DNA from: a virus
Length of the DNA: 28,427 nt
Virus record (IMG/VR): IMGVR_UViG_3300025128_000235
Coordinates: 1-28,427 of that record
Strand: one strand, 5' to 3'
Part shown: positions 1 to 28,427 of the stretch, one piece after another
How the letters are laid out: every line of letters starts with the position of its first letter
Numbering within the stretch: the stretch's first letter is position 1
Program-made: the position numbers and the translations under genes
The notes under the pieces: model-generated
Database searches by the model: none
Told to the model about the DNA's origin: nothing
The model's input: only the letters and a program-made list of their open reading frames with translations

Positions 1-1502
1 GGTTTGTACCGGGTTTTGGTTTTTACGGGCTTGGTCTTATACACTTCCTTGGTAATTTGACTATGAGTGCCACTGCGGCAATGCGTTCGCTGATAGATGC
101 AGGGCAGTTTGCAAATCTACCGGGAGGGTTTAAGGCTAAAGGAGTAAGGATGGTTGGCGACAACGAACCTATTGCTCCCGGCGAGTTCAAAGAGGTTGAA
201 GCAACTGGTATAGACTTATCAAAGGCTATTGTTCCCCTCCCCTATAAAGAGCCTTCCTCTACTCTATTCCAGATGTTGAATTTCGTAGCTACTGCTGGAC
301 AGAAGTTTGCGGACAGCACGGAGCAGGTTATCTCCGATGCTGCCTCTTATGGACCCGTTGGAACTACCATGGCACTGCTGGAAGCAAGCAGTAAATTTTT
401 CTCCGCAATTCACAAACGGCTTCACAAGTCCCAGAAGGATGAGTTCCGCATTCTTGCTCGTATTGACTATGACTATCTTCCTGCTGAATATCCTTATGAT
501 GTTCCATATGAAGATCGCAGCATCTTTAAGCAGGACTTTGACGGACGTGTAGATATTATTCCGGTCAGTGATCCTAACATCCCCAGCAACGCACACCGTA
601 TGATGATGGCAAACATGGCTCTGCAAATGGCACAGCAGTCTCCTCCCGGTATGTTTAATCTGGAAGAACTTAACCGGACAATCCTTAACGCTGCCAACAT
701 GCCCAATGTTGATCAGATACTCCCACCAAAGATTGAGCCTAAACCACTTGATCCTGTATCAGATATCATGGCCGCTACCAAAGGTGTACCCATTGCTGCA
801 TTCCCCGGCCAGAACCATGATGCACATATACAGATTAAGATGGCGTATCTGCAAGACCCGATGAATGGTAAGAATCCAATCATGCAACGGATTGCTCCTA
901 TACTTCAGGCTAACATTCAAGAGCATTCTATTATGAAGTATCAGGAACAGATGAATGGTATGACTGATCAGATGATGCAGGGAGTTAGCCCTGAAGAAGC
1001 ACAGAATCCCGCTGTTGTTGAGATGGTCATGGCACAGGCAGCACAACAAATTCTTAATGCCAATCAGGCGATGGGTCAGGCTCAATCTCCTGAACAACAG
1101 CTTGTGTCTCTGGAACAGGCCAAGGTTGAACTTGAGAAACAGAAGCTACAATCTGATACTATGGTTCAGGCAGCAGAGATGGAACTCAAGACCAAGAAAC
1201 TTAAACTTGAAGAAGCTGACCAGATCATTGATCTTATCAAGACTAATGCCGCTAACAGCATGAAGGAAGAAAAGTCACAACTTGATCGTGAAGCTAAAGA
1301 ACGTATCAAGGAACTGGATATTGAAGGAAAGCTGGACCTTGAAGATTTTAAAGTAACAGCAGCAAATGAAAAAGAAGTTGCCCAGACAATTAAAGATATG
1401 TTAGAGGCAAGAATGAAAGATGACAAAGATATGGAAGAGAAAGCTCTTGAAGCTTTAACACAATTAGCAGTATCTCAAAAGGAGAATAATTATGATGACT
1501 AA
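1..1502 (+). CDS. Portal protein, C-terminal part (5' end off the window)
   Basis: The frame is open from base 3 to the stop at 1500-1502, so the gene enters from the left; a TTG at 57 is internal. The upstream codons read GFYGLGLIHFLGN and run straight into a stretch about an N-terminal residue SATAAMRSLIDAGQFANLPG, which resembles the core of podovirus-type portal proteins. The portal is the dodecameric ring at the capsid vertex through which DNA is packaged and to which the tail attaches. The last ~170 residues are highly charged, Gln- and Lys-rich and probably form long helices or coiled coil (roughly window positions 1080-1490), as in the barrel or C-terminal helices of large portals. 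It overlaps the next gene by 11 bases. The identification rests on recalled family resemblance and on the downstream scaffold and capsid genes, not on a search. Confidence 0.8.
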   Translation, partial: FVPGFGFYGLGLIHFLGNLTMSATAAMRSLIDAGQFANLPGGFKAKGVRMVGDNEPIAPGEFKEVEATGIDLSKAIVPLPYKEPSSTLFQMLNFVATAGQKFADSTEQVISDAASYGPVGTTMALLEASSKFFSAIHKRLHKSQKDEFRILARIDYDYLPAEYPYDVPYEDRSIFKQDFDGRVDIIPVSDPNIPSNAHRMMMANMALQMAQQSPPGMFNLEELNRTILNAANMPNVDQILPPKIEPKPLDPVSDIMAATKGVPIAAFPGQNHDAHIQIKMAYLQDPMNGKNPIMQRIAPILQANIQEHSIMKYQEQMNGMTDQMMQGVSPEEAQNPAVVEMVMAQAAQQILNANQAMGQAQSPEQQLVSLEQAKVELEKQKLQSDTMVQAAEMELKTKKLKLEEADQIIDLIKTNAANSMKEEKSQLDREAKERIKELDIEGKLDLEDFKVTAANEKEVAQTIKDMLEARMKDDKDMEEKALEALTQLAVSQKENNYDD

Positions 1503-1665
1503 AGGTAAGGGGTATCCTGAACATGTAAAGGATACTGGTAAAAGTTTTGGCGATGCATATGCACAGGATATTACAGGTGGTCGCAATGTTCGCAGTGCGC
1601 TTAATGAATGGGATGACTTCTCTTGGAAGGCTTCTGATAGCAAGAAGGGTTCTAAAAAGAAGTAG
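1492..1665 (+). CDS. Small basic hypothetical protein, 57 aa
   Basis: An ATG at 1492 sits 7 bases after an AAAAGGAG ribosome site (1477-1484), inside the end of the portal gene, giving an 11-base overlap. The product begins MMTKGKGYPEHVKDTGKS and ends SDSKKGSKKK, with a mixed centre (GGRNVRSALNEWDDFSW). The Lys-rich end resembles the tails of the basic proteins further right. Its stop abuts the next ATG. I do not recognise a function; the strong ribosome site and tight packing support a real gene. It may be a small head protein. Confidence 0.65.
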   Translation: MMTKGKGYPEHVKDTGKSFGDAYAQDITGGRNVRSALNEWDDFSWKASDSKKGSKKK

Positions 1666-1857
1666 ATGAATATTTGGGATGAAGTAGTTAATGGGTTTAA
1701 TGAAGAAATAAATAACCTAAGACTTACATTATCAAACGGCTCTGCGGAAGATTACTCGCATTACCGACAAATAGTAGGGTCTATTTCAAGTCTTGAATGG
1801 GCCAGAGATAACTTAACAGACATAGTAAAAAAACGTATGTATATGGAGGATGACTAG
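1666..1857 (+). CDS. Small hypothetical protein, 63 aa
   Basis: The ATG immediately follows the stop of the preceding gene (no gap) and the end overlaps the start region of the GroES gene. The sequence is soluble and probably helical (NIWDEVVNGFNEEINNLRL, then a YRQIVGSISSLEWARDNL segment), without a membrane segment or recognised catalytic motif. Small helical proteins between portal and scaffold genes are common in short-tailed phages, but their role is generally unknown. No function is assigned. Confidence 0.6.
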   Translation: MNIWDEVVNGFNEEINNLRLTLSNGSAEDYSHYRQIVGSISSLEWARDNLTDIVKKRMYMEDD

Positions 1858-2290
1858 AGAGATGCAACAAGTGAGTATGGGTGGTGCGATCAAAAACGAT
1901 CTTTGGATTACCGATGTAGAAGAAGTTCCTGATCCCTCACCATTACCGAACATACCGGGCTTTCATGTTTTGGTTCGCCCTGTCTCGGTAAAAAGCGTAA
2001 CCAAAGGCGGTATCCTACTGCCTGATTCTACCAAAGACGATATGGCTTATCTAACCACAGTAGCACAGGTTCTTTCAATGGGAGACTTGGCCTATATGGA
2101 TAAAGATAAGTTTCCTGCTGGAGCTTGGTGTAGCGTAGGTGACTATGTATGCTATGGTAAACACGCAGGAACCAAGTTGTTTTACAAGGGAGTTAGACTT
2201 ATTCTTTTGTTTGATGATCAGGTTATTATGAAAGTAGAAGACCCAAAAGACCTTGATCCAACATTTAATTTAGGAAAGGGGTCTGGATGA
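1850..2290 (+). CDS. groES: Phage GroES-like co-chaperonin
   Basis: The 146-residue product carries the 10-kDa chaperonin pattern: GFHVLVRPVSVKSVT at about 37-51, then TKGGILLPDSTK at 51-62 (matching the TxGGIxLPDSxK signature next to the GroEL-binding mobile loop), a V-x-x-V-G-x-Y strand near 96-101 and a final Lys-rich strand ending about residue 129. It is longer than cellular GroES (~97 aa) because of an N-terminal extension of ~35 residues and a ~15-residue tail. GroES caps GroEL to fold substrates; phage versions such as T4 gp31 adapt host GroEL to fold the capsid protein, which fits a position just before scaffold and capsid genes. The start is uncertain: ATG 1850 lies directly against GGAGG, while in-frame ATGs at 1862 and 1877 are better spaced. 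No GroEL partner is in the window. Confidence 0.85.
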   Translation: MTREMQQVSMGGAIKNDLWITDVEEVPDPSPLPNIPGFHVLVRPVSVKSVTKGGILLPDSTKDDMAYLTTVAQVLSMGDLAYMDKDKFPAGAWCSVGDYVCYGKHAGTKLFYKGVRLILLFDDQVIMKVEDPKDLDPTFNLGKGSG

Positions 2291-2291
2291 T

Positions 2292-2320
2292 TTGGGAAAA
2301 GTAGTATAGTGTGGTATAAT
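2292..2320 (+). promoter_or_regulatory. Sigma70-type promoter upstream of scaffold/capsid genes
   Basis: TTGGGA (2292-2297, 4 of 6 to TTGACA), a 17-base spacer, then a perfect TATAAT (2315-2320) preceded by TGG, which gives an extended -10. It lies in a 74-base gap, the longest non-coding stretch of the window. The predicted start near 2327 would leave a leader of about 38 bases before the scaffold ATG, with GGAGAG as its ribosome site. A second site at 22909-22937 matches it at 28 of 38 positions, including bases outside the hexamers. Confidence 0.6.
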
Positions 2321-2364
2321 ATTAATAACGTAAATCGTTTGTATCGTTAGCAACGGAGAGTATA

Positions 2365-3303
2365 ATGTCAGAACAAGATGGCTGGAACGATGTTGAAGTT
2401 CCAGAAGAAGATAAGATTGAAATTGAAATTGAACAGGATGCACCTGAAGAAGTTAAAGAAGAGCAGCCTGTACTGGAAGCTAAAGATGAAGTTAAAGAAG
2501 AAGTTAAAGAACAAGCTCCTGAACTGGAAGGTATTGAAACCAAAGGTGCGGAGAAAAGAATACGGCAGCTTATTCGTCAACGTAAAGAACGTGAAGAAGA
2601 AGTTGAACAGCTACTAGAAACTAATAAAAAACTTTCTGAAACATTGAAGCAAAAAGAAGAAGAAGTTTTTAATGTAAGTAAGAATAGTCTTGAAGCATCT
2701 GAGAAGCAGCTAACAGATAAGATTGACTTAGCTCGTCAGGCTTATCTAGAAGCATTTGAAGAAGGTAACAAGGAACGGGTACTTCAAGCACAGGAAATGC
2801 TTAATGATGCCCAATCAGATTTAAAGAACGTAACTTCAGTAAAGTCTCGTTACTCTGAAGAATATTCTGAGCCTGTTCAGCAAGAAGCACCGGCCCCTGC
2901 ACCAAGACGCAGAGATAGACGTGCAGAAGAATGGGCAGGTAACAATGAGTGGTTTGGTCAGGACAAAGTTATGACTGCCGCTGCTTTGGCAATTGATGCC
3001 GATCTAAAGGAGCAAGGATATGATCCAGATGATGAAGACTTTTATGACGAAGTTAACAACAGGATTCAAGAAGCTTTTCCACACAAGTTTGGAGAAGTTC
3101 AGGAACGTGTGCAGGAAAACACGAACAAACCTGCTCAAGTGGTATCGGGGGCTTCACGCTCGTCTCCGAACTCTGGTAGGAAGATTAAGCTTTCGAAAGA
3201 AGACGTAAATCTTGCTAACAAATGGGGTATCCCACTTGAAAAGTATGCCGCCGAAAAGCTGAAGGTAACGAATGCCGACGGCGAATATACTGATATTAAT
3301 TAG
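2365..3303 (+). CDS. Capsid scaffolding protein
   Basis: The 312-residue product has the composition of a phage scaffold. An acidic head (residues ~1-60, rich in EVKEE-type runs) is followed by a long charged coiled coil (~60-170), a Pro-rich linker (APAPAPRRRDRR), a conserved-looking WAGNNEWFGQDKVMT segment near 190-205, and a C-terminal helix pair (IKLSKEDVNLANKWGIPLE). Scaffolds line the procapsid interior, set its size by binding the capsid protein through a basic C-terminal helix, and leave before or during packaging. Location two genes before the capsid protein is the classic order. It is the first gene after the promoter at 2292-2320, with a good GGAGAG site before ATG 2365. Confidence 0.8.
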   Translation: MSEQDGWNDVEVPEEDKIEIEIEQDAPEEVKEEQPVLEAKDEVKEEVKEQAPELEGIETKGAEKRIRQLIRQRKEREEEVEQLLETNKKLSETLKQKEEEVFNVSKNSLEASEKQLTDKIDLARQAYLEAFEEGNKERVLQAQEMLNDAQSDLKNVTSVKSRYSEEYSEPVQQEAPAPAPRRRDRRAEEWAGNNEWFGQDKVMTAAALAIDADLKEQGYDPDDEDFYDEVNNRIQEAFPHKFGEVQERVQENTNKPAQVVSGASRSSPNSGRKIKLSKEDVNLANKWGIPLEKYAAEKLKVTNADGEYTDIN

Positions 3304-3320
3304 AGACGTGGAGGACTAAA

Positions 3321-3812
3321 ATGAATACACGAAATGAATCACGTAGTAGCGATGTTCGTGAGAACAACATGAGAGAAGATCAGTGGACCTTTGAAGAGCC
3401 TAATGCACTGGAAGTACCTGACTCGGTGAAAGCCCGGTTTGATGCTGAAGGTATGGCTTATCGGTGGATTCGTATATCTGTCAGAGGTGTCGATGATGTA
3501 CTCAATGTTGGGAAAAGACTTCAGGAGGGGTGGGTACTTGTTTCCCCCGATGAAGTTCCCGAACTTGCAATTTCATCTGCCGTGAGGGATGAAGGCCGGT
3601 ATCAAGGTGCAGTCTGTCGTGGGGATTTGGCGTTAGCCAAAATGCCAGCCGGTAAAGTTAAGGCTAAGAGAAGGTTCTATGAGACGAAAGCTAATGATCA
3701 GATGGATGCAGTTAATGCACAGTTGATGAAAAACTCTGACTCTCGTATGCCTATCACAAACTCTAGCCGTTCAGTTACAACACGGGGAAGACAACCGTCC
3801 TTTCAGGACTAG
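3321..3812 (+). CDS. Conserved hypothetical protein between scaffold and capsid genes
   Basis: The 163-residue product starts at ATG 3321 after a GGAGG ribosome site. It has a polar N-terminus, a central domain (MAYRWIRISVRGVDDVLNV, then LQEGWVLVSPDEVP) and a basic, Ser/Arg-rich end (NSSRSVTTRGRQPSFQD). I recall the YRWIRI/GWVLV pattern from uncharacterised proteins found next to capsid genes in other phages, but know no function. Its place between scaffold and major capsid protein suggests a minor head or assembly protein. It contains no recognisable catalytic motif. Confidence 0.7.
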   Translation: MNTRNESRSSDVRENNMREDQWTFEEPNALEVPDSVKARFDAEGMAYRWIRISVRGVDDVLNVGKRLQEGWVLVSPDEVPELAISSAVRDEGRYQGAVCRGDLALAKMPAGKVKAKRRFYETKANDQMDAVNAQLMKNSDSRMPITNSSRSVTTRGRQPSFQD

Positions 3813-3838
3813 CTTTCCCATAATTAAGGAGATGAAAC

Positions 3839-4453
3839 ATGTCTACTACTAAAGCATTTCGTGGTTTCATTCCTGCTCGCAAAAAAGGCGGTGGCTACAA
3901 TAACGAAGCCGTCACGGACATGATTACGCTTACCTCAACGGGTCAGGCGCAGTCACCGTCCAATAGCATTTTCACTGGTGATCCGGTTGTTCTTCCGGGT
4001 GCAAACTTTGCAACGATCTCACCTTACATTGCTGCTACCCTGAAATCCTCCGGTGTTTTCATGGGTTGTCAGTATGTTGAAAATGGCGAACAGAAATTCT
4101 CCCGGTATTGGCCGGGTGGAGTGTCAGCCACGGACATTAAATTCTTTGTAATCACTGATCCCGATCAGACGTATTACATTCAGGCTTCTCTGTCGCTTTC
4201 AGCGGCTGAGTTGGCTATTGTCAAAAACTACAATGTAACCGTAAGCTCCACTGCTTCTTCCGGTAACACCGCCACAGGTCAGTCCAGTTACTACCTTGAT
4301 GGTGCGTCCGGTACGGAAGCTACTGCTGCTGTACGTGTTATTGGTAAAGCTCAGTATCCTGACGAAAAGGATTCCGATGCTTATCCGATTGTGGAAGTAT
4401 GGATCAACCAACATCGTGATCGTTATGTAACGGCCACGGCATCTACGGCTTAA
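3839..4453 (+). CDS. Putative head decoration or minor capsid protein
   Basis: ATG 3839 follows a TAAGGAG site. The 204-residue product begins with a Gly/Lys-rich stretch (FIPARKKGGGYNNEAV), then a beta-rich body: SIFTGDPVVLPG near 40-52, VFMGCQYVENGEQKFSRYW, KFFVITDPDQTYYIQA, and a C-terminal YPIVEVWINQHRD. The gene lies immediately before the major capsid protein and shares its higher-GC codon style, consistent with strong expression. This type of protein is commonly found beside capsid genes in marine phages. Decoration or head-stabilising function is inferred from position and the beta-rich character; a head-closure protein is an alternative. Confidence 0.6.
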   Translation: MSTTKAFRGFIPARKKGGGYNNEAVTDMITLTSTGQAQSPSNSIFTGDPVVLPGANFATISPYIAATLKSSGVFMGCQYVENGEQKFSRYWPGGVSATDIKFFVITDPDQTYYIQASLSLSAAELAIVKNYNVTVSSTASSGNTATGQSSYYLDGASGTEATAAVRVIGKAQYPDEKDSDAYPIVEVWINQHRDRYVTATASTA

Positions 4454-4468
4454 TAGGGAGGATTTATT

Positions 4469-5386
4469 ATGGCTATTAATAGAGCTAGTATTAGCAAAGA
4501 ACTCCTTCCCGGTCTTAACGCCGTATTTGGTTTGGAGTATGGAGAGGTCAATAACGAACACGAACCTCTCTTTGAAGTAGAGAACTCGGATAGAGCTTTT
4601 GAAGAAGAAGTCCTCTTCACTGGCTTTGGCACTGCGCCGACTAAAGGCGAGGGTGCTGCGGTTTCTTATGACGATGCACAGGAAAGCTACACGGCCCGTT
4701 ATACTGCGGAAACCGTTGCGCTTGCCTTTGCTGTTACGGAAGAAGCTATGGAAGATAACCTGTATGACACGTTTGCGAAGCTTCGTGCCAGAGGTCTTGC
4801 CCGTGCGATGGCAAACACCAAGCAGGTTAAAGCCGCTAACATTTTCAACAATGGTTTCTCTGATACCATTGGTGACGGTGCTGCGTTCTTCTCGGCTGCT
4901 CATCCGACCATTTCCGATGGTAATCAGTCCAACCTTCTGGCGGCTGCTGACCTTACGGAAGCAACCCTTGAAACTGCGCTTACCAGCATTCAGAAGCTCA
5001 AAGATGATCGTGGCATTCTGATTGGCGGCAGTGCTGTTTCTCTGCATGTCCCTGTTGATTCGTGGGCGATTGCGGATCGTATTCTTTCATCGCCGGGTAA
5101 CACTCAGACGAGTGCTGCACAGGCTAACCCGAATACGAACGCCATCAATGCCACCCGTCACATGGGTATGGTTCCTGAAGGCTACTTTATCAATCGTCGG
5201 CTTACCGACACTGATGCCTACTTCATCAAGACTGATGTTCCGAATGGTGCGAAGATGTTCGTCCGTTCGCCGCTTCAGACGAAGATGGAGCCGGACTTTG
5301 ATACGGGTAATCTTCGGTTCAAGGCACGGGAGCGTTATAGCTTCGGTGTTTCGGATTGGCGTGGCTACTTCGGTAGTGCCGGTTAA
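4469..5386 (+). CDS. Major capsid protein
   Basis: The 305-residue product starts after a strong GGGAGG site. It resembles HK97-fold capsid proteins of ~300 residues: an N-terminal arm (LLPGLNAVFGLEY), a spine-like stretch (AVTEEAMEDNLYDTFAKL) at ~92-109, the pattern FSAAHPTISDGNQSNLL near 141-157 that I recall from related capsid proteins, a P-domain-like SLHVPVDSWAIADRIL, and a C-terminal RFKARERYSFGVSDWRGYFG. It forms the icosahedral shell, with scaffold and perhaps the phage GroES plus host GroEL as assembly partners. Higher GC content than most of the window and the hairpin after its stop both suit a very highly expressed gene. Confidence 0.85.
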   Translation: MAINRASISKELLPGLNAVFGLEYGEVNNEHEPLFEVENSDRAFEEEVLFTGFGTAPTKGEGAAVSYDDAQESYTARYTAETVALAFAVTEEAMEDNLYDTFAKLRARGLARAMANTKQVKAANIFNNGFSDTIGDGAAFFSAAHPTISDGNQSNLLAAADLTEATLETALTSIQKLKDDRGILIGGSAVSLHVPVDSWAIADRILSSPGNTQTSAAQANPNTNAINATRHMGMVPEGYFINRRLTDTDAYFIKTDVPNGAKMFVRSPLQTKMEPDFDTGNLRFKARERYSFGVSDWRGYFGSAG

Positions 5387-5394
5387 TAGAGTAT

Positions 5395-5426
5395 GTGGGG
5401 GAGTGGTCTTCGGATCACTCTCCTAC
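5395..5426 (+). terminator. 14-bp hairpin with UUCG loop after the capsid gene
   Basis: Bases 5395-5408 pair with 5413-5426 around a C(TTCG)G loop: 14 consecutive pairs, of which four are G-T wobbles. C(UUCG)G is an exceptionally stable RNA tetraloop. The hairpin begins 9 bases after the capsid stop. No T-run follows (the next bases are TGCTTTACG), so it is not a textbook intrinsic terminator. It may act as a partial terminator, an RNase block stabilising the capsid mRNA, or a processing site. Confidence 0.6.
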
Positions 5427-5448
5427 TGCTTTACGTAAAGGAGAGATT

Positions 5449-5790
5449 ATGGCTTCAAATATTAAAGTTGCAATAGCAACTGGAGATGCTGTTCTTAAAT
5501 ATGTAGATACTGACACAACTGTTGGAAGCAACGGAACTGCTGATGCTAACATTCCAAGCACGACACGCATTGTAGCTATTCATGCATTGGCAACAGCGGC
5601 TGGTTCCTATTCGATCAAAGGTCAACGTCAGATTACAAATAAGACTGCCGAAGGTACAGCTATTAAGTTTCAGGTAGCAGCCAACGAAGCTTCGGATATT
5701 TATATCGGAGACATGGGTGTTGCGGTTTACGGTGTGGTCAGTATTTCTGGTCCCACTGATGGTTGCGTTCTAACTGCTATGCTTGGCTAG
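5449..5790 (+). CDS. Small structural protein downstream of capsid gene (putative)
   Basis: The start is ATG 5449, after AAAGGAGAG; the frame is open further upstream but that part overlaps the hairpin. The 113-residue product (begins MASNIKVAIATGDAVLKY) is rich in Ala, Thr, Gly and beta-branched residues, has no membrane segment, and contains TTRIVAIHALATAAGSYSIK and a C-terminal VSISGPTDGCVLTAML. It looks like one compact beta domain. Placed between the capsid protein and an adaptor-like protein, it is probably a virion component such as a decoration protein, but I recognise no named family. Confidence 0.65.
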   Translation: MASNIKVAIATGDAVLKYVDTDTTVGSNGTADANIPSTTRIVAIHALATAAGSYSIKGQRQITNKTAEGTAIKFQVAANEASDIYIGDMGVAVYGVVSISGPTDGCVLTAMLG

Positions 5791-5792
5791 TC

Positions 5793-6473
5793 ATGCCTGA
5801 CTACGCATATTTAAAATCAGATTTAATTAATACGACTGAAAACGACTCAACGGAGTTTGCAACGCAGATTCCCTTTTTCATTACCAAAGCAGAATTTCGC
5901 ATCACAAAAGATATTGATGATGTGGGTTTGGATGAATACACAACCGTTTCAGTTTCATCAGGGAATGCAGGTGCCGTTCCGCTGAATGATCGTGTACGTA
6001 TTGTTCGTAACGTAAACTATACTGTAAGTACAGGAACCACTGTAACCAATTTGCTGCAACGAACTGTTGAGTATGCAAATGATTACTGGCCTGTAAGTGC
6101 ATCCACAGGCACCCCCAGATATTATTCACGGCGTACTAACTCAAGCATTAAGATAGTACCTACACCAGTTTCAGCAACCACTGTTGAAATACAAACGGCA
6201 TCACAACCGCTTGCATTGGCATCGGCAACAGGCACAAGTGTTACAACCAGTAACTACTTTAGTGAATACTGTTACGATGCCTTATTTTATGGTTGCCTTA
6301 TAGAAGCTACCATGTACATGAAGGATTGGGAAACTCTTCAGGTATGGCAAACAGAATATCAAAACGCAATTCAAACCCTCCGTAATCAGGCTCGCAGAAC
6401 TAGACAGGACGACATGGAAGTTGCAGCTTCTCCTGCTGGCGGTCCTAATACAATTACTCAAGCAGGATCATAA
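5793..6473 (+). CDS. Head-tail adaptor-like protein (first copy)
   Basis: ATG 5793 (MPDYAYLKSDL) is two bases after the previous stop; the frame opens earlier without a sensible start. The 226-residue product has an N-terminal helical region, a beta middle (VEYANDYWPVSASTGTPRYY, then SSIKIVPTPVSATTVEIQ) and a C-terminal helical region with many aromatics (FSEYCYDALFYGCLIEATMY, then WQTEYQNAIQTLRNQARR). This layout is that of podovirus adaptor proteins (gp11/gp4/tail tubular A type), which bind the bottom of the portal and receive the nozzle. A second protein of similar plan is encoded at 12459-13133, so division of labour between them is open. Confidence 0.6.
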   Translation: MPDYAYLKSDLINTTENDSTEFATQIPFFITKAEFRITKDIDDVGLDEYTTVSVSSGNAGAVPLNDRVRIVRNVNYTVSTGTTVTNLLQRTVEYANDYWPVSASTGTPRYYSRRTNSSIKIVPTPVSATTVEIQTASQPLALASATGTSVTTSNYFSEYCYDALFYGCLIEATMYMKDWETLQVWQTEYQNAIQTLRNQARRTRQDDMEVAASPAGGPNTITQAGS

Positions 6474-6484
6474 GGAGAATATAA

Positions 6485-7432
6485 ATGGCAAGGTTTGTAC
6501 GTAAAATTCTAAATCCAAAAGAAGTTACTAGAAGATTAAAGGGTAGGGGAAAATCGCCATCCAAACAATCTGGTACACCGGGCGGCAATATACCACAGAA
6601 AAGCAACAAAAAACCAACATCAAAACCTATTGATGATGAAAAGGGTCGTGGTCGTGGCAAGTTTCAAAAAGGTTCTGCTCCTGCTCCACAGAATCAAAAT
6701 GTTTCTACAAGAGTTGAAGACGATGCAGCAGACTTTGTTAATAAGGGTGGTGCTGGTAAAGTAGAATCCCGTGGTGGTCGTATGGTTCGTGGGACTGTTG
6801 GTGATGGCAATAAAAGCAGTTCTGAAGCTGGTAAAGAAAAAGCAAGACTTTCTAAATTTATAAGAGAAAGTGATGATAAAGAAGCAGTAAAGAAAGCAAA
6901 GCGTAAGCTTGCACAAATGAATAGAAACGATGAAGTTGCTACAGATAAAGCAAGAAGTTCTGCTGCTAAAACTAGACGAGCTACTGCTGAAAAAAATAGA
7001 GGTAAAATTAAAGACCCTGCTGGACACTTTATGCAAACAGGGGAGATTGTAGAAGGCTTTAATCCTACTCCTAATCAAATTAAAAAAGCAAATATGAATG
7101 CAGGTAGGCGTAAGGCAATGCCTAAAAAAGGTGGCGGCTACATGAAAAAGAAAATGTCTGTCGGCGGTCCACTAAAGATGGTAGAAAAGAATGGTAAAAA
7201 AGTTCCGTTCTATGCTGCTGATGGTGTAGGTAAGATGTCTAAAGGTGGCAAAGTTAGTAAATCAATGGGTGAAGATCGTACCAGTGTTCCCAAAAGCTTG
7301 TCAGCAAAAGCTCAATCTAAGAAACCTGTAAAGAAAAAGATGGGCGGCGGTAAAGTTTACAAACGTAAGTATGGTGGCAAGACTGTTTCTGCTAATGATG
7401 GTGACAGTTTCGTAGCCGCTTATTATGACTAA
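6485..7432 (+). CDS. Large lysine-rich protein with GG-K basic motifs
   Basis: ATG 6485 follows TAAGGAG. The 315-residue product is strongly basic and low in hydrophobics, with charged helical segments (EKARLSKFIRESDDKEAVKK) and Gly-rich basic patches towards the C-terminus: MPKKGGGYMKKKMSVGGPLK, then GVGKMSKGGKVSKSMG, then KKKMGGGKVYKRKYGGKTVS. It ends with an unexpected acidic/aromatic GDSFVAAYYD. The GG-K patches echo the tails of the following proteins. It is the first gene of the basic block; function is unknown. A DNA-binding internal virion protein is a reasonable guess. Its last 8 bases overlap the next gene. Confidence 0.65.
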   Translation: MARFVRKILNPKEVTRRLKGRGKSPSKQSGTPGGNIPQKSNKKPTSKPIDDEKGRGRGKFQKGSAPAPQNQNVSTRVEDDAADFVNKGGAGKVESRGGRMVRGTVGDGNKSSSEAGKEKARLSKFIRESDDKEAVKKAKRKLAQMNRNDEVATDKARSSAAKTRRATAEKNRGKIKDPAGHFMQTGEIVEGFNPTPNQIKKANMNAGRRKAMPKKGGGYMKKKMSVGGPLKMVEKNGKKVPFYAADGVGKMSKGGKVSKSMGEDRTSVPKSLSAKAQSKKPVKKKMGGGKVYKRKYGGKTVSANDGDSFVAAYYD

Positions 7433-7607
7433 CCGTTCCTCTATAGGAAAACAAATCACTCGTCCCGGTAAAGTTAAAAAAGTAATGGGCGAGTATAAGC
7501 GGGGCAAACTTAAAAGTAGTTCCGGTAGAAAAGTTAAGAGTAAGAAACAAGCAGTTGCCATCGCACTTAGCGAGGCACGTAGAAAGAAACGTAAAAGGAG
7601 AAGTTAG
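7425..7607 (+). CDS. Small basic protein, DUF6496-like
   Basis: The 60-residue product contains KVMGEYKRGKLKSSSGRKVK followed by KKQAVAIALSEARRKK. The pattern V-M-x-E-[FY]-K-x-G-x-L-x-S-G-x-K-x-V-x-x-[RK]-K-Q-A-[IV]-A-I-A-L-S-E-A is one I recall from a small uncharacterised family (DUF6496) found in bacteria and phages; the family number is from memory. The gene starts inside the end of the previous one (8-base overlap) and its stop precedes the next ATG without a gap. About 40% of residues are Lys or Arg, so nucleic-acid binding is likely, but its role is unknown. Confidence 0.7.
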   Translation: MTNRSSIGKQITRPGKVKKVMGEYKRGKLKSSSGRKVKSKKQAVAIALSEARRKKRKRRS

Positions 7608-7781
7608 ATGGGACCGCATACACTTATTAAACGGCCACATAATCTGGATGAAATTGTAGGCCGTCCTACTGGACAGGGCTATGGTGCTGCACGTAAGGGA
7701 CCGGCTGTAAAGGGACCGCCAAAGGATGTTGTAGTTGACGAAGACTACGAACAGGGCAAAGCTTTTAAAGTAGAAGACTAA
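7608..7781 (+). CDS. Small hypothetical protein, 57 aa
   Basis: ATG 7608 directly follows the previous stop, with AAAGGAG about 10 bases upstream. The product begins MGPHTLIKRPHNLDEIVGRP, has a middle GQGYGAARKGPAVKGPPKD and an acidic end (VVVDEDYEQGKAFKVED). The GYGAARKG element resembles the RGYGKA element in the tails of neighbouring proteins. It lies two bases before the transglycosylase gene. Its function is not recognised. Confidence 0.6.
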   Translation: MGPHTLIKRPHNLDEIVGRPTGQGYGAARKGPAVKGPPKDVVVDEDYEQGKAFKVED

Positions 7782-7783
7782 TC

Positions 7784-9241
7784 ATGGTTGCAAGAGATCA
7801 ACTCTTAAAAGCTATTGAACAGGTTGAAAGCGGAGGACGCAGAGACGCTGTTAGTCCTAAAGGTGCCAGAGGTCGTATGCAGGTTATGCCAGCAACGGCA
7901 CGGCAACCGGGATACAGAGTTAAACCTGCTCGTGATGAAAGCGAAGAAGAGTATACCAGAGTTGGTAAAGACTATGCTATGGCATTGCTTAAAAACTATG
8001 GTGGTGATCTTGAGGCTACACTTGTTGCCTATAACTATGGACCGGGAAATGCTAACAAATGGATAGCTTCTGGTAGAAATAAAAGCGATCTTCCCAAAGA
8101 AACCAGAGATTATATTACCAAAGTTGGCAAGCAACTTGGAGGAAAAAACATGGCAACTAAAAAACAACTTACCGATCAAAGAAAAGCTTTGCAGCGTAAG
8201 GTGCGTAGTGGTAGTGCTACTGACGCTGATAAAAGAAAATTAAAACGTATTCAAATTGAATTGGGTTCTAAGGGTAAGACTACAGCTAAAGCAAAAGCTT
8301 CTGCATCTAAAGTAAAGAGACGGAATACTTCTCTTCAACGTGAAGCTGCTTCAAGAAAGGCGGAAGCAGGTCGTAGAGCGGCTCTTCAACAATTAATGGA
8401 AGACTCTCTCCCACTAGATGAAGACGTTGCAGGTAGAGCTTTAGATCAAGGCGCATATGCTAAGTATTCAGAACCACAACGAGCCGCTCTTAATAAGGCA
8501 CTACAAAGAGAACGTACTCCTTCAGACTTTGAAAGAACACCTCAACGTGGAGGAGCGTTTATAGGATCACCCCCTCTTCAACGTAGAGCAGACGATATAG
8601 CTTTACCTTTTAATAGAACCACAGGTAATAGGGGTACGATGCGTCCTCCTAATGTTGATCCTGATCTTCAACGTGGTGTAAGTCGTGTACCAAGAGGAGA
8701 TATGAGAATTGGTCCTTCCTCTCCAGAAATTACTGAAGCACAGTTTTCTTATACTGATCCCGGTACGATTCCTACTGAAGACCAATTTAGAGCTATGAGA
8801 GACACTCCAAGAGGAAGCGATACTCCTATAAGAGAAAATACGCAAGCCGATTATGTATCCAGTGGTGGTCGTGGTAAGATGGCTGGTAATAAAGGTTATG
8901 AAACTCTTCGTGAGTATTTTATTGAAGACATGACACCTCGCAAATCTAATGTGATGACTCCTTTTGGTATTATTGAAATTGACAGTACTCAGGAAGGAAT
9001 GTTTCCTGAAGAAGGTATGTACAGTGAAAAGAAGGGTGGCCGCTTAAAAAAGAAGAAGCGTGTTGCTCGTAAGAAAGCTGCACCTAAAAAGAAAAAGGTT
9101 GCTGCAAAGAAGAAGCCTGTTGTGCGTAAGAAAGCTGTTGCAAAGAAGCCGCCCATGCGTAAGAAGACTGTGGCTAAAAAACCTGCTGGTCGTAAACGTG
9201 CAGCCAAGAGAGGCTTTGGCGCAGAACTTAGAGGTAACTAA
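7784..9241 (+). CDS. Lytic transglycosylase domain fused to a long basic tail
   Basis: Residues 1-120 form a short SLT (lysozyme-like) domain: IEQVESGG with the presumed catalytic Glu15, GRMQVMPATA at 30-39, AYNYGPGN at 82-89 and ETRDYITKV at 106-114. These enzymes cleave the MurNAc-GlcNAc bond of peptidoglycan; in virions they open a local path for the tail or ejected proteins. The remaining ~365 residues are unlike known hydrolases: basic helices (125-200), a polar low-complexity middle, and residues 412-485 made of Lys/Arg-Ala-Pro repeats reminiscent of histone H1 tails, ending KRGFGAELRGN. An in-frame ATG at 8150 (residue 123, MATKKQLT) has an excellent GGAGGA site, so a second, shorter product without the enzyme domain is plausible. 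It is more likely a virion-associated hydrolase than the lysis endolysin. Confidence 0.8.
   Translation: MVARDQLLKAIEQVESGGRRDAVSPKGARGRMQVMPATARQPGYRVKPARDESEEEYTRVGKDYAMALLKNYGGDLEATLVAYNYGPGNANKWIASGRNKSDLPKETRDYITKVGKQLGGKNMATKKQLTDQRKALQRKVRSGSATDADKRKLKRIQIELGSKGKTTAKAKASASKVKRRNTSLQREAASRKAEAGRRAALQQLMEDSLPLDEDVAGRALDQGAYAKYSEPQRAALNKALQRERTPSDFERTPQRGGAFIGSPPLQRRADDIALPFNRTTGNRGTMRPPNVDPDLQRGVSRVPRGDMRIGPSSPEITEAQFSYTDPGTIPTEDQFRAMRDTPRGSDTPIRENTQADYVSSGGRGKMAGNKGYETLREYFIEDMTPRKSNVMTPFGIIEIDSTQEGMFPEEGMYSEKKGGRLKKKKRVARKKAAPKKKKVAAKKKPVVRKKAVAKKPPMRKKTVAKKPAGRKRAAKRGFGAELRGN
8138..8152 (+). promoter_or_regulatory. Internal ribosome binding site and in-frame start in the transglycosylase gene
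   Basis: GGAGGA at 8138-8143 lies 7 bases (counted from the end of GGAGG) before ATG 8150, in frame with the enclosing gene. It is a better site than the one before the annotated start at 7784. Initiation here would give a 363-residue protein beginning MATKKQLTDQRKALQRK, consisting only of the basic part. The site could equally be the relic of two genes joined by loss of a stop codon. Confidence 0.5.
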
Positions 9242-9242
9242 T

Positions 9243-9650
9243 ATGGTTGACTTTAAAGCTAAAATAAAAGCACAGAAATCTAAAGATAGAGAACGGGCTG
9301 GTAAAAAAAGAAAGTCTGTTGAAGGACATAGAATGCCTTCAGCACCAAGAGCTTCTATTCCTTCTGCTAGAAAAAGAGAAGATAATAGTGCTGCAATTAT
9401 GAAAGGTGTTACTGATCTTTTTAAAGACAAAGATATAGATATACCAACAGGTAGTGAAGTACAAGAGCTAGAAGATTATGTTTCTGGTTATGGTAATCCA
9501 ATAGGTGATGGACCTGCTGATGTTAGTTTTGGTCCGTTATATGAAGGAGCCGGTTATAGTGTTTTTAAAAAGGGCGGTCGTCTTAAAAAGGCTGGTAAAA
9601 GAAAACGTGCAGCACTTAGAGGGCAACGCTCTGAACTGAGAGGATCGTAA
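9243..9650 (+). CDS. Basic hypothetical protein with shared C-terminal tail (type X)
   Basis: ATG 9243 (MVDFKAKIKAQKSKDRERAG) follows the previous stop by one base; the frame is open upstream inside the transglycosylase gene but that part is a shadow. The 135-residue product has a basic N-terminal helix, a mixed middle (AAIMKGVTDLFKDKDIDIPT, then VSGYGNPIGDGPADVSFG) and a C-terminal tail FKKGGRLKKAGKRKRAALRG followed by QRSELRGS. The last 16 residues are the same as in the next protein. Function is unknown; the tail suggests the same destination as its neighbours. Confidence 0.65.
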   Translation: MVDFKAKIKAQKSKDRERAGKKRKSVEGHRMPSAPRASIPSARKREDNSAAIMKGVTDLFKDKDIDIPTGSEVQELEDYVSGYGNPIGDGPADVSFGPLYEGAGYSVFKKGGRLKKAGKRKRAALRGQRSELRGS

Positions 9651-9654
9651 CATG
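9606..9654 (+). repeat. Direct repeat X, copy 1 (end of the 135-aa gene)
   Basis: Bases 9606-9654 match 9889-9937 at 43 of 49 positions by hand alignment. They encode the RAALRGQRSELRGS tail, the stop, and the ATG of the following gene. Differences that change the DNA in the coding part are all silent. Confidence 0.75.
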
Positions 9655-9933
9655 AGTAATAAAAAATTAAGAAAGACTGTTACTTCTGATTTAGATAAAC
9701 CAAAAGAAGAAGAAAAGAAAAGTGAAAGAGATGAGCTTTTTGATAACTTAGGATCAGGCATGGGACTTTTACCTGCTGTTGTTGGAGCGATGGGTCCAAA
9801 AGGATTAACATCTATTGGACTTGTTAAAGGACTTTTTGGAAAAAGTAAGGGTGGTAAAATAGGTAAGAAAAAAACCACTGTTAAAAAACGTGCAGCACTT
9901 CGTGGACAACGCTCTGAATTAAGAGGATCGTAA
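9652..9933 (+). CDS. Small basic hypothetical protein, mosaic ends
   Basis: The 93-residue product starts MSNKKLRKTVTSDL, a leader repeated almost exactly (one change) in the protein at 10353. A charged segment (KPKEEEKKSERDELFDNL) follows, then a Gly-rich apolar stretch (GSGMGLLPAVVGAMGPKG), and the tail KSKGGKIGKKKTTVKKRAAL plus RGQRSELRGS, shared with the preceding protein. The apolar middle is too short and glycine-rich to call a membrane segment with confidence. The gene begins one base after the previous stop. Function unknown. Confidence 0.65.
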   Translation: MSNKKLRKTVTSDLDKPKEEEKKSERDELFDNLGSGMGLLPAVVGAMGPKGLTSIGLVKGLFGKSKGGKIGKKKTTVKKRAALRGQRSELRGS

Positions 9934-9937
9934 TATG
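9889..9937 (+). repeat. Direct repeat X, copy 2 (end of the 93-aa gene)
   Basis: This is the second copy of the 49-base repeat described at 9606-9654, 283 bases downstream. Again it carries the tail, the stop and the ATG of the next gene, so the repeat spans a gene junction. Confidence 0.75.
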
Positions 9938-10336
9938 GCTAAAGACTATAAAGATGATGTAAGTCTTTTTGAAGAACTTCTGGAAGAATATGAAGAAGAA
10001 GAAGATGCGGAAGAAGTAGGCTCTCCAGTTCCCGGTGATAACATTAGTGTAATACGCCAACAGGTACAGAGTGGCGGCGGCGGTGGCGGTGGCGGTGGTT
10101 TTCTTAAAACAATACTTCCCATAGCTGCTAAAATAGGAATGGGTTATCTGACGGGTGGTGCCAGTGCTGCTGGTGGAAGTACTTTTGCATCTGGATTTGC
10201 TGGCGCACCGGCAGTAGGTTTTAAAGAAGGCGGTCAGATAAAAAAGAAAACTAAGAAAAAGAAAAGAGTTGTTCGTGGTGTAGGAGCAGCTAAACGTGGT
10301 TACGGTAAAGCCACTTATTCTAATAAAATGTATTAA
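9935..10336 (+). CDS. Acidic head, poly-Gly, apolar middle, basic tail (type Y)
   Basis: The 133-residue protein is sharply divided. Residues 1-30 are acidic (FEELLEEYEEEEDAEEV); a linker leads to nine consecutive glycines (encoded at 10073-10099); an apolar stretch follows (FLKTILPIAAKIGMGYLTGG, then a Gly/Ala-rich run to FASGFAGAPAVGF); and the last ~35 residues are strongly basic (EGGQIKKKTKKKKRVVRG, then VGAAKRGYGKATYSNKMY). The tail is the same as in the protein at 10353. The charge asymmetry with an apolar centre would suit a membrane-active or DNA-contacting virion peptide, but no family is recognised. Confidence 0.65.
   Translation: MAKDYKDDVSLFEELLEEYEEEEDAEEVGSPVPGDNISVIRQQVQSGGGGGGGGGFLKTILPIAAKIGMGYLTGGASAAGGSTFASGFAGAPAVGFKEGGQIKKKTKKKKRVVRGVGAAKRGYGKATYSNKMY
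10073..10099 (+). repeat. Run of nine Gly codons (GGC/GGT)
   Basis: Nine glycine codons in a row, alternating GGC and GGT, form a short GC-rich microsatellite inside an AT-rich gene. It separates the acidic head of the protein from its apolar middle and probably acts as a flexible hinge. Length variation by slippage would keep the frame. Confidence 0.8.
10219..10334 (+). repeat. Direct repeat Y, copy 1
   Basis: Bases 10219-10334 match 10634-10749 (offset 415) with three mismatches, at 10234, 10243 and 10246. The last 88 bases (10247-10334) are identical. It encodes the basic tail FKEGGQIKKKTKKKK through YSNKMY of the 133-residue protein. Confidence 0.85.
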
Positions 10337-10352
10337 TGGATAGTCTTTAGTC

Positions 10353-10751
10353 ATGAGTAATAAATCATTAAGAAAAACTGTTACTTCAGACCTTGCTCCA
10401 AAAGAAGAGAAGAAGAAGAAAAAGAAACGAAAAGACCTTGCCGGTGGTGTAGGGAGAAGTGTTGTTGGTCAGATTCCTGTTGTTGGTCAATTTTTAGGTG
10501 CTGGCAATGCTCTTTTTCAAGGAATTACAGGAGAGCCGGGACCGTTTGGAAGTGGGTCTGGTATTGCAGAAGGAAATATAGGAAAAATACTTTTTGATCC
10601 TGATGATATTTTAGGTGCTTTCGGAGTGGATATTTTTAAAGAAGGCGGACAGATAAAGAAAAAAACTAAGAAAAAGAAAAGAGTTGTTCGTGGTGTAGGA
10701 GCAGCTAAACGTGGTTACGGTAAAGCCACTTATTCTAATAAAATGTATTGA
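10353..10751 (+). CDS. Mosaic basic protein: leader of one neighbour, tail of another
   Basis: The 132-residue product opens MSNKSLRKTVTSDL, nearly the leader of the protein at 9652, and closes with the same basic tail as the protein at 9935. Between them lie a Lys run (KEEKKKKKKRKDL), an apolar Gly-rich segment (GGVGRSVVGQIPVVGQFLGA) and a spacer (IGKILFDPDDILGAFGVDIF). It therefore looks like a chimera of two flanking genes. A 16-base gap separates it from the previous gene, and its stop is followed by a GAGGAG site for the next. Function unknown; virion association is inferred from context only. Confidence 0.65.
   Translation: MSNKSLRKTVTSDLAPKEEKKKKKKRKDLAGGVGRSVVGQIPVVGQFLGAGNALFQGITGEPGPFGSGSGIAEGNIGKILFDPDDILGAFGVDIFKEGGQIKKKTKKKKRVVRGVGAAKRGYGKATYSNKMY
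10634..10749 (+). repeat. Direct repeat Y, copy 2
   Basis: This is the second copy of the 116-base repeat (see 10219-10334). Identity ends at the stop codon, which is TAA in copy 1 and TGA in copy 2, so the duplicated unit is essentially the tail-coding segment. Confidence 0.85.
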
Positions 10752-10761
10752 GGAGATTAAG

Positions 10762-11442
10762 ATGGCAAGAGCTAAAATAGGTAAAGCATTTATAGATGCA
10801 GTTACAGGGACAAGCAAACCCACTTCTAAACCGGGCCGGAAGCGTAAAGCCAGAGGTGTTAAAGCCGCCACGCCTGAACAGAAGATGGGTGCTAAAGAAG
10901 CTAAGATGAAGCTTACTGACTTTAAAAAACTTTCAGATGCTCAACAGAAAAGATTTATTAAAGAAGCTAAAGATGCTAACAAGCCAAAGAAAAAGAAAAA
11001 GCCAGCCAAAGTAAAACGTAGTTCCAAAGATAATAAAGAACTGCAAGGTCTTATAGCGCAGCAAAAAAAAGAAATGAAAGAAGATGAATTAGGATCAGAC
11101 ATTCTTCCCAGACGACGTGCCACTGGTCCTACAGGACAAGAAGTAGAACAAGGTCCATTGCTTTCCAAAGTACCTACACCTAAGAAAAACGAAATGTCTT
11201 CTGAAACATATAAACGTCAGAAGAGAACAGGACAACGCCGCAGAGGAGAGTATGCTCCTCCTGCCAGTATGGTAGGCGAAGAGATGGGCATGGGCGGCAG
11301 AGGTCGTGAGATGATGCCTACTGGTAAAGAACTTGAAGAACTAATTTCAAGTGGCTTTGAGATTAAAAAGTATGGTGGTAAAGTAAGGCGTCGTATGGGA
11401 GGACAAGTACGAGGCTACGGTAAGGCTCTTCGTGGTTACTAA
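10762..11442 (+). CDS. Lysine-rich protein with GG-K/RGYGKA tail
   Basis: The ATG at 10762 (MARAKIGKAFIDAVTG) follows a GAGGAG site; the frame is open upstream only through the repeat. The 226-residue product has a basic start (SKPGRKRKARGVKAA), charged helices (LSDAQQKRFIKEAKDANK), a Lys run (KPKKKKKPAKVKRSS), a polar middle and the tail EIKKYGGKVRRRMGGQVRGY followed by GKALRGY. The tail follows the same scheme as those of the five preceding proteins but is not a recent copy. The role is unknown; DNA binding is likely from composition. Confidence 0.65.
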   Translation: MARAKIGKAFIDAVTGTSKPTSKPGRKRKARGVKAATPEQKMGAKEAKMKLTDFKKLSDAQQKRFIKEAKDANKPKKKKKPAKVKRSSKDNKELQGLIAQQKKEMKEDELGSDILPRRRATGPTGQEVEQGPLLSKVPTPKKNEMSSETYKRQKRTGQRRRGEYAPPASMVGEEMGMGGRGREMMPTGKELEELISSGFEIKKYGGKVRRRMGGQVRGYGKALRGY

Positions 11443-11635
11443 AGAATTTATTATTAGATACAATAAGTCTGTTCAGGAAGGTTATGACGATCCTACTTTA
11501 ATAGATAATTCAGGTACTAGACCTAATAAAGAAGACTATAAAGATTTTAATGAATATATAAATAGTCTTTGTAACTATATAGGAAAAAAATTTAGGTATA
11601 CATATGGCAGTAAAGCAAAAAAGAAAACCCAGTAA
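11432..11635 (+). CDS. Small hypothetical protein, 67 aa, GTG start
   Basis: The frame opens at GTG 11432 inside the end of the previous gene and ends inside the next (32-base overlap). The product (VTKEFIIRYNKSVQEGYDD, then NKEDYKDFNEYINSLCNYIG, ending SKAKKKTQ) is acidic to neutral and probably helical, unlike the basic proteins around it. There is no strong ribosome site, so expression would depend on coupling to the gene upstream. It fills what would otherwise be a gap of ~160 bases. I am only moderately sure it is a real gene. Confidence 0.45.
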   Translation: MVTKEFIIRYNKSVQEGYDDPTLIDNSGTRPNKEDYKDFNEYINSLCNYIGKKFRYTYGSKAKKKTQ

Positions 11636-11903
11636 CATGAAGGGCATGACTATTGGTCGGGGCATGAAGCGTCCCACCAAGTCAGGTGCTGGCATGACTA
11701 AGAAGGGTGTGGCTAAATATCGTAGGCAGAATCCCGGCTCTAAGCTAAAGACTGCTGTAACCGAAAAGAAACCTACAGGCAAACGTGCAGCAAGGCGTAA
11801 GTCATATTGCGCTAGGTCTGCTGGACAAATGAAGAAGTTTCCGAAAGCTGCTAAGAATCCTAATAGCAGACTAAGACAAGCTCGTAAAAGATGGAGATGT
11901 TAA
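11604..11903 (+). CDS. Small basic protein, DUF6321-like
   Basis: The 99-residue product carries GMTKKGVAKYRRQNPGSKLK, then RRKSYCARSAGQMKK, and ends RLRQARKRWRC. This order (G-[ML]-[ST]-x-K-G-x-x-x-Y-[RN]-R plus K-S-[FY]-C-A-R and a terminal W-x-C) is one I recall in a widespread small family of phages and bacteria, listed I believe as DUF6321; the name is from memory. The two Cys residues and dense Lys/Arg content suggest nucleic-acid or metal binding. It overlaps the next ATG by one base (TAATG). Confidence 0.75.
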   Translation: MAVKQKRKPSNMKGMTIGRGMKRPTKSGAGMTKKGVAKYRRQNPGSKLKTAVTEKKPTGKRAARRKSYCARSAGQMKKFPKAAKNPNSRLRQARKRWRC

Positions 11904-12061
11904 TGGCACCTAAAAAACTTACAAATAGACAAAAGACTACACTTAAAAAACATTCTAAACATCATACTAAAAAACATATGACTAGTATGAAAACGGCAAT
12001 GAGAAAAGGAAAAACTTTTGGGGCTGCTCATAAGAAAGCTATGAAAAAAGTAGGTCGATAA
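11903..12061 (+). CDS. Small Lys/His-rich protein, 52 aa
   Basis: The start overlaps the preceding stop (TAATG) and its own stop overlaps the next ATG in the same way. The product begins MAPKKLTNRQKTTLKKHSKH, continues HTKKHMTSMKTAMRKGKTF and ends HKKAMKKVGR; 18 of 52 residues are Lys or Arg and 5 are His. I recall closely similar short proteins in other marine phages (a KHS-x-HH-x-KKHM core followed by GK-[ST]-F-x-x-x-H-K-x-A-M-K-K-V-G). Function is unknown. Position, size and composition place it with its two neighbours as a conserved small-protein set. Confidence 0.75.
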   Translation: MAPKKLTNRQKTTLKKHSKHHTKKHMTSMKTAMRKGKTFGAAHKKAMKKVGR

Positions 12062-12459
12062 TGATTAAACGTAAGAAAGGCGGCACAGCCACTAAACGTG
12101 ACCCAAAGAAGTGGGCAGCGGCAAAGGCCAGAGCAAAGCGTAAGATGGGCGGTAAGCACTCTGCCAGAGCTATGCAGCTTGCTGTTAAGTATTACAAAGA
12201 TTCTGGTGGATCATACAGCGGTAAGAAAAAGTCTACTAATAAACTTTCGAAGTGGAGCAAACAAAAATGGCGCACGAAGTCAGGCAAACCCTCCAGCAAA
12301 ACCGGGGAGCGTTATCTACCGGAGAAAGCAATCAAGTCCCTGTCGTCAAAGGAATATGCAGCGACCACCAGAGCAAAGAGAAAAGGGACTGCTGCCGGGA
12401 AGCAGTTCGTGAAGCAGCCAAAAAGAATAGCGGCTAAAACTAAAAGGTATAGAACGTAA
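12061..12459 (+). CDS. Basic protein, DUF5872-like
   Basis: The 132-residue product is one-third Lys plus Arg (44 residues). It has the order KKWAAAKARAKRKMGGKHSA, RAMQLAVKYYKDSGGSYSGK, KWSKQKWRTKSGKPSSKTGE, RYLPEKAIKSLSSKEYAATT and KQFVKQPKRIAAKTKRYR. I recognise this as a conserved small family of large DNA viruses and phages, listed I believe as DUF5872 (from memory). The regular spacing of Trp, Gly and Lys blocks suggests folded helices rather than pure disorder. Its start and end both overlap neighbours by one base. Function unknown; nucleic-acid binding is a natural inference. Confidence 0.8.
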   Translation: MIKRKKGGTATKRDPKKWAAAKARAKRKMGGKHSARAMQLAVKYYKDSGGSYSGKKKSTNKLSKWSKQKWRTKSGKPSSKTGERYLPEKAIKSLSSKEYAATTRAKRKGTAAGKQFVKQPKRIAAKTKRYRT

Positions 12460-13133
12460 TGGCAGTATCAGGAACATATGACTTTAACCTTGACATAGAC
12501 GAGGTTATACAAGAAGCAATGGAGATGATTGGGGGTGAAGATACTCTTGGTCACGAACCTGCTTCTGCACGTCGATCTATAAATTTAATGTTGCGAGATT
12601 GGCAAAACCGTGGTATACTATTATGGACTACAAGTGTATCATCTCTTACTGTAACTGCAAGTACTACTTCTTATGATCTATCTTCTTCTACTATAGATGC
12701 TCTTGAAGTTGTGCTTAACAGAGATAATACAGATATTAAATTAGAACGTATAACACCTGAAGAGTTTTTGCTTATTCCTAATAAAACACAAACTGGAAGA
12801 TCATCTCAGTATTCAATCAGAAGGGGCAGGGACAATCCTGTTATGTCTGTATGGCCTATTCCTGAGAACTCTACAGATATTTTAAAGATTGAGGTATTCA
12901 GTGAACTTACCGATGTAAACAAATCGGCAGATCAGAATGCTGATGTTCCTAAAAGATTTTTACCCTGCCTTACTGCGGGACTGTCTTACTATATGTCAAT
13001 GAAACGATTTGGTGTAGATGCTGGTCGTATACAAATGCTAAAGTCAAACTATGAAGAGTGTCTTGCCAGAGCTATGCAGGAGGACAGGGAAAGAGCTTCA
13101 ATGCGTGTTGTGCCAAGACTAAGGTATATCTAA
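12459..13133 (+). CDS. Head-tail adaptor-like protein (second copy; tail tubular A type)
   Basis: The 224-residue product has an N-terminal helical domain (DIDEVIQEAMEMIGGEDTLG, then SINLMLRDWQNRGILLWT), a beta-rich middle (TASTTSYDLSSSTIDALEVV) and C-terminal helices (LTAGLSYYMSMKRFGVDAGR, then LKSNYEECLARAMQEDRERA). I recall N-x-M-L-x-x-W-x-x-x-G-x-x-L-W followed by a YxL strand from adaptor (gp4/gp11-like) proteins of short-tailed phages, which bind the portal base and hold DNA in the head. It resembles that family more clearly than the protein at 5793-6473. TAATG overlaps link it to both neighbours. Confidence 0.7.
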   Translation: MAVSGTYDFNLDIDEVIQEAMEMIGGEDTLGHEPASARRSINLMLRDWQNRGILLWTTSVSSLTVTASTTSYDLSSSTIDALEVVLNRDNTDIKLERITPEEFLLIPNKTQTGRSSQYSIRRGRDNPVMSVWPIPENSTDILKIEVFSELTDVNKSADQNADVPKRFLPCLTAGLSYYMSMKRFGVDAGRIQMLKSNYEECLARAMQEDRERASMRVVPRLRYI

Positions 13134-13408
13134 TGGCAAGTACTAAAAACGCACTGGCTATGTGCGATGTATGTGGATTTGTATATCCGCATCGTAATAT
13201 GAGAATGAACAGTTATGGGATGCTGGTATGTCCCGAAGACTTTGAAGGACAGTTTGATTTGAAGAACCATCCTCAAAATCATGTGCCTGATGTAAGAGAT
13301 AATCCAGCTATTCTTAATCCTCGTCCCGATACAGGTGGGCGTAATCTTACATGGAGTCAGGCCAGCACAGCTTGGGGATCAACAGATAAGTATTGGAATC
13401 TAATATGA
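13133..13408 (+). CDS. Small CxxC protein (putative zinc-binding structural protein)
   Basis: The start at 13133 overlaps the previous stop; earlier in-frame codons belong to another frame's gene. The 91-residue product has MCDVCGFVYPHRNMRMNSYG then MLVCPEDFEGQF, a C-x2-C plus downstream C-P pattern typical of small phage proteins in this position, followed by HPQNHVPDVRDNPAILNPRP. The usual fourth cysteine (C-x2-C) is absent here: CPED stands where CPxC would be expected, so a His or Asp may complete a site, or there is none. It probably belongs to the tail module between adaptor and fibre. Confidence 0.7.
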   Translation: MASTKNALAMCDVCGFVYPHRNMRMNSYGMLVCPEDFEGQFDLKNHPQNHVPDVRDNPAILNPRPDTGGRNLTWSQASTAWGSTDKYWNLI

Positions 13409-15909
13409 GCGATTTAACAAGTCAACTAATATCAAATACATATAAACAGATTATACTTGTTAGTTCTTCAACTAGCAATACAGGTGTAAATACTTCCCTA
13501 AAAGCGGTGCAGACAGGTGATGGAACTAATACTGCTCTGAAGGTAGCTACCAATGCAGTACAGATTACTGGCGCATTGGGTGTAGATGGTCTGGTATCTC
13601 TGGATGGAAATCTTCATGTAGATGACAAAGTATGTGCCAGTGCTTTCTATGGTGATGGTTCAAATCTTAGTGGTGTAACTGCAACGATTGCTGGTAACAT
13701 ATCAGTAAATAATGCTACGGTAGGTGGTAATCTTTATGTAGGCGGTACTGCCACAGTTGCTGGTGCGGCACACCTACAGTCAAGTCTGTCCGTTGCAGGG
13801 GCTGCTCAGTTTGCCAGTACGGTGACTGTAGTTGGTGCAGCACAATTCCAAAGCACGGTAACTGCTGTTGGTGCAGCTACTTTTAAATCTACAGTTACAG
13901 TAGAAAATGTAGCAGCCCTGAAAAATAACGTAACAGTTGGTGGTACGTTTAATGTAGCTGGTGCAGCTACCTTTACCTCTAAAACAGAGTTTGATAATGA
14001 TGTATCAGTTAGTGGACGTTTGGATGTTGCTTCTTCTGTTTGTGTAGGAGGCATTGCAAACTTTGCTGATGATGTATCAGTAAGCGGAAATATAAATGTA
14101 GTTGGTAATGTAACGGCTGCATACTATTATGGTGATGGTTCTAATCTCACAAACGTGGAAGCTGAACTTGGTATTGCCACAAACATCTCTGTATCAGGAT
14201 TTATAAATGCTGGTGGTAATGTATCAGTAAGCGGTACTTTAAATGTTATTGGTACAGTAACTATTGCTGGTACTAATGTTCAAGCAGAAAATGCAAGAGT
14301 ATGTGCAAGTGCTTACTATGGAGATGGTTCTAATTTAACAGGTATTTCAGCAGATATAAGTGGAAATATTTCTGTTAACAATGCTACGATTGGTGGTAAC
14401 TTATTTGTAGGTGGTACTGTAACAGTCGTTGGTGCTGCTACATTTGATGATGACGTATCAGTAAGTGGTAATACAAATCTTGGTGGTACGGTAACTGTAG
14501 GTGGGGCAGTCAGCCTTGCATCAACTCTTAGTGTTGGAGGTGCAGCAAACTTTGCCTCTACAGTGACCATAGCAGGGGCTGTGAGCCTTAACTCTACTCT
14601 TTCGGTAGGTGGGGCTACCCATCTTGCCAGTACCGTCACAGTGGCCGGGAAAGCCATCTTTGAAGACAGTGTGTCTGTAAGCGGTAATCTGGATGTAGGT
14701 GGCAATGTTTCAGTTGGTGGAACACTCTTTGCTGCTGGAGGAATTACTTATGATGGAGATGTATCTGTTAGTGGTGACTTGGCCGTTGGCGGTAATGTAT
14801 CTATTGGTGGTACACTCAGCGTTACAGGTGCAGTATCTCTTGCATCTACTCTTAGTGTAGGAGGAGCAACTAATCTAGCAAGCACTGTTACTGTAGTGGG
14901 TGCTGGTACATTTAAAGATAGTGTATCTGTATCAGGTAATGTTAATATAGGCGGAACTGTAACGATAGGTGGAGCAGTGTCTCTGGCTTCTACACTATCA
15001 GTAGGAGGAGCAACTAATCTGGGAAGTACTGTTACCGTAGTAGGTGCTGGTACATTTAAAGATAGTGTCTCAGTTTCAGGTAATGTAAACATAGGTGGCA
15101 CTGTAACAATAGGTGGTGCGGTATCACTAGCATCAACTCTTTCAGTAGGAGGAGCAGCACACTTTGCATCTACAGTTACAGTAGCCGGGGCAGCAATCTT
15201 TGAAGATGCAGTTTCAGTATCAGGTGCAGTAGATATAGCTGGTAATACTTCTATTGGTGGTACACTAATAACCACAGGTAAGGCAGAGTTTGAAGATGAT
15301 GTATCTGTATCAGGTAACTCAAACTTTGGCGGAACAGTTACTGTTGGTGGTGCTGTATCGCTTGCATCAACTCTTAGTGTTGGTGGAGCAGCTAACTTTG
15401 CCAGTACAGTTACAATAGCTGGTGCAGTAAGTCTTAACTCTACACTTAGTGTTGGTGGGGCAACTAATCTTCTTAGCACAGTAACTGCTGCTGGCAATGC
15501 TGGCTTTCTTGGTACTGTACGAGTGTCTGGCAATACGTCACTGGAGGGACAACTACAACTAACTGAATCAGCGGCTGCTGCTGTACATACCACTGCAATC
15601 AATGGTGTAACATCTGTATCCCTAAACTTTGGTATAGCACAGAACTTCTTTACCTCTGTTACTGCTGCACATACACTGGCACGACCTACCAATGCAAGGG
15701 TAGGACAGGTTGGTAGTATTCTGCTTATGCAGGATGGTGGTTCTGGTACGGTTGCTTATAATGCCTGTTGGAACTTTATTGGCGGCACAGCCCCAACATT
15801 TTCAACTGCTGACAATGCAATGGATAGACTGGATTATATTGTTGTATCTATTTCTACTGATAACACTGCTGAGAATATTCAAGCAGTTATGACACAAGCT
15901 TATAGTTAG
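13405..15909 (+). CDS. Repeat-built tail fibre
   Basis: ATG 13405 overlaps the preceding TGA (ATGA). The 834-residue product has a short N-terminal part (~1-70), a very long repetitive shaft (~70-710) built of short Gly/Val/Ser units such as VSVSGNVNIGGTVTIGG and AVSLASTLSVGGA with YGDGSNL(T/S)G inserts, and a non-repetitive C-terminal domain (IAQNFFTSVTAAHTLARPTN, then GQVGSILLMQDGGSGTVAYN). Such shafts usually form trimeric beta structures, and the C-terminal domain resembles ones I recall at the end of marine phage fibres. It is probably a receptor-binding or long structural fibre. Internal duplications are annotated separately. Some units carry the sense of hexapeptide-like beta-helix repeats, though the fold cannot be proved by eye. 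Confidence 0.75.
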   Translation: MSDLTSQLISNTYKQIILVSSSTSNTGVNTSLKAVQTGDGTNTALKVATNAVQITGALGVDGLVSLDGNLHVDDKVCASAFYGDGSNLSGVTATIAGNISVNNATVGGNLYVGGTATVAGAAHLQSSLSVAGAAQFASTVTVVGAAQFQSTVTAVGAATFKSTVTVENVAALKNNVTVGGTFNVAGAATFTSKTEFDNDVSVSGRLDVASSVCVGGIANFADDVSVSGNINVVGNVTAAYYYGDGSNLTNVEAELGIATNISVSGFINAGGNVSVSGTLNVIGTVTIAGTNVQAENARVCASAYYGDGSNLTGISADISGNISVNNATIGGNLFVGGTVTVVGAATFDDDVSVSGNTNLGGTVTVGGAVSLASTLSVGGAANFASTVTIAGAVSLNSTLSVGGATHLASTVTVAGKAIFEDSVSVSGNLDVGGNVSVGGTLFAAGGITYDGDVSVSGDLAVGGNVSIGGTLSVTGAVSLASTLSVGGATNLASTVTVVGAGTFKDSVSVSGNVNIGGTVTIGGAVSLASTLSVGGATNLGSTVTVVGAGTFKDSVSVSGNVNIGGTVTIGGAVSLASTLSVGGAAHFASTVTVAGAAIFEDAVSVSGAVDIAGNTSIGGTLITTGKAEFEDDVSVSGNSNFGGTVTVGGAVSLASTLSVGGAANFASTVTIAGAVSLNSTLSVGGATNLLSTVTAAGNAGFLGTVRVSGNTSLEGQLQLTESAAAAVHTTAINGVTSVSLNFGIAQNFFTSVTAAHTLARPTNARVGQVGSILLMQDGGSGTVAYNACWNFIGGTAPTFSTADNAMDRLDYIVVSISTDNTAENIQAVMTQAYS
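14482..14619 (+). repeat. Fibre shaft repeat B, copy 1
   Basis: Codons 14482-14619 encode 46 residues (from GGTVTVGGAVSL to TLSVGGAT) that recur without any amino-acid change at 15328-15465, 846 bases downstream. A large share of the codons differ, all synonymously. Confidence 0.75.
14884..15171 (+). repeat. Tandem 144-base units in the fibre shaft
   Basis: Two adjacent 48-residue units (14884-15027 and 15028-15171) share their first 43 residues exactly (TVTVVGAGTFKDSVSVSGNV through SLASTLSVGGA), then differ in the last five (TNLGS against AHFAS). Within the 43 identical residues, 19 codons differ, all silently. Confidence 0.85.
15328..15465 (+). repeat. Fibre shaft repeat B, copy 2
   Basis: Second copy of the 46-residue segment at 14482-14619, identical in protein and heavily different in codon choice. 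Confidence 0.75.
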
Positions 15910-15920
15910 AATTAATAAGA

Positions 15921-18290
15921 ATGGTATTTAGTAATAATCTTTTAATGGGTGCTGGTGGTCAGGTAAGTGGCTATGAAATCAAGCAGTCTATTCGTTTTAA
16001 CGACGACGATGCTGCATATCTATACAGAGACAATGATGCCGCACAAACAGACACAAAGAAATTTACTTATTCCGTCTGGATAAAACGTGGTGCAATTACC
16101 GGAGGAACAAACTGTGGTCTTTTGAGCGGTGGTTCTGGAACAACATCGGGCCGGAGTGATTTTATTTTTACTGCTGGCTCTGCCACTGGTGATAGCAGCA
16201 ATAACGACTCTCTGAAATTTGACATCTATACCGGCGGCTGGACGCAGATACGAGCCACAGCAAAGCTGCGTGATCCTTCTTCATGGTATCATATAGTTCT
16301 TGTCTATGATGCTGCAAATGGAACTGCAAATGATACTTTAATTATGTATCTGAATAGCTCTCGCCTGACGCTTGATTCAACAAGCGGAGTACCAAACAAT
16401 TTAAGCTTAGTAAATGCGAACGGGCAAAGGACAAGAGTTGGCGCAGATGCTTCCGGCACTCCGGTCGAATACGATGGGTATATGGCTGAAATAAATATGA
16501 TCGACGGCCAAGCTTTAACTCCTGCAAGTTTTGGCGAAACAAACGACGATGGCGTTTGGATACCCACGAAGTACAGCGGTGCTTATGGCACTAATGGGTT
16601 TTACCTAAAAGGGCAAGATAGCTCTGCACTTGGTGACGACAGTAGCGGCAACGGCAACGACTTTACCAGCAGTGGCTTGGCAGCGACGGATCAGATGCCG
16701 GATACGCCAACCCTAAACCATTGGACACTAAATCCTTTGGATAGTGGTTCGACACTAGCAAATGGTAATCTGCAAAATAAAGGAGGCAGTAGCACAAATA
16801 CCCATGCCCCTGCCTTCCCAAAAACTGGCAAATGGTATGTCGAGATTGACTGTATTGACATCAATACTGGAACCACTGGCGCACATTTCTTTGGCATCTG
16901 CGATGCGTCAGTACCGTATTCAGCAAGTTTCTCCGATCATGCAGCTACTAGCGCAGGGCAACAGCGGGGTGGACAGCTACAGAAAGATAACTCAAATACT
17001 TCATCAGGAACGGCGGTTAGTGATGGTGATGTGATTGCGTTAGCATTCGATGCAGATAATTTGACGTTGGATTTGTACGTGAACAACAGTGCATCTGGCA
17101 GTCAGATTACTGGACTTACAGATGTCCAGTATAAGTTATGGATACAGGACGGTAGCACAGTTACAAATATGCAATTTAATTTTGCAGAGGCTTCACTAGA
17201 ATATACGCCGCCGAGTGGCTTCAAAGCATTATCTACCGCCAACCTTCCCACACCAACAATCTCTGATGGGTCAAAGTATTTTCAGGCGACGATCTATACT
17301 GGCGACGGCGGCGGCAGTCACGAAATTGATCAGACCGGAAATTCAACTTTTGAGCCTTCGCTGGTCTGGATTAAAAGTCGAAGTGCTACGACTAATAACG
17401 TGCTTCAAGATCAGGTGCGGGGCAATTTTGTAATTTATTCTGATTTGGCTAACCCACAAGGCGCAACTGGTGGCGGTTGGGTAAATTCATTTGATAGCGA
17501 TGGGTTTACCGTCAACGTGAACGGACCAATTAATGCAAGCGGCGAAACTTTTGTCGGCTGGCAGTGGAAGGCTGCGGGAAGCGGCAGCAGCAACACGGAT
17601 GGAAGTATAACTTCTACAGTATCAGCCGATACTACAAGTGGCTTTAGCATTGTTACTTACGAAGGAACAAAATCAAATGCCACTATAGGCCACGGTCTAG
17701 GTGTTGCGCCTAAAATGATTATCATAAAAGATGTTGATGCTACCGAAAGTTGGGTTGTGGGACATGGTTCTTTAGGCTGGACAAAAAACCTTTTCTTAAA
17801 TCTTACCAACGCAGAACAAACTAGCTCAACAATTTGGAATGACACCGCACCAACTTCGTCTGTGTTTAGCATAGGCACAAGCGACGGTGTTAATAAAACA
17901 CAAACTCATATCGCTTACTGTTTTGCAGAAGTAGACGACTATAGTTCTATCGGGGCTTACACCGGCAATGGATCGACAGGTGGGCCATTTGTGTACACCG
18001 GATTCAAACCTGCCTTTGTCATACTAAAAAGAACTAATTCTGCTCAAGAATGGCAAACGTATGATACGGAACGTGACCCGTTTAATGTCGCTAATCACAA
18101 ATTAGAACCAAACACCGGCAACGTAGAAAGCATACTAACAAGTGATAACAATTTAGATTTTTTGAGTAATGGATTTAAGTTGCGACAGGCCAACGGCGGA
18201 ATGAATGCATCTGGTTCACCATACATCTATATAGCATTCGCAGAAAACCCTTTCGGGGGTGAAGATATTGCACCAGCTACAGCAAGATAG
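15921..18290 (+). CDS. LamG/SPRY-type tail fibre or spike
   Basis: The start (MVFSNNLLMGAGGQVSG) is typical of marine phage fibres, though the upstream ribosome site is weak. The 789-residue product contains, in order, a LamG/concanavalin-like domain (~20-215; KFTYSVWIKRG, SSWYHIVLVYD, YDGYMAEINMIDGQAL), a SPRY-like domain (~285-435; KTGKWYVEIDCIDINTG, HFFGICDASV) and a C-terminal region (~445-785; YFQATIYTGDGGGSHEI, PSLVWIKSRS, HGLGVAPKMIIIKD, AYCFAEVDDYSSIGAYTGNG), which I recall as a repeated marine-phage fibre domain (I believe DUF7483). These folds bind sugars or surface proteins, so this is a strong candidate for receptor recognition. Codon choice is visibly more GC-rich than in adjacent genes, suggesting separate ancestry. 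Confidence 0.8.
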   Translation: MVFSNNLLMGAGGQVSGYEIKQSIRFNDDDAAYLYRDNDAAQTDTKKFTYSVWIKRGAITGGTNCGLLSGGSGTTSGRSDFIFTAGSATGDSSNNDSLKFDIYTGGWTQIRATAKLRDPSSWYHIVLVYDAANGTANDTLIMYLNSSRLTLDSTSGVPNNLSLVNANGQRTRVGADASGTPVEYDGYMAEINMIDGQALTPASFGETNDDGVWIPTKYSGAYGTNGFYLKGQDSSALGDDSSGNGNDFTSSGLAATDQMPDTPTLNHWTLNPLDSGSTLANGNLQNKGGSSTNTHAPAFPKTGKWYVEIDCIDINTGTTGAHFFGICDASVPYSASFSDHAATSAGQQRGGQLQKDNSNTSSGTAVSDGDVIALAFDADNLTLDLYVNNSASGSQITGLTDVQYKLWIQDGSTVTNMQFNFAEASLEYTPPSGFKALSTANLPTPTISDGSKYFQATIYTGDGGGSHEIDQTGNSTFEPSLVWIKSRSATTNNVLQDQVRGNFVIYSDLANPQGATGGGWVNSFDSDGFTVNVNGPINASGETFVGWQWKAAGSGSSNTDGSITSTVSADTTSGFSIVTYEGTKSNATIGHGLGVAPKMIIIKDVDATESWVVGHGSLGWTKNLFLNLTNAEQTSSTIWNDTAPTSSVFSIGTSDGVNKTQTHIAYCFAEVDDYSSIGAYTGNGSTGGPFVYTGFKPAFVILKRTNSAQEWQTYDTERDPFNVANHKLEPNTGNVESILTSDNNLDFLSNGFKLRQANGGMNASGSPYIYIAFAENPFGGEDIAPATAR

Positions 18291-18302
18291 GAGAATAAAG
18301 TA

Positions 18303-18875
18303 ATGTGGAAACATAACGGCAGAACGATTAGAGTTGGTAAAGCATGGACTGCTGACAATGGTGTTCAGAATCCTGCTAACTGGCATATCTGGTCTGCCTC
18401 AGAAAAGGTTGCTGCTGGTGTTGTTGAGATAGCAGAAGAAACACCACCTGATAGTCGTCTATACAATTGGGGACAAAACTCTGATGGTACTATTACATCT
18501 ACTGCTAAGTCTCTTGTAGATGTTAATGAAGTAGATGCAGATGGTAATGCTCTTTTAGATGAGGATGGTAATCAAGTTGTTACCCGTGGTGTTAAATATA
18601 ATCTTAAACAAGAAGTTAAAGCACAACAAGGTTCTTTACTAAGTCAAACTGATTGGGTTGTTGTTCGTAAAGCTGATAATGATACTGCAATACCAAGTAA
18701 CATTGCAACATGGAGAGCAGCTATCAGAACTAAAGCTACAGAGATGGAAACAGCAATTGACAATGCAGCAGATACAGATGCAGTTGCAGCCTTGTTTGTA
18801 ACTCGTACACCTAACGATGATGGCAGTGTAACTAAATCGGGTATTCTTTATGATTGGCCGGTGTTAGGAGAATAA
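18303..18875 (+). CDS. Putative tail fibre assembly chaperone-like protein
   Basis: ATG 18303 follows TAGGAG. The 190-residue product has an N-terminal domain (MWKHNGRTIRVGKAWTADNG, then QNPANWHIWSASEK) and a C-terminal half with LLSQTDWVVVRKADNDTAIP, then WRAAIRTKATEMETAIDNAA. The pattern L-L-x-x-T-D-W-x-x-x-R, a Pro, Y/W-R-x-x-[IV]-R and a helical end is common in fibre-assembly (chaperone) proteins and in C-terminal domains of marine phage structural proteins. Its position directly after a large fibre gene supports a helper for fibre folding or attachment; it could also be part of the virion. Confidence 0.65.
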   Translation: MWKHNGRTIRVGKAWTADNGVQNPANWHIWSASEKVAAGVVEIAEETPPDSRLYNWGQNSDGTITSTAKSLVDVNEVDADGNALLDEDGNQVVTRGVKYNLKQEVKAQQGSLLSQTDWVVVRKADNDTAIPSNIATWRAAIRTKATEMETAIDNAADTDAVAALFVTRTPNDDGSVTKSGILYDWPVLGE

Positions 18876-19078
18876 TGTATTATTTTTTTTCAATTATAGT
18901 TCTTTCAATGTTACCAACAGGAGAGCCTATAATAGAGCAATCAGTTACTGGTCCATTCTTAGAAAGAAAACACTGTATTGCATATGAAGATTTAATAAAA
19001 GGCATAGCACAACAAACACCTACATCTCATATATTAGAAGCTGAATGTAGAAAAGAAGCTAAAGGAAAGGCAGCATAA
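18875..19078 (+). CDS. Small exported or membrane-anchored protein, 67 aa
   Basis: The start at 18875 overlaps the previous stop (TAATG) and the end overlaps the next ATG. The product begins with an apolar segment, MYYFFSIIVLSMLPTG, followed by a polar region with two cysteines (ERKHCIAYEDLI and EAECRKEAKGKAA). The N-terminus lacks positive residues, so it is an atypical signal peptide or anchor. Two Cys in a presumed extracytoplasmic domain could form a disulfide. I recall similar tiny Cys-pair proteins near phage fibres but know no function; superinfection exclusion or lysis help are possibilities only. Confidence 0.6.
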   Translation: MYYFFSIIVLSMLPTGEPIIEQSVTGPFLERKHCIAYEDLIKGIAQQTPTSHILEAECRKEAKGKAA

Positions 19079-20646
19079 TGGCAAGTACATATACAACAAA
19101 TCTCCGCTTAACAAAGCAAGGAGATGGAGAGAACCCAAATAGTTGGGGAGCTATTCTTAATGATGGAGTTATTAGTCTTGTTGATGATGCCATTGCTGGG
19201 TACACTACTGTATCTCTTGGCAGTGCTGCAACTGTAACTTTAACTAATGTTCAGGGTGCTGGTGATCAGGCTAGATCAGCCATACTTGAATTTAAAGGAA
19301 CAGTTGGTGGCACCCATGATGATATTGTTGTCCTTGTTCCTAACAACTCTAAATCTTATATTGTTAGAAACTCTGTATCATATAATGACACAACAGATTC
19401 AGTAGTAATGAGAGTAGCTGGTCATACTGGAGTTACAGTTAATTCAGCAGAGACTGCTTTATATGTAACTAATGGAACAACAGTATATCCTGTAAAAAGC
19501 AATACCTTTACAAATCTAGTAGCTACAACTATTACAGCAGGAACTGTAAATACAAGTACTCTTAATGTTTCTACGTCTGCTCTTTTTGTTGATAATGCTA
19601 AGTTAAATATTGGAACTGGAAGTGATCTTCAGATTTATCACGATGCTTCTAATAGTTATATACAAGAAGCAGGGACAGGTAGTTTAATTGTTGGGTCAAA
19701 TATCTTTGCTGTTAAAAATGCTGCTGTTAATGAAACCATACTTACTGGTACTGAAGATGGTGCAGTTGAACTATACTTTGATAATGCTAAAAAATTAGTA
19801 ACAACTACTGTTGGTGTTTCTATTACAGGAAATATGGTAGCAACTACTTTGTTTGGAGATGGTAGTAATCTAACAGGGCTTACAACAGGATTGCCAATAA
19901 ACTATTTAGGTGGTCTTACACTTTCTAATAATAGTAGTGATGCAGCACATGATATTGACATAGCTGCTGGTGCTGCCAGAGACAATGCAAATGGTGCTGA
20001 TTTAACATTGTCTTCTGCTATGACCAAACAAATAGATGCAACATGGGCATCTGGAGACGGTAACGGCGGTATGGCAGATGGTGTATCTTTATCAACAAAT
20101 ACTTGGTATCATGTTTTTGTAGTTGAAACCGATGCTGGAGGAGTTGATGCTGGTTTTGATACGGCTGTAAATGCATCTAATCTTGTAGGAACGTCAGGAG
20201 TAGCTTCTGCATTTCGACGTATAGGTTCTGTTCTTACTGATGGTAGTAGTGATATTATTTCATTTATTCAGTTTGGTGATGAGTTTATATGGAGTACACA
20301 AGTTACTAATGTTAATGGTAGTGCTTTGGGAACAAGCAGAGTTTTGCAAACAGTAACTAGTCCTTTAGGTGTGCAGTGCCGAGCAATTTTAGGATTGTTA
20401 GGAAGAGTTTTAAATGCAAACAATAGTGTTAACATAACGCTTACAAATCCTGATGTTGGTGATACTACTCCTGCTCTTGCTAATTTAAATAATGCTGGTG
20501 AAAACAGTTCTAATCTTAATGGTACATGGGCTTCTGGTACTCATATTGTTCTAACTAATACTTCAAGTCAAGTTGCCTTTAGACAAAGCTTTGATAGTAC
20601 AGTATATATTAATACAAACGGTTATTATGATAGTCGTGGTAAGTAA
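19078..20646 (+). CDS. Tail fibre protein
   Basis: The 522-residue product begins MASTYTTNLRLTKQGDGENP followed by NSWGAILNDGVISLVDDAIA, an N-terminal module I recall from many marine phage fibres. A beta-rich shaft follows with DLQIYHDASNSYIQEAGTGS, VELYFDNAKKLVTTTVGVSI and LFGDGSNLTGL; the last motif is shared with the fibre at 13405. The C-terminal half (~290-522) contains WYHVFVVETDAGGVDAGFDT and FRRIGSVLTDGSSDIISFIQ, probably a separate tip domain. It is likely a second or third receptor-binding protein. TAATG overlap couples it to the small exported protein. Confidence 0.75.
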   Translation: MASTYTTNLRLTKQGDGENPNSWGAILNDGVISLVDDAIAGYTTVSLGSAATVTLTNVQGAGDQARSAILEFKGTVGGTHDDIVVLVPNNSKSYIVRNSVSYNDTTDSVVMRVAGHTGVTVNSAETALYVTNGTTVYPVKSNTFTNLVATTITAGTVNTSTLNVSTSALFVDNAKLNIGTGSDLQIYHDASNSYIQEAGTGSLIVGSNIFAVKNAAVNETILTGTEDGAVELYFDNAKKLVTTTVGVSITGNMVATTLFGDGSNLTGLTTGLPINYLGGLTLSNNSSDAAHDIDIAAGAARDNANGADLTLSSAMTKQIDATWASGDGNGGMADGVSLSTNTWYHVFVVETDAGGVDAGFDTAVNASNLVGTSGVASAFRRIGSVLTDGSSDIISFIQFGDEFIWSTQVTNVNGSALGTSRVLQTVTSPLGVQCRAILGLLGRVLNANNSVNITLTNPDVGDTTPALANLNNAGENSSNLNGTWASGTHIVLTNTSSQVAFRQSFDSTVYINTNGYYDSRGK

Positions 20647-20674
20647 TATAAAGTCATAACTAGGATACAATAGA

Positions 20675-22516
20675 ATGACAGAACTTAAAAAGTTTGATTT
20701 TAAACAAGGTTTCAATAGAGAAACAACCCAGTATGCTGAAGAAGGCAGTTGGTTTGATGGTGATCGTGTACGTTTTCGTGCAGGTCGTCCTGAAAATTTA
20801 AGAGGTTATCAAACCAGAGCTTTGGCTTCTACTTTTGATGGTTCAGCCAGAGACTTAATTACATGGTCAGATAGTTCTGGAACAAGTAGAATTGTTTTTG
20901 GTACGCCTGATAAACTTTATGAACAAGATGGCGATCAGTTATATGACATTACTCCTATTGTTACTGCCGTTACATTGGCAAACTGCTTTGGAACTTCTTC
21001 GGGCAGTACAAGAGTTTGTTGTTCCGATGCGGGACACAACCAGAAAGTCGGTAACTATGTTCTCTTCACTTCTTCCGCAGCTTTTAATGCCGTAAGTTTA
21101 CAGGGAAATGTTTATCCTATAACATCAGTGGCAAGTGCTAATGTATTTACTATCAGTGTAAGCAGTGCTGCTAATGCAACTGGCAGTGATACAGGATCAG
21201 CAACATTTCAATATTATTTACCTACAGGTTTTTCTGTTGTGGCTGCTGGTTTTGGTTATGGTGCTGCTCTTTATCAAGCTACTGTTTGTGCTTCAAATAC
21301 TAGAGCATGGAATGAAGCGGCATCATCAGGAATACCATTTGATGTAACGCAGTGGAGTTTGGATAATTGGGGAGAAGATATTGTAGCCAATCGCAGTGGA
21401 AGTAATATATTTTATTGGGATGTTGATAGTTCTACAATACCCGGTCAAGTACATGCTGTCTCTATAACAACTTCTCCTATCAGTGTTAACTCTATATTAG
21501 TATCTCCAAATGATAGACATCTTGTTGCTTTTGGAACTAACGAATACTCAGCTACCGCTACTGTAAGTGGTACGTTTAATCCTATGTTAGTTAGATGGTC
21601 TGATCAAGATGACAAAAGTAATTGGGTTCCTGCTGCTGATACAACGGCTGGTGAGGTTGTACTGACTGATGGTACTAAAATTATAGGTGCAAAGCGTTCA
21701 AAGAATGCTATTAATATTTGGACAGATAATTCTTTATGGACAATGGCTTTTGTTGGACCACCTTTTACATTTAGATTTACACAGGCTGGCAGTAACTGTG
21801 GTATGGTTGGACCTCATGCTGGTATTGACTTTAATGGTGTGACATACTGGATGGGCTTTGGTAACTTTCATAGGTTTAGTGGTCAAGTAGAAACTCTGCC
21901 CTGCACCGTTCGTAGATTTGTTTTTGATGATGTTAATCAAAACTACTATACTAAAGTATATGCAGGAACCAACTCAGAGTTTAACGAAATTATTTGGCTA
22001 TATCCTTCAGGTGACGGAACGGAGTGTGATAAATATGTTATCTACAATCCTGTTGATAATTATTGGGTATACGGCACTATGTTTTTTACTACTTTTGCTG
22101 ACAAAGAAGTGTTTGGAAATACCATCACTACTGGTGTCACAGCGGCAGGTAATAATATTTATAACAATGAGCCTGTCTCTGTATTTGTTGGTTCTAATAA
22201 TGAAACACTAAGTTCATTTGTTGAGTCTGCTGATTTTGATATTGCAGATGGCAATGCTATCATGTTTATGAACAGAGTTATTCCTGACTATGAAATGGTA
22301 AATGGTGGTAAAATTAAAATGAAGATTACTACTCAGCAGTTTCCAGAAGCTTCTGAGGAAGTTACAAAAGAATTTGATATTACAAATGCAACACAAAAGG
22401 TTGACTTCAGAAGTAGAGGAAGGCAAGCTAAAGTTAGGGTGTCTTGTGATTCTAATGGTACAAGTTGGAGATGGGGATCACTTCGACTTGCACTACAGGG
22501 CGATGGTAGAAGATAA
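20675..22516 (+). CDS. Nozzle / tail tubular protein B-like structural protein
   Basis: The 613-residue product opens LKKFDFKQGFNRETTQYAEE followed by GSWFDGDRVRFRAGRPENLR, which resembles the start of a large structural protein common in marine podovirus-like phages. It continues with beta-propeller-like content (DLITWSDSSGTSRIVFGTPD, LILVSPNDRHLVAFG-like segments, DKSNWVPAADTTAGEVVL, IGAKRSKNAINIWTDNSLWT, HAGIDFNGVTYWMGFGNFHR). Nozzle proteins (T7 gp12, P22 gp10 type) have a propeller-like body, form a hexameric tube below the adaptor and bind the fibres. The assignment is from this pattern and from size; the position after the fibre genes is unusual. A weak AGGA site precedes ATG 20675. 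Confidence 0.65.
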   Translation: MTELKKFDFKQGFNRETTQYAEEGSWFDGDRVRFRAGRPENLRGYQTRALASTFDGSARDLITWSDSSGTSRIVFGTPDKLYEQDGDQLYDITPIVTAVTLANCFGTSSGSTRVCCSDAGHNQKVGNYVLFTSSAAFNAVSLQGNVYPITSVASANVFTISVSSAANATGSDTGSATFQYYLPTGFSVVAAGFGYGAALYQATVCASNTRAWNEAASSGIPFDVTQWSLDNWGEDIVANRSGSNIFYWDVDSSTIPGQVHAVSITTSPISVNSILVSPNDRHLVAFGTNEYSATATVSGTFNPMLVRWSDQDDKSNWVPAADTTAGEVVLTDGTKIIGAKRSKNAINIWTDNSLWTMAFVGPPFTFRFTQAGSNCGMVGPHAGIDFNGVTYWMGFGNFHRFSGQVETLPCTVRRFVFDDVNQNYYTKVYAGTNSEFNEIIWLYPSGDGTECDKYVIYNPVDNYWVYGTMFFTTFADKEVFGNTITTGVTAAGNNIYNNEPVSVFVGSNNETLSSFVESADFDIADGNAIMFMNRVIPDYEMVNGGKIKMKITTQQFPEASEEVTKEFDITNATQKVDFRSRGRQAKVRVSCDSNGTSWRWGSLRLALQGDGRR

Positions 22517-22791
22517 TGGCAAGATACCCTACTTTACCTTTTGTTATTAATAGTGATAGAATAGAAGATGCTTATAGCACAGTAAGAAATTGGGCATCTG
22601 CTTTGGTCAATGATTTAGATACAAGAGATATTCAGATAGATACAAGACCATCTACTAATATATTTACTGTTACTACGGTTACAGAAATAGGACGACCCAA
22701 GAAAGGCGATATAGCTTACTCAGTAAGTTCTGGTAAATTTAAAGGCTATGTAAGTCTTGGAGCAGAAACATCATGGCAGGATTTAAATTAA
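22516..22791 (+). CDS. Small conserved structural protein, 91 aa
   Basis: The start overlaps the stop of the nozzle-like gene (TAATG). The product has an N-terminal helical part (DAYSTVRNWASALVNDLDTR) and a C-terminal beta part (TVTEIGRPKKGDIAYSVSSG, then KFKGYVSLGAETSWQDLN). I recall the ending P-x-x-G-D-I-A-Y-x-x-x-x-G-K-F-[KR]-G-Y-V from other phage proteins; it resembles a fibre or tail-attachment domain. Tight linkage to the nozzle-like gene suggests it joins the tail. No catalytic motif. Confidence 0.65.
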   Translation: MARYPTLPFVINSDRIEDAYSTVRNWASALVNDLDTRDIQIDTRPSTNIFTVTTVTEIGRPKKGDIAYSVSSGKFKGYVSLGAETSWQDLN

Positions 22792-22997
22792 TGAACTCAA
22801 TTGGCGATCACATGAAAATGATACAGGACAGTACCCTGTTAAAGAACTATAATACTGGTCAAGCTCTTGATCCTTCTAGATTTAGAATAGATCAAGCGCA
22901 GGAACAATTTGGCAAAATGAATAAAATAGGGTATAATAGTAGTAACTTTATTGCAGATCAAACAGGACCGCAATCTAACTATGGGAAGTTAAAATAA
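22791..22997 (+). CDS. Small hypothetical protein, 68 aa
   Basis: I chose ATG 22791 (MNSIGDHMKMIQDSTLLKNY), which overlaps the previous stop in the TAATG fashion seen at many junctions here; an in-frame ATG at 22773 would add six residues. The rest is polar (LDPSRFRIDQAQEQFGKMNK, ending QSNYGKLK) with no recognised motif. The sigma70-like promoter at 22909-22937 lies within its 3' half. It may be a minor tail or internal virion protein, but nothing in the sequence settles this. Confidence 0.55.
   Translation: MNSIGDHMKMIQDSTLLKNYNTGQALDPSRFRIDQAQEQFGKMNKIGYNSSNFIADQTGPQSNYGKLK
22909..22937 (+). promoter_or_regulatory. Sigma70-type promoter for the internal virion module
   Basis: TTGGCA (22909-22914, 5 of 6 to TTGACA), a 17-base spacer and TATAAT (22932-22937). 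The predicted start near 22944 gives a leader of about 50 bases before ATG 22997, the first gene of the right-hand module. It matches the promoter at 2292-2320 at 28 of 38 positions, including AAAA after the -35 and ATAATA-TA-TAAC around and after the -10. It lies inside a small gene, which is the main reason for caution. Confidence 0.6.
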
Positions 22998-24391
22998 TGG
23001 CATTAAGAGAAATGATGGAAATGAAAGAAACAATGGGTGGTCAAGGAATGCCTGAGAGCCTTGATACTATGGCTGCTGTACGTAGTGAAGGTATGCCGCC
23101 CCCTCCTCCGCAAGCACAAGGAATGATGCCTCCTGCCCCCTCCCCTGCAATGGCTCCTCAAGCAATGCCACAACCAGCACCAGCAATGGGTGGTCCTGCC
23201 ATGCCTCCTTCTGGTCTTTCTAGTATAGCTCCTCCTGTAGCTTCTCAACCAGAAGTAGACCCTCTTAAAATTATGGGAGGCATTGCTCTTGCTACTCTTA
23301 TGGAGCGTGGTGAAAAAAAGAATATGCTTGAACAGTTTAGTCAAGCAGCAGAAGATAGAGGTGTAAATCTTCCTTCTCAGTTTTCAGAAGAAACAGGTGG
23401 CTTGATGAGACTTGCTGCTGAAGGTGGTCCTGTGCTTTATCGCAGAGAAGGCGGTGTTTCCAGCGGTCCAAATAGAGAAGATATTATAGCGCAACTAGAA
23501 AAACTTGTAAATATGTATGGTGCTAAAGTTCCCAAAATAGGAGAACCTCTTGATTACTTTAGTAATAATCCATTAGTAAGTTTTACTGGTGGGGGTGCTG
23601 ACGCTGGCGACGGTCCTCCGTATGGTGAGTTGTATGTACGTAGTGACGAAACGCCAAGCGGGATACTAAGTATGAGTGGCAGAGGAACTAATAGAACTTT
23701 TGAAAGAGATTACCAAGCTTTGGCATCTCAACTAAAGTCACTTGAATCAGAACCCACCAAACAAGTTCCAAATGATTTTGTATCGGTAGGTGATGGAAGG
23801 TATGGAAGTCTAGACGATCCTAACCTACCATCATTTGATGCTGCACAACAAAGAAATCAATATAGATTAGCTACTGGTTTTTTTGAACAACCGCCGGGTC
23901 CAACTGTTAATACAGAAAGACTTTTGACACAGGCGTATGGTGAAGACAGTCCTATTCTTTCAGAAATTATACAGGGATTACAACCTAGACGTAATCCTAA
24001 TGATGCTGAAACTGCACGACTAGCTTATATGAGTCTGCCAAATGTCCAACTACCTCCTGAAGTTAAAGCTAAAAGTGGTGGTGGTCTTTATGAACTAGCT
24101 GCTGGTGGTGAGTTTGCTGGCAGAGTTCCCGGTGACGGTGGTGGTATGCAGGACAATGTATACATGCCTATCAAAGAAGGTGAAGAGCAAGTTGCTACTC
24201 TGGCTGTTAGTCCTACAGAATATGTTGTTGATAGTCATACAATGGCTGCACTTGGAAATGGAAATCCTGATAAGGGTGCAGACTATATGGATCAGGTTGT
24301 TAAGAATATACGGAAAGAAGCTTACGGAACAAACCAACAGCCTAATGAAATAGACGGATTGGCATCGCTGCAAGCTAACATGATGGGATAA
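22997..24391 (+). CDS. Met/Pro-rich protein with C-terminal GDGGGMQDNVY-type motif
   Basis: The 464-residue product starts at a TAATG overlap. Residues ~1-90 are Met-, Pro-, Gln- and Ala-rich and low in complexity (EGMPPPPPQAQGMMPPAPSP). A helical segment (KIMGGIALATLMERGEKKNM) and a long polar middle follow. Near 375-440 lies EFAGRVPGDGGGMQDNVYMP, then AVSPTEYVVDSHTMAALGNG and ADYMDQVVKNIRKEAYG, matching the G-x-G-[GT]-x-x-D-x-[IV] ... L-S-x-x-E-[YF]-V-[VI] motif common in phage virion and tape-measure-like proteins. First gene after the promoter at 22909-22937; probably a virion protein of the ejection module. Exact role unknown. Confidence 0.6.
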   Translation: MALREMMEMKETMGGQGMPESLDTMAAVRSEGMPPPPPQAQGMMPPAPSPAMAPQAMPQPAPAMGGPAMPPSGLSSIAPPVASQPEVDPLKIMGGIALATLMERGEKKNMLEQFSQAAEDRGVNLPSQFSEETGGLMRLAAEGGPVLYRREGGVSSGPNREDIIAQLEKLVNMYGAKVPKIGEPLDYFSNNPLVSFTGGGADAGDGPPYGELYVRSDETPSGILSMSGRGTNRTFERDYQALASQLKSLESEPTKQVPNDFVSVGDGRYGSLDDPNLPSFDAAQQRNQYRLATGFFEQPPGPTVNTERLLTQAYGEDSPILSEIIQGLQPRRNPNDAETARLAYMSLPNVQLPPEVKAKSGGGLYELAAGGEFAGRVPGDGGGMQDNVYMPIKEGEEQVATLAVSPTEYVVDSHTMAALGNGNPDKGADYMDQVVKNIRKEAYGTNQQPNEIDGLASLQANMMG

Positions 24392-24822
24392 TGAAGTTTA
24401 TAAAAGTAGAACCACAATCAATAAATATTCTTTGGCCGTTAGTTAAGAACTTAGTACAAAAACCAGTAGATCAAAATTTAGGTGAGTTTAATATAGAAGA
24501 TGTATATAACTGGTTAACAAGTGGGTATATGCATCTCTGGATTATAGGTGATGAAAAAGAAATAGTGGTGGCGGTAGTTACAGAGTTTGTTGAATATCCA
24601 AGAGAGAAGAGATTAAGAATAGTTCTTGCTGGTGGTAAGAAAAACAATATGGATAAATGGTTTGATATCTTTTGGGATAAAGACTCAGAGATACATAAGT
24701 TTGCTAAAAGAAATAATGTAAAAAGATTTGAAGTGTGTGGTAGAGATGGTTGGCTCAGAGTTCTTGCAAGAGTTGGCTTTAAAAAGTTCTGCACTGTTTT
24801 AACAAGGGAAGTGGAAATATGA
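24391..24822 (+). CDS. GNAT-like protein, gp13-type internal virion protein
   Basis: The 143-residue product has the order of a GNAT fold: an N-terminal helix region (NILWPLVKNLVQKPVDQNLG), strands around MHLWIIGDEKEIVVAVVTEF, RLRIVLAGGKKNNMDKWFDI in the middle, then HKFAKRNNVKRFEVCGRDGW and LRVLARVGFKKFCTVLTREV. The terminal pattern G-R-x-G-W-x-R-x-L-x-x-x-G-F is known from small phage proteins annotated as internal virion protein A (T7 gp13 type) or as acetyltransferase-like. A clear R/Q-x-x-G-x-G/A acetyl-CoA loop is not evident, so a structural or assembly role is more likely. It sits directly before two large internal proteins and overlaps the next start (ATGA). Confidence 0.65.
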   Translation: MKFIKVEPQSINILWPLVKNLVQKPVDQNLGEFNIEDVYNWLTSGYMHLWIIGDEKEIVVAVVTEFVEYPREKRLRIVLAGGKKNNMDKWFDIFWDKDSEIHKFAKRNNVKRFEVCGRDGWLRVLARVGFKKFCTVLTREVEI

Positions 24823-27266
24823 CTGTGAAACAAGATATAAAAATGTTTTTGGATGCTCTATCTGTAAGAGATAAGGTTGAAGTTCTTAAAGAACTATATA
24901 AAGACATTGCAGGACTTGGTGTCGAGGGAGATACTGAGCTTGCTCATATCAATACCTTTGAAGCTAAACTTTTAGTAAAGCATGGTGGCTCTGGCACTCT
25001 TCATCCAGTTACCGGACTGCCTCAGTATAAGGGCGGTGGCGGTGGTACTCCGCAAGCTACCTTCCAGAACACTAATCAGTTCTCCAGAATACCTGATGAA
25101 GTAGCTCCTTTTGCTTCTGATGTTTTGACAGAAGCTCAAGATTATTATCGCATGATAATGGATCAGGGATATGATCCTTATACTGGTGCAGTAACTGCTC
25201 CGTTTACAGGAGAACAAACAGAAGCACAGGCTGGTCTTGCTGCTCTTGGTAGAGGAGCGCAGGGAACTGCTCTTCAACAGGAAGCTCTTGATCTGCAACG
25301 TCAGCAAGGAGAGAAGTTTACTCCTGAAGTAGCACAAGAATACATGTCTCCATATCAGAGAGCAGTCACTGATATAGAAAAGAGACAGGCTGTGGAAGAC
25401 TTCCAACGTAATATTATGCCACAGTTTGAGAAACAGGCTGTTGATGCTGGTGGTATGTCTGGTCTTGGTTCACGGGCTGGCGTACAGGCTGGTATACTTG
25501 GAGAGGGTTTACAGACAAGGCTTGGAGACATTGAAGCTAAAGGATTACAGTCATCGTTCCTTAATGCTCAAAAGCTATTTCAAGATCAGAAAAGGAGAGA
25601 AGCTGGACAAGCAACTCAGACTGCTGCACTTGGTCCTGCTATGTTTAGTCAGGGTCTTGCTCAACAGGGAGCGTTGCAAACTGTTGGTGAGCAGAAGCAG
25701 ACGCAAGCTCAGAAAGCTTTGGATGAACAGTACTTTAAGTTTCTGGAACAGAAAGCATTTCCTGAAGAGCAGCTTGCTAAGTACTCAGGATTTGTCTATG
25801 GTAATCCTCTCTTGTCGCAGCGTGATGTAACCAGCACAGCAACTGCTGGTCGTAACTTTAATCAGCCAAGCAGTGGCGCACAGTTGCTTGGTACTGGTCT
25901 TGCTGCTGCTAATACATTCCGTCAGATTGCACCACAGACTTTTGGTTCTATTGGTAGTTTATTTGGTAGTGCTAAAACTGGTGGTGGTTTGTCTGATATT
26001 ATTGAAAGAGGAGAGGGTGGTAATTTACAAGGACAAGGACTAACACTAGGTTTATTTCCTGAAGGCTCTACTGAAAAAATGGCAAAAGAAAATGCTGAAA
26101 GAAGAGAACGAGAGAGGCTTCAAATGCAACAATCGGGAAGCCTTGGTTCTTTAATAGAGAGACTTGGAGCGGGAATTTTTGGTACACAGAAAGAATTAGA
26201 TGAGGCTAGAGATAGGCAAGCAGAAGCGAAAAATATTCTTAATCCTTCTGTTAATAATGTTTCTATGTCTAATGTTATAGGAACAGAAGGAGGGCCATTT
26301 ATACAGCCTTCTCTATCTTCCGAAGAATCAGCTAAACTAGCAAAAAGAACTTCTTCAAAAGGTTCTGGTGGTGTTGGCGAAGAGGGAATGTTAGTAGAGG
26401 CTCAAGATCCACTTAGTGCAGAGCAGATTGCTGCAAGAATGCGGCCTGATATCTATGATCCTGATTTTATAAGAAGACAAGCTGAAAAAAGAGAACGTAG
26501 CAGAGAAAGCTTCTATGGTAAATCTGATAAAGAAAGAAGAGCTTTTAATAAGAGCATGGCTGATCGTCGCAGGGCTGAGAGAGATGAAGACTACCAACGT
26601 AGAAGAAAACTTGTTGGTGAAGCTGATCCTATAGGAACTCTTTTGTCACAGTTATCTCAGAGCCTTCTAAGAACAAGAGACTATGACGAAACAACTGGTA
26701 TAGGTGCTAGACTTGCTGAAGGTCTTGGCAATACAACCTCTAAACTAAGCGAAGCAGATAAAGAACGTAGAGCAAAGCTTCTTAAAATTGAGGATGAGTT
26801 TGGAAGAAGAAGAGCCGAAGAGTCTGAGAAAGAGTTTGAGGCTGAAGGTCAGCTATTGTCCAGAGGAGAAGAGCGTGAGGCACTGGCACTGGCAAGAGAG
26901 TTCAAGCTTGAAGATAAGATACTTGACCTACCGTATGCTAAACAGCGTAAGGCACTTGAGCTTATCAATGCTGGCCTGAAAGGTGAGAAGCTTAAAGCAG
27001 AGATTGATGTACTAAGAGCCGAAGCAGCGGCAGAAGGTACTTTAGATTTTAAAACTCTAAAAGATATTGATGCAGTTTTAGATAATATGTTAAATAGAAC
27101 AATAGTTAGTGGTGGTATTATTAATGGTAAAATTTCAAATGAAAAACTTGGTGCAGACGAAAAAAGATTAAGAAGTCTATTAATTGAGAAGTATCCTAAT
27201 CAGCCTCAAAAATTAGTAGAAGAATATAGAATAGGTATGGAAAATCTTCAAAAAAAATATATTTAA
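24819..27266 (+). CDS. Large internal virion / ejection-type protein
   Basis: ATG 24819 overlaps the previous TGA. The 815-residue product begins with a helical segment (IKMFLDALSVRDKVEVLKEL) and then HGGSGTLHPVTGLPQYKGG at ~55-73, a segment I recall from marine phage virion proteins. Residues ~80-370 are Gln/Ala-rich helices (YDPYTGAVTAPFTGEQTEAQ, QRAVTDIEKRQAVEDFQRNI, AVDAGGMSGLGSRAGVQAGI). Residues ~540-760 are very rich in Arg, Glu and Lys, probably a long coiled coil (KRERSRESFYGKSDKERRAF, ADKERRAKLLKIEDEFGRRR). It has no enzyme motif. Size, composition and position suggest a protein packaged in the head and ejected to form the DNA path through the envelope. Confidence 0.6.
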   Translation: MTVKQDIKMFLDALSVRDKVEVLKELYKDIAGLGVEGDTELAHINTFEAKLLVKHGGSGTLHPVTGLPQYKGGGGGTPQATFQNTNQFSRIPDEVAPFASDVLTEAQDYYRMIMDQGYDPYTGAVTAPFTGEQTEAQAGLAALGRGAQGTALQQEALDLQRQQGEKFTPEVAQEYMSPYQRAVTDIEKRQAVEDFQRNIMPQFEKQAVDAGGMSGLGSRAGVQAGILGEGLQTRLGDIEAKGLQSSFLNAQKLFQDQKRREAGQATQTAALGPAMFSQGLAQQGALQTVGEQKQTQAQKALDEQYFKFLEQKAFPEEQLAKYSGFVYGNPLLSQRDVTSTATAGRNFNQPSSGAQLLGTGLAAANTFRQIAPQTFGSIGSLFGSAKTGGGLSDIIERGEGGNLQGQGLTLGLFPEGSTEKMAKENAERRERERLQMQQSGSLGSLIERLGAGIFGTQKELDEARDRQAEAKNILNPSVNNVSMSNVIGTEGGPFIQPSLSSEESAKLAKRTSSKGSGGVGEEGMLVEAQDPLSAEQIAARMRPDIYDPDFIRRQAEKRERSRESFYGKSDKERRAFNKSMADRRRAERDEDYQRRRKLVGEADPIGTLLSQLSQSLLRTRDYDETTGIGARLAEGLGNTTSKLSEADKERRAKLLKIEDEFGRRRAEESEKEFEAEGQLLSRGEEREALALAREFKLEDKILDLPYAKQRKALELINAGLKGEKLKAEIDVLRAEAAAEGTLDFKTLKDIDAVLDNMLNRTIVSGGIINGKISNEKLGADEKRLRSLLIEKYPNQPQKLVEEYRIGMENLQKKYI

Positions 27267-27282
27267 TAAAAGGTAATAAATA

Positions 27283-28427
27283 ATGGCAACATTATCAGAT
27301 TCAGAGTTTTTAGAACAAGCTTTGGGAGAAGCATCTACTGCTCCTCAAAAAGAATCTTCTTCATCTTCTGTACCTTTAAGTGATGAAGATTTTTTAAGTC
27401 AAGCTCTTTCAGGAACAACTGCTACTCCTCAACAGGCACAACCGACTGCGCCTGAACAATCTACTATGGATAATCTTGTTAAGAATCAAGGCTGGTTGAG
27501 AGATGCTAAGACTATCTATAAGCATGAGAAGGGTGAGGACTACAGAGGTTCTGACAAAGACTTAGACTATTGGTTTAGGAATAGACACTCTCGCTTTGGT
27601 AATGACTTAACTAACTTAGGTATGACTGCCTACGATGCTTCTGAATTAATGAGTGATGATGTTAAACGTGCATGGGTTAATTCAATAGATACGTGGGATA
27701 ATACAGATGCTAGTATTGGTTCTGTTGCTAATGCTTTGTTTCAAACCGTAACCGATCCTACTGCTATTGCTGCTGCGCTGACTGCTCCTTTTACTGGTGG
27801 TGGAAGTTTAGCAGCTAGATTTGGTGGTGGTGCGGCTGCTAGATTTGGTGCTAAAAAATTATTACAGAAACAACTACAATCACAGATTAAAGATAAAGCT
27901 GTTAAAGAGACTGCAAAAACAAAAGTTAACAAAGAGGTTGCTGAAGAGGCTGTAAAGAAACAAGCCGTAGAAAAAAGTGGTAAAAGATTAGCAGCAGAAT
28001 CTGGTGCTATTGGTGCTGGCTATGGTGCAGCAGATGATCTTACATATCAATCTTTTAATATTGATACTCAAGAAGCTATGGAAGACCCTCTAGTAACCGA
28101 AACAGATTATGCACAAACTGCGATATCTGCACTTGCTATTGGTTTGTTTGGTGCTGTTGCCGGTGGCGGGGGAAGAGCCGTTTCAAGAAAACTTGGTAAG
28201 AAAAGACAGGCTAGAAAAGAAGCAGCAGAGCAACAGCGTATAGCTGATGAACAGCCTAAAGTTCCTGAAACAACCAAGACATACTCTAAGGTTGATGGTT
28301 CTGTTGGTGCAAGAAATATAGCAGATCAAGCACAGGAAGAACTAGAAGTAGATGGTGTTCTGAATATAGATATAGGTGAGGTTGTTCCCCTGCAAAATCT
28401 TAGAGAAATTAACGAACAGCTTAACGC
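27283..28427 (+). CDS. Large internal virion protein, N-terminal part (3' end off the window)
   Basis: The frame from ATG 27283 stays open to the right edge (381 codons), so the gene is partial. The N-terminus repeats one motif twice: LSDSEFLEQALGEA and LSDEDFLSQALSGT. Then come a polar segment (GWLRDAKTIYKHEKGEDYRG), apolar Gly/Ala-rich stretches (TAIAAALTAPFTGGGSLAAR and AISALAIGLFGAVAGGGG) that could cross or insert in a membrane, Lys/Glu-rich helices between and after them, and a less charged end (EVVPLQNLREINEQLN). This mix is expected of the largest ejection protein of short-tailed phages. Homology to T7 gp15 or gp16 cannot be shown by eye, and the C-terminus may hold further domains. 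Confidence 0.6.
   Translation, partial: MATLSDSEFLEQALGEASTAPQKESSSSSVPLSDEDFLSQALSGTTATPQQAQPTAPEQSTMDNLVKNQGWLRDAKTIYKHEKGEDYRGSDKDLDYWFRNRHSRFGNDLTNLGMTAYDASELMSDDVKRAWVNSIDTWDNTDASIGSVANALFQTVTDPTAIAAALTAPFTGGGSLAARFGGGAAARFGAKKLLQKQLQSQIKDKAVKETAKTKVNKEVAEEAVKKQAVEKSGKRLAAESGAIGAGYGAADDLTYQSFNIDTQEAMEDPLVTETDYAQTAISALAIGLFGAVAGGGGRAVSRKLGKKRQARKEAAEQQRIADEQPKVPETTKTYSKVDGSVGARNIADQAQEELEVDGVLNIDIGEVVPLQNLREINEQLN

Follow-up and report, generated by a model that had tools for sequence, protein, structure and literature searches.

Endolysins made as two polypeptides from a single gene with an in-frame internal start have been described by Pinto et al. (2022; PMC9430671), who report such starts past the enzyme domain to be frequent in the endolysins of phages infecting Gram-positive hosts; that study left aside phages with Gram-negative hosts, as well as lysins suspected to be virion-associated. 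Further examples are reported for CTP1L (PMC4777826), LysIME-EF1 (PMC7098653), phi2638A (PMC12203907) and Ms6 LysA (PMC3111421).

The gene considered here lies in a stretch of viral DNA of 28,427 nucleotides (IMG/VR record IMGVR_UViG_3300025128_000235), the whole of which is referred to as the window. A preliminary description had pointed to a strong internal start site within a transglycosylase gene, and offered as readings either a second protein lacking the enzyme or the fusion of two genes. The observation was accurate, apart from a spacer off by one base, and the interpretation is partly supported; the two readings can be joined: a once-separate gene would lie within an enzyme fusion, with its own start probably still active.

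The SLT gene and its internal start site

Table 1. Features of the SLT fusion gene and its surroundings in the window.
Feature	Position	Strand	Basis or remark
Slot-marker gene, 57 aa	7608..7781	+	conserved in SLT-carrying and SLT-less relatives; stop 2 bases before ATG 7784
GTAGAAG, weak ribosome-binding site before the full-length ORF	7770..7776	+	within the last codons of 7608-7781; -1.8 kcal/mol
Full-length fused gene, SLT enzyme plus cassette protein, 485 aa	7784..9241	+	ORF and Pfam match
SLT transglycosylase domain PF01464, residues 6-101	7799..8086	+	E 4e-18
Putative internal ribosome-binding site GGAGGA	8138..8143	+	read from sequence; anti-SD energy; kept in relatives
Internal in-frame ATG, codon 123 of ORF 7784-9241	8150..8152	+	retained in 17/17 contigs
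Nested ORF, cassette protein, 363 aa	8150..9241	+	no Pfam/PHROG match at E 0.1
Cassette segment (YETLREYFIEDMTPRKSNVMTPFGIIEIDST...) common to stand-alone slot genes L100, L180, L168, L080, L077 and others	8855..9046	+	
Lysine-rich C-terminal part ending RAAKRGFGAELRGN, in the style of the following genes' endings	9029..9238	+	
Further cassette genes with similar basic ends (9243-9650, 9652-9933, 9935-10336, 10353-10751, 10762-11442)	9243..11442	+	

The N-terminal domain scores 65.4 bits against the PF01464 cut-off of 21.3, assigning it to the SLT (GH23-type) family with peptidoglycan cleavage as the predicted activity. Glu15, within an ES motif, is invariant in an alignment of close SLT relatives and aligns with residue 478 of Slt70 (1qsa), which we take to be the catalytic glutamate. 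By location only, the fusion gene falls between an adaptor-like gene and further structural genes. Its nested half (8150-9238) is lysine-rich and related to stand-alone cassette genes, with no Pfam or PHROG family found at E 0.1, and the AlphaFold model of the 485-residue protein, too weak overall to build on (mean pLDDT 47, pTM 0.21), has a break at residues 119-125 followed by helices to about residue 173. A search with the whole protein against 50,697 phage records returned no place covering 80% of it, the matches listed covering approximately 22-31%, and a scan of bacterial and archaeal genomes yielded a single distant SLT only, in Sphingobium.

The GGAGGA, the in-frame ATG and the 363 codons to the stop at 9241 are all as first described, with a spacer from GGAGGA of 6 bases (8144-8149), or of the reported 7 only if counted from GGAGG. 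The ATG, formerly placed exactly at the end of the enzyme domain, is near that end but lies a few residues past it, because the Pfam match ends at residue 101 and SLT homology in other phages at approximately residue 114-120. As to anti-SD pairing, 8150 is indeed the better start, as proposed, with -9.3 kcal/mol versus -1.8 for the gene's first ATG, although that first ATG may be translated by coupling, because it sits 2 bases past the stop of the marker gene, which has a strong site of its own (-8.7).

Measured as pairing with the 16S end, the site at 8150 shares second rank when set among the 33 gene starts (34 starts in all), three of which equal it and one of which surpasses it. Of 127 in-frame ATGs lying inside genes of the window, it is the strongest. 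Local opening energy at 8150 is middling at 8.7 kcal/mol, indicating a moderately unstructured region, with medians of 7.3 for gene starts (n=33) and 12.1 for other internal ATGs (n=126), 26 of which are more open than 8150. Synonymous-codon shuffling within each gene generates a mean of 2.9 GGAGG/AGGAG-plus-ATG sites per window versus one observed, with at least one such site in 97% of shuffles and a site at 8150 itself in 32%, ruling out the motif by itself as a novelty. Since the motif is within chance expectation in the window, the case for 8150 is built on relatives.

Conservation, module boundary and the cassette slot

A junction-blind scan, with patterns taken only from residues 9-15 and 29-35, far from the junction, recovered 15 contigs carrying the same SLT; the ATG at codon 123 is present in all 15, and in 17/17 with the addition of the window and the partial contig L006. 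Loss of the GGAGG with retention of the protein sequence, named in the preliminary description as evidence that would count against it, does not occur in these contigs, GGAGGA being kept in 15 of the 17 and replaced by AGAGGAG in two through a Gly119 to Arg change, with zero insertions or deletions between the SD and the ATG. The pairing energy of the internal SD is -9.3 in 10 of 11 distinct sequences and -9.1 in L010/L011 (GGA to AGA, AGGAG intact).

Codon usage was counted in 12 of the 17 contigs (11 distinct), omitting the near-copies L002, L004, L011 and L013 and the partial L006. The junction codons for Gly-Gly 119-120 read GGA or AGA, then GGA, in all 11 sequences, and those for Gly-Gly 17-18, also GGAGGA in the window, take 4 and 3 different forms. 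However, of the 92 degenerate codons whose amino acid is invariant, 56 show no variation at all across the 11 sequences. The power of the comparison is therefore low, three quiet codons are unremarkable, and codon conservation was set aside as proof of selection on the SD.

Within the clade, conservation is far stronger in the SLT domain than in the tail, with SLT identities to the window's protein of 91-98% in eight aligned relatives and 89% in L017, L018 and L049. Directly past ATG-GCA (Met123-Ala124), the protein switches to one of two unrelated types: type A, ATKK-LTDQRKALQRK, in 6/17 contigs (the window and L002-L006), and type B, A[RK]RPL---KQ--LSELTKK, in 11/17 (L007-L013, L017, L018, L048 and L049). 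DNA identity between the types is 0.81-0.92 up to the ATG, with 0.85 immediately before it, and then 0.58, 0.23, 0.28 and 0.07 in 15-base blocks, the value of 0.23 being reached fifteen bases past the ATG; in SLT-less relatives, the identity drop falls at the slot gene's own first ATG. On these alignments, tails in the SLT clade are exchanged at the internal ATG, and the junction is a module boundary. The N-termini of both tail types, searched in named phage genomes, gave no match. Derivation of the KQLGGKNM junction from a cassette ending of the form '...LRGx' plus stop, considered because cassette ends also carry AGAGGA, was not adopted, as unrelated SLT domains (L052, L055) have similar LGG/LRRG endings.

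Even among phages whose capsid proteins are approximately 90-100% identical (e.g. L067, L112, L140, L168, L180), the first gene past the 57-aa gene is hypervariable. The 57-aa gene itself is conserved across a large group of marine phages, collected via the capsid protein (the best 80 of 578 relatives) and via the gene itself (at least 80 loci), and 258 sequence records were read for the slot behind it. An ATG ORF follows the gene in 175 of these, giving 130 slot genes distinct by their first 200 residues: 11 with the SLT of the window, 3 with other SLTs and 116 without SLT. Slot-gene starts were assigned by rule, taking the first ATG that qualified, and the 116 include some proteins that do not belong to the cassette class (e.g. 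relatives of gene 12459-13133). The SLT-less genes mostly have a good ribosome-binding site of their own (median -6.4), and 61 of the 99 that are complete have a basic C-terminal end according to a rough pattern, which overlooks some other ends of this kind. The contig L067 combines a capsid protein 100% identical to that of the window with a plain 302-aa slot gene. Taken from these comparisons, the slot would be a site of cassette exchange.

Nine stand-alone SLT-less slot genes match parts of the fused genes' tails: L100, L180, L168, L080, L077, L137, L192 and L256 match the C-terminal half (best E each 1e-22 to 2e-8), with L100 matching the window's nested half at 67% over 64 residues (E 1e-22), and L140 matches the N-terminal 47 residues of the type B tail (E 1e-10); the matches of L140 and L256 are to tails of other SLT-clade members, not the window's. 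These common stretches therefore place the nested half in a class of genes that otherwise stand alone. An arrangement with separate, neighbouring genes for enzyme and tail, suggested earlier as worth seeking in relatives, was found in none of the 130 distinct slot genes. Of the gene fusion first proposed, the part that stands is a downstream half that was historically a separate gene and became fused to an enzyme, whereas the suggested 'loss of a stop codon' is unsupported.

From gene 7784-9241 onward, successive gene ends in the region 9029-11442 are basic and alike (RAALRGQRSELRGS, VRGVGAAKRGYGKATYSNKMY, VRGYGKALRGY), and genes 9935-10336 and 10353-10751 share an identical run of 38 residues at the C-terminus. 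To judge from the sequences, proteins that otherwise differ seem to carry a common C-terminal tag. AGAGGA (9639-9644 and 9922-9927) supplies C-terminal Leu-Arg-Gly codons and is also located at the expected ribosome-binding site of the next gene, and so tag and start signal may share the same bases. In L074 (6465-7823), a second capsid-gene piece (residues 147-188) lies 0.3 kb past a complete copy, at the contig end.

Further SLT fusions and competing explanations

Two further SLT subfamilies have been fused into the slot, one in L084/L086 (SLT 27-28% identical by blast) and one in L250. The enzyme parts of L084 and L086 are near-identical, with AAGGGAGAAGGTAAAATG (-8.4) at the point of divergence; the tails part a few codons past Met-Ala-Thr-Pro, itself preceded by AAGGGAGAAGGTAAA (-8.4). 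The tail of L250 is 84% identical to the stand-alone L166 gene from residue 4 on (324 aligned positions), and its internal ATG, one codon off that of L166, has a weak site of -2.9; a fusion is therefore viable without a strong internal start. Among 471 internal ATGs of SLT-less slot genes, used as a control, 3 have a site as strong as -9.3, 4 as strong as -8.4 and 148 as strong as -2.9. By this reading of the sequences, a strong cassette start is kept in two of the three fusions and absent in one, and the three are probably independent events, judging by low SLT similarity and not by a tree. L250 (9091-10548) and L166, with a different SLT before a cassette gene, constitute a nearly clean before/after pair for domain fusion.

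The start at 8150 is best read as that of a once-separate gene, because its ATG and SD are kept, the tail swaps at the ATG, stand-alone relatives exist and other fusions are found in the same slot; we consider it probable that an SLT domain was fused in front of a formerly separate cassette gene whose start was kept and is most likely still used. In the ancestor of the clade, as comparison shows, a lytic-transglycosylase domain of the SLT type was joined in frame before the cassette gene, whose ribosome-binding site and ATG were retained inside the fused gene. Ribosomes ending the 57-aa gene would then start 2 bases on, despite the weak site, to produce enzyme with tail, and other ribosomes would load at the GGAGGA to produce only the cassette protein, for which relatives have a gene of its own. 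Comparison with relatives establishes the fusion, its boundary and the kept start signal; that the internal start is in use and a second protein made is likely, and both the use and the ratio of products are what we infer from the same comparison. The earlier suggestion that the virion thereby carries many tails and few enzymes is speculation, and the phage may have no need of the tail as a separate product, because the window has other cassette genes downstream.

A plain gene fusion, producing the 485-aa protein only, would render the tail's start signal a relic or a chance product of Gly-Gly-Lys codons, and is a possibility of some weight, albeit a rather unlikely one: the frequency with which shuffling recreates the motif, the statistical weakness of the three-codon conservation and the fusion of L250 with only a weak internal site are each compatible with it, but the start is kept in every one of the 17 contigs, with AGGAG outlasting the one amino-acid change, and the strong internal site of L084/L086 is matched by so few control ATGs. 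A sequencing error joining two genes into one ORF is highly improbable. The near-identical contig L002 (3197-4615) has a frame break past residue 236, through assembly error or real mutation, and errors therefore do occur in such contigs, but the in-frame junction is identical in 17 clade contigs and in-frame fusions exist for two other SLT types, and assembly error is refuted by the agreement of the 17 independent contigs.

The formerly separate start could also have become the main one, with the first start hardly used and a little enzyme made via coupling to the upstream gene. This variant draws on the SD energy of the first start, -1.8 in 11/11 distinct SLT-clade genes versus a median of -6.4 in the 116 SLT-less slot genes, of which 18 are as weak. 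It appears unlikely, however, given that the stop of the 57-aa gene 2 bases before ATG 7784 favours efficient coupling, that L112 carries a weak first-start site identical to that of the SLT clade before an SLT-less gene, that the first starts of L250 (-7.7) and L086 (-5.8) are strong, and that the SLT domain is much better conserved than the tail. A wider proposal extends the preferred reading of a nested, formerly separate gene: the slot would be a cassette site for proteins whose basic C-termini act as a signal, probably for loading or targeting, and to which an SLT was added at least 3 times with the strong start kept in 2/3, such that tagged enzyme and plain tag protein together form a dosage device for enzyme cargo; this is offered tentatively, and we would not expect it to hold in full.

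Relation to described phages and nested genes

The nearest named phages by capsid protein are Pelagibacter HTVC023P/HTVC027P, Roseobacter CRP-901/902 and DSL-LC04, at 52-55% identity, and the hosts of the nearest named phages comprise Pelagibacter, Roseobacter, a gammaproteobacterium and cyanobacteria. A related capsid protein is shared with these phages, as is, in most of them, an adaptor-like protein. In the annotated stretches of HTVC027P, CRP-901 and DSL-LC04, none of the genes past the adaptor gene bears an SLT-fusion annotation, and the main text of PMC9599517, concerning HTVC023P-type phages, is without the terms transglycosylase, lysozyme, lysin, SLT, hypervariable and internal virion. 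None of the papers listed in literature searches, judged by title and abstract opening, describes an SLT gene of a virion or of Gram-negative context with a nested start.

If the preferred reading is true, nested-start enzyme genes would extend from endolysins of Gram-positive phages to marine phages related by capsid to those of SAR11 and Roseobacter; a route of origin for such genes would be evident, in which an enzyme domain is fused before a complete gene, start signal included; and there would be a hint of a common C-terminal tag on many proteins of these phages. Nested production from a structural region has a precedent in lambda C/Nu3, where initiation at an internal, in-frame start additionally yields the C-terminal half on its own. 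Unlike lambda C/Nu3, the present gene holds no protease/scaffold pair, its N-terminal part being a cell-wall enzyme in a variable locus.

The closer likeness in layout is to the two-polypeptide endolysins: an N-terminal peptidoglycan-hydrolase domain is followed by an internal ribosome-binding site and ATG, here the GGAGGA and codon 123 past the SLT match, with a common stop and a C-terminal half possibly made alone. The fused gene would work as those genes do, and is a candidate member of their class. The C-terminal product of the two-polypeptide endolysins is usually the cell-wall-binding part, whereas here it would be a basic cassette protein without known domain; the enzyme part belongs to the SLT transglycosylases and is encoded among the structural genes of a marine phage, and a once separate gene supplied the nested start. 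Nested in-frame starts are already known from endolysins of Gram-positive phages, on the account given in PMC9430671, and the present gene is another variant.

Follow-up and report, generated by a model that had tools for sequence, protein, structure and literature searches.

Six adjacent genes in the structural region of an uncultured marine short-tailed phage end in a few versions of one cationic C-terminal tail. We found that the same tail type occurs on unrelated protein bodies and that related bodies carry different tail types. Moreover, the DNA encoding these tails recombines: the tails of neighbouring genes overwrite each other, and genes composed of a body plus a tail are gained and lost at the tail repeats. 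Besides this role of their DNA in recombination, we consider it fairly probable that the tails label head or ejection cargo with a common C-terminal tag.

The cluster of tailed genes

The window, by which we mean the whole 28-kb record of an uncultured virus (28,427 nucleotides), contains the structural genes of a short-tailed phage. Among these are a portal, a GroES-like co-chaperonin, a capsid protein (Mu gpT-like/Phage_capsid_4 families), an SU10-type adaptor and a second adaptor. The tailed genes form a variable cluster that separates the head genes from the tail adaptor. It is flanked by two adaptor-like genes. The upstream one is the SU10-type adaptor gene (5763–6473; Pfam PF24175, E=1.5e-16). 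The downstream one (12459–13133), used as the anchor of the locus, was recognised by tblastn against isolate genes annotated as tail-adaptor or Pam1-adaptor (34–39% identity) and has relatives in Pelagibacter phages, Roseobacter phages and phage DSL-LC04. The six tailed genes and the two adaptor genes lie on the + strand, and genes are named by their first position.

Among the tailed proteins of the window, the largest is the 485-aa product of gene 7784 (7784–9241), a lytic transglycosylase. It has an SLT domain at its N-terminus (Pfam SLT, E=4e-18), and its C-terminus is rich in Lys and ends in KRAAKRGFGAELRGN (tail type T1). The basic region of this tail spans about 9035–9241 and has a charge of +31. 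The protein matches solved SLT70-type structures (E=8e-5) as well as PHROG entries of virion or lytic families, including an internal virion protein. The 135-aa protein of gene 9243 (9243–9650) ends in a tail of type T2, GGRLKKAGKRKRAALRGQRSELRGS (9573–9650). Gene 9652 (9652–9933; 93 aa) starts with the leader MSNKKLRKTVTSDL (9652–9693) and also ends in T2 (9850–9933). In an alignment of 15 orthologues, the 133-aa protein of gene 9935 (9935–10336) consists of an acidic N-terminus, a glycine run, a variable hydrophobic segment and a tail of type T3, GGQIKKKTKKKKRVVRGVGAAKRGYGKATYSNKMY (10229–10336). Gene 10353 (10353–10751; 132 aa) has the leader MSNKSLRKTVTSDL (10353–10394), a Gly/Ile-rich body and a T3 tail (10644–10751). 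The last of the six, gene 10762 (10762–11442; 226 aa), ends in type T4, GGKVRRRMGGQVRGYGKALRGY (11374–11442). The tailed genes are spaced by 1–16 bp. In general, a tail is laid out as a GG hinge, a Lys/Arg run and an ending such as RGxGAAxRGYGKA or RAALRGxRSELRG; its net charge is between +7 and +31, with at most one acidic residue per tail.

All lineage sequences used for comparison (L numbers) are metagenome contigs. Annotated phages contained no match to the 1.1-kb region at the DNA level, and neither tblastn of the tail alone against annotated phages nor the host/prophage search with genome contigs gave a hit. In three contigs of 56–57 kb, matches to a tail HMM were confined to the cluster, where five tailed genes in one contig and one in each of the other two rose above noise, although remote tails elsewhere in the genome may be missed because the HMM was built from these same tails.

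Several other features of the region were noted. A second shared C-terminus, GGxVYKRKxGGK...CYD, is present on two adjacent genes in both L006 (2059–3508) and L008 (3533–5198) and on only one window gene (6485–7432); the pattern is the same as that of the main tail. At 11891–12061 of the window, corresponding to 6423–6587 of L002, two unrelated small genes alternate in one slot behind the common start MEMLM, one in the window and L026 (MEMLMAPKKLTNRQ...), the other in L002 and L006 (MEMLMKKAVDAPKGFHW...). For the neighbouring DUF6321 protein (11604–11903, CARSAGQMKKFPKAAKNPNSRLRQARKRWRC), the matches in several PHROG families that otherwise differ lie at their C-terminal ends (for example residues 437–525 of 525 in phrog_10346 and 860–928 of 928 in phrog_3477), and the protein may be a C-terminal module that stands alone in the window; our literature search on DUF6321 found no paper. 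Further downstream, an 838-aa protein (13393–15909) is made up mostly of repeats of the kind VTVGGAVSLASTLSVGGA and is probably a fibre or tail protein.

Tail-coding DNA recombines

To compare tails and bodies, we collected the ORFs ending in these tails from all loci (115 distinct proteins), removed the tails and clustered the bodies by single linkage. Several body families share the four tail types among them, and three of these families carry more than one type: the transglycosylase-slot family (T1, T2, T3 and T4), the family of 10762 (T4 and T3) and that of 9652 and 10353 (T2 and T3). Since these families are single-linkage clusters, direct pairs are the firmer evidence. The transglycosylase of L016 is 62% identical over 87 aa to the T1-tailed window transglycosylase and ends in T3. 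Similarly, a gene in L118 is 64% identical over 42 residues to the window transglycosylase protein, yet ends in the tail of 10762. Bodies homologous to 10762 in L056–L059 end in T3. The view of the first-pass annotation that tails are modules was thus borne out. Within the slot of gene 9935, furthermore, short hydrophobic stretches without relation to one another take the place of the segment that links the glycine run to the tail, for instance FLNTAMQMGKLAMMF or GLQTAMTIAKIGAMAAGVPLPF.

The first-pass annotation had proposed a comparison of tail presence, absence and exchange in relatives, and exchange was indeed seen. In L027, exactly one gene-plus-tail unit of 283 bp, that of gene 9652, is missing compared to L002 and L033, and the joint lies inside a 52-bp tail repeat. 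The flanks of the unit are 99.7–99.9% identical between L027 and L002/L033; further downstream, L027 and L033 are 98.5% identical. As the junction sequence is present in no contigs but these three, the absence of 9652 at such closeness is backed by a single contig; more distant relatives likewise have no 9652 gene. The pair 9243/9652 also shares a tail, a similarity of 58 nt at 86% identity that had gone unremarked, and T2 haplotypes have been swapped between the two slots among genomes. In addition, the same T3 tail can be followed by alternative genes, namely 10353, 11432, or the 10762 gene in either of two forms. A diversity-generating retroelement and integron-type cassettes were both considered and set aside, the changes being exchanges of existing blocks at homologous ends.

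The T3 tails of genes 9935 and 10353 were known from the first-pass annotation to be nearly identical at the DNA level, and our alignment agrees: 10219–10334 and 10634–10749 (offset 415) match at 113 of 116 positions, with three differences, and 10247–10334 is identical to 10662–10749 over an unbroken 88 bases. This is the longest exact repeat in 9652–10751. It is not due to chance, since 200 codon shuffles gave repeats of 13 bases at most (mean 10).

When the two tails of one genome are compared, they differ at 10 of 111 positions in L002, at 8 in L123 and at 4 in the window; the other close lineages holding both genes thus show 8–10 differences. The relationships change along the tail. Over the first 21 bases, the window tail of 9935 has no difference to its orthologues in L002 and L007, and that of 10353 none to its orthologue in L002. 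From position 22 to 108, the two window tails are each other's closest match (no difference, next best three). This tract (copy 1 at 10247–10334 in gene 9935, copy 2 at 10662–10749 in gene 10353) mixes a base typical of 10353 (position 24), a pair typical of 9935 (32–33) and a base that is otherwise found only in the 10353 tail of L004 (60). At position 99, both window tails have a private base, which encodes Asn instead of Lys. The tail allele of the window was found in no other IMG/VR contig. Judged by this pattern, the window tails carry the signature of a recent ectopic conversion or recombination over about 88 bases, so that the first-pass annotation was right to call one exchange recent. 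We assign no direction to it, because positions 24 and 60 favour 10353 as the source and positions 32–33 favour 9935.

L123 is a second, separate case of homogenisation. Its two tails have a private synonymous C in common (position 93) and show no difference over positions 60–107, and upstream of this each keeps its own type. In L131, two tails share the start KAKKRKSKRVV, which is absent from the other lineages compared. An in-sample permutation test for a conversion tract on single pairs was weak (window p=0.09 with 19 polymorphic sites; L123 p=0.06; L002 p=1.0), so the case for homogenisation rests on the switching of nearest neighbours and on the private shared bases. In the window and in L123, the paralogous tracts are closer to each other than to their orthologues and their flanks are orthologue-like, as is expected for gene conversion; this pattern was not seen in the tails of L002.

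The recent event concerns the tails and not the making of gene 10353, which the first-pass annotation had read as newly built from its neighbours, with the leader of 9652 and the tail of 9935. The two leaders, MSNKKLRKTVTSDL and MSNKSLRKTVTSDL, do agree in 13 of 14 residues, with one change as had been reported. The lack of divergence at silent sites, on the other hand, is found in the tail only; the two leaders differ in 7 of 42 bases. Since 4 of the 13 shared residues are encoded by another codon, the leader is old. It is identical base for base in the window, L002, L027 and L033. BLASTP pairs the N-terminal 44 residues of 9652 with those of 10353 at 52%, so that the leader is better described as an ancestral similarity of paralogues than as a recent copy; among the tailed proteins it is common to these two only, whereas the C-terminal element is shared widely. 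Moreover, a search of IMG/VR with the protein product of 10353 showed that its combination of body and tail type recurs in no fewer than four other close lineages (L002/L027/L033, L003, L004 and L123). A far diverged homologue is present in L131, with the same LAGGVG...IPVVGQFL body, the same tail type and an adjoining gene of this tail type. Because such orthologues exist in other lineages, 10353 is not a recent mosaic; its leader instead marks it as an old paralogue of 9652 that carries a 9935-type tail. The 16-base gap before the gene (10337–10352, TGGATAGTCTTTAGTC) resembles, in its first bases, the start of the 11432-type gene found behind the tail in L002, L010 and L044 (starts compared: TGGATAAAG and TGAATAAAG), and is possibly the scar of an earlier junction.

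Selection on the tails and alternative explanations

The tails differ from the parts upstream of them in how they evolve. The pN/pS ratio of tail versus upstream part is 0.13 versus 0.63 for 9935, 0.22 versus 0.72 for 9243 and 0.07 versus 0.36 for 10762. The upstream parts, with ratios of 0.36–0.72, also contain many indels. Between orthologous tails, synonymous differences amount to 0.26–0.33 per site and non-synonymous ones to 0.02–0.07, and 90–97% of the amino acids are kept. As the ratios of the tails (0.07–0.22) are far below those upstream, the tails are held as protein, and the data indicate that large parts of each body change by drift or replacement while the tail protein is kept.

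This bears directly on the idea that tail DNA is maintained chiefly because it offers a block of homology at which genes recombine and are swapped, its protein sequence being incidental. Gene gain and loss and the alternative downstream genes do meet exactly at the tail ends, as this idea would have it. However, silent sites in the tails differ by about 26–33% between orthologues while the amino acids stay, which means that selection acts on the tail protein and not on the DNA, and we regard this explanation as the least probable of those considered. Ordinary tandem duplication and divergence, in which 10353 arose from a neighbour and a fast body and a slow tail diverged without any tail transfer, is in line with the paralogy of 9652 and 10353 in leader and N-terminus and with the different rates of bodies and tails. 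It is nevertheless very unlikely, given that related bodies end in different tail types in three body families, that the tail haplotypes of 9243 and 9652 have been exchanged between genomes, and that nearest neighbours switch tract by tract within the tail. Slightly less probable still is an assembly artefact that copied one tail into both places or made the second gene a chimera. In favour of this, the window is a metagenome contig with a tail allele found in no other IMG/VR contig. Yet the upstream junction of 10353 recurs in L002, L027, L033 and L123 and its downstream junction to 10762 in L003, and the private base at position 99 sits only 11 bases before the copies diverge (position 110). 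A simple bubble collapse at k≥21 would not produce the identity, because the copies differ at positions 9, 18, 21 and 110 and no shared 21-base stretch flanks the tract.

The explanation that deserves more weight, although we find it rather doubtful, is that the tails are cationic low-complexity ends that bind nucleic acid, either condensing DNA in the head or binding it in the cell, and have no targeting function; sharing would then reflect a need for charge together with occasional recombination. The charges of +7 to +31 with hardly any acidic residue fit such ends, and so do the AlphaFold models, in which the tail part is of low confidence and mostly non-helical. What charge alone leaves unexplained are the near-invariant non-basic residues (RGxGAAKRGxGKATYSxKMY, ALRGQRSELRG), which persist while synonymous sites diverge.

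Proposed role of the tails and comparison with known systems

By analogy with known cargo proteins, we favour the reading that the tail is a tag by which head cargo is addressed or bound. As a common tag, it would bring proteins into the virion head, onto the DNA or to the inner shell, and the tailed proteins would be ejection or internal proteins, with the transglycosylase as the clearest cargo. Sharing the tag would allow any new body to become cargo, and conservation of the tag DNA would make bodies exchangeable. A broader version, which we put forward only tentatively, is that the C-terminal cationic tag is a general virion-cargo address, that any body bearing it is loaded into the head, and that recombination at the tag inserts and removes cargo genes and keeps them in step. 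The AlphaFold models of 10353 and 9935 (mean pLDDT 46 and 53) were too poor to use. All proteins with this tail can be grouped into a single class regardless of their bodies, which gives a handle on uncharacterised genes of marine phages. If the tag directs cargo into heads, chosen proteins could be loaded into harmless phage particles.

Among isolates, Pelagibacter phage HTVC023P, Roseobacter phage CRP-901 and phage DSL-LC04 have a related tail adaptor (34–39%) and a similar order of GroES, capsid and adaptor genes. In contrast to the window, they have no recognisable copy of the window tails. In HTVC023P, two genes of this interval, encoding gp51 and gp53, contain RGGGAAVRGMGFKGVF and RGFGAAR motifs (RGxGAA type) close to the C-terminus. 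CRP-901 has no cluster of such genes from the capsid region to the adaptor.

Transglycosylases are known from podophage ejection proteins: gp20 of SU10 is released from the head and has transglycosylase activity (PMC9509320), and gp16 of T7 is another such protein (PMC11440229). The window resembles these phages in having a transglycosylase in a virion gene module, a likeness that applies to 7784 only. We know of no ejection proteins with a C-terminal tail common to several small neighbouring genes.

Repeats at gene boundaries that permit the shuffling of gene cassettes have been described in T4-type phages as PeSL (Arbiol 2010 and Comeau 2014, as cited in PMC4503421). According to this citing account, the PeSL repeat is a promoter plus stem-loop, whereas the repeat found here is coding sequence at the gene end. 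The gaps between the tailed genes are too short to hold a promoter plus stem-loop, and the tails are therefore not PeSL elements. Our data show that phages can swap small genes of a virion module precisely through conserved coding ends instead of intergenic elements.

A close parallel to a shared tag is found in the internal head proteins IPI–IPIII of T4, small proteins with divergent mature parts and a common 10-residue N-terminal capsid targeting sequence (PMC9026906). The propeptides of IPII and IPIII are identical, the tag is cleaved by gp21, and it has been proposed in a review that it lets T4-like phages take in varied proteins (PMC9026906). As in T4, several window proteins with unrelated bodies have a short terminal peptide in common. 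The T4 tag, however, is N-terminal, about 10 residues long and cleaved, while the tails described here are C-terminal, at least 22 residues long and strongly cationic, on proteins for which a head location is suggested by analogy. Because of this difference in position, the tails do not belong to the T4 capsid targeting sequence family. A Pfam scan of ten window proteins, six of them in the head region, detected no protease family, so that these proteins give no indication of a processed signal as in T4. Nevertheless, the tail system would seem to work like a tag-sharing cargo system. If the broader version of this reading is true, the cationic tag would be a C-terminal, self-recombining counterpart of the T4 capsid targeting sequence.
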